DNA from: Bacteroidota bacterium
Lineage (GTDB): Bacteria; Bacteroidota; Bacteroidia; Chitinophagales; Chitinophagaceae
Assembly: GCA_030706735.1 (NCBI GenBank)
Contig: JAUZNZ010000004.1
Location: 62,001-126,000, forward strand
Reading direction: 5' to 3'
DNA length: 64,000 nucleotides
In this document: in pieces, positions 1-64,000 of the stretch
Layout of the letters: each line of letters begins with the position of its first letter
How positions within the stretch are numbered: position 1 is the stretch's first letter
Notes under the pieces: generated by a model
Told to the model about the DNA's origin: nothing
The model's database searches: none
Seen by the model: only the letters and a program-made list of their open reading frames with translations
Position numbers and translations under genes: made by a program

Positions 1-1
1 A

Positions 2-124
2 CAGACTGATGAGGCGAAACTGAAACAATGGTATTCCGGTATCTCCCATGTCAGCACACACAACGCCTATCACACGGGACAGATCCTTTTTATCCGCAAG
101 ATGCAGGGTTCCTGGAAACGTTAG
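2..124 (+). CDS. DinB-like protein, C-terminal end only
   Basis: The window opens inside a gene whose last 40 codons read in frame to a TAG stop at 122-124. The segment SHVSTHNAYHTGQILFIRK resembles the last helix of DinB/YfiT four-helix proteins, where a His-x3-His arrangement supplies metal ligands and HxGQI is typical. The stop lies three bases before the next start, so it probably heads the operon with the YeeE/YedE genes. DinB proteins are metal-dependent thiol-handling or DNA-damage enzymes; the precise role cannot be judged from this fragment. Confidence 0.6.
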   Translation, partial: QTDEAKLKQWYSGISHVSTHNAYHTGQILFIRKMQGSWKR

Positions 125-127
125 CCC

Positions 128-640
128 ATGACCGACCTGCTCAAATTCATACGCCAGCCCTGGCCCTGGTACGTTGCCGGGCCGTTGATCGGGCTCATCG
201 TGCCGGCCTTGCTGCTGGCAGGCAACAAATCATTCGGCATATCGTCTTCCCTGAGGCAGATCTGCGCGGCATGCTTTCCCGCCGAGATCTCATTTTTTAA
301 ATATGATTGGAAAAAGCAGAAGTGGAACCTTTTCTTTGTGGCAGGCATCGTGATCGGCGGATTCATCGCGACCTCCTTTCTGTCGGATAGGTTCGTAGAG
401 CTCCTTCCTTCCGATATTTTTAATGTCGGGGCATTAATGACGCTCAGGGGGTTCTTGTTTATCGCGGTGGGAGGCTTCCTCGTCGGCTTCGGTACGCGAT
501 ATGCCGGGGGCTGTACGTCCGGCCACTCGATCATGGGCATTTCCAATTTGCAGTGGCCCTCATTCCTCGCGACTTGCTGCTTCATGATCGGGGGCCTGGT
601 CATGACCTGGTTCATTTTCCCCCTGATCCTAAAATTATAG
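128..640 (+). CDS. YeeE/YedE-family sulfur-compound transporter, first half
   Basis: A 170-residue inner-membrane protein with about four hydrophobic segments. Residues 121-136 (GTRYAGGCTSGHSIMG) are the signature of YeeE/YedE proteins, which import thiosulfate or related sulfur compounds through a pore lined by conserved cysteines; Cys129 is the signature cysteine. Full-length YeeE proteins are about twice as long, so this is one half of a split transporter whose other half is the next gene, five bases downstream. The rhodanese gene that follows supports a role in sulfur uptake and sulfane transfer. Substrate is inferred from the family. Confidence 0.85.
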   Translation: MTDLLKFIRQPWPWYVAGPLIGLIVPALLLAGNKSFGISSSLRQICAACFPAEISFFKYDWKKQKWNLFFVAGIVIGGFIATSFLSDRFVELLPSDIFNVGALMTLRGFLFIAVGGFLVGFGTRYAGGCTSGHSIMGISNLQWPSFLATCCFMIGGLVMTWFIFPLILKL

Positions 641-645
641 GCAAG

Positions 646-1056
646 ATGAAGTACTTAAAATATGTAGTTCTCGGCATTCTTTTCGGCATCATTCTCGTGA
701 AGTCGGAGGTGATCTCCTGGTTCAGGATACAGGAAATGTTCAGGTTTCAATCTTTCCGGATGTATGGCATCCTGGGCAGCGCCATCCTGGTAGGCATGCT
801 CAGCATCGCGGTGATAAAAAAATTCAAGATCAGGACCGTCGGGAACGAACCGGTAGTCATCGCGGACAAGACCTTTCATTGGGGAAACGTGATCGGAGGA
901 CTGATCTTCGGTCTGGGCTGGGCGATGACCGGAGCCTGCCCGGGACCACTTTTCGCCCAGATCGGCAGCGGCTACGGCGTCGTCCTGTTCACGCTTGCTT
1001 TTGCCATCCTCGGCACATGGGTCTATGGATTGATTAAAGAGAAATTGCCTCACTAA
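646..1056 (+). CDS. YeeE/YedE-family transporter, second half (DUF6691-like)
   Basis: A 136-residue membrane protein with four hydrophobic segments. The motif GWAMTGACPGPLFAQIGSG (about residues 92-110) is the second-half counterpart of the YeeE cysteine motif. An in-frame extension upstream to 553 would overlap the previous gene; the ATG at 646 starts directly with a hydrophobic helix and lies five bases after the previous stop. The two halves presumably form a heteromeric pore. Twelve bases separate it from the rhodanese gene. Confidence 0.82.
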   Translation: MKYLKYVVLGILFGIILVKSEVISWFRIQEMFRFQSFRMYGILGSAILVGMLSIAVIKKFKIRTVGNEPVVIADKTFHWGNVIGGLIFGLGWAMTGACPGPLFAQIGSGYGVVLFTLAFAILGTWVYGLIKEKLPH

Positions 1057-1068
1057 AAAGTGTAATAT

Positions 1069-1536
1069 ATGTGTAGAACCTCGCGCTCGCTTTCTTGCTG
1101 CCTGTTGGTATTTTCCCTCCTAACGAGCTCATTCGTCCGATCAACGCATGCTACCGGCGAACCCTGGACTCCCGCCCAATTGGAATCCCCGGAAACTCTG
1201 GCGAAGATCCTCAATGATCCGGCGGCCAGACAACCGATCGTTTTCTGCATCGGACCGACCGCAATGATCAAAGGCTCGATCGATATCGGGCCTGCAAAAG
1301 AAGACTCCAACCTGGTTAAATTCAGGCACCAGCTCGATCATTTGCCGAAGGACGCCGACATCGTCATCTATTGCGGCTGCTGTCCCTTTGCACATTGCCC
1401 AAATGTCAGACCCGCCTTTGAATTGCTCAATCGAATGAAGTTCACCCGCCAGAAGTTGCTCAACCTGGAGCATAACCTGAAGATCGACTGGATCAATAAG
1501 GGTTATCCCCTAATGCCCGCAATATCAGGTAGATAA
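1069..1536 (+). CDS. Exported rhodanese-like protein
   Basis: A 155-residue protein with an N-terminal hydrophobic export signal (about residues 8-22). Residues 97-110 (DIVIYCGCCPFAHC) form a rhodanese active-site loop with Cys102 as likely nucleophile; the loop is unusually Cys-rich (102, 104, 105, 110). Rhodaneses move sulfane sulfur from thiosulfate or persulfides to acceptors. It closes the operon with the split YeeE transporter, consistent with periplasmic sulfur handling. Whether it acts as a sulfurtransferase or a redox/metal-binding variant cannot be told from sequence alone. Confidence 0.75.
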   Translation: MCRTSRSLSCCLLVFSLLTSSFVRSTHATGEPWTPAQLESPETLAKILNDPAARQPIVFCIGPTAMIKGSIDIGPAKEDSNLVKFRHQLDHLPKDADIVIYCGCCPFAHCPNVRPAFELLNRMKFTRQKLLNLEHNLKIDWINKGYPLMPAISGR

Positions 1537-1586
1537 TTCCGTTTAAGGGCTATATTGCCAAATAAGGTCTACTTATCCCATTTATT

Positions 1587-2408
1587 ATGAAAAACCGATC
1601 TTTACATCTCTTTATCCTCTTTATTCTCGGCCTCTTTTGCCTGTCTTCCTGCGATTTCTTCAATGATAAACCGGCTCCGGCGGCAAAAGTGGTCACCGAC
1701 ACCATGGTGATCGTTAAAGATTCCATCATCAATGCGGGTCATTTCGATTCCATCCCGGTTGGCTTCTACCAGGGCATGTTGCCCTGCAGGAATTGTGAAG
1801 CGATCCAACGCACGATCCTTTTCTCAAGTGATGAACATTTTACCATGGAGGAGCTCGAACTCGGGAAGAGTATCCCGGCCAAAAGGACGGAAGGCACCTG
1901 GGAACACGATAAGGGCAAATTCCTCTTATACCTGAATAACAAGGTCCTCGCACAATACCGCCTCACGAAGGACAGCCTGATCAATTTGGAGAATAACGGC
2001 TCCCGCATTCCGGACTCGATGTCCCGGCAATATGTCCTGTTTAAAAAGAATACGGCCCCGGAAAATCCCGCATGGCGTCAAAAGGCAACCGAGGGGGTCG
2101 ACATCCTCGGTATTGGCAGCGACCCGTTCTGGAGCGTAGAGATCGACAATCAAAAGTTTATCTTATTTAAACTGGCTACGGCCGCCAAGCCCGTGATCGT
2201 GCCCATCGAAAAGCCATCGGTCGCTAAGGACAGCATGGTCTATTCGATCACCACGGAAGGCGGCAGCCCACTCAAGATCTCCGTCTCTCCCGGCTTTTGC
2301 AACGACGGCATCGGCGACCATTTATACGAATACCGGATGAAGGTCTGGTATAGGGGCCAACTCTACAAAGGCTGTGCAGTCAAATTGAACGCGGCCGCTC
2401 ACGAGTGA
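1587..2408 (+). CDS. NlpE-like lipoprotein with COG3650-type domain
   Basis: A 273-residue lipoprotein: signal peptide ending in LSSC with lipidated Cys at about residue 22. Residues 57-150 match the NlpE N-terminal domain (GFYQGMLPCRNCEAIQRTI, including the CxxC pair), known from copper tolerance and envelope stress sensing. The second half has GIGSDPFWSVEI, characteristic of the COG3650-type domain that often follows NlpE in Bacteroidota. It is probably anchored in the outer membrane. It is transcribed alone; its stop faces the stop of the DeoR gene 16 bases away. Confidence 0.75.
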   Translation: MKNRSLHLFILFILGLFCLSSCDFFNDKPAPAAKVVTDTMVIVKDSIINAGHFDSIPVGFYQGMLPCRNCEAIQRTILFSSDEHFTMEELELGKSIPAKRTEGTWEHDKGKFLLYLNNKVLAQYRLTKDSLINLENNGSRIPDSMSRQYVLFKKNTAPENPAWRQKATEGVDILGIGSDPFWSVEIDNQKFILFKLATAAKPVIVPIEKPSVAKDSMVYSITTEGGSPLKISVSPGFCNDGIGDHLYEYRMKVWYRGQLYKGCAVKLNAAAHE

Positions 2409-2424
2409 ACGCAGCTTCCGCATT

Positions 2425-3168
2425 TCAACATATCCGGATATCCCGGTCCCGGTAGGGTCCGAATAGTTCATCCCCCGGGTCGATCTCGGTCACAATATAG
2501 TCCAGCGTATCGATCGGGCAGATCTTATAGGTCTCCGCCGTGCCGATCTTTGCATGGCCCGTCAAGGCCACCACCTGATCGGAACACCTGACCATCGCCC
2601 GCTTCATTTCACATTCGAAATAGTCGATGCTGCTGACGCCGATCTCGTGATGCAGGCTGCAAACGCCGATGAAGCAAATATCCACATGCGATTCTTCGAA
2701 CAGGCTGATCGCATGCGCGCCGGCCGTCACCCGCGAGTCGGGCAGGATCCTTCCTCCCGCGATGATGACCTCCATATTCTTTCGGCCGGCCAACAAGGCG
2801 GCAGCAGGAATATTATTGGTGATAATGGTCAGCGGCATATCGAGCAGTCCGGCAAGGGCATAGGTCGTCGTGCCTCCGTCCAGCAGCAGGGTCTGACCCG
2901 GCCTGATCAGGGACAACGCTTTCCTGGCGATGATCTCCTTTTCTTTTTCCGAAGCATGGATACGCTCTCCGAAACTATGCGCATTCGGGGAGTGCGGGAT
3001 CGCGCCGCCCCGCACCTTCGTCAGTAGTCCATTTTTAGCCAGTCCCTCGATGTCTCTGCGGATCGTATCCTCCGATACCCGCAAGGCTTCGCTCAACGCG
3101 CCGAGCTTCACCGATTGGTTCGATCTTAACTGATTAATAATGAATTCAAGGCGCTCTTCTTTCAACAT
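2425..3168 (-). CDS. DeoR-family transcriptional repressor
   Basis: A 247-residue regulator. The N-terminus (MLKEERLEFIINQL, then RVSEDTIRRDIEGL) is the DeoR winged helix-turn-helix. The C-terminal part contains LIRPGQTLLLDGGTTTYAL, the sugar-phosphate sensing fold typical of DeoR. The frame is open 27 codons further upstream to 3249, but that extension is AT-rich and not family-like, and ATG at 3168 matches the usual start. It is divergent from the nucleotidase gene, and repeats in the shared 74-base gap look like its operators. The effector is probably a phosphorylated sugar or nucleoside product. Confidence 0.85.
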   Translation of the reverse strand: MLKEERLEFIINQLRSNQSVKLGALSEALRVSEDTIRRDIEGLAKNGLLTKVRGGAIPHSPNAHSFGERIHASEKEKEIIARKALSLIRPGQTLLLDGGTTTYALAGLLDMPLTIITNNIPAAALLAGRKNMEVIIAGGRILPDSRVTAGAHAISLFEESHVDICFIGVCSLHHEIGVSSIDYFECEMKRAMVRCSDQVVALTGHAKIGTAETYKICPIDTLDYIVTEIDPGDELFGPYRDRDIRIC

Positions 3169-3169
3169 T

Positions 3170-3220
3170 TTGCAAATATTTGCGATAAAATTACACAAAT
3201 TCGCCGTATTATTGCAAATA
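3170..3220. promoter_or_regulatory. Candidate DeoR operator pair
   Basis: GCAAATATTTGC at 3172-3183 is a perfect 12-base palindrome next to the DeoR start codon. The nine-base word TTGCAAATA occurs at 3170-3178 and again at 3212-3220, 42 bases apart, which is about four helical turns. Two same-face sites between divergent genes fit autoregulation and control of the nucleotidase, possibly with looping. Confidence 0.5.
3186..3218 (-). promoter_or_regulatory. Candidate promoter of the DeoR gene
   Basis: On the minus strand TTTG (3218-3215) is followed after 21 bases by TAATTTTA (3193-3186), close to the Bacteroidota -33/-7 pattern TTTG-N19-21-TAnnTTTG (last base differs). The expected transcription start near 3180 falls within the palindrome at 3172-3183, so repressor binding there would block transcription. 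Confidence 0.4.
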
Positions 3221-3242
3221 GAAGCATCAAAAATAGCAAGAC

Positions 3243-3791
3243 ATGGCAAAAAAGCGGCTTATCATCGACATGGATCACGTCATGGCGGACATCACTTCAC
3301 AGTACATCAAATGGTTTAAAGAGGCGACAGGCATCGAAATGCAGCGGCAGGACCTCCTGGGTAAACCCGAAGACCAGGCCTTCCCGGATCCGCAGCTGGT
3401 AAGAAAGTTTCTGCATACACCGGGTTTCTTCCGTTCGGCGCCGGTCATAGCGGGCAGCCAGGAAGTGATCAGGGAGTTGAACGATTCGTATGACCTGTTC
3501 ATCGTATCCGCGGCGATGGAGTTTCCGCAGTCGCTCTCCGAGAAGTTCGAGTGGCTGCAGGAGCACTTCCCCTTTATCCATTGGCAGCAGGTCATTCTCT
3601 GCGGTTCCAAGCGACCGATCTCCGGCGATTTCATGATCGACGATCACCTCAAGAACCTGGATCATTTCAATGGGGAAAAGCTCCTGTTTTCCGCAACGCA
3701 TAATTCCGATATCGACAACTCCGCCTACACCAGGGTAAATAATTGGGACGAGGTCCGCCGCCTGCTGCTCCAGCTACACGCGCTCGCTTAA
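3243..3791 (+). CDS. 5'(3')-deoxyribonucleotidase-like HAD phosphatase
   Basis: A 182-residue HAD-superfamily protein of the 5'-nucleotidase, deoxy, cytosolic type C group. Motif I is IIDMDHVMAD with Asp9 (nucleophile) and Asp11; FIVSAAMEFPQSL carries the motif II Ser; CGSKRPISGDFMIDDHLKNL supplies the motif III Lys and the IDD acidic pair. The family removes phosphate from deoxynucleoside monophosphates. It is divergent from the DeoR regulator, suggesting linked control, and its 3' end overlaps the racemase 3' end on the other strand by 18 bases. Confidence 0.8.
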   Translation: MAKKRLIIDMDHVMADITSQYIKWFKEATGIEMQRQDLLGKPEDQAFPDPQLVRKFLHTPGFFRSAPVIAGSQEVIRELNDSYDLFIVSAAMEFPQSLSEKFEWLQEHFPFIHWQQVILCGSKRPISGDFMIDDHLKNLDHFNGEKLLFSATHNSDIDNSAYTRVNNWDEVRRLLLQLHALA

Positions 3792-4487
3792 GACCCGGTC
3801 GCCCGATAGCGCAAAATCCACCGCCGCCCGGGCATGGATCGCGGCCGTATCGAATAACGGAACCGGGCTGTCCTCCGGCTTGATGAGCAAAGGGAATTCC
3901 GTGCAGCCCAATATCGCGGCGTCCGCCCCCCTGGCGGCCAGCTTCTCGATGATAGACACGAACTTCTTTCTCGTTTCCTCACGAAAGATCCCCTTATTCA
4001 ACTCCGTAAAAATGGCGCCGTTAATGAATTCCCTGTCTTCGGGCGAAGGGATCAGCCCTTCGATGCCATGCTCCCTCAGTTTGTCCGCAAAGAAGGGCTC
4101 CTCCATCGTGGTTCGGGTACCCAGCAGCGCCACTTTGCTCATGCCTTGCGCGCTTACCGCCCGCGCCGTCTCGGTCACGATATGAATGAGCGGGATGTCG
4201 ATGCAACGTTGAACTGTATCCGCCATCATATGCATGGTATTGGCACCGAGCAGGAGACAATCGGCGCCTGCATCCTGCAGCCGGCGTGCGATGGCCCCCA
4301 TGGCCTTTCCCTTCGCGATCCAATCCGTCGTTTTGTCGGGCCGGTATTCCTCGAAGTCGACGGAATACAGCAGCAGCTTCGCCGAATGCAACGCGCCCAG
4401 TCGCTGGTTGGTTAATTCATTGATCGCGCGGTAATAGTCCACCGTGGAGATCCAGGACGTGCCGCCGATCAGTCCGATTGTTTTCAT
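3774..4487 (-). CDS. Aspartate/glutamate racemase family protein (single-Cys variant)
   Basis: A 237-residue cytosolic protein with the Asp/Glu racemase fold: N-terminal MKTIGLIGGTSWISTVDYY, the substrate loop GANTMHMMAD (81-90) and ILGCTEFPLL with Cys195. PLP-independent racemases normally use two cysteines. Cys195 is present but the first position is Ala82, so the enzyme may be stereospecific or have altered activity; the E. coli YgeA group also lacks the first Cys. ATG 4487 was chosen over the in-frame 4520 because it begins exactly at the conserved N-terminus. It is convergent with the nucleotidase. Confidence 0.82.
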   Translation of the reverse strand: MKTIGLIGGTSWISTVDYYRAINELTNQRLGALHSAKLLLYSVDFEEYRPDKTTDWIAKGKAMGAIARRLQDAGADCLLLGANTMHMMADTVQRCIDIPLIHIVTETARAVSAQGMSKVALLGTRTTMEEPFFADKLREHGIEGLIPSPEDREFINGAIFTELNKGIFREETRKKFVSIIEKLAARGADAAILGCTEFPLLIKPEDSPVPLFDTAAIHARAAVDFALSGDRVLSERV

Positions 4488-4628
4488 GATGTCTGAATTG
4501 AATGTGTTGTCGATCCGCACTAATTTTGTCCATCGCGCGACAAATATAGCCGCCGCGGCGCTTACAAAACAGATGCAGATTTGTCAATTCCGCCTGTATC
4601 AGATTTCAAGCCTTCCCCGCCCGGCCTT

Positions 4629-5441
4629 TCACTTGCCTCCGGTCCCTCGCGCTGCTCCGCAATTTACCACGAAGTTCGCCGGCGTCGATTGAACCTGCAC
4701 CGGTGACAGGATCTTCAACGACGCCGAACCGGATAGCGATCTGCCCAGTTGCCAGACATGAGACGGCAGCACGTCGGTTCCTGTCCCGCTAAGTTGCTTG
4801 CTGAGCGTTCCGTTCGATCCTCCGTCGCTGTTGACCCAGGTGTACCTGATCATTCCCTTACCGCTGTAGTGCACGGTGGCAGTAAAACTGAGGGCAACCG
4901 GACAAGCGCCGTTATACGAGGGCTTGTTGACAGCGACCTGCACATTTTGTACTTGCAGGAACGGTTTGTTGATCCCTGCCGCGGCGCCCGGCACCCCACC
5001 GGCGCCCGCACTTCCCACCGGCGTTCCTACATGTGCAGCTCCTGCCGGCGCACCCACACGCGCAGCCCCCGCCGGCGCCACGCCATTGCAGGCAAGCTCA
5101 AAGTTGGCGTGCGGGGATTCATACGCGACCGGCGAGAGGATTTTCACGGCTTGCCAGCCGCTGTAGCTCTTGCCGATCTGCCAGGTCGTGTTGATGGTTT
5201 GCGTTCCCCCCGCTTTCAGGGTCAGGCTACGGGTGGGCGCATGTGCCCCGTCGCTGCGCAGCCAGGTGTACTGGACAGTACCGGAGCCACTGTAGTGGAT
5301 AGTCGCAGTAAAGGTGATCTTGGCCGGACAGGCGCCATTATATGCAGGACGGTCGGCCACGACGGAGATATCCCGGATCTGTTGTGACCGGGCAGACAGG
5401 ACGAGGATGCAGCATCCGAGGACAATCATTACTTTTTTCAT
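4629..5441 (-). CDS. Secreted protein with two copies of a beta-sandwich-like domain
   Basis: A 270-residue protein with an N-terminal signal peptide (MKKVMIVLGCCILVLSARSQ). It contains two homologous domains of about 95 residues, at about 25-118 and 165-260. Each has YNGACP near its start, FTAT.HYSG.G in the middle, YTW.(R/N)SDG, and ends KILSPV followed by NF...C. Two cysteines per copy suggest one disulfide each. The linker is an Ala/Gly/Pro/Val stretch of degenerate repeats (APAGAARVGAPAGAAHVG). No enzyme motif is seen; a binding or adhesive role is plausible but the function is unknown. I do not recognise the family by name. Confidence 0.7.
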   Translation of the reverse strand: MKKVMIVLGCCILVLSARSQQIRDISVVADRPAYNGACPAKITFTATIHYSGSGTVQYTWLRSDGAHAPTRSLTLKAGGTQTINTTWQIGKSYSGWQAVKILSPVAYESPHANFELACNGVAPAGAARVGAPAGAAHVGTPVGSAGAGGVPGAAAGINKPFLQVQNVQVAVNKPSYNGACPVALSFTATVHYSGKGMIRYTWVNSDGGSNGTLSKQLSGTGTDVLPSHVWQLGRSLSGSASLKILSPVQVQSTPANFVVNCGAARGTGGK

Positions 5442-5531
5442 GGTGTTGGCATTTAGGTGCTGCAAAAACACAATAAAAAAAGCCGCATGTCAATCGGATG
5501 ATCATCTGATTTATCAGCCGGTGGTCGTAAT

Positions 5532-6524
5532 TTATCGGATCACCTCAAAATCGGCCGCCGTCACTTGCCCGAGTTTCTTGAGATCGTCATTATTCCAGCG
5601 GCTGTCGGGCGCGCCGGTGATATACATATCGGAGCCCACATCCGCGAGGATCAGTCCGTATTTTTTCATAGCCTTCAGGATCACCTGGTTGCTGGCAGAA
5701 AATCCGCTGAGGTCAAACCCGGCCTTCAACCGGATCCTGGCGCCGAAACGCAGGCTATAGGTCCCGCCGCTGCTGTTCACGTCATGACGCGCAGGGGAGA
5801 TATGGCCGGGTCGGATATGCGACTTCGTGAGCGTGAACCGGATAGGGTGCGGGATCTCTCCCTTTACTATTTCCTCATAGCGCACCAATCCCGGAAAGAT
5901 AGGCAGGCCTGCCGCATCGGCTGAGGTCCAGCCATCGGGCCGCAGTGCATCCGAATGTAAATGAAAGATGGCGCCGCTGGAGGCTTCCCAATGACCGCCG
6001 TTCACGCTCGCATTATAGAGTTCGTATAGCACCCCGCTGTCCTTGTCGATCGCGATGACGTGCGAATCCCCTTGTCCGTTGCCTTCGATGGGCGCATCCA
6101 GGGGAATGGGGTAGGGGCCCGGATCGCTCTCGTCTCCATAGTTGCCGTCATAGGCATTGCTCCGGTATACGACGGGGATCTTGGGCTGGCTTGCGCACAC
6201 GACCACAAAGGGAATACCGATGGGGGCGCCCTGCCAGAGACCGCTGCCGAAATCGGCAAAGACCCCCGTATGGGCATAGGCGGCCAGGATCTGACCGCTG
6301 GCGCTGTCTACCGCTGAGGCGGAAATGTCTTTATTCCATGGATTGTCTGCAGGGAAGAGCATGACCTGTTCGGCATCCGACAATTGGGTATGGCACGTCG
6401 AGGTGCCGTGCGGGTCGTTCGGTACTCCGGGTCCCGGCTGCGCGGCCGGAGGCGTACCCTTCTTCGAGCAGTAAATAAGACAAATGGAGCAAAGGACGGC
6501 TAAGAGAGAGCAGATGGCTTTCAT
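5532..6524 (-). CDS. Lipoprotein of unknown function (330 residues)
   Basis: ATG 6524 gives a lipoprotein signal (MKAICSLLAVLCSICLIYCS, lipidated Cys at 19), a Pro/Gly-rich linker, then one globular domain of about 290 residues. Its most distinctive stretches are LFPADNPWNKDISA, the acidic PYPIPLDAPIEGNGQGDSHV, YELYNASVNGGHWEA, PHPIRFTLTKS and the C-terminal DSRWNNDDL. Similar secreted domains occur in other bacteria but I cannot name the family or an activity. The frame is open 52 codons further upstream without a signal peptide, so 6524 is preferred. It is divergent from the DUF2809 gene. Confidence 0.7.
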   Translation of the reverse strand: MKAICSLLAVLCSICLIYCSKKGTPPAAQPGPGVPNDPHGTSTCHTQLSDAEQVMLFPADNPWNKDISASAVDSASGQILAAYAHTGVFADFGSGLWQGAPIGIPFVVVCASQPKIPVVYRSNAYDGNYGDESDPGPYPIPLDAPIEGNGQGDSHVIAIDKDSGVLYELYNASVNGGHWEASSGAIFHLHSDALRPDGWTSADAAGLPIFPGLVRYEEIVKGEIPHPIRFTLTKSHIRPGHISPARHDVNSSGGTYSLRFGARIRLKAGFDLSGFSASNQVILKAMKKYGLILADVGSDMYITGAPDSRWNNDDLKKLGQVTAADFEVIR

Positions 6525-6654
6525 AGAGTGGATTTCGTACCCATAGAGTACAAATAATATACCAGAACCGGCCGCGGGATCAATCCTTGAACCGGATCTG
6601 AATTGGCCGCGATTCCGGGCCCTTCTTTCTTGGAAAGGTGCTTTTTTTTCATTT

Positions 6655-6671
6655 ACTTTGTATTTCAAAGT
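6655..6671. promoter_or_regulatory. Inverted repeat ACTTTG-N5-CAAAGT (candidate operator)
   Basis: A perfect six-base inverted repeat with a five-base AT spacer lies 19 bases before the ATG at 6691, preceded by a run of eight T residues. This is where an operator overlapping the promoter of the DUF2809-MpaB pair would be expected. The cognate regulator is not in the window. Confidence 0.4.
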
Positions 6672-6690
6672 ACTTTCCAAACAGTAAGCA

Positions 6691-7098
6691 ATGCCCAGCC
6701 GCCGCCAACTCTTTTCTTTTCACAAGGGCTATTTCTGGCTCAGCGCCCTGCTATTCATGGTGGAGGTCCTCATCGCCAGGTATCTGCACGACGAGTTCAT
6801 CCGCCCCATCGGGGGCGACTACCTGGTGGTCATTTGGCTATATTGCCTGGTTCGCAGCTTCACGAATATTCCGGTAGGACTCACCGCGGCCTGTGTGCTC
6901 CTTTTTGCCTATGGGGTCGAAATGACGCAATATGTTCACCTGGCGGACAGACTGGGCTTCACCGGCCCTTCCCTGATGCGAACAATGCTGGGAAGTTCTT
7001 TCTCCTGGGTGGATATGCTCGCATATACCCTGGGGATCGTTACCGTAATGGCATGCGAAAAGATCAGACTTGTAGCTTATGAAAGATTTTGTGCATAA
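6691..7098 (+). CDS. DUF2809 family membrane protein
   Basis: A 135-residue protein with about four transmembrane helices. It has the DUF2809 pattern: an N-terminal helix, then RYLHDEFIRPIGGDYLVVIW, and the helix start FAYGVEMTQY; these polar residues within or next to helices are the conserved features. Molecular function is unknown for the family. Its end overlaps the next gene by 20 bases, indicating one operon and probably translational coupling. Confidence 0.75.
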   Translation: MPSRRQLFSFHKGYFWLSALLFMVEVLIARYLHDEFIRPIGGDYLVVIWLYCLVRSFTNIPVGLTAACVLLFAYGVEMTQYVHLADRLGFTGPSLMRTMLGSSFSWVDMLAYTLGIVTVMACEKIRLVAYERFCA

Positions 7099-7840
7099 AG
7101 ATTCCATCGTGCGCCGCATCTGGGGGCGGGGAGACTGCATTCTGCTGATCTTCGCCGGCGGTGCCGCCGAGTTTGCCCTCAACAAGGCGGTCGATTGGCT
7201 TTATTTCACCGGCCGCCTTCCCGCCGATCCCCTGGGCCGGCTTTTTTCAACCGTGACCTACGCCCAACGGATCGTCTTTGCCGACCAGGATCGGGCCATG
7301 GCGGCCATCGACCAGATCAGCGCCATCCATCGCGGGGTGGAGCAGCATCGCGGTCAACCCATCCCCCCGGAAGCCTACCTGGACGTACTCTTCATGCTGA
7401 TCGATTATTCGATCCGCGCCTTTGAATTGTTGGAACGACCAATGACGATAGAAGAGAGGGCAGAAGTCTTCTCGGTTTTTTTTCAAGTGGGATCGCGCAT
7501 GGGGCTACGGGACCTGCCCGCCGATTATCCGGCCTACGCCGCCATGCGAAAACAATACATGGAAAAGGATCTTGTCGCCGGACATTTCTCTTTCGACCTT
7601 TACCGGCAATATCGCAAACACCTGGGCTTCTTGCGTTATCAAAGCTTGCTGCAGATACAAGGGATGCTGGTACCCGCCCGGGTCCGAGGGCTCCTCCGAT
7701 TACCTTCCGTTCCCTGGATAGTGCCGGCCATTCTGCTGTACAAGGGCCTTCATCGCCTTCGCCTGGATCGCCTGGTAAAGGATATCATTCTGCCGCACGC
7801 GTACAAAGCGCGCATTTACCGGTTGGATAGGGCCGGCTGA
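7079..7840 (+). CDS. MpaB-type oxygenase family protein (DUF2236)
   Basis: A 253-residue protein with the DUF2236 layout: an early segment with DPLGRLFSTVTYAQRIVF, the word AIHRGVEQ, and a helix DVLFMLIDYSIRAFELLERP. Relatives include fungal MpaB and, more distantly, latex-clearing protein, both oxidative enzymes. It is coupled to the DUF2809 gene. Reaction and substrate are unknown; assignment to an oxygenase is by family only. A region near residues 205-220 (VPWIVPAILLYKGL) is hydrophobic and may associate with the membrane. Confidence 0.65.
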   Translation: MKDFVHKDSIVRRIWGRGDCILLIFAGGAAEFALNKAVDWLYFTGRLPADPLGRLFSTVTYAQRIVFADQDRAMAAIDQISAIHRGVEQHRGQPIPPEAYLDVLFMLIDYSIRAFELLERPMTIEERAEVFSVFFQVGSRMGLRDLPADYPAYAAMRKQYMEKDLVAGHFSFDLYRQYRKHLGFLRYQSLLQIQGMLVPARVRGLLRLPSVPWIVPAILLYKGLHRLRLDRLVKDIILPHAYKARIYRLDRAG

Positions 7841-7856
7841 ACCGATCCGCCGCATC

Positions 7857-7910
7857 GCACCATCCCGCCGCACGGCAGCATCCCGCCGCACCGCACCATC
7901 CCACTGCCGC
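7857..7910. repeat. 18-base tandem repeat, three copies
   Basis: Three copies at 7857-7874, 7875-7892 and 7893-7910 share the core GCA(C/G)CATCCC(G/A)C, with small differences. The array begins 17 bases after the MpaB-family stop and fills the gap up to the convergent stop of the next gene. It has no hairpin-plus-T tail. Confidence 0.6.
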
Positions 7911-7916
7911 ATCCTC

Positions 7917-8405
7917 TCAATGCGAGGCCGTCCCGGCCGGTGCCTCCTGGGTCACTTCACGGATAGATGCCCAGCCGGTCGGACTGTCCTTATAACGTAC
8001 ATAAACGACCATCGATCGTCCCCTGGCGATGGAAGGTGCACCCCCGCGCTTCGGGGTCGATTTGATCGCGAAGATGGAAGTTTCGACGGCCGTCCCCTCA
8101 TTGAACAAGGTGCTCTCGATGCGATTTTCCACGAATTCGACGTTGTTGTCGCGGAGCCATCCCGTCAATTGCTTCCGCAGACCTTCCCGGCCGCGCATGA
8201 TATTGTCGCCGCCGAAATATTTGACGACATCGGGATGGTGCAAGGCGAGTATGGCATCCACATCCCCGCGCCCGAAGGCATCGCGAATGGCCGCGGTCGT
8301 CCTTTTTAAGGCCTCCCGGTCATCCTGCGAAACATCTGCATGTCGACCGGTACAACCGCATGAGAGCAATGATAAGATGAATATGACGTGTACCAGCGGC
8401 TTCAT
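7917..8405 (-). CDS. Exported SnoaL/DUF4440-like protein
   Basis: A 162-residue lipoprotein-like product: MKPLVHVIFILSLLSCGCTG suggests lipidation at Cys16 or Cys18. Residues about 35-150 form an NTF2/SnoaL-like domain: AAIRDAFGRGDVDAILALH, then HPDVVKYFGG, and a C-terminal strand WASIREVTQE. The group includes ketosteroid-isomerase-like proteins and many binding proteins, so no reaction is assigned. ATG 8405 is preferred to 8444 because it directly precedes the signal. The cupin gene lies 49 bases upstream on the same strand and may be cotranscribed. Confidence 0.72.
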   Translation of the reverse strand: MKPLVHVIFILSLLSCGCTGRHADVSQDDREALKRTTAAIRDAFGRGDVDAILALHHPDVVKYFGGDNIMRGREGLRKQLTGWLRDNNVEFVENRIESTLFNEGTAVETSIFAIKSTPKRGGAPSIARGRSMVVYVRYKDSPTGWASIREVTQEAPAGTASH

Positions 8406-8454
8406 TATTCGGATTTTTTCTTCCTCACCCCGAACCGGACGCATTTGAGTAAGA

Positions 8455-9117
8455 TTATTTCAATTCAAAAACGGCGAATGACTGCCTCTCCCCGCTCTTA
8501 TTGGAGAATTTCAGCGCTGCGCCGGCCGGCACAAACAACCAGTCGCCTTTTTGGACAAAGATCTTGTCATTGACCGTCACCATGCCCCCTGCCTGATCCA
8601 GTCCGATGACGACGATGGGCGCCTTGCGCTTCGGGATATAGAGTCCGGCACGCTGTCCGACTTTGAGCCGATAACCCCGAACGAATTTTTCATCAAATAG
8701 CACCGACATATCCTTCCGGTGGAGCGGAGGCTCGATCTCCACCGGATTCTTGTTGGGCAATTCCAGGTCGATGGTATGGAAGATCGACGTATCGCTGTTC
8801 CATACCCGGTGAATGCGCGGACTGCTGGCAAAGCTTTCGTACCAGATGCTCTCCTGTGAAAATTGAACCCTGGCAGGCTCGACCAATACCTGGGAGCCCG
8901 TTTTCGTATTCCCCAGAACGATAAATACGGAAGGGGTCTCATGCTTATGCATCAACGAGGTATCGCCCGGCGGGATACGCACATCCAGTACGCGCACCCA
9001 GGGGTTCTCAAATACATTGTGATGCCGGGGCTCCAGCCTGACCGGTATAGGTTCCTGCGCAAAGCCGGTTGCCACGGCCAACAAAAACGGGATCGTTAGA
9101 AAAAATCTTCTCATCAT
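8455..9117 (-). CDS. Secreted cupin-domain protein
   Basis: A 220-residue protein with a signal peptide (MMRRFFLTIPFLLAVATGFAQ). Residues 35-110 look like a cupin barrel: WVRVLDVRIPPGDTS followed by MHKHETPSVFIVL, where the HxH pair would bind metal. A second, weaker barrel at about 150-220 ends GDWLFVPAGAALKFSNKS, so it may be bicupin. Secreted cupins serve as sugar-binding or dioxygenase-like proteins; no substrate can be inferred. ATG at 9117 or 9114 are both possible. Confidence 0.75.
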   Translation of the reverse strand: MMRRFFLTIPFLLAVATGFAQEPIPVRLEPRHHNVFENPWVRVLDVRIPPGDTSLMHKHETPSVFIVLGNTKTGSQVLVEPARVQFSQESIWYESFASSPRIHRVWNSDTSIFHTIDLELPNKNPVEIEPPLHRKDMSVLFDEKFVRGYRLKVGQRAGLYIPKRKAPIVVIGLDQAGGMVTVNDKIFVQKGDWLFVPAGAALKFSNKSGERQSFAVFELK

Positions 9118-9220
9118 GGCCTCAAATTACAAATTTTTTGGCCGGTTCGTTGAGACATTGTTATTCGGCGTCCTCATGGACGCCGTGAGCTCCGGGTCTT
9201 GGACGCCGTCAGTCCGGGTC

Positions 9221-9370
9221 TTATTGGAATCCCCCGGTAACGATGATGACCCTCGCCAGAACGCAGAGAAAGGAAGCATAATAAAGACCGATAAAGCCCA
9301 GGCAGGCGACACATTTTTTGTTCTCCGGCAGCAGGATCTTTCCGTCCATTTCTTCGATGTGCTTGTCCAT
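9221..9370 (-). CDS. Doubtful small membrane protein
   Basis: A 49-codon frame starting ATG at 9370 encodes a charged N-terminus (MDKHIEEMDGKILLPENKK) followed by one hydrophobic segment (LGFIGLYYASFLCVLARVII). The single-helix layout is reasonable for a small membrane protein, and the frame extends in a longer open frame to 9460. There is no clear ribosome binding site and the end overlaps a direct repeat, so it could be chance or a remnant. Confidence 0.25.
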   Translation of the reverse strand: MDKHIEEMDGKILLPENKKCVACLGFIGLYYASFLCVLARVIIVTGGFQ

Positions 9371-9513
9371 GATCAGCGTTTTGAAAAGAGATTCGAATAA
9401 TAGTACAACGCCCGGCCAGGAATGTAACCGACTATGCAGCAGCTTTTTGCACAAAAACATAATGTATTGATTATCAATCGCTAAATGGTTTTTGTGCGAC
9501 GCCCCATTGCCAT

Positions 9514-9546
9514 CGGTTACAATCGGTCTTTCTGCTGGTACTAATT
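9514..9546 (+). promoter_or_regulatory. Candidate ECF sigma promoter of the lipoprotein gene
   Basis: CGGTTACAATC (9514-9524) is followed after exactly 15 bases by ACTAATT (9540-9546). The same two words with the same spacing occur upstream of the ECF sigma gene at 15173-15141 on the minus strand. ECF factors recognise such -35/-10 pairs. The expected start is near 9552, giving a leader of about 50 bases before ATG 9602. The second word lies inside a 12-base palindrome (TACTAATTAGTA, 9539-9550). Confidence 0.65.
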
Positions 9547-9601
9547 AGTAGGTTCGAAGGTTTTTGATTATTTTGTAAATAGAAGCACTTAACCCATACC
9601 C

Positions 9602-10540
9602 ATGAAAAAGGACCTTAATTCGTTGAAATGGTTAGCTTTAGCCGTAATACTCACGGTTTTCGCATGCCGTAAGTCGGTTTCCGATACACCGGTGCCGCCT
9701 CAACAGCCGCCACCCCCGAATCCGCAGGATTCCACCCAACCGGTGAAAAAAGCGGATACGACCTCGACGCCGGCGGCTCCATTTCCGCAGCAGCCCCTGA
9801 CCGGCTGCGCGTACGATCCCAATTATGGAGATTCCATTATCTATCCCCAGCCGACCGACGGCCAGGATTATATCGTCCATCCCATCAATGTGCCGGGCCC
9901 AGGTAAGTTCCTGTCCTGGCCTGCAGGCCTGGTCATCGATTCCGTGACGGGCGCCATCGACGTGACCAAGAGTGAGACCGGGGAGCGGTTCGCCATCGGT
10001 TTTGTGAAGGCCGGTACCACAGATACCTGTTTGTCCAACCTGATCATCGGCGGCGGCTCTTATATGGATAGTGTGTATGTACTGGGGGACGGTCAGACGG
10101 CTGCCTACCCTTACTATGACGCAAATCCCACGCTCACGACGATATGCGGCACCGGTAACGGCAACGGCACGGGTTGCGCCTTCGACGTCACTGGATCGGC
10201 GGCTCAGATGAAAGTGGTCGTCAATCATACAACCGGCGTCATCGACCTGGACAAGACCCTGAACGGCCCGGGAGGCCTGCTTTCAAGCGGCGCATTCGGC
10301 CTGGTGCCCCTCAACGGACAGACCGTCACCACAACGATCTATTATCGGTTGAATGACCCCAGCAACCTGGCCACCCAAAAGATCCAGGTCCAGTTCATGT
10401 ATTACGACAGCAAGTCGAATATCAACCCCGGCCTGCTGGGCAGTGTCGTGAACAAGCTCGACAATATCCTGACCGGGAACCTGATCGATAAGTCGGCAAA
10501 TCCAAGGCCGCCACTCATCATTATCACCCGAAGGAACTAA
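9602..10540 (+). CDS. Lipoprotein of unknown function, predicted sigma-regulon member
   Basis: A 312-residue lipoprotein: signal peptide with lipobox VFAC (Cys22), a Pro/Gln/Thr linker to about residue 68, then a globular part. It contains two putative Ig-like modules, each with a putative-Ig signature: GLVIDSVTGAIDVTKSETG (about 114-132) and GVIDLDKTLNGPGG (about 218-231), and a Gly/Asn-rich cysteine loop between them. The second half lies on IYYRLNDPSN and QVQFMYYDSKSN. It is probably surface exposed; its function is unknown. It shares a promoter motif with the ECF sigma gene and is followed by a strong terminator, then the TPR-CHAT gene. Confidence 0.7.
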   Translation: MKKDLNSLKWLALAVILTVFACRKSVSDTPVPPQQPPPPNPQDSTQPVKKADTTSTPAAPFPQQPLTGCAYDPNYGDSIIYPQPTDGQDYIVHPINVPGPGKFLSWPAGLVIDSVTGAIDVTKSETGERFAIGFVKAGTTDTCLSNLIIGGGSYMDSVYVLGDGQTAAYPYYDANPTLTTICGTGNGNGTGCAFDVTGSAAQMKVVVNHTTGVIDLDKTLNGPGGLLSSGAFGLVPLNGQTVTTTIYYRLNDPSNLATQKIQVQFMYYDSKSNINPGLLGSVVNKLDNILTGNLIDKSANPRPPLIIITRRN

Positions 10541-10545
10541 TTGAC

Positions 10546-10570
10546 GGGCCCGCTAAAGCGGGCCCTTTTT
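10546..10570 (+). terminator. Rho-independent terminator
   Basis: An eight-base perfect stem, GGGCCCGC (10546-10553) and GCGGGCCC (10558-10565), with loop TAAA, followed by five T residues. It lies six bases after the lipoprotein stop. Confidence 0.9.
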
Positions 10571-10638
10571 ATTCGCGCAATATTCGTCACGGCCGCAGCG
10601 TTTAAAGATCATGATCGCAGCCCCATCTTTCAGCTAAA

Positions 10639-13464
10639 GTGCGTGACATGCTAGGGAAAAACACGGTATTCTTCCTGGCCTTCCAGTTGATCGTATCCTT
10701 TATTTTCGCCAATCAGGGCCCGCCGCCCGACCGCATCGCCAGGACCTACCACCGGGCCGATAGTCTCTTCCATCTTTCCAATACGACCCCTGCTACCGAC
10801 AGCGCCTCCCTGGCCGGCTTTGAAGAGGTCATCCGCGCGCTGGGGAACAACGCCCCTACGGGTTACGATGCCTCGCTACTTTTCCAATCTTATCTTAAGA
10901 AGGGCATCCTGCTGGACTCGAAGGCCAACTTTGCAGGCGCCCGCGACGCCTATCTGATGGCGCTCCACGCGCACAAAGAGATCGATTCTGCAGCCTTTGT
11001 AGCCTATATCTACGCCGGGGCCTGCTATTATAACCTGAACGATTTCGATTCCGCCAATTACTTCCTCCTCCGCGCCGAGCCCCTGATCAGTCGCTTCAAG
11101 GACCCCGAGGACGAGATCCGCCTCTACAATACCCTTGGCGTTTTGTATTATGACAATGGCAATTACCGGCAGGGCAAGAATTACTTTAGCCGTGCCCTCG
11201 AGATAGTGAAGAGCAGACAACCCTTCGATACGCTCTCCGCCGCCAGCATTGAGATCAATATGGGGACTTCGCTGTACCGCCTCGGATCTTACGAGGAGTC
11301 CCTTTCCCAGTTCCACAGCACGCTCCGCTACCGCGTTTTCGGGGATTATGTATTTATGAATATGGGCAGGGCCTATACCGCACTGGGCCGGTATGCCGAA
11401 GCCCTGTCCAGTTTCCGGAAGGTGAATTCCGCTAAAATGCCTTCCGTGTTCAATGAGATGGCGAATACGGAATGGCAGCTGAAAAGGGTCGATTCCTGCA
11501 AGTATTATCTCGACCGGCTTCAGCCATACAAGATCGCCCGCAAGCTCAATGCCCTGGACATCGGCATCAACGAATTGTACAGGGCGCAATGGCTGAACGG
11601 CCAGGGACAATACCAGGCGGCGCTGTCGGGTCTTCAGCAGGCCATCATGATCTTTTCCGGCAATTTTTCAAATCCCGACATTCTCACTAACCCTTCGGGC
11701 TTCACCGGGACCTTTACCTATTTCCATTTGTTCGATGCCCTTCTGGAAAAGGCCAGGGTATTCGGACGATTGTATCGTTCGCAACCTGAAGAGGCCTGGC
11801 TCTCGGGGGGCTTCGATGCCTACAAGGCAGCCCTGGCCATTTTGCGCTATATAGAAAAAAGCTACGATACCGACGATGCCAAATTGTTCCTGAAAAAGAA
11901 AAGCGGCGGGATCTATAAGGAGGCCCTCGACGTATGCCTCGCGCTATGGAAACGCCACCCCGACAAGAACTACCTGGAGCAGGCCTTCTCGATCGGCGAG
12001 CGCAACCGCGCCTCCATCATCGCCGCCGGCATGATGGAACGGAACTTTGCCGGCGCCCCGGGCAGTAACGAGGAGGCATTGCTCAAAAGAGAAAGGAATA
12101 TCAAGTACAATATCGCCCGCCTGAACGTAAATATCGACGAAACCCGCGACAGCCGCCGGCTCGAGCAGATGACCCGGGAAGTGGCGTCCTATGAGATCGA
12201 CCTGGCTCGCCTGCAAAAGCAGCTCGAGCACAGTGATGCCTGGTACAGGGAAAAATACGAAGATGCTTCACCCGGCATCAGCGAGATCCAACAGCGCCTG
12301 AATGGCAGGCAGGCACTCATCAGCTTCAACTCCACGGTGGATGCCCTGCACGTCTTCGTGATCACCGCCTCGTCTTTCCAATACGCCCGTATCGATTCAC
12401 TCGCGGCCCTGCAGCATGATATCGGCAGCTGGCTGAACGAGCTCAGAACGACCGGCAACGGCAAAAGGTTCAGGGGCGAAGAGATCGGCTCGCGGCTCTA
12501 CGAAAGACTGGTCAGGCCGATCCGGAAAATGGCCGGCGATAAGCCGGAATGGATCATCATTCCCCATGGGATCCTTTATGAGCTGCCATTCGAGTCGCTT
12601 CCTTCAGGTGATGCCGGGGAACCATTATTGGTCAAAACCACCATCAGCTACCAATTCTCCGCACGCCTCCTGCTCTCCTCATCTCAGGACGACAAGAATG
12701 CGCTCGGGCCGTCGGCCTATAAGATCCTTGCCTTTGCGCCTTTTGCGGGAGGTAATGGACGCCCTTTATCGGGGTTCAACCCGCTGCCGGCCTCCGCCGA
12801 TGAGATCGCTTCACTTCCCGGCGCCCAATTTTTGGACAGTGCGGCGACGAAGGTCCGGTTCCTGAAAGAGATGAACAACTATCCCATCATCCACCTGGCG
12901 ACCCACGCGGTCTCTTCATTCGACAATGCCGCCGAATCCTTCGTTGCCTTCTATCCGCAGAAAGGAGTCCGGGTGGAAGATTGCCTGTTTCTCGAAGAAC
13001 TATACGGATTGAATATGAGTAAGACCAGGCTGGTGGTCATCAGCGCCTGCGAGACGGGTCAGGGGGAACTGGTCAGCAATGAGGGAGTGATCAGCCTGGC
13101 AAGGGCCTTCACCTATGCCGGCTGCGAAAGCACGGTCTCGAGTTTGTGGAAGGCAAATGACAAAGCCACTTCGTTCATCCTCAAACGCTTTCATGTGTAT
13201 TTGCAGGAGGGTTACGATAAGGCAAAAGCGCTGCAACAAGCTAAATTGGACTATATAGCGAGTGATGCGGTGGAAAAGAGTCCCGCCTACTGGTCGCATC
13301 TTATTTTGATCGGAGATACCGCGCCCTTGGTCAGGGCCGGACATTCGCAGGTTTATTATTGGGTGGCCTGCCTTGCAGCAGCGGCTGTTCTTTTCATCCT
13401 GGCCGCAAGAAGAAGGAAAAAGAAAAAAAGTCGACGTCTTTCACAGAAGGAGGATCTTAATTAA
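10639..13464 (+). CDS. TPR-CHAT protein, membrane-anchored caspase-like protease
   Basis: A 941-residue protein. It has an N-terminal export signal, about seven TPR units over residues 85-380 (for example DFDSANYFLLRAEPLI and GNYRQGKNYFSRALEI), a coiled-coil at 464-530, a CHAT domain at about 555-890, and a C-terminal transmembrane helix (905-926) with a Lys/Arg-rich tail. The CHAT catalytic dyad is intact: His756 in HLATHAV and Cys804 in ISACETG. CHAT domains are caspase-like peptidases, usually activated through attached sensor repeats. With the signal and single C-terminal helix, TPR and CHAT parts would face the periplasm. GTG 10639 and ATG 10648 are both possible starts. It converges with the sigma/TPR operon. 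Its target is unknown; the neighbouring TPR membrane protein is a candidate. Confidence 0.88.
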   Translation: MRDMLGKNTVFFLAFQLIVSFIFANQGPPPDRIARTYHRADSLFHLSNTTPATDSASLAGFEEVIRALGNNAPTGYDASLLFQSYLKKGILLDSKANFAGARDAYLMALHAHKEIDSAAFVAYIYAGACYYNLNDFDSANYFLLRAEPLISRFKDPEDEIRLYNTLGVLYYDNGNYRQGKNYFSRALEIVKSRQPFDTLSAASIEINMGTSLYRLGSYEESLSQFHSTLRYRVFGDYVFMNMGRAYTALGRYAEALSSFRKVNSAKMPSVFNEMANTEWQLKRVDSCKYYLDRLQPYKIARKLNALDIGINELYRAQWLNGQGQYQAALSGLQQAIMIFSGNFSNPDILTNPSGFTGTFTYFHLFDALLEKARVFGRLYRSQPEEAWLSGGFDAYKAALAILRYIEKSYDTDDAKLFLKKKSGGIYKEALDVCLALWKRHPDKNYLEQAFSIGERNRASIIAAGMMERNFAGAPGSNEEALLKRERNIKYNIARLNVNIDETRDSRRLEQMTREVASYEIDLARLQKQLEHSDAWYREKYEDASPGISEIQQRLNGRQALISFNSTVDALHVFVITASSFQYARIDSLAALQHDIGSWLNELRTTGNGKRFRGEEIGSRLYERLVRPIRKMAGDKPEWIIIPHGILYELPFESLPSGDAGEPLLVKTTISYQFSARLLLSSSQDDKNALGPSAYKILAFAPFAGGNGRPLSGFNPLPASADEIASLPGAQFLDSAATKVRFLKEMNNYPIIHLATHAVSSFDNAAESFVAFYPQKGVRVEDCLFLEELYGLNMSKTRLVVISACETGQGELVSNEGVISLARAFTYAGCESTVSSLWKANDKATSFILKRFHVYLQEGYDKAKALQQAKLDYIASDAVEKSPAYWSHLILIGDTAPLVRAGHSQVYYWVACLAAAAVLFILAARRRKKKKSRRLSQKEDLN

Positions 13465-13580
13465 TAGGACTTTAAAACAGGGAATTGGAATAACACAGGC
13501 TTTCAGGGATACGTCGACTTTTCACGGGGTACGAGGCAATGATGTTCTTCATGGGTTGGTTGTCTTTTCGGAGGATTAGG

Positions 13581-13673
13581 TTCGGTCTTCGCTGGATTTG
13601 GAATGGTTCTTTCAGTGGATCGGATCGTTCGGTCTTCAGTGGATTGGATCGGTTTTTCAGTGATTTGGATCGG
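13581..13673. repeat. Imperfect 47-base tandem duplication
   Basis: Two composite units (13581-13627 and 13628-13673) each consist of a TTCGGTCTTC-led block and a TTTCAGTG-led block ending GGATCGG-like. It lies in the probable 3' untranslated region of the CHAT gene, upstream of its terminator. Short frames crossing it do not look like protein. The rest of the 13465-13759 gap holds only this repeat and the terminator. Confidence 0.55.
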
Positions 13674-13691
13674 CGCCTTACATCAATTAGT

Positions 13692-13742
13692 AACCGCCGG
13701 GGCCTGGCGCGTAACCGACCGCCGGCGGTTTTATATTTTTTT
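13692..13742 (+). terminator. Terminator after the TPR-CHAT gene
   Basis: A nine-base perfect inverted repeat, AACCGCCGG (13692-13700) and CCGGCGGTT (13722-13730), with a 21-base loop, followed by TTATATTTTTTT on the plus strand. It lies about 230 bases after the CHAT stop and just before the convergent TPR gene. Confidence 0.65.
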
Positions 13743-13759
13743 AATTAACTGATTACCAT

Positions 13760-14530
13760 CTATTTACGAGCCTTGTTGCGGATGATCCGCAAATCCAGGG
13801 AGGACATCCTCCCGATTACCGGGTGATAAAGGTGGTTCTTATCGGCCTTGATCTTCTCGATCAGCGGCAAAGCAGCTTCCGCCTCGTTGTTGGCCAGATA
13901 ACTCATGGCAAGATAGTACTCCGCCTCGTCCTGGAAGAGGTCGCTGCCCGAGCGGTTATTCTCAGCCAATACCTGCGTGAATTTCTCTATCGCTTCAGGA
14001 TAGTCCTTCAACTCCAGGTTGGCCATCCCCGTCAGGAAGTAAGATTGATTGTTCTTTTCCTTGGATGTATTGAACAGCGTGATCACCTCCGCCCATTTCT
14101 TTTCGTTATACGCCTGCTCCATCGGATCGGCTGTTACCGTGCTGCGCGTAGTATTCAGATCATAGCTGGCAAAGTATTCCTTGTACATCCCGCTGGCGCT
14201 CGTGGTCGTATATTTATAAACCGCGGCCCCTCCCGCCATAACCAACACGCAGGCGGCTACACGAGTGATATTCCGGTACATACTCGTCACCCTCGCCCTG
14301 TTGTATTTGACGATTTCCGCGGATTTCGTCGATACCCAATGGTTCCTGGCAGCGGATACCTGCTCATATACGGCGGCTTCCTCAATCGCATCGACTGCCA
14401 GCAGAAGAACCTGCCATTCACTGGCTGCCTGGCGGTCATTCCTGATCAGCTGTTCCACGTCGGGCAATCCGATGCCCTGCAGGCTGCTGTCGAGGTGATC
14501 GATCATTAATTCTTCGTTGATGGGTGACAT
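13760..14530 (-). CDS. Single-pass membrane TPR protein, candidate anti-sigma factor
   Basis: A 256-residue protein: about 88 residues of acidic/helical N-terminus, one transmembrane helix (about 90-107, ITRVAACVLVMAGGAAVY), and TPR-like repeats in the C-terminal half (KKWAEVITLFNTSKEK, DYPEAIEKFTQVLAEN, NNEAEAALPLIEKIK). With no signal peptide the N-terminus should be cytoplasmic and the TPR part periplasmic, the topology of transmembrane anti-sigma factors. It starts six bases after the stop of the ECF sigma gene, so the two are cotranscribed. The N-terminus has no recognised zinc-binding or FecR domain; the anti-sigma role rests on topology and position only. Confidence 0.65.
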   Translation of the reverse strand: MSPINEELMIDHLDSSLQGIGLPDVEQLIRNDRQAASEWQVLLLAVDAIEEAAVYEQVSAARNHWVSTKSAEIVKYNRARVTSMYRNITRVAACVLVMAGGAAVYKYTTTSASGMYKEYFASYDLNTTRSTVTADPMEQAYNEKKWAEVITLFNTSKEKNNQSYFLTGMANLELKDYPEAIEKFTQVLAENNRSGSDLFQDEAEYYLAMSYLANNEAEAALPLIEKIKADKNHLYHPVIGRMSSLDLRIIRNKARK

Positions 14531-14536
14531 GATTTC

Positions 14537-15139
14537 TTATTTATTTATTTCGTTGATCTGACCCGCCAGCTGCGGGTTACTTTTGATCAACCCGGTCAAT
14601 TGCTGCAGGCATTTATATTTCTTATTCCTTACCACCTGCTCGTTTTCGTAGGGCAGGTAATCGACTATTTCTCTCATGGACAGATTCTCGTAATAGAACA
14701 GCATCAGGATCTTCCGGCATGGCTCCCCCAGCTTGTAGACCAGCTCACGCAGTTGCTGCTGCTTTTCGTGATCGCTGATGAATTCGCTGACATCCGCTTC
14801 ATTCTGCTCCCGGCCGGACTCGAATTGCTTTTCCCGCTGTCCGGACCGCTCTCGCTTCCTGATCTCATTGAACCAGATATTCTTGGCAATGGAGACCAGG
14901 AAGGTCTTGATGCTTGCCTCCCCCCGGTATTTGTCCTTCTTGAGGACGCCGATGAAGCAAAGCACCGTCTCCTGGAAGACATCTTCGGCATCCTGCCGGC
15001 TTCCGCCATATCCCATGATAAAAGAACTTGTCGATTCGGCGTACTGCTGATACAGATAATCGATGGCCTGATTCAGCTCCTGGCTATCGTTGATCGCAGC
15101 GATCAGCTCTGCATCAGTATATTTTCCGACGACTTTCAT
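14537..15139 (-). CDS. ECF-type RNA polymerase sigma factor
   Basis: A 200-residue sigma-70 family protein. Region 2 contains GSRQDAEDVFQETVLCFIG and KTFLVSIAKNIWFNEIRKRE; region 4 contains LGEPCRKILMLFYYENLSM, then REIVDYLPYENEQVVRNKKY as the helix-turn-helix. A charged linker (about 100-125) joins them. It leads an operon with the membrane TPR protein. Its own upstream region carries the same CGGTTACAATC-N15-ACTAATT element as the lipoprotein gene at 9602, suggesting autoregulation. The second box ends one base before the ATG, so the transcript may be leaderless. Confidence 0.88.
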   Translation of the reverse strand: MKVVGKYTDAELIAAINDSQELNQAIDYLYQQYAESTSSFIMGYGGSRQDAEDVFQETVLCFIGVLKKDKYRGEASIKTFLVSIAKNIWFNEIRKRERSGQREKQFESGREQNEADVSEFISDHEKQQQLRELVYKLGEPCRKILMLFYYENLSMREIVDYLPYENEQVVRNKKYKCLQQLTGLIKSNPQLAGQINEINK

Positions 15140-15140
15140 A

Positions 15141-15173
15141 AATTAGTAAGTGCTGTGTCTGTGATTGTAACCG
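15141..15173 (-). promoter_or_regulatory. Candidate autoregulatory ECF promoter
   Basis: On the minus strand CGGTTACAATC (15173-15163), 15 bases, then ACTAATT (15147-15141), identical in both words and spacing to the element at 9514-9546. It sits directly before the sigma-factor ATG (15139). Confidence 0.65.
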
Positions 15174-15354
15174 GTAAGGGCCGGAAAAATCTTTTCGGAT
15201 TGGGTATCAGGGAACCTAAGAACGGCGAGCATGTCGATTCCTTCCATAAATATATTCATAATTAGCTCGATATGAGCATTTTATGGCAAATATCCCCCAT
15301 TCGGGCGATAAATATACCCAAATACATGAGCCTCATCCGTTTATCTCACACCCC

Positions 15355-18300
15355 CTAAAGCTTCAGCAATTTCCGTATTTCTTTCCATTCTCCGACCTGT
15401 ACCAATAGGAGGTAGCTTCCAGGTGCCAGTCCGTTCACCGGGACCTGGTTACTACTGACCTGCCCCTCCTTCCTCGATTCCCACCGGCGCAGAGGTTTTC
15501 CCCTTCCGTCGAGGATCATAATTTTCAAAGGGCCCACATGTGCATTGTTCAGCCTTAACGTGACTTGTTCCCCGGCGGGATTAGGATAGATGATAAGGTC
15601 GCCTGGCGCGCCCAGGGCACTGTCGCTTCCCCCAAAGTTGGCCGCATAAGCCCCGACAGGATCCCGGACCGTCCCCCCGGTTGACCCGGTGGACGAGGTC
15701 AGTTCGGTGACCGCGAATCCGTTTAAATAGTTATATCCGGTGGGTGTGCTGATCGTGATCACGATCTTTCCGGAGCTATTGGCCTTGACCCCGCTAAAGA
15801 CGGCCTTATTGTTCAGGTTGTTGAAGCTCAGCACGGTGTCCGATGCCTGTCTCGCGATCGCAAATACGCTCTTTTGACCCGGGTTCGAATTCCGGCTGGC
15901 ATACAGCTCGATAGTATACGTGGCTGCCGTCTTCAGGCCATTCAACGTAAGGGTTCGCGTGGTTTCGCAATAGCTTGTAAATCGCAGGACGGCGGCCGGA
16001 GCCATGGTGCCTCCATAGGATGCTCCATTGTCCACGACGGATTCATTGACGCTCAGGCCCGCGGTGGCGCCGGATGATGTGCCATCCGAATAGGTGAGGG
16101 TAGGCGAGGTGACCCCGCTATTTACGTTCCAGTTATTCCACTGCGTATTGGTATAGGGGCTCGTCCCGCCATATAGGTTCACATTGATCATCTTGCTCAC
16201 GGTGCCACTGTTGACCGTCACCGTGATCGTATCGGTACTGGTTGTCCCCAGGTTGTCGGTCACCGTTAGCTGGAACAGATAGGTGCCCTGAATAAGTCCC
16301 TTGACGACGGTGGTCGCTGCCGATGGAGTGACCAGGGTATCGGAGGCAGGTCCTGATAATTGTGTCCATAAATAGGAGGTCAACGGTCCGCTGGATCCGC
16401 TGCCATTCAGCGTGGTTTGATTGGCCGGCCATACGATCGCTTGATTGGCCCCGGCATCCGCGACAAGCGGTGGCGGCGGGGTCACCGTTACTTGGACCGT
16501 CGCCGAACTGTCTCCGTTCACCGTCAATTGAAAAACATACTCGCCCTGCACCAGGCCTGTAACCAGGGTGCTGTCCGACGAGGGCGATACGATCGTGTCA
16601 CCATCAGGCCCGGAGACCTGCGTCCAGGCATAGGAAGTGATGGCGCCGGTGGATGCGCTCCCGTTCAGCATGGCCTGGCTCGTCGGCAGGACAATCGTTT
16701 GTGCCGGCCCCGCATTGGCAGCCAGTGCGGGCACTCCATTGACAGTGACCGTCGCTACGGCGCTGATTTGCTGGCCATGTCCATCCGTGACCGTGGCCTG
16801 GAACAGGTTCGTCCCCTGGGTAAGTCCATTGATCACTGTGCCGGCCGAGCCGGGCGCAGCGATCGTGGCGGCCGAGTTGATCAGGTTCTGGAAAATATTC
16901 GTTCCCGCCAAGACATTGAATAACTGCCGGTGCCCCTGATCATTGTCATGCACATTATCCGCGGAGGAGGGATAGAGCCGTTTCGTCGTGCCCGGCACGA
17001 CGATCGGATCATAAAAGTCCATGGCGCGCGAACCGAATCGGAGGAGGATACTGTCGCGCAATGCCTGCAGTTTGGACTGGACGCTTGCGGAAAAATCCTC
17101 CCGCGGTTGCGTCGTCGTAATATAGACCTGCGCCCCATTCGCCGCCGCTGCATTGTACAGGAGCTGCAGCCCGTTCATGACATCCGACGTGCCCAGCACA
17201 TCATATCCGTTATTCGGGAAATTGATGACGATAAGGTCCGGACCCAAGCTTAGGGCTTTCGTAACATTGATTGCCGGGTCGACGGCGGCATTGCTTGCAC
17301 CCAACGCATTCACGACGGAAGCCGGCGCCACATAACCCGTCGGCATCGCATTGTAGGGATTATAGCCGGACACGCTCAGGTTGACCACATTGGCCGTCAG
17401 CCCCTGCGCGGCATAGTATCGGGTAAAACGGCCGACAAAGGAGGAGTCGGGCACGCTGGCGCCCACTCCGGCCGTCGAGGATGAGCCCATGAAGACGACG
17501 GTTTTCGGCGTCTGCCCCGGCGCTTTGAATTTGGTCCATTTGACCGAGTTCAGGCTCGAGCCTGTCACCACAGGATTCATGTTCACGTTTATGCTGGTCG
17601 TCGGCAGGGTAATCGTCTGCGACGCCGGTGAAAGGGTTACTATCGGCGAGGCATAGGGAGTATTCGACAATACCTGCACATCCACGGTGCTGGTCGCGAC
17701 TGCGCCCGTATCGTCCGTAAGCGTTAATTGAAAGGTATACGTCCCCGCGACCAGGCCGGTAATCTGCGTGCTGGAGGCGCCCGGCGATTTAATGGTATCG
17801 GACAGAGGCCCGATCAATTGCCTCCAGCTGTAGGAGACAATGGCCCCCGTCGATGCGCTGGCGCTCAACGTCACTTTATTGGTCGGCAGGGTGATCGACT
17901 GTGAACTGCCCGCATTGGCAACCAGCGGGGGCGGATTGACGGTAACTTGTACGGTCGATCTGCTCCCTCCGTTCAGGGTCAGCTGAAATAGATAGACGCC
18001 CTGTACGAGTGCCGATACCCTGGTGCTCACAGTCGTCGGAGTGGCAATGGTTGCCATTGAGGGCCCGGAGACCTGCGTCCACGCATAGGCAGTGATCGTT
18101 CCCGTCGAGCCGCTGCCACTCAGGGTGACCTGGCTCGTAGGTAAGGTAATGGTTTGCGGGGCGCCGGCATTGGCGACAGGCGGTGGAGGCGCAGCATTTA
18201 CGGTGATCTGAACCGTCGATGTGCTGCCTCCGGTCACTGCCAGCTGGAAGACATAGACCCCTTGCGCCAACCCGGTCACCATCGTACTCACTGCGGTGGG

Positions 18301-19317
18301 TGATTTAATGGTATCTCCGGCAGGTCCCGAGAGCTGCGCCCAGGAGTAGGACGTGATATTGCCCGTGGACCCGCTTCCGTTCAACGTGACCGTATTGACC
18401 GGCAACGAAATCGTTTGCGCGGTCCCCGCATTGGCGACCGGAACCACCGGGATCGGGATTCGCGAGTTCCCGAGCATCCAGGAGTAAATGCTATAGTTGG
18501 TCTTTATACTCCTCCAGGTAAAGTTCTCCGTATACCCGGGATTATAGAACGGATTCCAGGGTCCGTGACCGGTAGTAAAAGAGGTGAATCGCGCATAGCC
18601 TGACTTGGCCTTGTTGATGACCGTGCTGAAGTCTTGTACAAAGCCTCCGTACAGATCGTGGTTAGCATCCCCGAAACCCCACAGGGGAATCGAGTCCGAT
18701 ACATCGATATTCCCCCACGTTTGCGTCGGATCGTTGCTGGCCTGGCTCATGGGCACAATGTCGGCTGGCTTGTACTTGCGCGCGTCCTTTGTCAGTGAAG
18801 GCGCGTCCTCATTGGGATCCAGTTGGGCGGCATATTCCGCCACACCAGCGCCCCCGGCCGATACACCGGTCAGGTGTATGCGATTCACGTCAACCCGGTA
18901 CGTGGCTACCAGGTAGTTGACGATATTCGCCAGTTGATCGCCGCTGATCGACCAGGTACTGGCCTGCGGCGAAACCACGATGAATTGTTCCTGGGCCCCG
19001 TTTACCGGGTTGCTGAAAGAGGCCGGCCACCCGCCATGTTCGATAAAATAAGCGGGACCTCCGTAGCTCGCCTGGTTATAGATCTTGGCCAGACCCGTTC
19101 CTGTGCTGGCCCCATCGGCAGCTTCGGAAGCGCTGTGGCAGAAAACCAACAAAGGGTAGCTTTTCGTCGTCGTGGAGTAATCGGAAGGCAGGTAAACGAG
19201 CGCTTTATAAGTGGGCGAAGCGCTGGCGGTATAGGGGACGTTGATCGTTGATTCAAGCTGGGCATGGGTTGTAGCCCAATACAACATAGTAATACTGGAT
19301 AATAAAATTCTTTTCAT
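15355..19317 (-). CDS. Secreted two-enzyme esterase with PKD-like repeats and T9SS domain (copy A)
   Basis: A 1320-residue protein. After a signal peptide, residues about 20-290 are an alpha/beta-hydrolase of the esterase/PHB-depolymerase type (Ser in LTGVSAGGAG, near 154; GDANHDLYGG and TGHGPWN supply likely Asp/His). Three PKD/REJ-like repeats (each beginning ANAG..Q.I.LP) follow. An SGNH/GDSL hydrolase (about 600-800) has MGSSSTAG, INFPNNGYD and DNVHDNDQGH blocks, and is embedded in a fourth repeat. Two more repeats, a malectin-like domain (about 1042-1200, MINVNLYGG) and a T9SS type A sorting domain (IIYPNPAGEQVTL) complete it. It probably removes acyl groups from a plant or microbial polysaccharide at the cell surface. 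Copy B lies directly upstream. Confidence 0.85.
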   Translation of the reverse strand: MKRILLSSITMLYWATTHAQLESTINVPYTASASPTYKALVYLPSDYSTTTKSYPLLVFCHSASEAADGASTGTGLAKIYNQASYGGPAYFIEHGGWPASFSNPVNGAQEQFIVVSPQASTWSISGDQLANIVNYLVATYRVDVNRIHLTGVSAGGAGVAEYAAQLDPNEDAPSLTKDARKYKPADIVPMSQASNDPTQTWGNIDVSDSIPLWGFGDANHDLYGGFVQDFSTVINKAKSGYARFTSFTTGHGPWNPFYNPGYTENFTWRSIKTNYSIYSWMLGNSRIPIPVVPVANAGTAQTISLPVNTVTLNGSGSTGNITSYSWAQLSGPAGDTIKSPTAVSTMVTGLAQGVYVFQLAVTGGSTSTVQITVNAAPPPPVANAGAPQTITLPTSQVTLSGSGSTGTITAYAWTQVSGPSMATIATPTTVSTRVSALVQGVYLFQLTLNGGSRSTVQVTVNPPPLVANAGSSQSITLPTNKVTLSASASTGAIVSYSWRQLIGPLSDTIKSPGASSTQITGLVAGTYTFQLTLTDDTGAVATSTVDVQVLSNTPYASPIVTLSPASQTITLPTTSINVNMNPVVTGSSLNSVKWTKFKAPGQTPKTVVFMGSSSTAGVGASVPDSSFVGRFTRYYAAQGLTANVVNLSVSGYNPYNAMPTGYVAPASVVNALGASNAAVDPAINVTKALSLGPDLIVINFPNNGYDVLGTSDVMNGLQLLYNAAAANGAQVYITTTQPREDFSASVQSKLQALRDSILLRFGSRAMDFYDPIVVPGTTKRLYPSSADNVHDNDQGHRQLFNVLAGTNIFQNLINSAATIAAPGSAGTVINGLTQGTNLFQATVTDGHGQQISAVATVTVNGVPALAANAGPAQTIVLPTSQAMLNGSASTGAITSYAWTQVSGPDGDTIVSPSSDSTLVTGLVQGEYVFQLTVNGDSSATVQVTVTPPPPLVADAGANQAIVWPANQTTLNGSGSSGPLTSYLWTQLSGPASDTLVTPSAATTVVKGLIQGTYLFQLTVTDNLGTTSTDTITVTVNSGTVSKMINVNLYGGTSPYTNTQWNNWNVNSGVTSPTLTYSDGTSSGATAGLSVNESVVDNGASYGGTMAPAAVLRFTSYCETTRTLTLNGLKTAATYTIELYASRNSNPGQKSVFAIARQASDTVLSFNNLNNKAVFSGVKANSSGKIVITISTPTGYNYLNGFAVTELTSSTGSTGGTVRDPVGAYAANFGGSDSALGAPGDLIIYPNPAGEQVTLRLNNAHVGPLKIMILDGRGKPLRRWESRKEGQVSSNQVPVNGLAPGSYLLLVQVGEWKEIRKLLKL

Positions 19318-19390
19318 AAAAGCGGTTTAACTGAATAATGGGTTATCGTAATTTCCGAAAGAGGCTAAAGGTTTACCCCTAACGCACCCC

Positions 19391-19479
19391 AAAATAAATG
19401 AAAAGGAGCCGGGTTTGATGCAAAGTCTTATACATATATAATTACCATATATATGAAACGCCCAATGCTTCTCGGCTCC
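19391..19479 (-). terminator. Two-tier hairpin terminator between the esterase paralogs
   Basis: Reading the minus strand, GGAGCCG (19479-19473) pairs with CGGCTCC (19411-19405), followed at once by TTTTCATTTATTTT (19404-19391). Inside the loop a second perfect stem, CATATATA (19455-19448) with TATATATG (19440-19433), has a seven-base loop. It lies seven bases after the stop of copy B, whose transcript it would end. Confidence 0.5.
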
Positions 19480-19485
19480 ACCGCT

Positions 19486-22400
19486 TCACAATTTGATCAG
19501 CACGCGGCTATCCCTCCAGTTGTTTACCTGCACGACGATGAAGTAGATTCCCGCAGCCAGGCCGCTCACCGGTACTTCTATGCTGCTGCTGATCCCTTCC
19601 TTCCTCAATTCCGTCTTGCGAAGGATCACCCCGGCCCGATCCAGTATCGTTATTCGAAGCGCGCCCGTATGCACATTGTTCAAATATAAAGTAGCCTGAT
19701 CCCCCGCGGGGTTTGGATAGATCAGGAACTCACCCGACCCGCTCGCATCCCGGTTGCTATCGCGGCCGCCAAAGGAAGCCGCATGAGCGCTCGGGACCTC
19801 CGAACCCATTCCGCCGTTCGTTCCGTTTGAAGAGGTTTCGGTGATCGCGAATCCATTTAAATAGTTGTACCCGGTCGGCGTACTGATCGTGATCACGATC
19901 CTTCCGGAGCTATTGGCCTGGACACCGCTGAAGACGGCCTTATCGGTCAGGTTCCTGTAGGTCAGCACCGTGTCCGATACCTGCCCTGCGATCGCGAATA
20001 CGCTTTTTTGACCCGAGTTCGAATTCCGGCTGGCATACAACTCGATCGTATACGAGGCCGCCGTCTTCAGACCGTTTAACGTCAGCGTGCGCGTGATCTC
20101 GCAATAGCTGGCGTATCTCAATACGGGTGCGGGAGCCATGGTGCCGCCATAATTCGCTCCATTGTCTACCACGGACTCATTGATGCTGAGACTTGCGGTG
20201 ACTCCGGAAGACGTCCCGTCCGAATAGGTCAGGGTAGGGGAATTGATCCCGTTATTGACATTCCAGTTGTTCCATTGCGAATTCGAGTACGGATTCGTGC
20301 CGCCATATACGTTTACATTGATCATTTTTCCCGTGATGGCATTATTGACCGTCACGGTGGTCGTAGCAATGCTGGTTGCACCCAGGTTATCGGTGACCAT
20401 TAGCTGAAATACGTAAATGCCCTGCACCAGCCCCCTGACGATCGTAGCGACGGCAGACGGCGAGACGAGGGTATCCATGGCCGGCCCGGACACCTGGGTC
20501 CAGGCATAAGAGGTTATATTGCCGCTGGAGGCGCTGCCATCCAGTGTCACCTGGCTTGTCGGCAAATAGATCGTCTGCGGGCTCCCGGCATTGGCAACCG
20601 GATTGGCGCCCTGGTTGACCGTCACCGTCGCTATCGCGTTGGCATCCTGGCCATGGCTGTCGATAACTGTAGCCTGGAACTGGTGAGTGCCGACGGTCAG
20701 GCCCGTGATGGCGGTGCTGGCAGACCCTGGACTGCTGATCACGGACGGAGAACTGATCTTGTTCTTAAAGATATTGGTTCCGACCACTATATTGAAGAGC
20801 TGCCTGTGGCCCCGGTCATTCAGGTGAATGTCATCATCGTCGTCGTCAGCGGGATAGAGACGCCTGGTAGTGCCTGGCACGGTGACCGCATCGTAAAAAT
20901 TCATGGCATGCGGACCGAAACGCAGCAGGATGCTGTCACGCAGCACCTGCAGGAAGGCTTGCCTGGAGGCGGTAAAATCCTCCCTGGGTTGCGTAGTTGT
21001 CACAAAACATTCAGCGCCATTGGCTGCAGCGGCATTATACAGGGTCTGTAAACCGTTCATGATATCCGCCGTGCTCAATACATCGTAACCATTTGTTGGG
21101 AAGCTGATGACGATCATATCCGGGCTGTAGCTTAACGCCTTCGTGACATTGATCGTCGGGTCCACGGCTGCCCCTGCGGCGCCCAACACATTAACGACAG
21201 AGGAGGGTGCGACATACCCTGTGGGCATTGCGTTGTACAGATTGATGCCCGACGTTCCGAGGTTGACGACCCGGCTGATCATCCCCTGGGCAGTGTAAAA
21301 ATTGGTAAATCGCCAAACATAGGCGGAATCTTCCGTGCTGGCGCCGGAACCGGCGGTCGTCGACGATCCCAGGAAGACAACGGTCTTTGGCGTCTGGCCC
21401 GGCGTTTTGAATTTGCTCCAATTGATCGAATTCAGGCTCGCGCCGGTGAGCACGAAGCTTACCGTTTCATTCACCGAAGATGCCGGCAACGAAATGGTCT
21501 GCGTTGGCGCGACGATGGAAGCTACCGGCGAGGCATAGCCAGTATTCGAATTGACGGTGACATTGACCGTGCCGGTCGCGAATGCGCCCAGGTCGTCCGT
21601 GACCCGCAATTGAAAAGTATATACGCCCGCAACCAAACCCGTGACGACCGTGATCGCCGATGTGGGGGACTGGATCGAACCCGGATCCGGCCCGGTTATC
21701 TTGGTCCACAGGTAAGCGGTTATATTGCCGGTGGAGGCGCTCCCATTCAGCGTAACCTGGTTGGTTGGCAGGGTGATCGTTTGGGGAGTCCCGGCGTTGG
21801 CGACCAGAGGCGCCGTGGGATTCACCGTGACCTGCACCGTCGCCGTACTGCCACCCGTTACGGTCAATCGGAAAACATATACCCCTTGCACCAGCCCGGT
21901 GACCAGGGTGCTGACCGAATTGGGAGCGGTGATAGTGGCCGTCGAAGGGCCGGATACCTGCATCCAGGCATAAGAAGTAATATTTCCCGTAGAGGCGTTC
22001 CCATTCAGCGTAACCTGGTTGGTTGGCAGGGTAATCGTCTGTGCCGGCCCCGCATTGGCTACAGGCCCGGTGGGAACGGAGATCCTGGAATTCCCGAGCA
22101 TCCAGCTGTACATGCTGTAGTTCGATTGGCGATTTCTCCACGTGAAGTTCTCGGTGTATGCAGGATTGTAGAATGGGTTCCAGGGGCCATGACCGGTGTT
22201 GAAGGACGTGAAGCGGGCATAGCCCGATTTGGCATGGTTGATGACGGTGGTCAGGTTCAGGGTAAACTCACCGTACAGATCATTGTTCTCATCGCCGAAT
22301 CCCCAATCAGGGATCGAATCCGCCACGATCACATTTCCCCATGCCTGCGTCGGATTGTTGGTCGCCTCACTCATGGCGACCATGTCGGCGGGTTTCCATC

Positions 22401-22965
22401 GCCTGACACGCGCGCTTTGGGATGGAGGATCTTCGTCAGGGTTCATCTGGGCTGCATATTCCACGACGCCGGCCCCGCCCGAGGAGACCCCCGTAAGGTG
22501 TATGCGGCTGGTATCGACGCGGTAATTGGCGACCAGAAAATTGACTATATAGGCCAGTTCGTCGCCATTGATAGCCCAGGTATTCGATTGCGGCGATACG
22601 ACAATGAATTGCTCCTGCCTTCCATTCACCGGGTTGGTGAAGGTGGCCGGCCATCCGCCGTGCTCGATAAAATAGGCAGGGCCTCCATAGCTCGCCTGGT
22701 TATAGATCTTGGCCAGCCCCGTCCCTGCGCTGGCGCCATCTGCCGCCTCTGACGAATTGTGGCAAAAGACCAGCAAAGGATAATTCATGCTTGTGCTGCT
22801 GTAATCCGAAGGCAGATAAAGCAGCGCCTGAAAAGTGGGCGAACTGCTTGCGGTGTAAGGAACATTTATCGTTCTTTCCACCTGGGCGCTTGCAATGACT
22901 ATATTAAATAAGGAGAGGAGGCAGACCAGTGCTGTTCTGCTGAGTGTGAGTAGTTCTTTTTTCAT
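19486..22965 (-). CDS. Secreted two-enzyme esterase with PKD-like repeats and T9SS domain (copy B)
   Basis: A 1159-residue paralog of the neighbouring gene with the same order of parts: signal peptide, alpha/beta-hydrolase (Ser in LTGVSSGGAG, near 162), PKD-like repeats, SGNH hydrolase (about 523-718; FLGSSTTAG, ISFPTNGYD, IHLNDRGH) nested in a repeat, one repeat, malectin-like domain (from about 882, MINVNVYGG) and T9SS sorting domain (FLIYPNPAGDQATL). It has four repeats including the interrupted one, against six in copy A, which accounts for the size difference. ATG 22965 directly precedes the signal peptide; the frame extends 26 codons further without supporting features. A tandem duplication is the simplest explanation. 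Confidence 0.85.
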   Translation of the reverse strand: MKKELLTLSRTALVCLLSLFNIVIASAQVERTINVPYTASSSPTFQALLYLPSDYSSTSMNYPLLVFCHNSSEAADGASAGTGLAKIYNQASYGGPAYFIEHGGWPATFTNPVNGRQEQFIVVSPQSNTWAINGDELAYIVNFLVANYRVDTSRIHLTGVSSGGAGVVEYAAQMNPDEDPPSQSARVRRWKPADMVAMSEATNNPTQAWGNVIVADSIPDWGFGDENNDLYGEFTLNLTTVINHAKSGYARFTSFNTGHGPWNPFYNPAYTENFTWRNRQSNYSMYSWMLGNSRISVPTGPVANAGPAQTITLPTNQVTLNGNASTGNITSYAWMQVSGPSTATITAPNSVSTLVTGLVQGVYVFRLTVTGGSTATVQVTVNPTAPLVANAGTPQTITLPTNQVTLNGSASTGNITAYLWTKITGPDPGSIQSPTSAITVVTGLVAGVYTFQLRVTDDLGAFATGTVNVTVNSNTGYASPVASIVAPTQTISLPASSVNETVSFVLTGASLNSINWSKFKTPGQTPKTVVFLGSSTTAGSGASTEDSAYVWRFTNFYTAQGMISRVVNLGTSGINLYNAMPTGYVAPSSVVNVLGAAGAAVDPTINVTKALSYSPDMIVISFPTNGYDVLSTADIMNGLQTLYNAAAANGAECFVTTTQPREDFTASRQAFLQVLRDSILLRFGPHAMNFYDAVTVPGTTRRLYPADDDDDDIHLNDRGHRQLFNIVVGTNIFKNKISSPSVISSPGSASTAITGLTVGTHQFQATVIDSHGQDANAIATVTVNQGANPVANAGSPQTIYLPTSQVTLDGSASSGNITSYAWTQVSGPAMDTLVSPSAVATIVRGLVQGIYVFQLMVTDNLGATSIATTTVTVNNAITGKMINVNVYGGTNPYSNSQWNNWNVNNGINSPTLTYSDGTSSGVTASLSINESVVDNGANYGGTMAPAPVLRYASYCEITRTLTLNGLKTAASYTIELYASRNSNSGQKSVFAIAGQVSDTVLTYRNLTDKAVFSGVQANSSGRIVITISTPTGYNYLNGFAITETSSNGTNGGMGSEVPSAHAASFGGRDSNRDASGSGEFLIYPNPAGDQATLYLNNVHTGALRITILDRAGVILRKTELRKEGISSSIEVPVSGLAAGIYFIVVQVNNWRDSRVLIKL

Positions 22966-23181
22966 ACAACTGGGTTTAGGGGGTGATAGGGATATTGAGG
23001 CAAGAACAATCCTCAACATATTGCAAAGTAATCCGGGTTTCATACCGTGAAGATGACGGCTGATCTAAGCCGGAATGATTTGGATCAGGAGGATATATGA
23101 AATAACAAAGGATTAGCAATCCGTAATGACCGGATAATCTACTTTTGTGGCTGGCCGCCTATCAGGCCGCGGAAAAAGAGT

Positions 23182-24057
23182 ATGAAAACAGTCCTATCGA
23201 TTTTTCACTTGACAATCATTTCCTTATTTCTGCTGTATGGCTGCAGTCCATCGCGTTCAGCAAGAGATAATTCCACAAGCGAGGTATCGGCCTGGCAGGC
23301 GCGTCCGCTAGTCATAGACGGATCGGACGATGATTGGACCTTGCCGCTTCCGGGTTACGACAAAAAAGAACAGGTGAGCTACGCCATGACCAATGATAAG
23401 GACAACGTATATATTTTGCTCTCCGCCAGGACCCGGGAAGAACAACAAAAGATTATCCGCGGCGGCATGACGGTATGGATCAATACCCAGGCGGAAAAAA
23501 GCAACGCCGATGCGATCGGCATCGGTTTTCCCACCGGCGCGAAAATGACCCGCGAACAAAACCTGATGGCGCAAGCCCAACCCGAACGTTATCAAAATAG
23601 GAACCGATCCGTGGACGATGACCTCCGCGCGTACACGTTGTACGGGTTTAGAAGGGACGAGACGGTCCAAAACTTCGACTCCGGACAGGCCAATAACGAA
23701 GGCGTCGCGCTGAAGATCGGTTTCAATAAGGCCGGGGACCTGGTGTATGAGGCATCCGTCCCACTCAGTTCGATCTATCCCCGCAACACGACCCATAACT
23801 TTGCCGGCAAGAGCCTGGCCATCGGCATTTTCATAGAAGGCCTCCCCCCGAATGAAGGCGGCGGACGAAGAGGCGGTGGCAGCGGCGTTGAATTTGGCGG
23901 CGGCGTAGGCATGGGCACATTCGGCAGCGGCGTCGGAATGGGATTGTCGTTCAGCCCCGGGGCGATGGGCGGCAGGGGCCGGGGCGCCGACAGGCAACTC
24001 TACCAGCAGACGCAGATCTGGCATATCCTGCCCCTGGCCAGGCCGGGCTCGCACTAG
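23182..24057 (+). CDS. CBM9/DOMON-like lipoprotein with Gly-rich tail
   Basis: A 291-residue lipoprotein (lipobox LLYGC, Cys21). Residues about 40-200 resemble a family 9 carbohydrate-binding or DOMON-like sandwich: ARPLVIDGSDDDWTLPLPGY, then NDKDNVYILLSARTREE and AVW-like strand GGMTVWINTQAE. The region 224-268 is Gly-rich with GMG(T/L)/GGG words, then a short end IWHILPLARPGSH. A surface glycan- or haem-binding role is possible. It is transcribed in the same direction as the hydrolase genes that follow, with a 72-base gap. Confidence 0.65.
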   Translation: MKTVLSIFHLTIISLFLLYGCSPSRSARDNSTSEVSAWQARPLVIDGSDDDWTLPLPGYDKKEQVSYAMTNDKDNVYILLSARTREEQQKIIRGGMTVWINTQAEKSNADAIGIGFPTGAKMTREQNLMAQAQPERYQNRNRSVDDDLRAYTLYGFRRDETVQNFDSGQANNEGVALKIGFNKAGDLVYEASVPLSSIYPRNTTHNFAGKSLAIGIFIEGLPPNEGGGRRGGGSGVEFGGGVGMGTFGSGVGMGLSFSPGAMGGRGRGADRQLYQQTQIWHILPLARPGSH

Positions 24058-24097
24058 ATGGTCCCGGCATCCCCGGTGTTAGTGATGGTTTTGTACT

Positions 24098-24105
24098 TAT
24101 ATTTG
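24098..24105 (+). promoter_or_regulatory. Candidate -7 element
   Basis: TATATTTG matches the Bacteroidota -7 consensus TAnnTTTG exactly and lies 24 bases before the ATG of the dienelactone hydrolase gene. No good -33 TTTG is seen at the right distance. Confidence 0.35.
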
Positions 24106-24129
24106 CCGGCGTAAATAAATCGTAACTTT

Positions 24130-24966
24130 ATGCGCCTTCCAAAACTCACCTTCGCCACATTAATCATCATATCTCTTTTTATGGCATGCAATAACGAGCC
24201 CAAACAGGAGGCCCAGTCTCCCTCCGGCAGCGATTCGGCCGTCTACAAAGAGGAGATGGTCACGTATAACGGCGACAACGCCACGCTGAACGGCTATGTC
24301 GTGTATGACGCGAATAACAAGAACAGGCGACCCGCGGTTCTCGTAGTGCCGGAATGGTGGGGCCTTACCGACTATCCTAAGATGCGCGCCATGAAACTGG
24401 CCAAACTGGGCTATGTCGCCATGGCCATCGATATCTATGGCGGCGGCAAGATCGCCGACAATCCCGATAGCGCCAAGGCGTTCGCCACGCCATTCTATAT
24501 GAATCCTCAATCGGCCAAAGCCCGTATCGACGCGGCAATTGCGAAGATCAAGACCTATCCGGTCGTCGATACCGCAAACATTGGCGCCATCGGCTACTGC
24601 TTCGGCGGCGGCATGCTGCTCAACACGGTGCGGCTCGGGGACGAACTGAAGGGCGTCGTCAGTTTCCACGGCTCGCTCATCGGTACCCCCGCGCGCAAGG
24701 ACCTGCTGAAGACCCGCATCCTCGTCTGCCACGGCAACGCGGATCAGTTCGTGACGCAAAAGGACGTGGCCGCATTCAAACACCAGATGGATTCCATCGG
24801 CGCGAATTATCAGTTCGTCGGGTATGACAGCGCCACCCACGCATTCACCAATCCCGATGCCACGGCCATGGGCCAGAAGTTCCATATGCCCATCGCATAT
24901 AACGCAAAAGCCGACACGGCCTCCTGGGAAGCTATGCAGTCATTCTTTAACGGCTTGTTCAAATGA
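24130..24966 (+). CDS. Dienelactone hydrolase family lipoprotein
   Basis: A 278-residue alpha/beta-hydrolase with a lipoprotein signal (LFMAC, Cys20). The catalytic set of dienelactone hydrolases is visible: Cys157 in GAIGYCFGGG, Asp205 in HGNADQFV and His237 in SATHAFTNP, with Glu75 in VVPEWWGL near the active site. The cysteine nucleophile in place of serine is typical of the family. It acts in the periplasm or outer membrane on ester or lactone substrates. Its stop overlaps the start of the GH32 gene (ATGA), so the two are translationally coupled. Confidence 0.85.
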   Translation: MRLPKLTFATLIIISLFMACNNEPKQEAQSPSGSDSAVYKEEMVTYNGDNATLNGYVVYDANNKNRRPAVLVVPEWWGLTDYPKMRAMKLAKLGYVAMAIDIYGGGKIADNPDSAKAFATPFYMNPQSAKARIDAAIAKIKTYPVVDTANIGAIGYCFGGGMLLNTVRLGDELKGVVSFHGSLIGTPARKDLLKTRILVCHGNADQFVTQKDVAAFKHQMDSIGANYQFVGYDSATHAFTNPDATAMGQKFHMPIAYNAKADTASWEAMQSFFNGLFK

Positions 24967-26495
24967 GGCTCCCCGCGTCCCGCTTCGCCATCAGATCGCC
25001 CCTCACCTCCCTCGTGCCGGCCCTCGGCACCGTTCTGTTAGCGGCCTGCCTTTGCTCCGCCAGCGCGCAGACGGCACTCGTGGTGGAAGACCCATACCGC
25101 GAGGCGTTCCGGCCGCAGATCCATTTCTCGCCGAGGGAAAAGTGGATGAACGACCCGAACGGATTGGTCTATGTTCATGGCGTCTATCATCTGTTCTTTC
25201 AGTATTATCCCCATGGTACGACCTGGGGCCCGATGCACTGGGGACACGCCACGAGCAGGGATCTCCTGCATTGGCGCCAGCAACCGATCGCCCTGTACCC
25301 GGATAGCCTGGGATACATCTTCTCCGGCAGCGCGGTAGTGGACTCGAACAATACCAGCGGTTTCGGACGGAATGGCAAGATCCCCCTGGTGGCCATCTTC
25401 ACGCATCACGATCCGGAGGGGGAAAAGAAAGGCGCCTCGAATTACCAGAACGAGAGCATCGCCTACAGCCTCGATGAAGGCAAGACCTGGGTCAAATACA
25501 GGCATAATCCCGTATTGAAGAACCCCGGCATCAAAGATTTCCGCGATCCCAAGGTAATATGGTACGCCCCGGGCAACAAATGGGTGATGTCCCTGGCTAC
25601 TAAGGATCGCATCAGTTTCTTTTCGTCTGCCGACTTGAAGAATTGGAAGAAAGAAAGTGAGTTCGGCGCTGACAAAGGGGCACATGGCGGCGTATGGGAA
25701 TGCCCCGACCTCTTCCCGCTTACCTTCGACGGAAAGACCTGGTGGGTGCTCTTCGTCAGCATCAATCCCGGCGGACCCAACGGCGGCTCCGGCACGCAAT
25801 ATTTCATCGGTCAGTTCGACGGGTCCCGATTCACTCCCGCCGATGAACAGACGAAATGGATCGACTATGGTCCTGACGATTATGCGGGGGTCACCTGGAG
25901 CAATACCGGGAACCGCAGGATATTCCTCGGCTGGATGAGCAACTGGAACTACGCCAATGAAGTGCCCACGCGTTCCTGGCGCAATGCCATGACCCTGCCC
26001 CGCGAGCTCCGCCTGCGCAAGGAAGACAATACGGTCTTCCTCTGCTCTCAACCGGTGAAAGAATTGAACGCACTAAAGCTCCATCCCCCGGCCGCTCTTC
26101 CCGATTCCGGGGCAAGCCAATATATCGCCGGCTTCCGCGCCGACGCCACAAAGGATTTCTCGATCGTTCTATCGAATGCCGCAGGGGAGAGCCTGACCAT
26201 CGGCTTCGACAAGGCATCGGATCGCTATTATATCGATCGCCGCCACGCCGGCCTCGCGGCCTTCCACCAGGGCTTCGCCGCCACCAGCTACGCGCCCAGG
26301 CTGACCCGCGACAGTAAGGCGACGCTGACCCTCGTCGTGGATGCCGCGTCCGCGGAGCTGTTTGCCGACGGAGGACTTACGGTGATGACGTCTATATTTT
26401 TTCCGGCAAAACCCCTTGGCCGTATCAGCCTTCACTCCGCCTCGCCCGACGGGATCAGGCAGGTCTCCTGGTCGGAGCTAAAATCGATCTGGTGA
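24963..26495 (+). CDS. GH32 fructan hydrolase (levanase/inulinase type)
   Basis: A 510-residue secreted enzyme with an N-terminal signal peptide ending near SASAQ. All three GH32 signatures are present: WMNDPNG with nucleophile Asp64, FRDP with Asp195, and WECPDLF with acid/base Glu246. A C-terminal beta-sandwich (about 360-505, with AELFADGGLTVMTSIFFP) is normal for the family. It hydrolyses beta-fructosidic bonds in levan, inulin or sucrose. It overlaps the dienelactone hydrolase gene by four bases. No SusC/SusD pair or fructokinase is adjacent, so it is not in a classic fructan utilisation locus. Confidence 0.93.
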   Translation: MRLPASRFAIRSPLTSLVPALGTVLLAACLCSASAQTALVVEDPYREAFRPQIHFSPREKWMNDPNGLVYVHGVYHLFFQYYPHGTTWGPMHWGHATSRDLLHWRQQPIALYPDSLGYIFSGSAVVDSNNTSGFGRNGKIPLVAIFTHHDPEGEKKGASNYQNESIAYSLDEGKTWVKYRHNPVLKNPGIKDFRDPKVIWYAPGNKWVMSLATKDRISFFSSADLKNWKKESEFGADKGAHGGVWECPDLFPLTFDGKTWWVLFVSINPGGPNGGSGTQYFIGQFDGSRFTPADEQTKWIDYGPDDYAGVTWSNTGNRRIFLGWMSNWNYANEVPTRSWRNAMTLPRELRLRKEDNTVFLCSQPVKELNALKLHPPAALPDSGASQYIAGFRADATKDFSIVLSNAAGESLTIGFDKASDRYYIDRRHAGLAAFHQGFAATSYAPRLTRDSKATLTLVVDAASAELFADGGLTVMTSIFFPAKPLGRISLHSASPDGIRQVSWSELKSIW

Positions 26496-26517
26496 AAGGC
26501 AACCGCCTACCTCTCCT

Positions 26518-27336
26518 TTAAAACAAACTTGCTTGGGAATACACAGGAGCGGCCGCCACTGGCCCTCCCTCCGCAGAGAGCGTGTACACGGCCGTCTCTT
26601 CGTCCCGTGAGGCGATGACGATCCGCGTCGCACCCGCATGCGCATTGAATAGCTCTTCCACCAACCGGGGGTTATTGTTGTCCCTGGAGAGATGGGACAG
26701 GAACAAATGGCTCATGAACGGCGGCTTATGCGCCCGGAACAATTCCAGGGCCTGCCTATTGGACAGGTGGCCATGGCCGCCGCGGATGCGATTCTTCAGG
26801 TAGATCGGATATCTTCCATTTTCGAGCATCTGCTCGTCATAATTGGCTTCGAGGAAGGCCGCATGACACTGCGAAAAGTGACGGATGACCTGCGTGCAGG
26901 GTTTGCCGATATCGGTAAAAATGCCGATCCGGACGCCGCGTCCCGCGACTACAAAGCTATGCGGCTCCGCCGCGTCATGCAGCTTCGTGAACGCGGTAAC
27001 GGTCAGCTCTCCGACGGGGACCTGCCGCGACGCGTCGAATGTTCTCAGGAGCCGCTCATCCAGGTTGAACCCACAACCCTCGAGGGTGGCCGTCGTGATA
27101 TACACCGGACACCCGTATTTGCCGGCAAGCACCGGAATGCCCTTGATATGATCGGAGTGCTCATGGGAGACAAAAATGGCCCTGACATTTTTCATCGACA
27201 AGCCCAGCCGGCGCATTCTTTTTTCCGTCTCCCGGCATGAAATGCCCGCGTCGATCAGGATCGCATCCTGCTCGGTTCCGACATAATAGCAGTTACCATT
27301 ACTGCCTGAATTCAGAGAGGTGACAAACAGAGACAT
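26518..27336 (-). CDS. MBL-fold hydrolase, YycJ/WalJ type
   Basis: A 272-residue metallo-beta-lactamase-fold protein. The metal motif is SHEHSDH (His58, His60, Asp62, His63); the N-terminal SLNSGSNGNCYYV is characteristic of the YycJ/WalJ group, which are putative 5'-3' exonucleases. Further conserved words are FTDIGKP, EANYDE, GHGHLSN and LSHLSRDNN. ATG 27336 is preferred over the in-frame 27390 because it begins the conserved N-terminus. It is convergent with the GH32 gene. Confidence 0.88.
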   Translation of the reverse strand: MSLFVTSLNSGSNGNCYYVGTEQDAILIDAGISCRETEKRMRRLGLSMKNVRAIFVSHEHSDHIKGIPVLAGKYGCPVYITTATLEGCGFNLDERLLRTFDASRQVPVGELTVTAFTKLHDAAEPHSFVVAGRGVRIGIFTDIGKPCTQVIRHFSQCHAAFLEANYDEQMLENGRYPIYLKNRIRGGHGHLSNRQALELFRAHKPPFMSHLFLSHLSRDNNNPRLVEELFNAHAGATRIVIASRDEETAVYTLSAEGGPVAAAPVYSQASLF

Positions 27337-27396
27337 TGTTGGTGCAAAGAAAATGCTTTTTCCCTGATCGCCCCAATTCCAATTTCCCAATTCTAA

Positions 27397-30300
27397 TTAC
27401 TGCACCATCAGCTTCTGCGCGCTCACGGCCAGGATATCCACTGCTCTCACGGTATAAATGCCCGGGGCAAGGCGCGAGATATTCAGGGTAACCGTTTTAT
27501 TGGTGCCCGATACGATCTGCTGCTGCAGCAACCGCCCATTCAGGTCCAGCACTTGCAGGAGCACCGGTCCGATGGCATTTTGTATCAAAACATTCACCGA
27601 CCCGTGCGCGGGGTTCGGCGTCAGCGTGATCGAGAGCTTCCCGAAATCAATCTCCACCACATTCGACGAAATGATCGTGCCATCCTTGCCGAACTCTTTC
27701 AACCGGTAGAAATTCATTTGGTTCAAGAACGGCAACAGATCGTAGAACGTATAGTTGCTGACGGCTCCGGAATCTCCTTTGAACGCCACGACGCCGATTG
27801 TGCTGAAGCTCGTCCCGTCGGTGCTGCGCTCGATAATGAATTGTTTCGAATTCGCCGTCCGGGTCGCCGTCCAGCTCAGTTTGGAAAACAATCCTTCCTT
27901 GACCCCCGTCAGTACAAGTTTTTGCACGGGTATCGGTACCGGTGGCGTGAAGGCGTATTGGGTAAAGACCGGATAATGGTCGGTGGTGGTCGTGCCGTAC
28001 TTGCTGACCAGGCTGCTGACGTCCGAAAGAACCGTGGCGGATCCGGCCAGGTAGAAAGGCGCAACCGCCTTGGTCGCGATCACATTGTCGATCACGCTGG
28101 TGAAATTGACATCCGAATGCTGACCGGACGGACTCAGCGGTTTGGTCGGAAAGATATACAAGGCCGAATCGTCCGTAGTGAACGAACTGTAGGACGTGAC
28201 CGGCGGCGCAATGCCTGCCGTGATCGTCTGGTTCAGGTCGTCGTTGAAGTCGCCGAGCAGGATCGTATTGTCGTTGATCAGGTCCGCCTTGACCAGCGAA
28301 TCCAGGGCCTTCGCCCCATCCCGCCTGCGGTCGTAGGCCGTGACGACGGGAGCGGTATTCGCCTTGGCGTGGATATTGATGAAGTGCATGCTTTTCGTGA
28401 TCGTACCTCCCTGGTTATCGCTCAACGATACATCGGCTGTCAGCATGTACGGGAACCGGCCGCTCGCCCAGTCGTTATAATAGGCCGTGCTCACGTCGGC
28501 TGCCGTATTGACCCCAATGCTCAACAGCGAATCGGTATGAATATTTTTGACCTTGGCCGTATTATAGACGAAGGCCAGCTTCTGTACCTCATTCAATGGG
28601 TCGGGGCTCGATTCGGTAATATTCGAATGCGATCCATAGTTGTTGATCACATACGCATACCCGGGCATATTGGCCACGATGGCCGCAAGGGCCGGCTCAT
28701 TGACGACCTCTTCCAGGGCATAGACATCCGCATGCAGCTTGGGCAGGATAATGCCGACATTTTGTTCCTGTAGGGTCTTGTCGGCCGGCCCCAGCGTCGG
28801 GTCGGGCGTCCCAAACCAATTCAGGTTCCAATCCACCACGCTTAACGTCGAGGCAGGGTCGATGCTATTGCCTTTCAGGCCCACCGAGTCCGTACTGTCC
28901 GAAATGCTTACGATGAGGTTTCCGCTGAACTGTCCGTTGATCGCCGAGGGCGCGAACTGAACATATACCGTCTTGGGAACATTATTGGCTGTCGCCTGGG
29001 CAAGGGTGGCCGTCGGCCCGAAATGGACGCCATCCGCGGAAACCAGGAAGTCTCCCGTCGCAGACAGGCTGATGTCCGAAGTGAGGTCATTCCCGGTCAC
29101 GGTGAGGGTCTTGGTCGTATCCGTGCCTCCTGCCTTGAACCCGAATTCGAGGTTCGCCGCGCCGACCGTGAGGCTCGGAGGCGGCGGCGTGGGCGAGTTG
29201 ATCAGGCTGATATCGTCCAGGCTCCATCGTGATCCGTCATCCGTCGTGGACGTATATACATAGGCGATATACACGCCCGGCTGCTTGAACGCCGAAAGGT
29301 TGATATTGGACGACAAGGTCCAGATGTCCGATCCCTGGCTTGGGAATTTCCCGTTCAGGTCGACCCAGGTGGCCGCGGACGGGTCGCCGGAGCCTGAGTA
29401 ATTCGTCGACAGCTTCAGCTGCAAAGGCGCGCCCGCAAAGGCATTCCTGCTCCAGAAGCTCAGCAGGGGAAAGGCCGTGCCCGTCAGGTCCAGCTTCGGC
29501 GAGATCAGCCAGTCCTGGTTGAGATTGTCGATGCCGTTGGCAAATCCGTTCATCTCAACCGCATTCGGAAAGGCTGCCGTGCCCGCCGGGGCATTCGGAT
29601 CCCGCCCGAAGGCCGTGCAGTCCCAGATCTGTGCTCCCGAGACGCTGAACTGGGTGAATCCGTTCGGCAATAGTCCGCTGCCGATGCAGTTCTGAAAGTC
29701 GAAGGTCGCCGGTAGGGTCGTGGCGACGCTCGCATCAAAGGTCGTGAAGGCCCAGCTCGTCGTCGCGGCAAACCCCGCGAAAGGATTGCCATAGATATCC
29801 TGGAAGGCGCCCGGACTGATCTCGATCGCATAGGACTTTCCGCCCGCCAGCGGCGTGTTGATGGTCACCTGGGCATTGTTGCTGATGACCACGGACGCCG
29901 AACTGACATCGATGGGCGTTCCCGCTACTCCATCGACGAAAAGCGTGATGGTCCCGCTGCCCTTGACGATCGCCTTGTCGAAATGGATCGCGGGGATAAT
30001 GCTTGCAGGAACGCCGGTGTCCCCATTCGGCGGGTTCAGGGACAGTACGTTCGGAGGCGTGACGGTATAGAGGCTGTTCCTCGGTAGGGGGGCGGCCACT
30101 TTGAAGTCCGTCGAGTTATTATTATTGTCCGCGCCATCTGTTACGCGGACCACGGCCGTGGTATTGTCGGTGGCAGCCGTGGGTGCCGTTTCAAAGCCGG
30201 TGGCGGTCAGGCCATAACCTACCTTATCGATCACCGTAGGTCCGGTCGGGTTCGTGCCGGTCTGTGCGGCGGTCGAGTTGCTCAGGATCACTTTGCCTGC

Positions 30301-31542
30301 GGTCGCGCTGAGAGCGATCGTTCCCGTCAGGTCGGGAGTCGGCAGGTTCAGCGAACCTCCGGCGCCTGCGGATTCCTGGATCAGGAAAAAGCCATGCGCG
30401 GGTATCGTGCCACTTAGCGGGGTCAGGTTGCTCGCCCAACCGCTGCCGGCAGCACTGGAATATTGTACCGACCAGCCGGAAAGGTTTACCGGGAAGTTCT
30501 CATTGTTAAAAAGTTCGATAAAGTCGTTCTTGAACGTGGCCCCGCTATTCCCTCCACCTCCATAGATTTGGTTGATGACGACGTTGAAGATCGCATTGCC
30601 GGTGCTGGCGCTTGCCGTCACGGCCGTTGAATAGTTATTGCCGGCGTCGACAGACCAGGCGCTGTAAAAATAGGTCGTACCCGCACTCAACCCCGTGTGG
30701 GGGAGGCTAAAGCCGGCCGATGGTCCGCTGTAGAGCACCGTGCCTCCGCCCGTGATCGGATTGCCCGCTGTCAGGGCTCCCGAGGGAGTGCCGAAACCGG
30801 GGGACGTATTGAACGCTACGACAATATTATTGCCCGCGGCATTTCCCGAGCCGGTCAGGTCGATCTCCGAGGAAGAGATCGCTGTGGCCGTGAGCGATTG
30901 CGGAGGGTCAACGGCCGGAGGGGGAGTGTTCCCGCCGGAGGCGGTAGCCGTGACCGCGAGGTCGTCGATTCGCCAGTTGGCCGTGCTGGCCGAGGCATTG
31001 CCCGCACCGTTGTATCCATAAATCCTTACGGTTATGGCCTGGTCGATCGCGCCGGTGAGGGAAAGCGCATTCGTGTGTAGGGCCCACGCGCTGTTATTCA
31101 ACAGGACGGCGGAAGAGACGGCCGTGGCATAATTATCGAGGCTGGTTCGTATGTCATATTGCTGCGGGCCCGTGCTGGTGGACCGGGACCCGAAATCGAT
31201 CTCGGAAATGCTGATCGACGAGCCGGATGCCGGAGTGAGGGTGAATAATAGGCAAGCGCTTCCTGCACTTCCCGTCGTATCCGCTACCAGCGCGCCGATC
31301 CGCGCCGCCGCTCCCGCATTGCCTCCGCCCGTGGCGCCCGTATAACCCGAAGAGGCCGAAGTGGTCGTCACCAGGGTCGTGGTGCCATTGTTGTTCGCCC
31401 TCGTCAGATCGGAGACGCTCGCGATATTCGTGACCGGGATTCCGGATGAAGGCGAAGCGCTGGTGGTGAAATTCCAACCGATCTGGGCCTGGCTCAAAAA
31501 AGGCAATAGAACGGCAATGAACAGCGTGTACAATTTTTGCAT
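27397..31542 (-). CDS. Giant secreted nuclease/phosphatase with lamin-tail and Ig-like domains, T9SS
   Basis: A 1381-residue exported protein. In order: signal peptide; an N-terminal sandwich with a PEP-CTERM-like WRIDDLAV end; an FnIII-like stretch; a lamin-tail domain (about 320-490, FIELFNNENFPVNLSGWSVQ); a bacterial Ig-like Big_5 domain (about 496-607); a choice-of-anchor/cleaved-adhesin domain (about 614-784, WSLDDISLI); an Ig-like spacer; an endonuclease/exonuclease/phosphatase domain (about 900-1194; NLNWFG, ALEEVVNE, LLGDFNDDLN, TDHYPVF); and a T9SS sorting domain (from about 1290, ITLTPNPAHGSVNV). The catalytic residues look intact. It probably degrades extracellular DNA or a phosphodiester substrate. 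ATG 31542 directly precedes the signal peptide. Confidence 0.85.
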   Translation of the reverse strand: MQKLYTLFIAVLLPFLSQAQIGWNFTTSASPSSGIPVTNIASVSDLTRANNNGTTTLVTTTSASSGYTGATGGGNAGAAARIGALVADTTGSAGSACLLFTLTPASGSSISISEIDFGSRSTSTGPQQYDIRTSLDNYATAVSSAVLLNNSAWALHTNALSLTGAIDQAITVRIYGYNGAGNASASTANWRIDDLAVTATASGGNTPPPAVDPPQSLTATAISSSEIDLTGSGNAAGNNIVVAFNTSPGFGTPSGALTAGNPITGGGTVLYSGPSAGFSLPHTGLSAGTTYFYSAWSVDAGNNYSTAVTASASTGNAIFNVVINQIYGGGGNSGATFKNDFIELFNNENFPVNLSGWSVQYSSAAGSGWASNLTPLSGTIPAHGFFLIQESAGAGGSLNLPTPDLTGTIALSATAGKVILSNSTAAQTGTNPTGPTVIDKVGYGLTATGFETAPTAATDNTTAVVRVTDGADNNNNSTDFKVAAPLPRNSLYTVTPPNVLSLNPPNGDTGVPASIIPAIHFDKAIVKGSGTITLFVDGVAGTPIDVSSASVVISNNAQVTINTPLAGGKSYAIEISPGAFQDIYGNPFAGFAATTSWAFTTFDASVATTLPATFDFQNCIGSGLLPNGFTQFSVSGAQIWDCTAFGRDPNAPAGTAAFPNAVEMNGFANGIDNLNQDWLISPKLDLTGTAFPLLSFWSRNAFAGAPLQLKLSTNYSGSGDPSAATWVDLNGKFPSQGSDIWTLSSNINLSAFKQPGVYIAYVYTSTTDDGSRWSLDDISLINSPTPPPPSLTVGAANLEFGFKAGGTDTTKTLTVTGNDLTSDISLSATGDFLVSADGVHFGPTATLAQATANNVPKTVYVQFAPSAINGQFSGNLIVSISDSTDSVGLKGNSIDPASTLSVVDWNLNWFGTPDPTLGPADKTLQEQNVGIILPKLHADVYALEEVVNEPALAAIVANMPGYAYVINNYGSHSNITESSPDPLNEVQKLAFVYNTAKVKNIHTDSLLSIGVNTAADVSTAYYNDWASGRFPYMLTADVSLSDNQGGTITKSMHFINIHAKANTAPVVTAYDRRRDGAKALDSLVKADLINDNTILLGDFNDDLNQTITAGIAPPVTSYSSFTTDDSALYIFPTKPLSPSGQHSDVNFTSVIDNVIATKAVAPFYLAGSATVLSDVSSLVSKYGTTTTDHYPVFTQYAFTPPVPIPVQKLVLTGVKEGLFSKLSWTATRTANSKQFIIERSTDGTSFSTIGVVAFKGDSGAVSNYTFYDLLPFLNQMNFYRLKEFGKDGTIISSNVVEIDFGKLSITLTPNPAHGSVNVLIQNAIGPVLLQVLDLNGRLLQQQIVSGTNKTVTLNISRLAPGIYTVRAVDILAVSAQKLMVQ

Positions 31543-31670
31543 GCAACTCGATTTAAATAGATTAAAGTGGGAATTCAGTCGAAAAGGGGATTCAAATCTA
31601 AATACCCTCAACTAGAATCAGCCGGATTCAATGAGAAATAATTATTAACAAATCGTCTAGTGGGAAACCT

Positions 31671-32330
31671 TTAGGCTGCATCGATCGCCGCACGTTCCCG
31701 GCCCTCCGTGCGTCCCCGCGCCTCTGCGTGTTCCCGCACCGCCGCATGCTCCGGCGCCCGCCGGATGGTACGCTCCTGCACCGGCACTTCGAGATAGGGC
31801 GCCATTCCCCGGATCCGGCGGATGCAGATGCGCCCGCCAAGAAGAAGGCAACAGAACATGACCATGCTCCCCCGCAGATGAATGACTTCGTAGCCCGGGA
31901 TAGGAGTGTGCAGGTCCAGGTTGATGCCGAAGGATTCGATCGCATTCCGGACATGCTTCGGCAGATGGTCGTGCAGGGGAATATAGGCAAGGCCTCCTGC
32001 CAGGACGGTCAGGGGGATGATCAGGATCGCCCCCACGATGGCCCGGATCCTGCGCCTCAGCCACTCCCTCGCCCTTGTTTTTTGCCGGGCCTGATAGGGG
32101 TAGCTCCATCCGGCATACAGCAGGGCAAAGAAGAGTAACACCGGCAAGATCCCGAACGTGAAGGGCAGATCGGCGGGAATGTCAAGGAATACGAACAGGG
32201 GAGTGATCCCCAACAAGGCGCCGAACCCGGGCGCCGCCGCCGATACCAGGTATTTGTCCAGGAACATGGAGATCAGCAGGATGGCCAGGACGATCCGGAC
32301 ATGCCGTTTCTGATCGGTATAGGTGTCCAT
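31671..32330 (-). CDS. Hypothetical inner-membrane protein
   Basis: A 219-residue protein with about five hydrophobic helices (for example IVLAILLISMFLDKYLV, FTFGILPVLLFFALLYAGW, AIVGAILIIPLTVLAGG, MVMFCCLLLGGRICI). Between helices is HDHLPKHVRNAIESFGINL; the C-terminal 45 residues are charged and rich in Arg/Glu/Ala. I do not recognise a family and assign no function. The start ATG at 32330 is the first in frame. The gap to the phosphoesterase gene (162 bases) shows nothing notable. Confidence 0.55.
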   Translation of the reverse strand: MDTYTDQKRHVRIVLAILLISMFLDKYLVSAAAPGFGALLGITPLFVFLDIPADLPFTFGILPVLLFFALLYAGWSYPYQARQKTRAREWLRRRIRAIVGAILIIPLTVLAGGLAYIPLHDHLPKHVRNAIESFGINLDLHTPIPGYEVIHLRGSMVMFCCLLLGGRICIRRIRGMAPYLEVPVQERTIRRAPEHAAVREHAEARGRTEGRERAAIDAA

Positions 32331-32492
32331 ACAGGAGGTTTTTTGAACGTACAGAAATGGTTACTGTAGCAGACCTGCTAAGAAGGGTTTCATCGGATGA
32401 TGGGAGTGCCGGCAATAGGAACGCCGGGTTAAATCATTTTAATATCCGCCAGTTGTCAAAGATGCGTTAAAACGAATGAATAACTTTATCGT

Positions 32493-33197
32493 ATGAAGAC
32501 CTTCGTTATGGGCGACATTCATGGGGCCTATGCCAAATTGTTGCAATGCCTTCAACGTTCGGGCTTCGACCATTCAACCGACAGGCTTATCCAGCTCGGC
32601 GACGTGGCCGACAGGGGCGACCGGGTTGCGGAATGCGTCGATGAACTCCTCGGGATAAAGAACCTTATTGCGATCAGGGGCAATCACGATGATTGGTTCA
32701 ACCATTTCCTGCTCACCGGAGTTCATCCCGTGCGTTGGGAGCAGGGTGGGGATGCGACCGCCCGTTCCTACCTCCGGCGGATCGGAAAAGGAAAGCGGGC
32801 CGCATTAAGACCTGCTGACGTTCCCGAATCGCATCGCCGGTTCTTTGCCGGGCAACGGCTCTATTTTATCGACGAATCGAATAACTGCTTCGTTCATGCG
32901 GGCTTCGACCGGCATCGACCCTTCGGGGGCCAGCCTCCCGAAATCTATTTTTGGGACAGGGAGTTGTGGACGGATGCGCTCGGGCATCAGTTTGAAAAAG
33001 TCGCCGCCTTCCGCCAGATCTTTATCGGCCATACCCCCACCGCTAATTGGGGGGTCTACAAGCCCATGCACGCCGCCAATATCTATAACCTCGACACGGG
33101 TGCCGGCCGGGAGGGCTACCTCAGCATCATGGACGTCGCCACCAAAAAATTCTGGCAATCGGATGCGACGTTGCTTTTTCCCGGAGAATTAGTTTAA
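32493..33197 (+). CDS. Metallophosphoesterase, Ser/Thr phosphatase type
   Basis: A 234-residue calcineurin-like phosphoesterase. The metal-binding blocks are GDIHGAY (Asp8, His10), LGDVADRG (about 35-42) and [12 protein letters not shown], with later His residues in NCFVHAGF and FIGHTPT. This pattern matches bacterial PPP-type protein phosphatases and diadenosine tetraphosphatases of about 230 residues. It is cytosolic. The myo-inositol oxygenase gene starts 32 bases downstream on the same strand and may be cotranscribed. Confidence 0.88.
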
Positions 33198-33229
33198 ATT
33201 TACTTGCTTGCTCATATGCAATCCACATC

Positions 33230-34111
33230 ATGAACACGAATGCCGGCCATGACGAGGCAAACCCTCTCGCCTCCCTCGACGAATGGGAAAATGATTTGCT
33301 GCAACGATATCCCGATCCGGAAACGATCGCCTTTTCCAAAAGCGCTTCCGAATACAGGAATTATGATGCCCCGGCCCGCGATTCGGTGCGGGAGTTCTAT
33401 CGTCTCAACCATACCTATCAGACCTATAATTTCGTACAAAAGAAACGGCAGGAGTTCCTGAAATTTGATAAGCGGGAAATGTCGGTTTGGGACGCTTTTA
33501 AATTCCTCAACGAGTTGGTGGATGATTCGGACCCGGATACCGACCTGGACCAGTTCCAGCATCTGCTGCAAACGGCAGAGGCTATCCGTGCCGACGGCCA
33601 CCCGGATTGGATGGTGATGGCCGGCCTCTTCCACGACATGGGTAAGGTGCTTTGCCTCTTCGGTGAGCCGCAGTGGGCCGTCGTGGGCGATACGTTTCCC
33701 GTCGGCTGCGCGTACTCGGACAAGATCGTCTATCCGGAATTCTTCGTCGCCAATCCGGACTATGAGAACGAGGCCTACAACACGCAATTCGGGGTGTATG
33801 CGCCAGGCTGCGGATTGCGCAACGTGACCATGTCCTGGGGACATGACGAATACGTTTATAACATGATGAAGGACTATCTTCCGGAACAGGCGCTATATAT
33901 GCTGCGCTATCATTCCTTCTATGCATGGCACCGCGAAGGCGCCTACGACTACCTTCTCGATGACCATGACCGCGATATGCTCAAATGGGTAAAACTCTTC
34001 AATCCCTACGATCTCTACTCCAAGAGTCCGGTCGCCCCCGACTGGAACGTCCTGAGACCTTACTACGAAGGCCTCGTGGAGAAGTATCTGCCTTCGACGC
34101 TGAAGTTCTGA
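33230..34111 (+). CDS. MIOX: myo-Inositol oxygenase
   Basis: A 293-residue HD-fold di-iron oxygenase, the length of animal MIOX. All six iron ligands of the mouse enzyme can be placed: His111 ([13 protein letters not shown]), His135 and Asp136 (LFHDMGK), His205 (SWGHDEY), His228 (RYHSFY) and Asp261 (NPYDLYSK). Further family words are DPDTD and [12 protein letters not shown] converts myo-inositol and oxygen to D-glucuronate. No inositol dehydrogenase or uronate pathway genes adjoin it. The enzyme is best known from animals and plants but occurs in some Bacteroidota. Confidence 0.93.
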
Positions 34112-34132
34112 CCGACCTCAATTTGTGGAGTG

Positions 34133-34609
34133 TCAGAGATATCCGCTTTCCCGGAGGAATGCCTCGAGTTCCGCTGGTCGGCCGGTACCAAGGAGCAGGT
34201 TCTTTCCCGAGCGAAGGCCTATTTGCAAGCCTTTATTGCCGCCAGTCGAATAGGCCCGGCCTTTTCCTCCGATACGAATACCCCAACCGCCGTAATCGCC
34301 GATCGGATCATAGGTTTTTACCGCGAGGTATTGGATATCCTCTTTTCGGATTTCCCGGAAAGCAACCTGAAACGGGAGGAATCGGTACGAAATGGAATCT
34401 TTGGTGATTCTTGTTTGAAGTTTGCTGCTTCGTAACGCGATGACGATCAGGACAACGAATACCAACGGCGCCGCACCGATGGCCGGGTTGACCCGTTCGC
34501 CGAAGATCATTATCGAGGAGACGGCCAGCACAAGGATCAGGACGATAAACTGCAAGAAAAGGACCCACTTTTGCTTAAACTTTTGCTCCTCAAAATAGTT
34601 CGTGACCAT
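34133..34609 (-). CDS. Two-helix membrane protein with PH-like domain
   Basis: A 158-residue protein: a short cytosolic start, two transmembrane helices (about 16-36 and 43-60), then a domain of about 95 residues. The domain has strands TRITKDSISYRFLPF, REIRKEDIQYLAVKTYDP and GLQIGLRSGKNLLLGTGRP, reminiscent of small bacterial PH-like membrane proteins. Function is unknown. It is convergent with MIOX (21-base gap) and divergent from the SPFH gene. Confidence 0.65.
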   Translation of the reverse strand: MVTNYFEEQKFKQKWVLFLQFIVLILVLAVSSIMIFGERVNPAIGAAPLVFVVLIVIALRSSKLQTRITKDSISYRFLPFQVAFREIRKEDIQYLAVKTYDPIGDYGGWGIRIGGKGRAYSTGGNKGLQIGLRSGKNLLLGTGRPAELEAFLRESGYL

Positions 34610-34686
34610 AGCGATAAGTTTCGGTTGCCGGAGTACAAATATATTTCATCCAAAAACTATTTGGCGAATCAAAAAAAGGTTGTACG

Positions 34687-34709
34687 TTTGATATCATAAT
34701 GATATCAAA
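34687..34709. promoter_or_regulatory. Perfect 11-base palindrome, probable operator
   Basis: TTTGATATCAT (34687-34697), one spacer A, ATGATATCAAA (34699-34709). Such a long perfect dyad just upstream of the SPFH gene is a strong operator candidate. It contains an in-frame ATG (34699) that is therefore unlikely to be the start codon. The Arc-type regulator encoded two genes downstream in the same direction is one candidate binder; a GntR-type factor elsewhere is another. Confidence 0.7.
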
Positions 34710-34719
34710 ACAATATACA

Positions 34720-35589
34720 ATGCAAACAGAAAAAATAATCAGGCCCGGGAATGGATATGTCTTCCTGGCCCTCATTCTCGTGATCGTCGTGGCGATCATC
34801 GTGTTGGTCAGCAATGGTGAACCTCAACCCTGGCAGCAGGCCTGGGCCGCCGGTCTGGGGGTGGCTACGATCTTTCTTATCAAAGGATTGACGGTGATCG
34901 CTCCAAACAGTTCGAAGGTCTTCCTGCTCTTTGGCGCCTATCGGGGCAGTGCCAAGTCAAGCGGCCTGTATTGGGTGAACCCCTTCTATCGGCGGATGAC
35001 CGTATCTTTGCGCGCCCGGAATTTCGAGAGCGAAAAGATCAAGGTGAACGACAAGACCGGCAATCCGGTCATGATCAGTATCATCCTGGTCTGGCGGGTG
35101 AATGACACCTTTAAATCCCTGTTCCAGGTGGATAACTACGAAAGCTTCATCAAGGCGCAGACCGACTCGGCCGTCAGGCGGCTGGCCGCATCCTTTCCCT
35201 ATGATCATTTCGAGGACGAACGGGCAGGCATCACGCTCAGCACCGATTTCGACGAGGTCAATCGTACCCTGGAGAAGGAGATCACCGAACGCCTGGTCAT
35301 CGCGGGGATCGATGTCGTGGAGGCCCGGATCGCCCACCTGGCCTATGCTCCGGAGATCGCCAGTTCAATGTTGAAACGCCAGCAGGCATCCGCGGTAGTG
35401 GCCGCCCGGCACAAGATCGTCGAAGGAGCGGTAGGCATGGTGGAGAGTGCCCTGCACCTGCTATCATCGAAAAACATTATCGAGCTCGACGAGGAGAAAA
35501 AGGCGGCGATGGTCAGCAACCTGATGGTCGTGCTTTGCGGGGACAGGGATACACAGCCTGTACTCAATACGGGTACCTTAAACCAGTAA
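34720..35589 (+). CDS. SPFH (prohibitin/band 7) domain membrane protein
   Basis: A 289-residue protein with two N-terminal hydrophobic segments (about 14-32 and 41-58) and an SPFH domain (about 65-250): VFLLFGAYRGSAKSSGLYWV, NPVMISIILVWRVNDTF, and AHLAYAPEIASSMLKRQQA before the coiled helix. SPFH proteins form large membrane-associated cages or scaffolds. ATG 34720 is preferred over the in-frame ATG at 34699, which is buried in a palindrome. The Arc-like gene follows 37 bases downstream. Confidence 0.85.
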   Translation: MQTEKIIRPGNGYVFLALILVIVVAIIVLVSNGEPQPWQQAWAAGLGVATIFLIKGLTVIAPNSSKVFLLFGAYRGSAKSSGLYWVNPFYRRMTVSLRARNFESEKIKVNDKTGNPVMISIILVWRVNDTFKSLFQVDNYESFIKAQTDSAVRRLAASFPYDHFEDERAGITLSTDFDEVNRTLEKEITERLVIAGIDVVEARIAHLAYAPEIASSMLKRQQASAVVAARHKIVEGAVGMVESALHLLSSKNIIELDEEKKAAMVSNLMVVLCGDRDTQPVLNTGTLNQ

Positions 35590-35607
35590 ATTTGCCCCTT
35601 GACGGGA

Positions 35608-35643
35608 ATGGCTGAAAAGTAGTCGTATGGCTGAAAAGAAGTC
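35608..35643. repeat. 17-base duplication of the Arc-gene start region
   Basis: ATGGCTGAAAAGTAGTC (35608-35624) and ATGGCTGAAAAGAAGTC (35627-35643) differ at one base. The first copy gives a four-codon frame (MAEK, stop) immediately before the real start; the second is the start of the Arc-like protein. Confidence 0.7.
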
Positions 35644-35818
35644 TTTTGCTTTACGGATCGATGCGGATACCATGAAGGCGATCGAGAAATGGGCGGCGGA
35701 TGAATTCCGCAGCATTAACGGTCAGCTCGAATGGATGCTCCATGAGTCGTTGAGAAAAGCGGGGAGGCTCAAGCGCGGAACGGATAAAAGTAAAAACGGA
35801 AAAAAGGAAGAAGAATGA
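35627..35818 (+). CDS. Arc-type ribbon-helix-helix DNA-binding protein
   Basis: A 63-residue basic protein. SFALRIDADTMKAIEKWAAD and FRSINGQLEWMLHESLRKAG give the beta-strand, helix, helix pattern of Arc/MetJ-like repressors, including the central N-G/Q turn. It acts as a dimer of small subunits. Its end overlaps the next gene (ATGA), and it follows the SPFH gene, a pairing I have seen in other bacteria; it could regulate the SPFH operator at 34687-34709. Confidence 0.8.
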   Translation: MAEKKSFALRIDADTMKAIEKWAADEFRSINGQLEWMLHESLRKAGRLKRGTDKSKNGKKEEE

Positions 35819-37161
35819 TCCTTCTATGGCTGGCGTTGGGCATCGCCGTCATTATCCTGCTCACGGCCGCTTTCCGGGTGCACGCTTTCTTTGCTCTCCT
35901 GATCGCCGCTTTCATCGTGGGCCTGGGAATGCACATGCCGGTATCCATCGTCGTAGGGGTCGTCAAACAAGGCTTTGGGGACATCATGAGTTCCCTGGGA
36001 CTCATTATCATATTGGGCGCTACCCTGGGCGTGTTGCTGGAACACACGGGGAGCACCAGGGTCCTGGCCGGTTTCATTCTCCGAAGGACGGGAGAGCGTC
36101 GCGCGCCGCTGGCCATGAGCCTGACCGGCCTGCTCGTGGGTCTGCCCATTTTCTGCGACTCGGGATATATCGTATTGAGCGGATTGAATACTTCTCTTGC
36201 CCGAAGGACCGGCATACCCATGATCATCATGAGCGTATCGCTGGCTTCCGGGCTCTATGCCGTGCATTGTCTCATTCCGCCGCATCCCGGCGCAGCAGGG
36301 GCCGCGGGAACCATGGGGGTTGATTTCGGGCAGCTGATCCTCGCAGGCATCCCGGTGGCGATCCTTGCCATGGCGGCTGGTTATGTCTGGGCAAACTATG
36401 CAGGTAAAAAATTCATGGGTCCGCCCCCGCGCGCTCCGCTCTCAGCAACCTCCCCCGCGCCAACCTCGCCCTCGCCGGCCGAACCTCAGCCCGCCCAACC
36501 GACCGTTCTATTGGCCTCGCTCCCGATCATTGTCCCCATCTTATTGATCGCAGTTCGATCCTTCCTGGTCATGGATAAGGCGGCCGACACCGGCATCGTC
36601 CATTCGCTTTCATTTTTGGGCGATCCCGTGATTGCGCTCGCCGTAGGCGTAGCCATGGCATTGCTGGCAGGGCGTTCCTGGAACAGAGATTCGATGAGTG
36701 GCCTGCTAATGGAGGCCGTGGAAAAGGCCGGGGGCATCCTCGTGATCATCGGAGCGGGCGGCGGTTTTGGAGCCGTCCTGGCGGCTACCCATCCCGGTCA
36801 GCAGTTCGAAAAACTCCTTGCTGCCGGCCACCCGGGTCTGCTGTTCCCCTTCCTGCTCACCTTTTTATTGAAGACGGCCCAGGGATCCTCCACCGTGGCG
36901 ATCATTACCGCCGCATCCATTATTCATCCCTTGGTGCCCGCCCTGGGTCTCAGCGGACCTCATGCCAATCTCTTTTGCGTATTGGCCATGGGCGCCGGAT
37001 CGATGATGATCTCGCACGCCAACGACGCCTATTTCTGGGTGATCACCCGCTTCTCCGGTCTGGACATGCGTTCGATGTTAAAGGTCTACTCGGTGGCGAC
37101 CCTCCTGATGGGACTCATGGCGATGACCGCAACCTATCTGCTTTATTGGTTATTCCCCTGA
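35815..37161 (+). CDS. GntP-family gluconate:H+ symporter
   Basis: A 448-residue inner-membrane protein with about 12 hydrophobic segments. Typical GntP words are SSLGLIIILGATLGVLLE, GLLVGLPIFCDSGYIVL, the segment LIPPHPGAAGAAG, LKTAQGSSTVAIITAAS and AMGAGSMMISHANDAYFWV. GntP proteins import gluconate or related sugar acids with protons. The middle cytoplasmic loop (about residues 200-225) is rich in Pro/Ser/Ala and of low complexity. It overlaps the Arc-like gene by four bases, so sugar-acid uptake may be regulated with it. Confidence 0.88.
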   Translation: MILLWLALGIAVIILLTAAFRVHAFFALLIAAFIVGLGMHMPVSIVVGVVKQGFGDIMSSLGLIIILGATLGVLLEHTGSTRVLAGFILRRTGERRAPLAMSLTGLLVGLPIFCDSGYIVLSGLNTSLARRTGIPMIIMSVSLASGLYAVHCLIPPHPGAAGAAGTMGVDFGQLILAGIPVAILAMAAGYVWANYAGKKFMGPPPRAPLSATSPAPTSPSPAEPQPAQPTVLLASLPIIVPILLIAVRSFLVMDKAADTGIVHSLSFLGDPVIALAVGVAMALLAGRSWNRDSMSGLLMEAVEKAGGILVIIGAGGGFGAVLAATHPGQQFEKLLAAGHPGLLFPFLLTFLLKTAQGSSTVAIITAASIIHPLVPALGLSGPHANLFCVLAMGAGSMMISHANDAYFWVITRFSGLDMRSMLKVYSVATLLMGLMAMTATYLLYWLFP

Positions 37162-37166
37162 CTGCC

Positions 37167-37460
37167 TCATTTCTTTAGAAACAAGTGAATGAGTCCGATC
37201 ATGGCCAACAATTGACCGACCCAAAAGATGAACATCCATTTGATTATTTCAGCTTTGGTTGTCGAAACTTCCTGTCTGACCTCCGCCAACCCTTCCGTCA
37301 ATTCCTGTCTTGCCAAAGCAAACCCCTCCATCATTTCCTGTCTTGTTGCCAGGACTCGAAAGTGGTTATTCATCTCTTCTGTGATTTTAAAGTCAATAAA
37401 AGAGGTCAAATTTTCGGCCGTTTCTTTTCCAAGATCCCCAAATTTACACTCCACATCCAT
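37167..37460 (-). CDS. Small coiled-coil membrane protein
   Basis: A 97-residue product: a helical, charged N-terminal part with heptad-like pattern (GFALARQELTEGLAEVRQEV, about 45-64) and one C-terminal transmembrane helix (IIKWMFIFWVGQLLAMIGLI) ending in KK. It looks like DUF1640/CCDC90-type or phage-related coiled-coil anchors. Function is unknown. ATG 37460 is used; a TTG at 37478 is also in frame. It ends convergently five bases from the GntP stop. Confidence 0.55.
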   Translation of the reverse strand: MDVECKFGDLGKETAENLTSFIDFKITEEMNNHFRVLATRQEMMEGFALARQELTEGLAEVRQEVSTTKAEIIKWMFIFWVGQLLAMIGLIHLFLKK

Positions 37461-37538
37461 CGAATACTTCGAAAACAATCAATCTTAAAAAAGTTTAAGT
37501 TGATCTGCATCAAACATACGGGAACCTATAAACGAAAA

Positions 37539-37560
37539 CAGCCGCCCTTTAGGGCGGCTG
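37539..37560 (-). terminator. Terminator after the HMA-domain gene
   Basis: Nine-base perfect stem CAGCCGCCC (37539-37547) and GGGCGGCTG (37552-37560), four-base loop, followed on the minus strand by TTTTCGTT. It lies 26 bases after the stop at 37587. Confidence 0.85.
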
Positions 37561-37586
37561 CGCGGTCTTTCAGTTCTTAAAAAAAT

Positions 37587-37952
37587 TTAATCCTTCTTCC
37601 CATGTCCTCCACCATCCTCCGTCTTCTTGCAGCAGAGAGGCAGACGTTTGTAGGAGTCCGGTTCAGCCGTAATATCGTCGGCATCATATCCTGCATTCGC
37701 GATCAGGGTCTTGATATTCTCCGGATTCGTGCGGTCCGTGAGATAGGTGACCGTGCAGGTCTTCTTCTTGAAATCCTCATTCACTTTTAAGATCCCTTCT
37801 TCATGGCTCAGGTATTTTTCGATGCGCTCCTTGCATTCCTGGCATTGGACGGTAGGCGTCTTGATGACGACGGTCAGTTGCGCTTTTTGCTGGGCCATGG
37901 AGACACCCGCCAGCCCGAAAAGGGCAAACAAAAGGACAGATAGTTTCTTCAT
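37587..37952 (-). CDS. Exported heavy-metal-associated domain protein
   Basis: A 121-residue protein with a signal peptide (MKKLSVLLFALFGLAGVSMA). Residues about 26-92 form an HMA ferredoxin-like fold with the metal-binding CxxC in TVQCQECKERI and the typical NAGYDADD. The tail has a Cys-Cys pair and a Gly/His/Lys end. It probably binds copper or another thiophilic metal in the periplasm. It is transcribed with its own terminator; the pyrE gene upstream is 39 bases away on the same strand, so it may be pyrE-coupled. Confidence 0.85.
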   Translation of the reverse strand: MKKLSVLLFALFGLAGVSMAQQKAQLTVVIKTPTVQCQECKERIEKYLSHEEGILKVNEDFKKKTCTVTYLTDRTNPENIKTLIANAGYDADDITAEPDSYKRLPLCCKKTEDGGGHGKKD

Positions 37953-37991
37953 ATTATAACGGTATTTGTGTAATAAATATACGAATAATTC

Positions 37992-38639
37992 TTACACGCC
38001 CTGCCAACCCGCCGGGTCTTCGCGCCATTTCATCAAGGCAGCTTCCTCCTCCGGGCTGATCAACTTCTTTTCCAGCGCGAGCCCGATCAGGGTGGGGTAG
38101 TTGGACAGGGAAATATAAGGTACCCCCGCAGCCGCAAAGGCATCGGCGGCCTGCCCGAACCCATAATCAAAGATCGACACCAATCCAACCACTTCCAGAC
38201 CGGCCTGCTTGAGGATCTCTACGACCTGCAGGCTGCTCTTGCCGGTGGAGATCAGGTCCTCGATCACAACGGTCGGCTGCCCCTTTTCATAATAGCCTTC
38301 TATCTGCTGCCCAAGACCGTGCTCCTTCGGTTTGGATCGGACATAGATATAGGGCAGCTTTAATTGGTCCGCGGCCATCGCTCCCCAGGGGATCCCTGCG
38401 GTCGCAACCCCCGCCAGCATCGCTGCCTCAGGCCAGCGGCTGAAGAGTACATTGCACATTTCGGACTTGATAAAATCGCGGATATAGGGAAAGGAGAGGA
38501 CCTTGCGGTTGTCGCAGTAGATCGGGCTTTTCCAACCCGAGCTCCAGGTAAACGGCTCCCTGGCATTCAACCGGATCGCCTTGACCTGCAACAGCTTTTC
38601 GGCGACAGCCCGGGTATTGTGGGTAATGGTCGTCGTCAT
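37992..38639 (-). CDS. pyrE: Orotate phosphoribosyltransferase
   Basis: A 215-residue cytosolic enzyme that joins orotate to PRPP to give OMP, step five of pyrimidine synthesis. The PRPP-binding motif is TVVIEDLISTGKSS (about 122-135); the N-terminal AREPFTWSSGWKSPIYCDNR and IYVRSKPKEHGLGQQIEG are typical of PyrE. Length is normal. It is divergent from the Nudix gene. pyrB and pyrR lie a few kilobases away on the same strand. Confidence 0.95.
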   Translation of the reverse strand: MTTTITHNTRAVAEKLLQVKAIRLNAREPFTWSSGWKSPIYCDNRKVLSFPYIRDFIKSEMCNVLFSRWPEAAMLAGVATAGIPWGAMAADQLKLPYIYVRSKPKEHGLGQQIEGYYEKGQPTVVIEDLISTGKSSLQVVEILKQAGLEVVGLVSIFDYGFGQAADAFAAAGVPYISLSNYPTLIGLALEKKLISPEEEAALMKWREDPAGWQGV

Positions 38640-38680
38640 GGACGCAAGCTACGCGGAAAATCTTTATCTTAGTCTCCCCC

Positions 38681-39313
38681 ATGTATATTAAAATTTACTT
38701 TTCCGACAAACCGCTTTTTCTCTGCGATGAATTGAACCCGGAGATCACTGCATACAGCCATCACGACGACGCCATATTGATCGACGAGTTCTCCACCCCC
38801 TCGGTTAATTCAATGATCCATGAAATGCGGCAGGAAAAGATCCATGCGGGCATATTCCTGCATGAGGATCTGGAGGCGCTGCGGAAAGCAGTCTGGAAAA
38901 AGTTTATCCTGGTAAAAGCCGCCGGCGGACTGGTTCGCAACGAAAAGGATGAGATCCTGTTCATGATGCGAAGGGGGAAATGGGACCTGCCCAAAGGCAA
39001 ACTGGATAAAGGAGAGAGCCTGGAACAGTGCGCCCTTCGCGAGGTCACTGAAGAGACGGGCCTCGGGCAGGCGCGCCTGGAGAAATTCCTGCTGGTGACC
39101 TACCACACCTACGACGAAAGCGGTAAACATTTTTTGAAGGAGACGACCTGGTACAGCATGTATGCGTCCGGTGACCAGGCGATGAAGCCCCAGCTGGAGG
39201 AGCAGATCACACAACTCAAATGGCTGTCGCCTGCCGATCTCGCGCCCGTCCTTCGTAATACGTTCCCGTCCATTCTTGACGTACTCCATGCGGCAGGATA
39301 TCCCGCTGAATAG
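38681..39313 (+). CDS. Nudix hydrolase
   Basis: A 210-residue protein with an N-terminal region of about 75 residues not typical of small Nudix enzymes, followed by the Nudix domain. The Nudix box is complete: GKLDKGESLEQCALREVTEETGL matches Gx5Ex7REUxEExGU (starts near residue 106). MMRRGKWDLPKGK precedes it. The enzyme hydrolyses a nucleoside diphosphate linked to another group; substrate is unknown. Its stop abuts the convergent thioesterase stop with no gap. Confidence 0.88.
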   Translation: MYIKIYFSDKPLFLCDELNPEITAYSHHDDAILIDEFSTPSVNSMIHEMRQEKIHAGIFLHEDLEALRKAVWKKFILVKAAGGLVRNEKDEILFMMRRGKWDLPKGKLDKGESLEQCALREVTEETGLGQARLEKFLLVTYHTYDESGKHFLKETTWYSMYASGDQAMKPQLEEQITQLKWLSPADLAPVLRNTFPSILDVLHAAGYPAE

Positions 39314-39745
39314 TTATTCTCTTTTTTTCAAGATCGCCACCGTCAGCCGGCTGACGCAAACCAGCTTCTCCTGCTGGTCGACGATCCGGATCTCCCATAC
39401 ATGCGTGCCCTGACCGATGTGCAACGGAATGGCCGTTCCAAATACCCAGCCCTCCTTCACGCCGCGGATGTGATTGGCATTGATCTCCAACCCTACGCAG
39501 ATGAATTGGCCCTGGTCGATCACAAGCGCCGAGCCGACGCTGCCCAGTGTTTCCGCCAGGGTGACGGATGCGCCCCCGTGCAACAGCCCGTAGGGTTGAC
39601 GGGTCCGGTGGTCGACCGGCATGCGGGCCTTCAGGTAATTTTCCCCGATCTCGGTGAACTCAATGCCGATATGGCCTCCCAGGGTCTGGTGACCATAGGC
39701 CTGCAATTGCTCAATACGAAGGTTTGATTCTTTCCAGATAGGCAT
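39314..39745 (-). CDS. Hotdog-fold thioesterase (PaaI/MenI type)
   Basis: A 143-residue single-domain hotdog protein. The motif YGLLHGGASVTLAETLGSVG (about 52-71) carries the HGG turn and the catalytic Glu of 1,4-dihydroxy-2-naphthoyl-CoA or phenylacetyl-CoA type thioesterases; NANHIRGVKEGWV follows. It hydrolyses acyl-CoA thioesters. It is the last gene of the pyrR-pyrB-coaD cluster, 16 bases after coaD. Which acyl-CoA is used cannot be told. Confidence 0.87.
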   Translation of the reverse strand: MPIWKESNLRIEQLQAYGHQTLGGHIGIEFTEIGENYLKARMPVDHRTRQPYGLLHGGASVTLAETLGSVGSALVIDQGQFICVGLEINANHIRGVKEGWVFGTAIPLHIGQGTHVWEIRIVDQQEKLVCVSRLTVAILKKRE

Positions 39746-39761
39746 AATGAGTGGTTGAGAT

Positions 39762-40238
39762 TTATCCCTTTACTTTTAGCGATCGCGCAACGACCTCTGG
39801 CAGGAATTGCATCGCATCTCCGCCATTACGCAGGACGTCCCGGACCAGGGTGCTGGCGACCGATGTATATTGCGGCAAACAGGTCAGGAATACGGTCTCG
39901 ATATTTTTGTCCAGGCTTCGGTTCATGTCGGCGATCGCCTTCTCGTACTCGAAATCGTTCACGTATCGGATGCCGCGCAAAATAAAATTGGCGCCTACCT
40001 GCTGACAGCAGCGAATCGTCAGTCCTTCATAAACCACCGCCTCGATCTTCGGGTTGCCCTTATAGATCTCCCGCACCCAGGCCAGCCTCTTTTCTTCCGA
40101 GAACATCGGCTCCTTGTTCACATTCCGTCCGATACCGATCACCAGTTTGTCGAAAAGAGGCAATGAGCGACTGATGATGTCGAGGTGCCCGATGGTGATC
40201 GGATCGAAGGTGCCGGGAAAAAGACAAATTCGTTGCAT
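39762..40238 (-). CDS. coaD: Phosphopantetheine adenylyltransferase
   Basis: A 158-residue enzyme, normal for CoaD. The nucleotidyltransferase motif FPGTFDPITIGHLDII is at the N-terminus and VASTLVRDVLRNGGD near the C-terminus corresponds to the conserved (I/V)SST.VR block. It converts 4'-phosphopantetheine and ATP to dephospho-CoA. ATG 40238 gives the family N-terminus; the frame extends 15 codons further into pyrB. The gap from the pyrB stop is 41 bases. Confidence 0.95.
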   Translation of the reverse strand: MQRICLFPGTFDPITIGHLDIISRSLPLFDKLVIGIGRNVNKEPMFSEEKRLAWVREIYKGNPKIEAVVYEGLTIRCCQQVGANFILRGIRYVNDFEYEKAIADMNRSLDKNIETVFLTCLPQYTSVASTLVRDVLRNGGDAMQFLPEVVARSLKVKG

Positions 40239-40279
40239 ATGCCGGGTCTTTATTTGTTTGGTATTCTCCGTTCGCGGCG

Positions 40280-41230
40280 TCAATCTCCCCTCGCCGGAAT
40301 GGTCACCGGGCTGGGCGTCGCCAGGAGGTATAACACGGCCATGCGCACGGCTACCCCATTCTCGACCTGCTGCAGGATGATGGATTGCCCGCTGTCCGCC
40401 ACATCGCTGTCCAATTCCACGCCGCGGTTGATCGGCCCGGGATGCATGATCACGATCTCTTTCCCCAGGCTATCCAGTAATCGTTTACTCACTCCGTAAG
40501 CCAGGCTGTATTCCCGTAACGACGAGAACAAGGGCTGGTTTTGCCTTTCCAACTGAATGCGCAAAATGTTCGCCACATCGCACCACTGCAATGCCGCCTT
40601 GATATCATATTCCACCCGGACATCGAAGGCCTCCCGGATATGAACAGGGATCAGGGTGGGAGGACCGGCGACCGTTACCTCGGCGCCCATTTTCTTGAGC
40701 AGGTAAATATTGCTGAGCGCCACCCGCGAATGCATGATGTCCCCGATAATGGCTACTTTCTTTCCGGATAAGCTACCTAGTTTCTCCCTTATGGAAAAGG
40801 CATCCAGCAGCGCCTGCGTGGGGTGTTCGTTGATCCCGTCCCCGGCATTCACAATGGCCGCCGGGATATGCTTGGCTAAAAAATGCGGGGCGCCGCTCGC
40901 ACTATGCCGCATGACCACCATATCGACCTTCATCGACAGGATATTATTCACCGTGTCCAGCAGGGTCTCACCTTTTGCCGCTGAAGAGCCCGAGACGGTA
41001 AAATTAACCATGTCCGCGGACAGCCTCTTTTCCGCCAGTTCGAATGAGATCCTCGTCCTGGTGGAATTCTCGTAAAAGAGGTTCGCGATCGTTACGTCCC
41101 GGAGGGTCGGCACTTTTTTGATCGGGCGTTGGAGCACTTCCTTAAAATGGGCCGCTGTGTCTAAAATAGTTTGAATATCATCCGGTTGGAGATCTCTAAT
41201 ACCAAGGAGATGTTTGGTGCTTAGTTGCAT
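40280..41230 (-). CDS. pyrB: Aspartate carbamoyltransferase, catalytic chain
   Basis: A 316-residue enzyme of usual length. Carbamoyl phosphate binding is in FYENSTRTRISFELAEKRL (STRTR) and later AIVNAGDGINEHPTQALLDAF (HPTQ); HPGPINRGVELD is the C-terminal loop. It makes N-carbamoyl-L-aspartate, the committed step of pyrimidine synthesis. Downstream of pyrR by 24 bases. No regulatory chain pyrI is nearby. Confidence 0.95.
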   Translation of the reverse strand: MQLSTKHLLGIRDLQPDDIQTILDTAAHFKEVLQRPIKKVPTLRDVTIANLFYENSTRTRISFELAEKRLSADMVNFTVSGSSAAKGETLLDTVNNILSMKVDMVVMRHSASGAPHFLAKHIPAAIVNAGDGINEHPTQALLDAFSIREKLGSLSGKKVAIIGDIMHSRVALSNIYLLKKMGAEVTVAGPPTLIPVHIREAFDVRVEYDIKAALQWCDVANILRIQLERQNQPLFSSLREYSLAYGVSKRLLDSLGKEIVIMHPGPINRGVELDSDVADSGQSIILQQVENGVAVRMAVLYLLATPSPVTIPARGD

Positions 41231-41254
41231 TAAAGGACGAAATTAGGGTTTTTT

Positions 41255-41776
41255 TCACAACAACTCCACCTCATCTTTCCCATCCTTTTCATTCCAAAAA
41301 ACCTTCACTTTCTGGGTGATCATGGAATCGATGCACTTCCCGGTATAATCGGCCTGGATAGGCAATTGCCGGCTCAGCCGCCGGTCGATCAGCACGCAGA
41401 GCTCGACCTTCGCGGGTCTTCCAAAATCTAGCAGGGCATCCAGCGCCGCACGGATGGTTCGACCCGTCCAAAGGACATCGTCGATCAGGATGACATTTCT
41501 GTTCTCGATGGAGAAGGGGATATCGGTCCGGTTAAGTTCGTGAAGACCCCGGCGGACATCGTCACGATAAAAGGTAATGTCGAGTTTGCCATAGGAGATC
41601 TTCCCCGCGGTCAACTCCGATCCCAACTGCCTGACGATCCGGTCAGAGAAGTAAATGCCCCTCGGCTGGATGCCAATCAGGACAGTATTTTCCAACCCGA
41701 GGTGATTTTCGAGGATCTGCTGGCTCAGCCTTTGTATCGTGATCGCCAACTGCTGTTCGTTCAGGATCGTCTTCAA
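41255..41776 (-). CDS. pyrR: Bifunctional pyr regulator/uracil phosphoribosyltransferase-like PyrR
   Basis: A 173-residue PRTase-fold protein with the PRPP loop VILIDDVLWTGRTIRAALDAL, the segment GIQPRGIYFSDRI and KLDITFYRDDVRR, all typical of PyrR. In many bacteria PyrR binds pyr mRNA. The TTG at 41776 (TTGAAGACG) gives the usual N-terminus MKTILNEQQLAITIQRL. An in-frame ATG at 41815 would add 13 residues not seen in the family, and the longer open frame to 42028 runs through a terminator. TACTTTTA upstream of the TTG is a possible -7 element. It heads the operon with pyrB, coaD and the thioesterase. Confidence 0.88.
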   Translation of the reverse strand: MKTILNEQQLAITIQRLSQQILENHLGLENTVLIGIQPRGIYFSDRIVRQLGSELTAGKISYGKLDITFYRDDVRRGLHELNRTDIPFSIENRNVILIDDVLWTGRTIRAALDALLDFGRPAKVELCVLIDRRLSRQLPIQADYTGKCIDSMITQKVKVFWNEKDGKDEVELL

Positions 41777-41840
41777 GCAGAATATTTTTATAAAAGTAGG
41801 GGAACGCCGCCACATTATAAAGCGGGTGGGTATAAACGAA

Positions 41841-41865
41841 GCGGCCCTGCCGGAGGCAGGGCCGC
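41841..41865 (-). terminator. Terminator after the outer-membrane protein gene
   Basis: An 11-base perfect stem, GCGGCCCTGCC (41841-41851) and GGCAGGGCCGC (41855-41865), with a three-base loop GGA. On the minus strand it is followed by TTCGTTTATA. It separates the barrel gene (stop at 41901) from pyrR. Confidence 0.8.
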
Positions 41866-41900
41866 ATGAATTCGTTTTGCGTTTTAGGTGGTTCAGCCGG

Positions 41901-42518
41901 TTATTTCTTCCCGCTGGGACGCTCCCCGAACAGATAGAACACGCCGATCTGGATGACGCCGTTCTTGATGGATTGACCGTTGCTCTGGTCCTTGGCGATA
42001 TTGGCCAGGCCGATATTGTAACGGGCATCGATGCCGAGGTTCATCGGAAGGAGGAAGCCCGCACCGATCGCCCAGCTGAAATCCGTTGATTTCAACTGAT
42101 CCTTGACATCGACGCTGGTACCGCCTGATGACACTTTGGCGCTCATGAGAAGGCCTAACTGGGGACCGGTTTCTGCAAAGAAGCCGGATTCATTGTTGTA
42201 TTTCAGCAGAACCGGAATGTTGATATAACCAAAGTTATAATTACCGGTCTGACCACTGTTGGACAGTTTGGACCCCTGGGAGGAATAGACCACCTCAGGC
42301 TGGACGCTGAAATCGCTGAACGCAGGGATCGCTACCATGCCGCCGACATAGAAGGACGGCCTCATGGAATAGCTGGTTCCGCTGTTGTCGCCGGATACGC
42401 TCAGGTTGGCAAGGTTCAGACCGCCCTTTGCCCCGAATTGCACCTGTGCATTCACCGTGGCCAGTGAAAATCCCGCGATTACTAATAAAATTAATTTCTT
42501 GTTCAAGCTGAAGTTCAT
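41901..42518 (-). CDS. Outer-membrane beta-barrel protein (porin/PorT family)
   Basis: A 205-residue protein with a signal peptide ending near TVNAQ. The rest is a small outer-membrane barrel of the type common in Bacteroidota: QFGAKGGLNLANLSV at the start, SVQPEVVYSSQGSK, INIPVLLKY, ETGPQLGLLMSAKV, AIGAGFLLPMNLGIDARYNIGLANI and a terminal IQIGVFYLF. The alternating pattern suggests about eight strands. Role unknown. It has its own promoter and terminator. Confidence 0.82.
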   Translation of the reverse strand: MNFSLNKKLILLVIAGFSLATVNAQVQFGAKGGLNLANLSVSGDNSGTSYSMRPSFYVGGMVAIPAFSDFSVQPEVVYSSQGSKLSNSGQTGNYNFGYINIPVLLKYNNESGFFAETGPQLGLLMSAKVSSGGTSVDVKDQLKSTDFSWAIGAGFLLPMNLGIDARYNIGLANIAKDQSNGQSIKNGVIQIGVFYLFGERPSGKK

Positions 42519-42546
42519 AAAAAAGAATTTAAGTTAATAGATGGGG

Positions 42547-42578
42547 CAAATGTAAATGCTTGATTTGTAATACGCAAT
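42547..42578 (-). promoter_or_regulatory. Promoter of the outer-membrane protein gene
   Basis: On the minus strand ATTG (42578-42575), 20 bases, then TACATTTG (42554-42547), which fits the Bacteroidota TTG-N20-TAnnTTTG pattern. It lies 29 bases before ATG 42518. The rest of the 42519-42734 gap is AT-rich with no gene. Confidence 0.6.
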
Positions 42579-42734
42579 ACTACGAATAGCGTATTTTTTT
42601 ATTGCCCGCGGGCGGAAAAACTTAGCAAATAGCAGGTAGGTATACTGATATGCAAATTAGTATATATAATATTTATAGGATATGTATAACTATAAAATAA
42701 TTATTAATTTTTGCCATTGAGCCGGGGGAAACGC

Positions 42735-44366
42735 TTACGGCTCCTGTAGGAAGGGGTACCGGTAATCGGTCGGAGGCTGGAAGGTTTCCTTGATCGTACG
42801 CGAGCTTAACCAACGGTAGAGGTTCAGCATGGACCCTGCCTTGTCATTGGTACCGGATGCCCTCGCGCCGCCGAATGGCTGCTGACCGACGACGGCGCCG
42901 GTCGGCTTATCATTGACGTAAAAATTGCCGGCGGCATGCCGTAGCCTGGCCGTGGCCAGCTCAACCGCCTCGCGGTCAAGAGAAATGACCGACCCGGTCA
43001 GCGCATAGGGGGAGGTCGCATTGACCAGGTCAAGCGTTTTTTCGAACTCACCGGCCTTATAGACATATACGGTCAGCACCGGCCCGAAGATCTCCTCGCA
43101 CATAGTCACATAGCCCGGTTCCTTTGCTTCGATGACCGTGGGCTGGATGAAATATCCCTTAGATTTATCGCAATGGCCCCCCACCCAGATATCGGCCTTG
43201 CCATCGCTCTTTGCCCTATCAATATAGGTTTTGATCTTATCGAAGCTCTTTTCGTCGATGACGGCATTGATGAAGTTGGAAAAATCCTCGACCGTCCCCA
43301 TCTTGAGGCTATTGATGTCATCTATCAATCGTTGCTTCACGGCCGCCGCCAGATTGTCCGGAATATAGGCCCGCGATGCCGCGGAACATTTCTGACCCTG
43401 GTATTCGAATGCCCCTCGCAAGAGCGCCGTGGCTACCACAGCCGGATCGGCCGATTCATGCGCAATGACGAAGTCCTTGCCGCCCGTCTCTCCCACGATC
43501 CGGGGATAGGAACGATAAAGGCCCATGTTCTCTCCAATCGTCTTCCACATCTGGTTAAAGACGCCGGTCGAGCCGGTAAAATGAACGCCGGCGAATTCCG
43601 GATGGGAAAAACAGACCTTGCCGAGAACAGGACCGTTGACATAGACGAGGTTAATGACTCCATCGGGCAAACCGGCCTCTTTCAGTACGCGCATGAACAT
43701 TTGCGCAGAGAAGATCTGCGTATGCGCCGCCTTCCAAACCACGGTATTGCCGCATAGCGCCGCCGAAGTGGGGAGGTTCCCGCCGATCGCCGTGAAGTTG
43801 AATGGAGTGATCGCCAGTACGAACCCCTCCAGGGCGCGATACTCCAGGCGGTTATGCACCCCCGGTGCACTGACCGGCTGCTGCCGGTAGATCTCACTTA
43901 GAAAATGGACGTTCCAGCGCAAAAAGTCGATGAGTTCGCAAGCGCTGTCGATCTCCGCCTGGTAGGCATTCTTGCTCTGTCCAAGCATCGTCGTGCCATT
44001 CATAAGCGAACGGTACTTGCCGGCCAGGAGGTCCGCTGCTTTCAGGAAGGTTCCCGCACGGTTCTCCCAGCTCAATGCCTCCCAGCCCGCCTTCGCCGCA
44101 AGGGCAGCATCGATCGCCTGCCGTACATGGCTCTCGTCGCCTTCGTGAAAATGACCCAGCAGGTGAGAAGTCTCATGAGGCGGCCGCAACTCCAGCTTAT
44201 TGCCCGTGCGCACTTCCTTTCCGCCGATATACATCGGTATATCGTGTTGCCGGCTTTTCAATTCCTTCAGGGCCTTCTTCAGGTCCGTACGTTCCTTGCT
44301 GCCCGGCGCATAGTTCAATACCGGCTCATTGGCCGGCGCCGGATAGTTGAAATATCCCAGGTTCAT
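42735..44366 (-). CDS. pruA: 1-Pyrroline-5-carboxylate dehydrogenase
   Basis: A 543-residue aldehyde dehydrogenase of the class found in Bacteroidota and eukaryotic mitochondria. Catalytic Glu293 is in VGETGGKDF and Cys327 in YQGQKCSAASRAY; LAITPFNFTAIGGNL is the NAD-binding start and KPTGAVVGQQPFGGARASG the C-terminal block. It oxidises glutamate-gamma-semialdehyde to glutamate in proline degradation. No proline dehydrogenase is adjacent. It starts 25 bases after the prfB stop and may be cotranscribed. Confidence 0.95.
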   Translation of the reverse strand: MNLGYFNYPAPANEPVLNYAPGSKERTDLKKALKELKSRQHDIPMYIGGKEVRTGNKLELRPPHETSHLLGHFHEGDESHVRQAIDAALAAKAGWEALSWENRAGTFLKAADLLAGKYRSLMNGTTMLGQSKNAYQAEIDSACELIDFLRWNVHFLSEIYRQQPVSAPGVHNRLEYRALEGFVLAITPFNFTAIGGNLPTSAALCGNTVVWKAAHTQIFSAQMFMRVLKEAGLPDGVINLVYVNGPVLGKVCFSHPEFAGVHFTGSTGVFNQMWKTIGENMGLYRSYPRIVGETGGKDFVIAHESADPAVVATALLRGAFEYQGQKCSAASRAYIPDNLAAAVKQRLIDDINSLKMGTVEDFSNFINAVIDEKSFDKIKTYIDRAKSDGKADIWVGGHCDKSKGYFIQPTVIEAKEPGYVTMCEEIFGPVLTVYVYKAGEFEKTLDLVNATSPYALTGSVISLDREAVELATARLRHAAGNFYVNDKPTGAVVGQQPFGGARASGTNDKAGSMLNLYRWLSSRTIKETFQPPTDYRYPFLQEP

Positions 44367-44391
44367 GTGTGACTTTATTTTGACTCAATAA

Positions 44392-45481
44392 TTAATCGGC
44401 TTCTTTCTCGCTCATCAGATAGGCTTTTATGAAACCGTCCAGCTCCCCATCCATCACCGGTTGCACGTTCCCCACTTCATAATCCGTGCGGTGATCCTTG
44501 ATCATCTTGTAGGGATGAAATACATAGGAACGGATCTGTGAACCCCACTCGATCTTCTTCTTGGTGGAATTGGTGGCATTTTTCAACTCCTCGCGCCGGC
44601 GCAGTTCCTCTTCATACAACCGGCTCTTCAGCATTTTTAATGCCTTCTCCCGGTTTTCGCCCTGCGTACGGGCCTGCTGACATTCGACAATGATGCCGCT
44701 GGGGATATGCTTGAGGCGTACGGCCGTTTCCACCTTGTTCACATTCTGGCCGCCCTTGCCTCCACTCCGGTAAAATTCCCATTCCAGGTCTGCCGGGCTT
44801 ACTTCGATCTCGATGCTATCGTCCACTAACGGATACACGAAGACCGACGCAAAGGACGTGTGACGCCTGGCATTGGAGTCGAATGGAGAGATCCGGACCA
44901 ACCGGTGTACGCCACTCTCGGCCTTCAGGTGGCCATAGGCAAAAGGGCCTTCGAACTGGATCGTCGCGCTCTTGATGCCAGCCCCCTCTCCGTCCTGCAG
45001 GTCAAGCTCCGTGACGTTCCACCCCTGCTTTTCACCGTACATCCGGTACATCCGCAGCAGCATTTCGGCCCAGTCCTGGCTTTCCGTGCCCCCGGCCCCG
45101 GAATTGATTTGCATAACGGCCGGCAGCTCATCCTCGGGTTGGTTGAGGGTGCTCTTGAATTCGGCCTCCTCGATCTGCTTCACCGCCTTGTCAAAGGCTT
45201 CCCTCGTCTCCTCTTCACTGGCCTCTCCGCCTTTCCAGAAGTCGAACAGTACGGCAAAATCCTCCACCGCCGCTTCCACCGACTCGAATAGCTTGACCCA
45301 ATACTCATTTACCTTGATGTTCTTGAGAATTTCCGTAGCGCGCCGGTTGTCGTCCCAGAATCCCGGGCTTAACGACAACTGCCTCTCTTCGTTGATCTTA
45401 TATTGCCGGTTTCCGACGTCAAAGAAACCTCCTTAGAACCGCCACCCGGTCCCGCATGCTCTTGATCTGTTCCTGTGTCAT
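44392..45481 (-). CDS. prfB: Peptide chain release factor 2, with programmed +1 frameshift
   Basis: ATG 45481 opens a 20-codon frame ending at TGA 45421-45419; the gene continues in the +1 frame from GAC 45420. The slip site is CTTTGAC (45424-45418), preceded by the Shine-Dalgarno-like AGGAGG (45433-45428), exactly as in other prfB genes. The joined product is 362 residues. It has the GGQ motif ([11 protein letters not shown]) for peptidyl-tRNA hydrolysis and the stop-codon recognition tripeptide SPF (RISPFDSN). RF2 reads UGA and UAA, and the frameshift autoregulates its level. The UGA in the leader is the substrate of RF2 itself. Confidence 0.95.
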
Positions 45482-45811
45482 AGGGCGCGAAGGTAAGAAA
45501 GATTTTAAACATGAATGTGGATAACCAGGTGCAAAACGGGTGCATAACAACGGCAGGAAAAATTTGGAAAACGATGGATGAGAGATGTACCTTAGTATTA
45601 CAAAATGAGAAGCAAAATTCTGTAAAAAGAAAAGAGCAACTCAGGAGAAGTGGAAGTCCGTCAAAAGACTGAAACAACTCACGGAAGCATCGGGTCAGTA
45701 AGTAAGGAGGCTTCGGCCGAAATACTGAATAAGACTTGATGCTTTCCCATTTTATTCCCACCATTCCCTCCATTTGCGGTTTCCTCGCACATCCTATATA
45801 TTTGTTTGATA
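45482..45811. other. Intergenic region between prfB and the LytTR regulator
   Basis: No gene is seen in these 330 bases. It holds a lone DnaA-box match (TGTGGATAA, 45516-45524) and, at the right edge, the regulator promoter at 45773-45804. Short frames here are overlaps of the prfB leader or chance. Confidence 0.6.
45773..45804 (+). promoter_or_regulatory. Promoter of the LytTR regulator
   Basis: TTTG (45773-45776), 20 bases, TATATTTG (45797-45804): both boxes and the spacing match the Bacteroidota consensus exactly. Only seven bases separate it from ATG 45812, so the transcript may be leaderless or nearly so. Confidence 0.65.
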
Positions 45812-46516
45812 ATGGATAGGCTAAAATACCTGATCGTCGAAGACGACGAGATCGATCGTTTGAGCGTCGAACAGGAGGCGGACAAGTTCCCGTTCCTGCA
45901 AAAGATCGCCGCATGCTCGCATCCGGTCGAAGCCGCAGAACTCATCGCCACCAGCCATCCCGATATCCTGTTCGTCGACATTGAAATGCCTGGGATCAGC
46001 GGATTGCAACTGGTAAAGAGCACCGCAAATAGTCACATGCTGCCCGTCTTCATCACCTCGCACCCCGAATTCGCCATCGAAAGTTATGAGATAGAGGCCT
46101 TCGATTACCTGCTGAAACCCCTCACCGCCGACCGGTTCGCACGCTGCGCCCTTCGCCTCCACGACTTTCACCAGTTGCGGAATAAGGCATTTGCCTTCGA
46201 CACACAGCAGGAGTCGGATTTCATCATCATCAAACAGGGATATGAAAAGTGCAGGATCCGGCTCCACGATATTCTTTACGTCGAGGCTATGAAAGATTAC
46301 ACCCGCGTGATCACGCCGGCCAGGCAATACCTCGTGCTGACCACCCTGGGCAGCATGCAGGAGCGTCTGCCCCCGCAAAAATTTACTCGCATTCATCGTA
46401 GTTATATCGTCAACGTCGATAAGATCGAGCGCGTCAAAGGCAACAAAGTGCAGTTGCCCGCCCATGAGTTGCCTTTAGGGAAGCTGTATAGGAATGTTCT
46501 GAACGGAAAATTCTGA
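45812..46516 (+). CDS. LytTR-family response regulator
   Basis: A 234-residue two-domain regulator. The receiver has the acidic pair in YLIVEDDEID, phosphoacceptor Asp56 (LFVDIEMPG), Ser/Thr in FITSHPEF and Lys in DYLLKPL. The C-terminal LytTR domain spans about 135-234: IRLHDILYVEAMKDYTRV, FTRIHRSYIVNVDKI and LPLGKLYR. LytTR proteins bind DNA through beta-strands. A TTG at 45806 is in frame, but ATG 45812 is the better start. The histidine kinase follows 14 bases downstream and is the likely partner. Confidence 0.93.
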   Translation: MDRLKYLIVEDDEIDRLSVEQEADKFPFLQKIAACSHPVEAAELIATSHPDILFVDIEMPGISGLQLVKSTANSHMLPVFITSHPEFAIESYEIEAFDYLLKPLTADRFARCALRLHDFHQLRNKAFAFDTQQESDFIIIKQGYEKCRIRLHDILYVEAMKDYTRVITPARQYLVLTTLGSMQERLPPQKFTRIHRSYIVNVDKIERVKGNKVQLPAHELPLGKLYRNVLNGKF

Positions 46517-46530
46517 TAAACATCGTGCAT

Positions 46531-48732
46531 ATGAAAGTAAATCGCTGCATGCTGCTCGTTCTCGCCTCTCTCAACGGCATATTCTTCATCCCCGCCGTAT
46601 GCGCCCAACCTGCCCCATCCGCCCGGCCCGCCGCATCCGCCCAGCCCGCCGCCCGGTCCCCTCAACCGCCGGACCTGCGGAAGCTCCGGGGCTATCCAGA
46701 CCAGATCAAGGCCATGCTCGCATATTGCGGGCAATTGCAGGCCAATACCTTCGGGATAGCGAATAACTATGTACTGCTGAGCGCGGCAGCCCTTGACGGC
46801 CTGCAACGGACAAAGCCGGATGATGCGAAGAACCGATCTCTATTCTCCATCTTCGCCGCGGTAGGGTACTATTACCAGCTCAAATTCGACAGCGCCCAAT
46901 ATTATTTCTATAAAGGATTGCACGAGGCGCAGATTGTACACGACACGAGGCAGATCGTCCGGGCATGCGTGTCCCTTATTCCCCTCAATTTCCAGTTGCA
47001 GCAGAATGACAAGGTCGATGAATGCAAGAACATTCTCCAATCCATCGTCGATACCACGCACGACCTGACCAACCGGGAAGACGGTTATTCAGCCCTCGGT
47101 ACCTATTATCAGCAAAAATCATATTACAGTACGGCGCAGGATTATTTTATCAAGGGTATCGAGCTGCGCGAAAAGGAATTGGATACGCTGTCCGATCCGC
47201 AAAAGAAATTCTCGTTCGCCATACAGAATGATATGCTCTCCAAGCTTTATCTCAATACGGAGATGGCCGATAAGAGCCTCGACGCGCTCAGGCGTGGGGC
47301 TCGTTACGCCGACGTGTCCGCCATCTCGAACAACCGCATCCTGAGCTCGTTTGTGGAGGCCTTCACCACCTCTGGCCATATCGATTCCGCACTTTTTTAC
47401 AACAAGCAGCTCGACGCCGGCGTAGGCGATCCCATGCAATTCTCCTCGGAGGTCATCTCTTCCGACCTGAATATCGCCATCTATTATATTGACCACAAGC
47501 AATATGCCCTGGCCCTGCCCTATATTCAAAAAAGCGACACCCTGGCCACCCGCACCCAATCTCCCCTGATGATCTTCCAGGTCCAGATGACCAGAGGTCG
47601 ATACCTGGCGGAGACAGGAAAATATGATCAGGCCATATCCAATCTGAATCAGGCGATGCCCATCGCCAGACAATTCAGTAAGGAACTGTACGGGAATATC
47701 CTGAAGTCGATGGCCATCGCCTATAAAGGCAAGGGAAATGCGGGCGCCGCCCTGCGCTACTATGAGCAGTACGTGGACGTTAACGATTCGCTGAGCAAAG
47801 AAAAGCTGTCAAGGACCTTCGCCGACCTGGAAACGCATTATCAGACGCACGAAAAGGAGCTCCGCATCGCTTCCCTGGATAAAGAGAACCGGGTCAACGT
47901 CCTTGAGCTGGAGAACGCATCCCGCACCCGCCTGCTATTGATCCTGGGCCTCGCGGCGCTCGGCATCATTTCCCTATTGCTCTATTTCATCTACCGGAAT
48001 AAGGAAAAGCTCAACAAGGCCCTCAATGACCGGAATGACCAGTTGGACAAACTGAACAGGGATCTCGCGGAGGCCAACGAGACCAAGGCTCGGCTCTTCG
48101 GCATCATCAGTCACGATCTTCGCTCGCCCGTCGGAAAGATCGTCCGCCTGCTGCAGATCCAGAACGAACGCCCCGATCTGCTGAATGACGAGGCCCGCAA
48201 ACGCCATGAGGACCGCCTGAAGCGGGCTTCGGAAAATGTCCTCGAAACCATGGAGGATCTTCTGTTGTGGAGCAAGAGCCAGATGCAGCATTTCACGCCC
48301 GAATTCCGGCCGGTCCGCATTGCGGACCTGGTCCAAAAAGAGATCGCCTTACTCCAGGAGCAGCAGGAGGAGGGCGACCTGAGGATCGATTGCCGCGTAC
48401 CCGACTCCTTTGTACAGAACACCGACGAAAATTTCCTCGCGGTCATCGTCCGTAATCTCCTCCAGAATGCCGTAAAATATAGCGATGCGAACCGGGTCAT
48501 TACGATCGCCTCCAGCGGACAAAAACTGACTATTTCTAATCCCGCCTCTACGACCCAGGCGGAATTCCTGAACAGGCGCCTGGACAATACACAAGTGGAT
48601 AGCAAAGGTTCGGGGCTGGGGCTCCAGATCGCCGCCGACCTCGCCGCCCGCATACATACCCGCCTGTTCTTCCGCGAAGAGGCAGGACATGAACTGACGG
48701 CCGTCCTCAGCTGGGAGACCCCCTTCCTCTAG
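46531..48732 (+). CDS. TPR-containing membrane sensor histidine kinase
   Basis: A 733-residue kinase: signal peptide, an Ala/Pro-rich linker (about 26-46), periplasmic TPR repeats (about 70-430), one transmembrane helix (about 467-488), a coiled-coil, HisKA with His528 (GIISHDLRSPVGKI), and a HATPase domain with N-box Asn646 (NLLQNAVKYSD) and G2 box GSGLGL (693-698). The usual G1 box (DxGxG) is not seen: the corresponding strand reads LTISNPAST. The ATG at 46531 follows an in-frame GTG at 46525. It is probably cotranscribed with the LytTR regulator and precedes six exported-protein genes. Confidence 0.9.
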   Translation: MKVNRCMLLVLASLNGIFFIPAVCAQPAPSARPAASAQPAARSPQPPDLRKLRGYPDQIKAMLAYCGQLQANTFGIANNYVLLSAAALDGLQRTKPDDAKNRSLFSIFAAVGYYYQLKFDSAQYYFYKGLHEAQIVHDTRQIVRACVSLIPLNFQLQQNDKVDECKNILQSIVDTTHDLTNREDGYSALGTYYQQKSYYSTAQDYFIKGIELREKELDTLSDPQKKFSFAIQNDMLSKLYLNTEMADKSLDALRRGARYADVSAISNNRILSSFVEAFTTSGHIDSALFYNKQLDAGVGDPMQFSSEVISSDLNIAIYYIDHKQYALALPYIQKSDTLATRTQSPLMIFQVQMTRGRYLAETGKYDQAISNLNQAMPIARQFSKELYGNILKSMAIAYKGKGNAGAALRYYEQYVDVNDSLSKEKLSRTFADLETHYQTHEKELRIASLDKENRVNVLELENASRTRLLLILGLAALGIISLLLYFIYRNKEKLNKALNDRNDQLDKLNRDLAEANETKARLFGIISHDLRSPVGKIVRLLQIQNERPDLLNDEARKRHEDRLKRASENVLETMEDLLLWSKSQMQHFTPEFRPVRIADLVQKEIALLQEQQEEGDLRIDCRVPDSFVQNTDENFLAVIVRNLLQNAVKYSDANRVITIASSGQKLTISNPASTTQAEFLNRRLDNTQVDSKGSGLGLQIAADLAARIHTRLFFREEAGHELTAVLSWETPFL

Positions 48733-48768
48733 CCGCCTTCCCGCCCTCCGCCGCCTTCCCGCCTTCCG
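48733..48768. repeat. 18-base tandem repeat after the kinase stop
   Basis: CCGCCTTCCCGCCCTCCG and CCGCCTTCCCGCCTTCCG, followed by a partial third copy, begin directly after the kinase TAG. It is almost pure C/T/G on this strand, like the arrays at 7857 and 61884. Confidence 0.6.
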
Positions 48769-48804
48769 CCGCCCGCGCCCCCTTCGTTTAACGATTTTCA
48801 AAAG

Positions 48805-48839
48805 ACGTTCGTCGAGTATTTCGCCGGACGTTTTTTTTT
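48805..48839 (+). terminator. Terminator after the kinase gene
   Basis: ACGTTCG (48805-48811) pairs with CGGACGT (48825-48831) with one T-G pair, followed by nine T residues. It would separate the two-component genes from the exported-protein genes, or act as an attenuator. Confidence 0.6.
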
Positions 48840-48841
48840 GC

Positions 48842-48880
48842 CCGGACATTTGGATAATAAATGGTAAAGCCAAATGCCGG
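48842..48880. promoter_or_regulatory. Inverted repeat upstream of the DUF4412 gene
   Basis: CATTTGG (48847-48853) and CCAAATG (48870-48876), with CCGG next to each arm (48842-48845 and 48877-48880), spaced by 16 bases. It lies about 80 bases before ATG 48963 and could be an operator or a leader hairpin. Confidence 0.35.
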
Positions 48881-48962
48881 AGACGAAGAGCACAAAATGG
48901 ATACAATGGGTACTCCTGCTGCTGGCCGTCCTTTTTTTCTCACTCGCACTAATCATGATTTT

Positions 48963-50102
48963 ATGAAGAAAAAATTCGCCTCCTCCGCTGCCATCCCGCT
49001 GCTCATTCTGGTGACAGCCGGCCCATATCCCGTCCACGCTCAATTCTTTAAACAACTGCTGAACACGGCAAAACAAACCGCGCAAAATCACGCCAACGAC
49101 AGGACGAGCCAGGTTACGAACACTGCGCTCAATAAGGTGGACAGCGCCCTGCGATTCAAAAATAAAGGAGCTTCATCGACCGGCAGCGGATCGACCACCG
49201 GATCGGCCGTCAATGGAACGGCCAATTCCCTGCCCCCCGGCGCAAACCTGGGTACAAACCCCGGCACAATTCCCGTCGATACGTCCGCGACCCGCCGGGT
49301 ATTGGGCGCCTTTGCGCAGGCGGCTGCCGCCAATCCGAACGACACCTCCTCCGCAGACCTCACGATGAAGGCGCTCAACATGCTGGCTGGTGGGGGCGGG
49401 GTGTCCGCATCCGATTCTGCGGCAGCGATAAAAAGTTTCATGACCGCCACCGGAGGCAGCGGCCTGTTTTATCAATACGTCACCACGGCTACCGCGAAGG
49501 CTCGCGGCACATCCCGCGATACGTCATCCAGCTGGATGACCGTCAATGGAAATGGTCGCAAAGAGTCGAGGATAAATTTGCCCGCCGCCATGGGCGGCAA
49601 AATGATCGTCATCGGACATGCCAGCCAGCCGCAATACAGCATGATGCTTGACGCCGATAAAAGGACCTATTCCCTTAACGTTATCGATACCTCCCTCATC
49701 AATGCAGGCGGAGAGACCTACCAGGTCAGCCGCGTTGGCAATGAAACGGTCCAAGGCTTCTCCTGTACCCATTCCCGCCTTACAACGACCCACGGATCGG
49801 GGTTGTTCAAATCGACCTCGACGATGGATCTGTGGACGAGTACCGCCATTCCAGGCTATGCCCTGTATAAACGAATGAACGACATGACCAACCTGAAACC
49901 TAAGATGATCCAGGCGCTGGACAATGCCGGGGCCGGCGGCTTCATCGTCAAAATGACGGCGGGTGACAAGGATTATTCCATGAGCATGGAGCTCCTCAAA
50001 GCGGAGACCCGGAATTGCCCGGCATCCCTCTTCCTGATCCCTGCCGGATACCGCAAGTCGGACGAAAGCATGATGGCTCATATGCTGTCGGGCGCGAAAT
50101 AG
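48963..50102 (+). CDS. Exported DUF4412 domain protein
   Basis: A 379-residue exported protein. ATG 48963 gives a signal peptide ending near PVHAQ. A Ser/Gly/Thr-rich region follows (about 80-110), then a DUF4412-type domain over about 200-330 with DTSSSWMTVNGNGRKES, YSMMLDADKRTYSLNVID and QVSRVGNETVQGFSCTHSRL, and the end GYRKSD. DUF4412 proteins are secreted and uncharacterised. It is the first of six exported proteins on this strand. Confidence 0.72.
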   Translation: MKKKFASSAAIPLLILVTAGPYPVHAQFFKQLLNTAKQTAQNHANDRTSQVTNTALNKVDSALRFKNKGASSTGSGSTTGSAVNGTANSLPPGANLGTNPGTIPVDTSATRRVLGAFAQAAAANPNDTSSADLTMKALNMLAGGGGVSASDSAAAIKSFMTATGGSGLFYQYVTTATAKARGTSRDTSSSWMTVNGNGRKESRINLPAAMGGKMIVIGHASQPQYSMMLDADKRTYSLNVIDTSLINAGGETYQVSRVGNETVQGFSCTHSRLTTTHGSGLFKSTSTMDLWTSTAIPGYALYKRMNDMTNLKPKMIQALDNAGAGGFIVKMTAGDKDYSMSMELLKAETRNCPASLFLIPAGYRKSDESMMAHMLSGAK

Positions 50103-50130
50103 TAATGATTCACTCTAAATACTTATTCGT

Positions 50131-50631
50131 ATGCATTTGAAAAAGCGATTACCCATGGCGGTCCTCTGCGGGATCATCATCTTGAATGCCTGCTCCAAGA
50201 AGGGCAGCAGTAGCAGCGGCGGCGGCACGGGAGACGGCAGTTTCTCCGTGACCATTGACGGCAAAACGATCTCCGGCACCGATAAAATGAATAATGCGGA
50301 TCTGATCATTGCAGCTGACCCCACCTCGAACTTCGACTCTGCCGGAGATATTTTCCTGACCATGCATGCCCAGGGCGATACGATCGGCGTTCATCTTCCC
50401 GACCGGACGGGCTTTACCGATGTAGGCGGCGCGGGGCTTGCCATATCCTACGGCGTGATCACCCTGCCCGACACGTTTTATTTGTTCACCGGGGTCCAAT
50501 TTAACGTCACGTCCCTGACAAAGACACGCATCGTCGGCACATTCTCGGGCACCGCTAACACAAGCCTGCTTCCGGGCGGCAAAGCCATCACGTTGACAAA
50601 CGGCAGTTTCAACCTGCCTCGGATCAATTGA
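50131..50631 (+). CDS. Small lipoprotein, DUF6252-like
   Basis: A 166-residue lipoprotein with lipobox LNAC (Cys21), a Ser/Gly-rich linker and a single beta-rich domain: SFSVTIDGKTISGTDK at the start, later VGTFSGTANTSLL and the end ITLTNGSFNLPRIN. This layout recalls small Bacteroidota lipoproteins of the DUF6252 type. Function unknown. It lies between the DUF4412 gene (28-base gap) and the beta-barrel gene (36-base gap). Confidence 0.65.
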   Translation: MHLKKRLPMAVLCGIIILNACSKKGSSSSGGGTGDGSFSVTIDGKTISGTDKMNNADLIIAADPTSNFDSAGDIFLTMHAQGDTIGVHLPDRTGFTDVGGAGLAISYGVITLPDTFYLFTGVQFNVTSLTKTRIVGTFSGTANTSLLPGGKAITLTNGSFNLPRIN

Positions 50632-50667
50632 TCGATCCCGGCATGACCGAACATAACTAAGCAAACG

Positions 50668-52371
50668 ATGCGTAGAAAGGTAGTTATTCTGTTAGTAGTT
50701 GCCGTTGCTTCCCGGGCGTTCTCTGCCGGCGCCCAGGACATCGGCACTTGGGGTTCGCAGAAGCCGGTTTCCCTTCGCGGCTCCGCCCAGATCCGCGGGA
50801 TTTTCTATGGCGCCTCGGGCATACCCGACAGGCGGACGCCCTTCTCATACCTTTTCGCGGGCAATCTGACCGCCGATCTCTACGGCGTCAGCATCCCCAT
50901 GAATTTTTCGATCAGCGAGCAGGATCGCTCATTCAGCCAACCCTTCAACCAGTTCGGGATCAGCCCCCACTATAAATGGATCACGCTCCACCTGGGTTAC
51001 CGCAACATTTCATTCTCCCCCTATACCCTGGCCGGCTATACCCTGCTCGGCGCCGGCGTCGAACTCACTCCTGGAAAATTCCGATTCGGTTTCATGTATG
51101 GCCGGCTTAACAGGGCAACCACACTCGATACCACGACCCAGAGCCTGGCGCCCATCTCCTTTACCAGAAAGGCCATTGCCGTCAAACTGGGCTACGGGAC
51201 AAAGGACAATTTCATCGACATCAGTATGCTCAAAGGAAAGGATGATCCCGGCAGCGTCCGTGTGCCGCAGGGCGCACTGGACTCGCTCGATGTTCTCCCC
51301 GCGGCCAATACGGTGATCGGCATCAGCGCCCGTCTCGCCCTCACCAAAACGATCTTCTTCGAAGGCGACGCCGGCACAAGCCTGTACACGCGCGATATCA
51401 ATTCCCCGCTCGTCCTGGACTCGCTCTCCGATCCCACGATAAAGGGCCTCAGGTCCGTGGCCATCGTCAATGGCAGCAGCCAACTCTATACCGCGCTCAG
51501 AGGAGCAATCGGTTATAAGGCCCGGGCCCTGACGATCAGGCTTCAATATCAACGCATCGACCCGGATTTTCAATCCATGGGCGCCTATTTTTTTAACAGT
51601 GATCTGGAGAACTACACCCTGGCACCGTCGTTTCACGCATGGAAGAACAAGCTGCGTTTTAACGGAAGCATCGGCTTTCAGCACGATAATCTGCAACACC
51701 AGAAGGAGGCCACCACGCATAAGCTGATCGCCACAGCCATGCTGAGCGCCGATATCAGCCGGCAACTCGGGATCGATCTGAACTATAGTAATTTCTCCAA
51801 TAACCAGCAGCCGAATACCATCCGTTTTGCCGACTCGCTCAAGATCGTGCAGACCACGCAAAATCTTTCGGTCAGCCCGCGCTGGATGCTCATCGGAGCG
51901 ACCTTTTCCCATACCGTGGTGCTCTCTGCCAATATGATGCAGATGAACGATTTCAACAATTATTTTGCACAAAACGCGATCAGCCGGACTATGATGTATA
52001 AACAGGTCTACCTCAATTACAGTTTCGGCTACATTCCGGCCCGCCTCACGGTCTTCGTCAATGTAAGCGCCACCCGGGCCGATGCCCCCGGCAATTCCGA
52101 AGACAATAAAGGCGGAACCCTTGGCTTTTCGAAGTCCTTGTTCAAGTCCGCCTTCCTCATCACAGCGAGCGCCGGATATTTTACGGGCAAACAGGGGAAC
52201 GTCAACCACAATACGATCAACGCGTCCGCGAACCTGACGTATAAGTTCCTGAACCGGCACAGCCTCAATGCGCTGTTCTTCTATACGAATGATAAGCCGG
52301 TCAGTACCGGGGCCTTGAACCCTGCTTTTTATGATACCCGTGCAGAGCTTGCCTACGGGTACAGTTTTTAA
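50668..52371 (+). CDS. Outer-membrane beta-barrel protein
   Basis: A 567-residue exported protein with a signal peptide (MRRKVVILLVVAVASRAFSAGAQ). The body is almost entirely alternating beta-strands with aromatic ends, for example ITLHLGYRNISFSPYTLAGY, RFGFMYGRLN, AYGYSF as the terminal strand, with about 18-22 strands expected. It ends in Phe as barrel proteins do. The next gene starts ten bases downstream. It is a candidate anchor or channel for the giant surface protein. Confidence 0.75.
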   Translation: MRRKVVILLVVAVASRAFSAGAQDIGTWGSQKPVSLRGSAQIRGIFYGASGIPDRRTPFSYLFAGNLTADLYGVSIPMNFSISEQDRSFSQPFNQFGISPHYKWITLHLGYRNISFSPYTLAGYTLLGAGVELTPGKFRFGFMYGRLNRATTLDTTTQSLAPISFTRKAIAVKLGYGTKDNFIDISMLKGKDDPGSVRVPQGALDSLDVLPAANTVIGISARLALTKTIFFEGDAGTSLYTRDINSPLVLDSLSDPTIKGLRSVAIVNGSSQLYTALRGAIGYKARALTIRLQYQRIDPDFQSMGAYFFNSDLENYTLAPSFHAWKNKLRFNGSIGFQHDNLQHQKEATTHKLIATAMLSADISRQLGIDLNYSNFSNNQQPNTIRFADSLKIVQTTQNLSVSPRWMLIGATFSHTVVLSANMMQMNDFNNYFAQNAISRTMMYKQVYLNYSFGYIPARLTVFVNVSATRADAPGNSEDNKGGTLGFSKSLFKSAFLITASAGYFTGKQGNVNHNTINASANLTYKFLNRHSLNALFFYTNDKPVSTGALNPAFYDTRAELAYGYSF

Positions 52372-52381
52372 TGACGTCATT

Positions 52382-55300
52382 ATGAGAAAGATTAACCACT
52401 TCCCGCGATTTCTGCTGACGCTCATCGTCGCGCTGGCGCTCATGAGAACGGCATCGGCGCAGGTGGATATCAAGGTGAATATATTTCCGCCCTATCCGTC
52501 CAAGGTCACGGACTATACGTCCCACCCCCAGCAGGTATTGATCGTACTGCGCAGCCTGAGTAATCTCGCGCAGGATATTCAACTGCGTGGGACCATTACC
52601 GGGGACAACGGCATTGTCCTGCGCGTGGATCCGCACTACAAAAGCCCCTTGCCGATCCACCTTAACGGGGGAGAAACCAGGAACCTCAACGCCGGCGATA
52701 TCAGCCAGCTCTTCGATTATAATGATCTCGATTTTACAGGGATTACCAAAGAGAATGTGCTCCGTGGCAACGGCCTGCCGGAGGGCAATTACCAGGTTTG
52801 CGTACAGGCCTTCAATTATAACAGCAACCAGCCTCTTTCCTCCGGACAGCCCATGGGATGCAGCAATTCTTTCCCCGTAACCAGCGTGGAGCCCCCGATC
52901 ATTCTCACGCCATTTAACGACCAGCCCGTCTCGGCCCTTACCACGCAAAATTTTGTCATCAGCTGGACCACGCCCGCCGGGGCGCCCCCTTCTACACAAT
53001 ACACCGTCAGCATGGTGGAGATCCTGGATAACCGCAGCCCGAACGATGCCATCAATACCGCTACGAGCCCGCTCTTTTTTCAGCAAACGGTCAACGCATC
53101 CAACCTGCTTCTCTATGGTCCGGCCATGCCCTCCCTGACGCCCGGCCGCCGCTATGCTCTCCTGGTTGCGGCCAGGGATCCATTCAACAGTGTCACCTTT
53201 CGCAATAACGGACGCAGCGAGCCCATCGGGTTCATCTACGGGGACACGACCGGCACGGCCCACGGAGGAACCCCCTCCAGCCCCAATGCAGGCAATGGCA
53301 ATCTGCCGTCGCAAACCGCAAAGGGAAGGCTGACCTGGTATTACCGGCAATCGGAGGAAACGGCCCCGGCTGCCAAGACCGTATTCACCGCCCCTTCCGG
53401 CACGCTCACGGCCATGGGCAACCTCCCAAATGACGCCAAAATGATCGTGAATGCCACGCTCACCGATCCTACCTTCGTCGCCGGCGTCAAGCCCACGCTG
53501 CAGGCCCTGTCCAACGCCGCCCTCCCGAACGCTGCCGCAGCCCCCAACCCCGCAACCCTCAACACGGTCTCTCTCGTCTCTCTGAAGACCGCAAAACCCG
53601 CTTCCCCGACGGCGCCATCCACTACGCAACAGATCTCCGCCCTGAAGCCCCTTGCGATCAGCCTGGTCGGTACGGGGCTCGGCTCCCTCATCACGACGAA
53701 TGATCCGGCATTCTTCAATTCCTATGGCAGGGAAGCGCATCCGATGGCCGGCACGATCATCAAATTATTGGCTACCGATGCCACGATACCCGGCTCCGCG
53801 CCGCAATTAGCCGGAACGGCGACGACCGACGATCAGGGTAATTTTCAACTCAGCTTTATTCCGCCCGCTGCATTCGCGAACGGTCATCGCTTCACATTCA
53901 ACCTGAGCGTGCAGGATAATTATTTTGCCATCCCCGACATTTCTTTCACGCTTCCCTCCGCCGCGTCCCCCTCCGCCGCCGCCACGTCCAGCGCCTCCCC
54001 CGCCATCGACCTCGGCGAGATCAGGGCGCTTGCCAATACCTTTCGTCTCCTGGCTTTTGCGGACGACGATGCCAAGACCGAGATCCCCATGGCAAATATC
54101 AGCGTCTATCGCCGGGCTGATTTCTATTCGTCGAAGCCGGCCTTGAGAACGGAAGGCAATATCGACGGGAATAACCGTGTCATCGAAACGATCGACGGGC
54201 AACCCTATGTAAAAGTTTCCTCCATCAACGATGCCTACACGGGTACCCGCCTGTTCTACAGCAACGGCAACGGGGATGAATATAAGATCAGGGTCATGGC
54301 CCCGAATTTTTCGACGCTCTCCACAAGCATGGCCCTTACGACGGTGCAGACGCACCCTACCAGCCCCCAGACCATTCGTGAAATTTACCAATTGACGGCG
54401 GCGCCGACGACCTTCACCGGTTCCGTTTCCCAAACCACGGGTGGTCAGATTAAGCAGGCGATCCCGGGGGCAGTCGTCACCCTCTACCTGACCAATGAGT
54501 CCTACGCAGCAGCTATGGCCCAGGGTTCCAATAAAATAATCCCCTTCGCCGCGCAACGCGTAACCCCATCGCTCGCAAGCCCGTCCCTCGTAACTCCGCG
54601 TCCGGGAACCCCGCCTCCCGCATCCCCGTCCCCTGCATCCGGCGCCCTCCTGAAAGCGTCCGTGAACACGCCCGTCAGTCTGGTAAGCGGTCTTGTCCAA
54701 GATCTTCACGCCGGTCAGATGAGTGCCTCGACCGACTCAGCCGGCGCTTTCACCATCTCCAATGTTCCCGTGAACGCCGATCCGATGCACTACATCATTC
54801 GCGTGCCGGGTAGCAATCTCACCGACACCGGCACGATACAACTGACCACAAAGGGCGCCATCGCCCGGATAGATTACGTATTCAATTTCATCGCGTATGC
54901 AGTGACCGGCAGGGTAGTGGATGAAAATAGGCAACCCATCCCCAACGCCATCCTCCACTGGGCATCGGGCGGCAGCCCTTTTCCCGCCAACTCCGACGGA
55001 TATTATGCTACGACCGATAAGGCAGGCGCCGACACCCTGATCGCACACGCCCTGGGGTTCCGGGACCAACGCCTGCCGGTAACCATTAACCGTCCCCTGC
55101 TGGCAATGGATCCGCCGGTCGCTACGGCTGGCTCCGGCGCCAGCCAAACGTCAATGCAGATCGTGATGGTCAAACCGGCTTCCCCAACTTCTACCTTTCT
55201 CACCGCGGTGCAAACCACGCCCGCCTACAAGCAATCGATCGCCCAGGGCAACCCGATGGATCCGGCCAGTTTCGGATTCACGTCGAAGTCCACTGCGGCA

Positions 55301-58300
55301 GCCGCCTGGGCGAACTCCGTACTGCAGCCGCAGGATAATCCCGGCGGGGCCGTATCCCTTCCGGATATTATAATGAAGAAGAATATAGGCCGCATGCTGC
55401 TCACCGTACGCGATGCCAAAACCGGCAGCCCGCTGGCCGGCGCAGCCATACGCATCGACGGCACCGACTCCGTCGAGATCACGGGATCGGACGGTAACCG
55501 CTATATCCAGGGACCGGCAGGCGATCTCCAACTCATCGTGTCCGGGCCTACCGGTTCAGCCTATGCGCCGCAGGAAGTGGCACTGACAGTCAACGAGTCG
55601 GATACCGCTAAAAAGGTTGTCTCCCTGGCTCCCGGCGTGAAGGTTTCCGGGCAGGTCACGGCTTCCGGAAAACCGCTGAGCGGCGCCACCGTGGCCGTCG
55701 ACGGCCTGGATTATTTGCAGGCGACCACCGACGGCGGCGGCCACTATACGCTCATCGTGTCCCGCGACACGTCCTATACCTTCAAGGCAGCCATGAGAGG
55801 TTACGTATCCTCGGTTCCCAAAACCCAATCCTTCAGCGCGGACGGCACACTCGATTTCTCGCTGGGAACCGCCTCCTTTAATATTAGCAAGCTCCTGGGT
55901 TTCCCGGTGCAAATCGATAAGATCACAGATGAAACGGGCAGCTCTGCCCGCAAACGGCTGAACGGTTCCTTCATCGATCTGCCGGGCAATGCCGTCTTTT
56001 CCGCAAGGCCGGGCGCCTCGCTCTCCTTCTCTAACCTGGAGGTCGATATTGTCAATAATATCGCCGTCCCTGTCGGCGGACTCGTTACGACCGACGCGAC
56101 GGAACTCCCGCTGAAGGCCTTCAACTTCCTGCCGCTAAAGCTCGGCAACAACGGCAGCCAGCTCATCGTCAGGCAAACGGCAGGTGACGGCACGGCGGGT
56201 CAGTTGGAAGGCATGGCCGCCATCGATTATTCCTCCTTCATGCCTCCCGGCATCGCCCCATACATGGACGCTTCCATGCATCAATACGTTCAGACCGCGG
56301 GCGCCGGCTCTCCGCAATCCACCGCCGTGCTGCCTAGCAACGGCAATCTCACGGCAAGCGCCCTCTCGGTTACTGGCACAGGAACGCAGAGCTTCAATCT
56401 CTACGGCTTTACCGTGACCCTGGATCTCGCCGGCAGTTCCGTGAAAGCGGACGGCCTCCATTTGCAAGGCAGTGTGAGCCTGGGCAGCATTCCCCTGCTT
56501 GGCAATACGACTTTCCGCATTCAGGATCTTTGGGTGGGCACAGGCGGATATGTCAGCGGCGTCAAAGTGAACATGAGCCCCGCACCGACCTTCTCCATCG
56601 CCGGCTGGGGGGCGACGCTGACCGGGCTCTCCTTCAACGACAACGGGTTCAGCGTAAGCGGCCATCTCAACGTGCAGATCCCGGGCTCGCAGGCCTCCGA
56701 GGTCGATTTTGCCAACCTCAGCATTTCCACCGATCAGCTCTACGGCGGCTCTTTCACCATACCATCCGCCGGGATCGACGTATTCGGGATCGTAAAGTTC
56801 GTGGCCGGGCCCACGCCCCTGAGTTTCGGCAGGCTGGGTTCTTCCAATGTATACTATATCGGCGGCTCAGGGACGGTACAGTTCCCCTCCTTATTCGGGA
56901 ATATGGCTTTACAGTTCTTCCAGATTCAGACCAATGGACAATTCGCCGCTACCGTCCAAACGAATATCAATGAGAATTTCTTCGACGTGGCCCAGGTGGC
57001 GATCACCGATATCAACTTTCATACGAACAATGGGGTAGGAGTGGACGTGGACGGCAATTTCCTCCTCAACGCCATCCCCTTCGTCAAGGCCACCGTGGGA
57101 GGGGTTCACTTCGGCACCGGGGGCTCCGTAAGCGTCAACCAACTGGGTCTCAGTTTCAGTATGGTGGGTATTGCCAGTGTATCGGCCAATCTCGATTTCG
57201 TGAACCAGCCCGATAAGCGGGGGTTTTCGGGCAGCGGCAGCATCACGATCGCCGGTTTGCCGGGCGCCAACGTATCATTCAGCTATTTCAAAGTGCCCAA
57301 TGGAATATCGGTATCCGCCTTCTTCCAGGCGAATGTGATCATTCCCGTGGCCGGGATATTTTCGATCAATAACCCGGGAGGGGGCTTTAGCCTCAACACG
57401 GGCGACGGCAGCTGGTCGGTCACGATCACAGGGGACGCTTCCGTAACAGGGCTCGGCACGGCCGTAAGCGTGGCTAATATAAACGTGACCGTGACCAACG
57501 GACCCGTGATCCAGGGTTCCGCGAATCTCCAGGTATTCACCCTCAATCTGGCCAAGGCCAGCATGGTGGTCGATATCCCCAAGTCCTTGCTCAATATTTC
57601 ATTTAACGCCGGCATCGACCTGATCCCACAGGTGATCACGGCCCAGGGCTCGGGAACCTTCGTATTGTCCGGCGCGAAGAACGATACGTATTTCATGATC
57701 GCCGCGGCCTATCATTCCTCACTATTGGGCATATTCGACGAGAACGCCAATATCGCCGCGGGCTGGGGCCTGAATATCGCCAATCACCCGGAATACAGCC
57801 AATTTACCGGCTTCATTCCCATGCCTGCCGACGGGGTCCTGCGAGGGGTCTATCTCAATGCCAATTCGAACATCAGCTTTACGGCAACGGGCGATATCTA
57901 CATCGCCAAGGGCTCGATCTGGTATAAGAATTCCGGCGCGGTGGTCATCAGCATGGGCATCGGCTCCTCGGATTACGACCTGAGCGTGGCCGCTTTATGG
58001 GATTGCGGCGGCTCCCTGTCCATTTCCCCGTTTGGCCAGATCGCCAGCCTGGACATCGGCTCCTCCGCAAGCATCGATCTACGGTATACGGGCGGATGTT
58101 TCTCTGCCGGTGCGAAACTGGCTGCACATCTTTCGGCAAGCATCGGCAACTGCGACGATAACTGCTTCACCGGATTGTGCATGCACGATCTGGGGCCCAT
58201 CAGCGGTGTCGTGCCCGAAGGAGGCAAGATCTGCGCGTATCCGAGCCTGGACGTCGGATACGACTGCGGCAGCGGATTTCATTTATCGATCGATCTATAA
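52382..58300 (+). CDS. Giant surface protein, TANFOR-like N-terminus and Cys-rich C-terminus
   Basis: A 1972-residue exported protein. The N-terminal 170 residues after the signal peptide (NIFPPYPSKVTDYTSH, GDNGIVLRVDPHYKSPLPIH, LPEGNYQVCVQAFN) resemble the TANFOR module of Bacteroidota. An FnIII-like segment follows, then a Pro/Ala/Ser-rich stretch. Four carboxypeptidase-regulatory-like domains start near 678, 838 (VTGRVVDENRQPIPNA), 1002 and 1085. The remaining 800 residues are repetitive beta-strand sequence (for example FSVSGHLNVQIPGSQASEV). The last 110 residues hold seven Cys. No T9SS sorting domain is seen. It starts ten bases after the beta-barrel gene. Confidence 0.78.
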   Translation: MRKINHFPRFLLTLIVALALMRTASAQVDIKVNIFPPYPSKVTDYTSHPQQVLIVLRSLSNLAQDIQLRGTITGDNGIVLRVDPHYKSPLPIHLNGGETRNLNAGDISQLFDYNDLDFTGITKENVLRGNGLPEGNYQVCVQAFNYNSNQPLSSGQPMGCSNSFPVTSVEPPIILTPFNDQPVSALTTQNFVISWTTPAGAPPSTQYTVSMVEILDNRSPNDAINTATSPLFFQQTVNASNLLLYGPAMPSLTPGRRYALLVAARDPFNSVTFRNNGRSEPIGFIYGDTTGTAHGGTPSSPNAGNGNLPSQTAKGRLTWYYRQSEETAPAAKTVFTAPSGTLTAMGNLPNDAKMIVNATLTDPTFVAGVKPTLQALSNAALPNAAAAPNPATLNTVSLVSLKTAKPASPTAPSTTQQISALKPLAISLVGTGLGSLITTNDPAFFNSYGREAHPMAGTIIKLLATDATIPGSAPQLAGTATTDDQGNFQLSFIPPAAFANGHRFTFNLSVQDNYFAIPDISFTLPSAASPSAAATSSASPAIDLGEIRALANTFRLLAFADDDAKTEIPMANISVYRRADFYSSKPALRTEGNIDGNNRVIETIDGQPYVKVSSINDAYTGTRLFYSNGNGDEYKIRVMAPNFSTLSTSMALTTVQTHPTSPQTIREIYQLTAAPTTFTGSVSQTTGGQIKQAIPGAVVTLYLTNESYAAAMAQGSNKIIPFAAQRVTPSLASPSLVTPRPGTPPPASPSPASGALLKASVNTPVSLVSGLVQDLHAGQMSASTDSAGAFTISNVPVNADPMHYIIRVPGSNLTDTGTIQLTTKGAIARIDYVFNFIAYAVTGRVVDENRQPIPNAILHWASGGSPFPANSDGYYATTDKAGADTLIAHALGFRDQRLPVTINRPLLAMDPPVATAGSGASQTSMQIVMVKPASPTSTFLTAVQTTPAYKQSIAQGNPMDPASFGFTSKSTAAAAWANSVLQPQDNPGGAVSLPDIIMKKNIGRMLLTVRDAKTGSPLAGAAIRIDGTDSVEITGSDGNRYIQGPAGDLQLIVSGPTGSAYAPQEVALTVNESDTAKKVVSLAPGVKVSGQVTASGKPLSGATVAVDGLDYLQATTDGGGHYTLIVSRDTSYTFKAAMRGYVSSVPKTQSFSADGTLDFSLGTASFNISKLLGFPVQIDKITDETGSSARKRLNGSFIDLPGNAVFSARPGASLSFSNLEVDIVNNIAVPVGGLVTTDATELPLKAFNFLPLKLGNNGSQLIVRQTAGDGTAGQLEGMAAIDYSSFMPPGIAPYMDASMHQYVQTAGAGSPQSTAVLPSNGNLTASALSVTGTGTQSFNLYGFTVTLDLAGSSVKADGLHLQGSVSLGSIPLLGNTTFRIQDLWVGTGGYVSGVKVNMSPAPTFSIAGWGATLTGLSFNDNGFSVSGHLNVQIPGSQASEVDFANLSISTDQLYGGSFTIPSAGIDVFGIVKFVAGPTPLSFGRLGSSNVYYIGGSGTVQFPSLFGNMALQFFQIQTNGQFAATVQTNINENFFDVAQVAITDINFHTNNGVGVDVDGNFLLNAIPFVKATVGGVHFGTGGSVSVNQLGLSFSMVGIASVSANLDFVNQPDKRGFSGSGSITIAGLPGANVSFSYFKVPNGISVSAFFQANVIIPVAGIFSINNPGGGFSLNTGDGSWSVTITGDASVTGLGTAVSVANINVTVTNGPVIQGSANLQVFTLNLAKASMVVDIPKSLLNISFNAGIDLIPQVITAQGSGTFVLSGAKNDTYFMIAAAYHSSLLGIFDENANIAAGWGLNIANHPEYSQFTGFIPMPADGVLRGVYLNANSNISFTATGDIYIAKGSIWYKNSGAVVISMGIGSSDYDLSVAALWDCGGSLSISPFGQIASLDIGSSASIDLRYTGGCFSAGAKLAAHLSASIGNCDDNCFTGLCMHDLGPISGVVPEGGKICAYPSLDVGYDCGSGFHLSIDL

Positions 58301-58317
58301 CCGTGAATAGTATCATC

Positions 58318-60390
58318 ATGAACCGACTAGTAACCTATTTCCTCCTGCCGGCATGGCTGATATCCGGCTCATTCACAGGGAAGGCGCAGGATCAGGCAGA
58401 CCGCAATCAACTCCCGCTTTTCAATTCGGCAAACGGCCCCGTCATCCTATTCGGCGGCAGCAGCATCAAGGCTTCGGGCAAGGATGCTAAAGGAGTGCAA
58501 TATGCGCTTTTCCGGTCGGAAGTGAACGGCGGTGCACAGAAACAGATCGCCCTGCCCGGAATGGTCGCGAGTCTCGCGGCTTTTAAGAAGGCTGTCGGCG
58601 CCTCCGTTATCGCACAATTGGAACAGCAATTAAAGCTTGGTTCGGAGACGGCGCTTTGGAGCTATCTTCAGCAGCATCCCGACCTGTCCTCCTATGGCCT
58701 GGCCTCATTCAATATTCCGTTCCGCGCCGCGATGGGTGCAGCCTATATCGACGAAGAGGTCAGGACGCTAAAAGGCAGGACCTACCTGTATACGATCGGT
58801 ATAACCATGCCTGGCCAGGCCGCCACGAATGCCAGGTCGACCATCACGATAGGCCAGGCGCCGGATTTTGCCCGTCCGCAATTGACGCTGTCCGGCGCAA
58901 GGGATTCGATGGTCACGCTGCAGTGGAAAATGGTGGCGCACCGGGATATTCCTTATCTCGCGACCGTATTCAGACAAACCGGGGGGAGAGGGGATTTCGT
59001 CAGGCTCTCCTCCAGGATCCTCGCCAAACAACGCGGGGATACGATCAGTTTCCGCTTTTCCGAAAAGGTATATGGGCACAGCGCGTACCGCTATTTCATC
59101 CGGCCCGCGGATCTGCTCGACAATGCAGGGACCCTCAATTCCGACACGGCCGCCGTCGTGGCCGCCAATTTCCACAAGCTTCCCCTGCTCACCGACCTGA
59201 AAGCCAGGGATACCCTCAACGCGATCCTGCTCAGTTGGCGCACCCTGCCGATCGATCCCCTGATCACCGGTATCGAGATTTGGCGCTCCCGCGATGTACG
59301 CGGCGATTTCGTGGTGCTGGATACGGTCAGTCCGCTGTCCCATGCCTACACGGACAGACGCCTCGTTCCGCATGTGGCATACTACTATCGACTGTGCGTT
59401 CTGCATGCCGGCAGGCAGGAACAAAATGATCGTTTCTTTGCGACGGTCAGCGCGAGCCAGCAAAAGACCTCCCGCGTCCCCGACGCCCCATATGGCCTCA
59501 GCGCCCAAACCACTGCCCGGGGCGTCCGCGTGGCCTGGCAACCGATCGACGATCCGGATCTCTATGCCTACTATGTCTATCGGGGTACTTCGCTGAATTC
59601 GAAATGTCAGGTCATCTCACCCGCGCTTACCGATACGGTATTCACCGATACCGCCTCCAACCTCAGCAGCGCAACGGCCTATGTCTACGCAGTGAAGGCG
59701 GTAACCACCAGCAGCAAGGAAAGCCCCTTCTCCGGCAAAGTGTCGGCACACCTGCCCAAAGGAAAAGAAAGGCCATTGACGCCCGGCGGGATCCGCCTGA
59801 GCCCAAGGCCCGGCGCCCTCTATATCGAGTGGGACGATACGAAGAAGAATGACCCGGCCATATTGGGATATCTTCTGTATAAGCGCAAGGCCGCCAAAAC
59901 GCCCTTGCAGTACGACGGAGGCAAGCCTGCCTCCTACGAAGCGACCCGTTTAGGTCTTTCCCTCGCTGTCAACGGCCTCATTACAGTACCCTATTTTGAA
60001 GACAGCCTCCCCCGCTACGGAGAGAAGGTCGATTACCTTGTATCTGCGGTAGATCAGTTCGGAACCGAAAGCGGCCTTTCGCCCGTAGCGTCCTCCGCGC
60101 GCCTGGGTAACCTGGAGCGCAAGCCTCCGTCCCGCGTGCTGGCACGAACCACCGCAGGCGGGATCACCCTGCAATGGGAACAGGCCGATATGGCGGGCAT
60201 AGAAGGTTTTGTCATCTACCGCCGTACGGTCAGGGAGCATGCCTCGCGGAAAATTGCGCGGGTCCCCGGCGGCATCACCCAATTCACGGACAAGCAGACC
60301 GCACAGGGTAATCTGTATGTGTACACGATCACGGCCCTCACCGACGCAGGCGAAACCTCGCCAAGCGAGGAACGCACGGTCAGAAAATAA
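58318..60390 (+). CDS. Secreted fibronectin type III repeat protein
   Basis: A 690-residue exported protein with a signal peptide ending near GKAQ. After a globular N-terminal part (about 30-200) there are about five FnIII-like modules; typical are VTLQWKMVAHRDIPYLATVF, AILLSWRTLPIDPLITGIEIWRS, GVRVAWQPIDDPDLYAYYVYRG, LYIEWDDTKKNDP and ITLQWEQADMAGIEGFVIYR. It ends on a strand with no sorting domain. It starts 17 bases after the giant-protein stop. ATG 58318 is preferred because the longer frame to 58177 overlaps that gene and lacks a signal. Confidence 0.78.
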   Translation: MNRLVTYFLLPAWLISGSFTGKAQDQADRNQLPLFNSANGPVILFGGSSIKASGKDAKGVQYALFRSEVNGGAQKQIALPGMVASLAAFKKAVGASVIAQLEQQLKLGSETALWSYLQQHPDLSSYGLASFNIPFRAAMGAAYIDEEVRTLKGRTYLYTIGITMPGQAATNARSTITIGQAPDFARPQLTLSGARDSMVTLQWKMVAHRDIPYLATVFRQTGGRGDFVRLSSRILAKQRGDTISFRFSEKVYGHSAYRYFIRPADLLDNAGTLNSDTAAVVAANFHKLPLLTDLKARDTLNAILLSWRTLPIDPLITGIEIWRSRDVRGDFVVLDTVSPLSHAYTDRRLVPHVAYYYRLCVLHAGRQEQNDRFFATVSASQQKTSRVPDAPYGLSAQTTARGVRVAWQPIDDPDLYAYYVYRGTSLNSKCQVISPALTDTVFTDTASNLSSATAYVYAVKAVTTSSKESPFSGKVSAHLPKGKERPLTPGGIRLSPRPGALYIEWDDTKKNDPAILGYLLYKRKAAKTPLQYDGGKPASYEATRLGLSLAVNGLITVPYFEDSLPRYGEKVDYLVSAVDQFGTESGLSPVASSARLGNLERKPPSRVLARTTAGGITLQWEQADMAGIEGFVIYRRTVREHASRKIARVPGGITQFTDKQTAQGNLYVYTITALTDAGETSPSEERTVRK

Positions 60391-60400
60391 TACGAAATCC

Positions 60401-61366
60401 ATGAGACATCTTCCTTTCCCGATCCGCATCACCTTCGCAGTCCGCGCCTTCCGCGTCAGCTTCGCCGTCTTCGCCGCCCTCGCCCTCGGCGCCCTCCTCA
60501 TGAGCGGTTGCGCCAAGCAATTCAATATGAACGACAGGTCCCTAAAGCTCCGCATCGATAGCATCTCTCCGGCCAGCGGTCCGGCCGGCACCCCCGTCCT
60601 GATCTACGGAACGGGTTTCTCCGACCACGCATCGCTGAATAAAGTGATGTTTATCCACCCCCTCTTCGTCGCACAGGTGGATACCAATGCATCCTTCAAC
60701 GTACTGCGCGTCTATGTGCCGAACTCGGCCTACGGCGGCTCCGGCCCGGTGTCGATCGTCGTCGACGGCGACTCGGCGGTCGGGCCGGTCTTTACCTACA
60801 CGGCCCTCGCTCCGGTTCCCGTTATCAGCAGCGTGGTCTACAATGGCGTCTTTGCCATCCAGGGCCAGAATTTCGATTCCCTCGGATCGGTGGTCAGCAT
60901 CGGGGGACAGGTAACCCCGGGATTCACCTACCAGAATAACGGAAATGGCGCCGGCGCCTTGATAAAACTGAACTACTCCCCACCCGCAGCCCTCGACAAT
61001 CCCGCCGACGTCACCGTGACGGTCCGGTCCCAGGTAAGCAACACCTATCCTTTTCTTTTTTATCCAAGGATCGGCAAATTCAGTCCCGATACGGTGAAAG
61101 CGAATTCCCCGCTCACCGTGACAGGTACCCTTTTCGGCAACAGGACGGTCGCCAGCAGCATCCGGGCCTTCTATTACGTTGGCGCCCAGATGATAAAAAC
61201 GTATATGAGCCCGGATCCGACGATCGGTTCCTGGAATACGAACTCCATACAGGTCAACATCCCCAACTACGACACCTACGCCGTGGGAGTGACCCTGATG
61301 AATTTTTATCTCGAGGTCAACGTCGGCGGCAAGACCACCAACAGCGAAGGGCAATATTTCAGGTAG
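60401..61366 (+). CDS. IPT/TIG-domain lipoprotein
   Basis: A 321-residue lipoprotein (LLMSGC lipobox, Cys near 34, after a long Arg-rich N-terminus). Three IPT/TIG-type Ig domains follow: IDSISPASGPAGTPVLIYG with GTGFSD, then VISSVVYNGVFAIQGQNF, then IGKFSPDTVKANSPLTVTG. Such domains mediate protein-protein or carbohydrate contacts at the surface. It starts ten bases after the FnIII gene, so both belong to one operon. Start ATG 60401 is used; an upstream frame to 60209 overlaps the FnIII gene. Confidence 0.75.
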   Translation: MRHLPFPIRITFAVRAFRVSFAVFAALALGALLMSGCAKQFNMNDRSLKLRIDSISPASGPAGTPVLIYGTGFSDHASLNKVMFIHPLFVAQVDTNASFNVLRVYVPNSAYGGSGPVSIVVDGDSAVGPVFTYTALAPVPVISSVVYNGVFAIQGQNFDSLGSVVSIGGQVTPGFTYQNNGNGAGALIKLNYSPPAALDNPADVTVTVRSQVSNTYPFLFYPRIGKFSPDTVKANSPLTVTGTLFGNRTVASSIRAFYYVGAQMIKTYMSPDPTIGSWNTNSIQVNIPNYDTYAVGVTLMNFYLEVNVGGKTTNSEGQYFR

Positions 61367-61467
61367 GAGGGTCGCCGGGGTATCCGCTCAACCAATGAGG
61401 AAAAAATTGCACAATTCCCCTGCCCGCCCGGCATATACCCTTTCTTTAACGATTTCCGGCACTGTTC

Positions 61468-61498
61468 TTGAAAATAGGATAGGAGAAGCATTCATTTG
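61468..61498 (+). promoter_or_regulatory. Candidate promoter of the YtxH gene
   Basis: TTG (61468-61470), 20 bases, TTCATTTG (61491-61498): spacing ideal, one mismatch to TAnnTTTG. ATG is at 61519, leaving a leader of about 15 bases. Confidence 0.5.
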
Positions 61499-61518
61499 AT
61501 CAACTTAAATCTATCGTT

Positions 61519-61821
61519 ATGAGTTTTCAGAAAGTTATGATCGGCGTCCTTTCCGGCGTCGTTGCAGGTGTCGCGATCGGCATCCTGGTCGCACCCGCAG
61601 AAGGAAAAGAAACTCGGAAGAAGATCTCCGATACGGCAGACTCCCTCAAAAAGAAATTGCGGCAACTCCGGGGCATGACCTCTGACGAGCTCGACGAATT
61701 GACGGATATATTTCAAAAAGAGGCCGATGGTCTCAAAGATGACGTTCGCCATCGCGTACTCGACCTCATCAAGGCCGCCAAACAAAAGGGGAACCACATT
61801 AAAGAGCAGGCGTTATCTTAA
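61519..61821 (+). CDS. YtxH-domain protein
   Basis: A 100-residue protein with one N-terminal hydrophobic helix (MIGVLSGVVAGVAIGILVAP) and the YtxH continuation EGKETRKKISDTADSLKKKL, then a charged amphipathic helix. YtxH proteins are small, often stress-induced and membrane-associated. It has its own promoter and terminator. Function in Bacteroidota is unknown. Confidence 0.82.
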   Translation: MSFQKVMIGVLSGVVAGVAIGILVAPAEGKETRKKISDTADSLKKKLRQLRGMTSDELDELTDIFQKEADGLKDDVRHRVLDLIKAAKQKGNHIKEQALS

Positions 61822-61848
61822 GAAGATCCGCCTGGTGTTAATAGGGAT

Positions 61849-61873
61849 GGGGGCCCGCACGGCCCCCTTTTTT
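61849..61873 (+). terminator. Terminator after the YtxH gene
   Basis: Seven-base perfect stem GGGGGCC (61849-61855) and GGCCCCC (61861-61867), five-base loop, then six T residues. It lies 28 bases after the stop. Confidence 0.88.
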
Positions 61874-61883
61874 ATTGGTCTGG

Positions 61884-61949
61884 CCCCGGTTCGTTTTCCC
61901 CTTCGCCCCGGTTCGTTTTCCCCTTCGCCCCAGTTCGTTTTCCCCATCT
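61884..61949. repeat. 22-base tandem repeat, three copies
   Basis: Units at 61884-61905, 61906-61927 and 61928-61949, CCCCGGTTCGTTTTCCCC followed by TTCG or ATCT; the first two are identical. The array sits between the YtxH terminator and the threonine aldolase gene. Confidence 0.75.
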
Positions 61950-61988
61950 CCTCATTTCGGTTTATTTTGCGGGTCTTAAACGACCGAT

Positions 61989-63005
61989 ATGGCGATTGAT
62001 TTCCGCTCTGACACCGTCACCCGTCCCACGCCCCCCATGCTTCGCGCCATGATGGAGGCGGAAGTCGGCGACGACGTATTCGGCGAAGACCCCTCCATCA
62101 ACCGACTCGAATCGATGGCGGCCGGCCTTTTTGGCATGGAGGCCGCCTTATACTGTCCTTCCGGCACGATGTCCAACCAGATTGGCATAAAGTGCCATAC
62201 CCAGCCAGGCGACGAGGTCATCTGCGAAAAAAGTTCCCACGTATATATTTATGAAGGCGGCGGGATCGCCTTCAATTCCGGCTCCCAGGTTAGAGCGGTC
62301 GAGGGAGACCGCGGACGCATTACTGCGGAGCAGGTCATGGCTTCCATCAACCCGGATGACGTGCACCGCGCGCGTACCTCCCTCGTTTGCCTCGAGAATA
62401 CCTGCAATAGGGGAGGAGGGAGTTGTTACGATGCAGCGCAGATAGAAGAGATCCGCATGGTCTGTCTACAAAACGGTCTGCGCCTCCACCTCGACGGCGC
62501 CAGGCTTTTTAATGCACTCGTGGCGCGGAATGAAGACGCGCCATGGTACGGCCGGACATTCGACAGCATTTCCGTTTGCCTCAATAAGGGGTTGGGCTGC
62601 CCCATCGGCAGCATACTGATGGGAACGGCCGCCTATATCCGTCAGGCAAGGAGAGTGAGAAAAGTTTTCGGCGGCGGAATGCGCCAGGCGGGTTTCATGG
62701 CCGCAGCCGGCATCTATGCGTTGCAACATAACCTGTCCCGCCTCGCCGAAGATCACCTGCACGCCAAACAGATCGCAGCCGCTCTGGAGAACAAGCCATT
62801 CGTCAGCCGGATCATGCCCGTGGAGACCAATATCGTCATTGCGGATATCGACGCCTCCCATGATCCCAAACAGATTGCGGCCGCATTGCGGGACAAAGGC
62901 ATTCTCGTGATCGCCATTTCACCAACACAAATACGTTTCGTCACTCACCTGGATATTTCTCCCGAAATGGTCGGGACGGCTATTCGCGTCATCGAAAAAT
63001 TATAA
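61989..63005 (+). CDS. ltaE: Low-specificity L-threonine aldolase
   Basis: A 338-residue PLP enzyme of the beta-eliminating lyase/threonine aldolase family. Lys200 in [12 protein letters not shown] should form the Schiff base; His84 ([11 protein letters not shown]) stacks on PLP; Asp169 (LHLDGAR) holds its ring nitrogen; MSNQIG and the N-terminal [12 protein letters not shown] are also typical. It cleaves L-threonine to glycine and acetaldehyde. It is followed 11 bases later by pgi. Confidence 0.93.
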
Positions 63006-63016
63006 AACATCCGGAT

Positions 63017-64000
63017 ATGTTCCCAAACGTCAATCCTACGCAGACGGCAGCATGGCAGCAATTGCAGGAGCACCACGACCGCGACATGCAGGGGGTGCAC
63101 ATGAGGTCCTTGTTTGCCTCCGACCCCGCCCGGTTCTCGAAATACTCCCTCAGCCTGGACGACATCCTTTTCGATTTTTCCAAGAATATCCTCAGCGACA
63201 AGACGCTCCCCCTGCTCCGCCGCCTGGCAGAGGAGTGCAAACTGAAGGAGGCCATCGCGGCCATGTTCGCCGGCGAGAAGATAAACCGGACCGAGGATCG
63301 CTCGGTTCTCCATATTGCGCTGAGGAACCTGTCCGGCGCACCGATCCTTAGCGACGGCAAGGACGTGATGCCGGATGTGTTCGGGGTATTGGCGCAAATG
63401 AAGGCCTTTTGTAACCGGCTGCACGGCGGAGAGTGGAAAGGGTACACGGGCAAAAAGATAAAGTATCTCGTCAACATCGGTATCGGAGGCAGCGATCTGG
63501 GCCCCGTAATGGTCACCGAGGCGCTCAGGCCCTATTGGGTGGCCGGTATCCAGCCCTATTTCGTAAGCAATGTCGACGGCACCCACATAGCGGAAACCCT
63601 GAAAAAGGTCGACCCCGAACAAACGCTCTTCCTGATCGCCTCCAAGACCTTTACCACCCAGGAGACCATGACCAACGCACTCACCGCGCGGCAATGGTTC
63701 CTGGATTCGGTAAAGGAGGAGAAACAGATCGCCAAACACTTCGTCGCTCTCTCCACCAATGAGAAAGAAGTCGTGAAATTCGGTATCGATAAGGCCAATA
63801 TGTTCGGGTTCTGGGATTGGGTGGGCGGGAGATACTCTCTATGGAGCGCCATCGGACTCTCGATTGCGCTTTCCGTCGGCTATGATCATTTCGAATCCCT
63901 GCTCAAAGGGGCCCACCAGGCCGATCTCCATTTTCAATCGACGCCCTTCGATCGGAATATTCCGGTGACCATGGCCTTGATCGGACTTTGGTACATCAAC
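63017..64000 (+). CDS. pgi: Glucose-6-phosphate isomerase, N-terminal part
   Basis: The reading frame from ATG 63017 stays open to the window end (328 codons). The translation begins [20 protein letters not shown] and continues with the PGI family words [31 protein letters not shown] and [14 protein letters not shown], and later [13 protein letters not shown] and [23 protein letters not shown] interconverts glucose-6-phosphate and fructose-6-phosphate. The C-terminal part with the catalytic Lys/His lies outside the window. Confidence 0.96.

Follow-up and report, generated by a model that had tools for sequence, protein, structure and literature searches.

The autoregulated pairs RpoE-RseA and SigW-RsiW have two features in common with the locus described here: downstream of the ECF gene lies a gene whose product probably spans the membrane once, and the sigma gene has a bipartite promoter. 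In the available part of one account (PMC10028731), a CRISPR-associated TPR-CHAT protease (Csx29), a sigma inhibitor (Csx30) and an ECF sigma factor (CASP-sigma) are encoded together, and CASP-sigma motifs occur within its own locus. For Flavobacterium psychrophilum, the accessible portion of PMC9723704 describes SM6, an ECF promoter motif with a CGT -10 box whose targets include several T9SS components and an ECF/anti-sigma pair.

We analyzed a locus of 5.8 kb within a 64,000-nucleotide stretch of DNA from a Bacteroidota bacterium (the window; all positions refer to this stretch). It comprises genes for an ECF sigma factor and a TPR protein, the putative anti-sigma factor, and, converging on them, genes for a lipoprotein (LP) and a TPR-CHAT protein (Table 1). 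Related bacteria have the same locus with its promoters, and the layout can be followed as far as Algoriphagus and Mucilaginibacter. Assignment of the sigma factor to the ECF class, group 4 of sigma-70, rests on Pfam Sigma70_r2 (E 7e-10) and NCBIfam sigma70-ECF (E 7e-22, above cut-off), with Sigma70_r4_2 found at E 0.011, under its cut-off.

Table 1. Features of the ECF sigma/TPR-CHAT locus in window coordinates.
Feature	Position	Strand	Description
Small membrane-protein ORF	9221..9370	-	49 aa (MDKHIEEMDGKILLP...); divergent from lipoprotein
Promoter element facing the 49-aa ORF	9399..9429	-	GGTTAC-N18-TACTATT; PWM 23.3; missed by the earlier note
Promoter element of the lipoprotein-CHAT pair	9514..9546 (core 9515-9545)	+	PWM 23.2
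Lipoprotein LP	9602..10540	+	Lipobox-like TVFACRK; predicted Ig/cadherin-like fold
TPR-CHAT protein	10648..13464 (alternative GTG start 10639)	+	Signal-like N-terminus; HLATH and SACETG motifs; C-terminal hydrophobic segment
Inverted repeat AAAAGTCGACGT/ACGTCGACTTTT	13425..13523	.	Likely bidirectional terminator of CHAT and predicted RNA
Predicted non-coding RNA	13425..13685	-	Imperfect ~21-base repeats GATCCAATCCxxTGAA (array 13593-13673)
Post-anti-sigma promoter element	13686..13716	-	Exact GGTTAC-N18-TACTAAT; missed by the earlier note
TPR protein, putative membrane anti-sigma factor	13760..14530	-	N-terminal domain; one hydrophobic segment (~residues 88-104); C-terminal TPR
ECF sigma factor	14537..15139	-	Pfam: clear region 2, weak region 4; NEQVVRNKKYKC is the region-4 stretch
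Sigma-gene promoter element	15141..15173 (core 15142-15172)	-	Exact pattern match

An earlier note on this DNA had pointed to a shared two-part promoter, CGGTTACAATC-N15-ACTAATT, before the lipoprotein and sigma genes. Both copies are exact, at 9514-9546 (+) and 15173-15141 (-), and the near-full pattern GGTTACAATC-N15-ACTAAT occurs exactly at these two places only in the whole 5.05-Mb genome. The same note had seen no third copy. The locus in fact holds four copies of GGTTAC-N18-TACTAAT, one with a single base changed; the two extra copies, at 9429-9399 (-) and 13716-13686 (-), face the 49-aa membrane-protein ORF and, behind the anti-sigma gene, a non-coding region of repeats. All four exact window copies of the core GTTAC-N18-TACTANT fall in this locus, and the genome contains six, leaving two further exact matches beyond the locus in 5.05 Mb. 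The genome scan that the note had proposed isolates the pair at full stringency, and the loose matches are not enriched over controls. Counting both forward and reverse matches, the element gave 20 at up to one mismatch and the backward control 204; at up to two mismatches the figures were 41 and 140. Within the window, seven core matches at up to two mismatches compare with 4.07 expected, a number reached in 16 of 100 shuffles. Genome-wide enrichment at one to two mismatches was not found, the backward controls being at least as frequent as the element. The signal is in the exact and near-exact matches and in their placement.

Could the matching pair be a functionless likeness, produced by chance or by a mobile repeat? 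Two-mismatch matches are indeed common, and of the 24 among the 30 sites examined (of 41), 20 lie under ORFs of at least 100 codons. Yet the window contains four matches to CGGTTACAATC-N15-ACTAATT at up to three mismatches against a mean of 0.01 in 100 dinucleotide shuffles, and across loci the position of the element is conserved though its spacer sequence varies. Already contradicted by the shuffle, cross-locus and PWM results, this explanation is extremely improbable. Some individual sites were set aside: in genome G100, several exact matches on contigs C18 and C20 proved to stem from a single 31-base sequence present in near-identical copies, and site C4:18010 sits under an ORF of the opposite strand. 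Site C2:45853 has no ORF of at least 60 codons beginning within 150 bases downstream.

Comparison of related loci, also suggested in the earlier note, recovered the sigma-gene, post-anti-sigma and lipoprotein sites repeatedly. Of 54 loci whose ECF protein is at least 38% identical, 52 have the element directly ahead of the orthologous sigma gene; of 26 with lower identity, 3 do. A PWM trained on the sigma-gene sites, with training and test sites coming from the same loci, located the post-anti-sigma site in 47/59 loci, where permutations averaged 0.59 and peaked at 6 and the opposite strand gave 1. It located the lipoprotein site in 25/44, where permutations averaged 0.44 and peaked at 3 (the 5 on the opposite strand are divergent sites). 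The remaining 12 and 19 loci, respectively, lack the site in question. None of the eight Niastella-type loci has the lipoprotein site, which marks it as lineage-restricted. The PWM replaced counting with a fixed consensus (sigma 44/59, post-anti-sigma 43/59, lipoprotein 14/44) because the latter penalized lineage variants of the -10 box.

The element also tends to occur together with the sigma orthologue. Among same-genus genomes, the 20 with a sigma orthologue carry 35 exact sites, with at least one in 16 and none in 4, and the 13 without an orthologue carry 4 (binomial p 0.002, or 0.004 without the window's own genome; related loci share ancestry, which the permutations and the Fisher and binomial tests ignore). 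Outside the genus, 7 of 65 genomes have one chance-like exact site each, and five genomes of other genera (G034, G036, G040, G053, G055) whose sigma relatives reach E 4e-38 or better have no exact site. In the window's own genome, a paralogous locus (L151) shows the same layout with variant sites: the element precedes the sigma gene and the lipoprotein, with two and three mismatches in the -10 box.

The element could instead serve a different regulator, as the operator for some other transcription factor or as a promoter read by some other sigma factor, so that the locus is co-regulated and its own ECF protein is not the reader. The four exact sites in orthologue-less genomes, which belong to 3 of those 13 (G001, G004 and G008, the first two only 80–83% complete), would fit this account. 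The element, however, is non-palindromic, has a fixed 18-base spacing and lies in one orientation ahead of the sigma start. It also tracks a single region-4 stretch, EQ[VI]xRNKKYKC, being present in 57 of 59 loci with the stretch and in none of 21 without it (counts from a broadened regular expression; a narrower one gave 48/56). Among the 5 of 16 ECF matches listed for the own genome, the three other than this gene and its paralogue (C57, C24 and C49) have no adjoining site at up to two mismatches. We consider an outside regulator improbable, and recognition of the element by the locus's own sigma factor very probable on these sequence grounds.

The promoter of the sigma gene itself carries the motif of the presumed targets. 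Taken together, the recurrence of the locus and its promoters, the PWM site counts and the region-4 helix association leave autoregulation of the ECF sigma factor well supported at the level of sequence. Control of both the sigma gene and the lipoprotein gene by the sigma factor, as first proposed, is the best reading, given the element's frequency before each (52/54 closer loci and 25/44); the two-gene target set has to be widened to four sites, with the lipoprotein site confined to certain lineages. The start ATG of the sigma gene, at 15139, lies two bases past the -10 box, which contains an in-frame TAA, and in 24 of 52 loci the AUG falls one to three bases past the box. The sigma mRNA of the window's lineage probably has its AUG at or near the 5' end.

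The divergent site before the 49-aa ORF recurs in L072, L073, L075 and L082. tblastn relatives of the ORF, which has no Pfam match, were found in L072, L075 and L082, each downstream of the divergent element; by eye, further relatives were seen in L165 (genome G022, away from the locus) and at the end of L071.

In some lineages the promoter behind the anti-sigma gene leads to a lipoprotein-like gene (often DUF4382), and in Puia-like and Niastella-like loci to repeat arrays. The Puia-type repeats (ATCCAAT/TGAAAA) are little structured; the Niastella-type loci have arrays of three to seven conserved, structured units of ~88 nt. The two kinds of array are unrelated and are probably non-coding RNAs. 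Rfam gave no match at E up to 1 for window positions 9000-15400 and, at gathering thresholds, only two tRNAs in eight related loci. The predicted window RNA folds worse than 200 of 200 shuffles, a tendency that is weak when 16 loci are taken together, with z averaging 0.65 and positive in 11, against an average of -0.04 for 45 control segments. In the Niastella units, pairs changed on both sides numbered 4 against 2.2 (16/500 shuffles as high) and further pair types 17 against 15.9 (108/500); not all measures of this covariation test stood out.

It is also conceivable that the region is a double-sided terminator or a spacer that has gathered repeats, its promoter being a relic of a lost DUF4382 gene. 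A DUF4382-type gene does occupy this place in several clade-B loci and in the own-genome paralogue and is missing throughout the window's lineage, and an inverted repeat closes the region, with a similar one in 11 of 15 related loci. Against a relic, many loci that have no gene there keep an exact or almost exact promoter, the repeat words are one-stranded (TCCAAT 51 times sense and never antisense, 2.3 expected), and the Niastella-type units are conserved and structured, with all matches on one contig within ~1 kb in 8 of 9 genomes. We regard a relic as rather unlikely and a genuine repeat-RNA transcript as fairly likely from these sequence patterns.

The proteins point to how the sigma factor might be controlled. 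The caspase-like CHAT protein matches Pfam CHAT at E 1.6e-52 and has both HLATH and SACETG; a regular-expression search recovered both the His and the Cys motif in 46 of 58 loci, and the protein looks exported and membrane-anchored. None of the four locus proteins had a PADLOC match at E up to 0.01. LP has no Pfam match at E up to 1 and no NCBIfam match at E up to 0.1; its predicted structure (pLDDT 84) resembles Ig- and cadherin-like sandwiches at query TM-scores of 0.15–0.21 among the 50 rows listed, with no functional clue. For the TPR protein, fold comparison yielded TPR-type rows for residues 129-256 and barely covered the N-terminal domain. A 17-residue hydropathy peak is present in 30 of 30 aligned orthologues and a 19-residue peak in 25 of 30; the window protein's segment lies above the former threshold and below the latter. 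From its position, this single segment and a weak profile match to RsiW (E 0.43), we infer an anti-sigma role.

We propose that GGTTAC(A)-N18-TACtAAT is the promoter of this ECF sigma factor, GGTTAC forming the -35 element for region 4 and TACTAAT the -10 element for region 2. The sigma factor would activate its own gene together with the anti-sigma gene, the lipoprotein-CHAT pair, the 49-aa membrane protein and the transcript behind the anti-sigma gene, be it a lipoprotein-like, often DUF4382, gene or, as in the window, a non-coding repeat RNA. The membrane TPR protein would keep the sigma factor inactive until, upon a signal, the exported, membrane-anchored TPR-CHAT protease cuts it outside the cytoplasm, and the freed sigma factor would then amplify expression of the locus. 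What the sequence shows is the sites, their spacing, position and conservation, the helix association and the protein domains; the explanation as a whole seems to us likely. Cleavage of the anti-sigma factor by CHAT, taken as a separate step, is put forward tentatively. Still more doubtful is the fullest version, a protease-gated ECF switch that is a membrane-bound counterpart of Csx29/Csx30/CASP-sigma and whose sigma factor also makes locus-specific non-coding RNA, the two unrelated designs (Puia-type and Niastella-type) behind the same promoter being new classes of RNA with a role in the response.

These results give an exact, transferable recognition sequence for a Bacteroidota ECF group, tied to a candidate region-4 recognition stretch, and predict the regulon of a CHAT protein. 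They also draw attention to two RNA arrays, apparently not described before, that share one conserved regulatory position. If TPR-CHAT does control the ECF factor, protease-released sigma factors exist beyond CRISPR type III-E. A literature search covering few subscription journals returned no paper that combines an ECF sigma factor, a CHAT domain and Bacteroidetes, and, by titles and abstract openings of the papers listed, no description of the motif or the repeat RNA. What is new here is the AUG near the -10 box and the conserved promoter leading to a DUF4382 gene or to two unrelated repeat arrays.

Relative to RpoE-RseA and SigW-RsiW, the locus has GGTTAC/TACTAAT boxes and a C-terminal TPR in the putative anti-sigma factor, whose profile recalls RsiW weakly; its partners are a TPR-CHAT protein and a convergently encoded lipoprotein, and in part of the loci the AUG lies directly at the -10 box. 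With SM6, as far as the available text of its description goes, the element shares the Bacteroidota ECF-type promoter class, and it differs in that SM6 has a CGT -10 box and T9SS components among its targets. To Csx29/Csx30/CASP-sigma, as portrayed in the accessible portion of that account, the likeness consists of one locus that unites an ECF sigma factor, a sigma inhibitor and a TPR-CHAT protease, with sigma motifs inside it. In contrast to that system, the CHAT protein of this locus seems to be exported and anchored in the membrane, and the presumed inhibitor is a TPR membrane protein that CHAT may cleave.

The putative ECF promoter element GGTTAC-N18-TACTAAT, with GGTTAC as -35 and TACTAAT as -10 box, had been described in an earlier note from two copies, before the lipoprotein and ECF sigma genes. 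Both are present in the sequence, on the strands and at the places described, with 18 identical bases and equal spacing. The window holds four matches with at most three mismatches to the pair pattern (mean of 0.01 in 100 shuffles). The note had noticed no third copy; the core GTTAC-N18-TACTANT has four exact copies in the window, every one inside the locus, and six in the genome. Scanning the own genome (5.05 Mb) for the motif gave a divided answer: the near-full pattern occurs exactly only at the original pair, but loose core matches were not enriched, either in the window (7 versus 4.07 expected at up to two mismatches) or genome-wide (20 versus 204 backward controls at up to one mismatch; 41 versus 140 at up to two). 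Support for the element rests on the exactness and placement of its sites.

Features of the locus, its surroundings and the own genome
Feature	Position	Strand	Remarks
Element facing 49-aa ORF	9429-9399	-	exact core GTTAC-N18-TACTANT
Element before lipoprotein gene	9515-9545	+	exact core
Element behind anti-sigma gene	13716-13686	-	exact core
Element before ECF sigma gene	15172-15142	-	exact core
Two unrelated promoter-led repeat arrays	window 13425-13685; L086, L089-L092, L096, L126, L129	- (window)	behind anti-sigma gene
Two long similar tandem proteins (1320 and 1185 aa)	15355-19317 and 19486-23043	-	beside locus
737-aa protein	L152 4767-7052 (own genome, contig C40)		signal-like start; exact site C40:23766, 41 bases before ATG

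We took the best 80 of 105 relatives from a sigma-protein search. The element lies directly 5' of the sigma gene in 52/54 of these loci at 38% identity or more, and in 3/26 below 38%. A matrix was then applied to the 59 of 82 loci (the 80, the paralogous locus L151 and the window) that contain the sigma gene along with the TPR protein, stop codon included; it was trained on the sigma-gene sites of 54 of the 59 (51 distinct) and controlled by permutation within boxes. Sites were detected behind the anti-sigma gene in 47/59 loci (permuted mean 0.59, maximum 6; opposite strand 1), at the lipoprotein gene in 25/44 (permuted mean 0.44, maximum 3) and at the divergent position in 5/44 (permuted mean 0.44, maximum 4), counts that are not independent and include near duplicates such as L114 and L115 from one assembly. 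The lipoprotein site is absent from the eight Niastella-type loci in a search reaching 450 bases from where the match begins. With conserved sites at both genes among relatives, the proposal that the sigma factor drives its own gene and the lipoprotein is a well supported reading of the sequence; the pair is real, but the system is larger than first described.

Among the 80 loci, TTAC-N18-NAC lies upstream in 57/59 whose ECF protein carries the region-4 stretch EQ[VI]xRNKKYKC and in 0/21 of those without it, an association that, like the binomial test below, ignores ancestry; the two exceptions, L087 and L095, both have variant -10 boxes. Within the window's genus, counting a sigma match at E up to 1e-68 as an orthologue, 20 genomes with the orthologue contain 35 exact sites at 0.29 per Mb, and 16 of these genomes have one or more; the 13 genomes without it contain four, in three genomes (0.07 per Mb). 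The binomial test gives p 0.002, and p 0.004 when the own genome is left out, with several sites per genome coming from one locus. One of the genomes placed in this genus, G009, agrees in contig positions and sites with Puia dinghuensis (L083, in G108), so the window probably derives from a Puia-like bacterium of the Chitinophagaceae. Outside the genus, 7/65 genomes have one exact site each, and none was found in five genomes whose sigma relative is more distant (G034, G036, G040, G053, G055). Because the one-mismatch pattern was not above its control in ten relatives, the regulon seems to be small, with the locus at its centre.

The first in-frame ATG of the sigma gene lies 1-3 bases 3' of the box in 24/52 loci and 10-14 bases in 28/52; L103, among the 24, has a second in-frame ATG at the start position of its relatives. 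In the window, an in-frame TAA falls within the -10 box, two codons 5' of the sigma ATG, and the ORF therefore cannot reach further upstream. Provided that the box is a -10 element, the 5' end of this mRNA must be the AUG or very near it. A study of F. psychrophilum gives 5.5% of mapped mRNAs as leaderless (PMC9723704). The RNA predicted behind the anti-sigma gene opens, right after the -10 box, with ATG and at once TAA (13685-13678, minus strand), as at the same place in L073, L075, L082 and L087; this is a possible leaderless start-stop.

Behind the anti-sigma gene site, six clade-B loci (L102, L104-L106, L111, L142) have a first ORF that is lipoprotein-like and akin to the DUF4382 gene in L151; Pfam DUF4382 was matched in the two tested (L104, E 4e-21; L151, E 2e-13). 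Other lipoprotein-like genes lie there in Algoriphagus, Pararhodonellum, Aquiflexum and Mucilaginibacter loci, that of L114 has no Pfam match, and a 136-aa gene comes first in L103 and L131. The window lineage (Puia-type loci) has no lipoprotein-like or DUF4382-type gene behind the site, where imperfect repeats are found. Across 17 loci (5,617 nt), TCCAAT has 51 sense and 0 antisense occurrences (2.3 expected) and TGAAAA 47 and 2 (3.6 expected), and the longest sense ATG ORF is 7-65 codons per locus. This array of ATCCAAT/TGAAAA repeats shows little structure. An inverted repeat with AAAGTCG ends the region in 11/15 loci; as a rival explanation, the repeat regions might be spacer or terminator in origin.

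Behind the same promoter, Niastella-type loci carry structured tandem units of 84-98 nt (about 88 nt, GGAAACCUG...CAGAGAAACCUG; 33 extracted from eight loci). In 27 units, whose structure was predicted from the same alignment as tested, pairing holds in 98.5% of cells and both-side change occurs in 12 cells versus 3.9 in shuffles (0/500 as high); two further measures were less striking. The apical hairpin is freely variable in sequence, and its stability is at or above all but 5% of shuffles in 21/33 units. A covariance-model scan of 13 genomes, scoring 150 first-look candidates per genome, found at least 42 units in nine; the scored hits lie within about 1 kb on one contig in eight genomes and on two contigs in G106. 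Four genomes of other types had no unit among the 150 candidates scored in each, and, since only these were scored, rarer or weaker copies may exist elsewhere. Neither array, in the window or related loci, matched an Rfam family. Rather than spacer or terminator, we take both arrays to be putative non-coding RNAs, and the RNA component of the system could be of more than the known kind.

The 49-aa ORF has one hydrophobic segment. The divergent site occurs in five loci (the window, L072, L073, L075, L082), all but L073 with a similar small ORF; by eye, similar proteins also lie behind an element at the L071 end and elsewhere in genome G022. The 737-aa protein of C40, with no Pfam or NCBIfam match, is judging by its upstream site a likely target outside the locus. 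The element also precedes small-protein genes (114-127 aa) in L160 (G032), L161 (G013) and L173 (G002); by eye the products look like sigma region 2, and a Pfam scan of those of L160 and L161 gave no match. At C2:45853 in the own genome (L183 1501-1670), a stretch resembling a hairpin and then a T run come after a one-mismatch element; there is no long ORF, and the region is possibly another small RNA.

The ECF sigma and TPR protein genes share one strand, and the lipoprotein and TPR-CHAT genes converge on them. This layout recurs across Chitinophagaceae loci, in Mucilaginibacter, Algoriphagus, Pararhodonellum and Aquiflexum, and in the own genome's paralogous L151 (sigma identity 41%). The start of the lipoprotein is lipobox-like, and an Ig-like fold is predicted for it. 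The CHAT protein carries the motifs HLATH and SACETG; its N-terminus is signal-like, and a hydrophobic segment lies at its C-terminal end. A script applied to the 58 loci with a long CHAT match found both motifs in 46, the C-terminal segment in 50 and, above a strict threshold, an N-terminal segment in 24. The TPR protein, whose TPR fold begins near residue 129, has a 17-residue hydrophobic peak in 30/30 aligned orthologues; 25/30 pass for a 19-residue peak, which the window protein fails. We infer that it is an anti-sigma factor; its N-terminus matches RsiW weakly (E 0.43). The tandem proteins beside the locus presumably resemble secreted esterase-type proteins with repeated domains.

RseA/RsiW and Csx29 suggest by analogy that the CHAT protein, which looks exported, may cleave the putative TPR anti-sigma factor; this would free the sigma factor, which would in turn raise the whole promoter set. 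Gene order and shared promoters agree with this proposal. In the system of Csx29, that protein cleaves Csx30, the inhibitor of CASP-sigma (PMC10028731).
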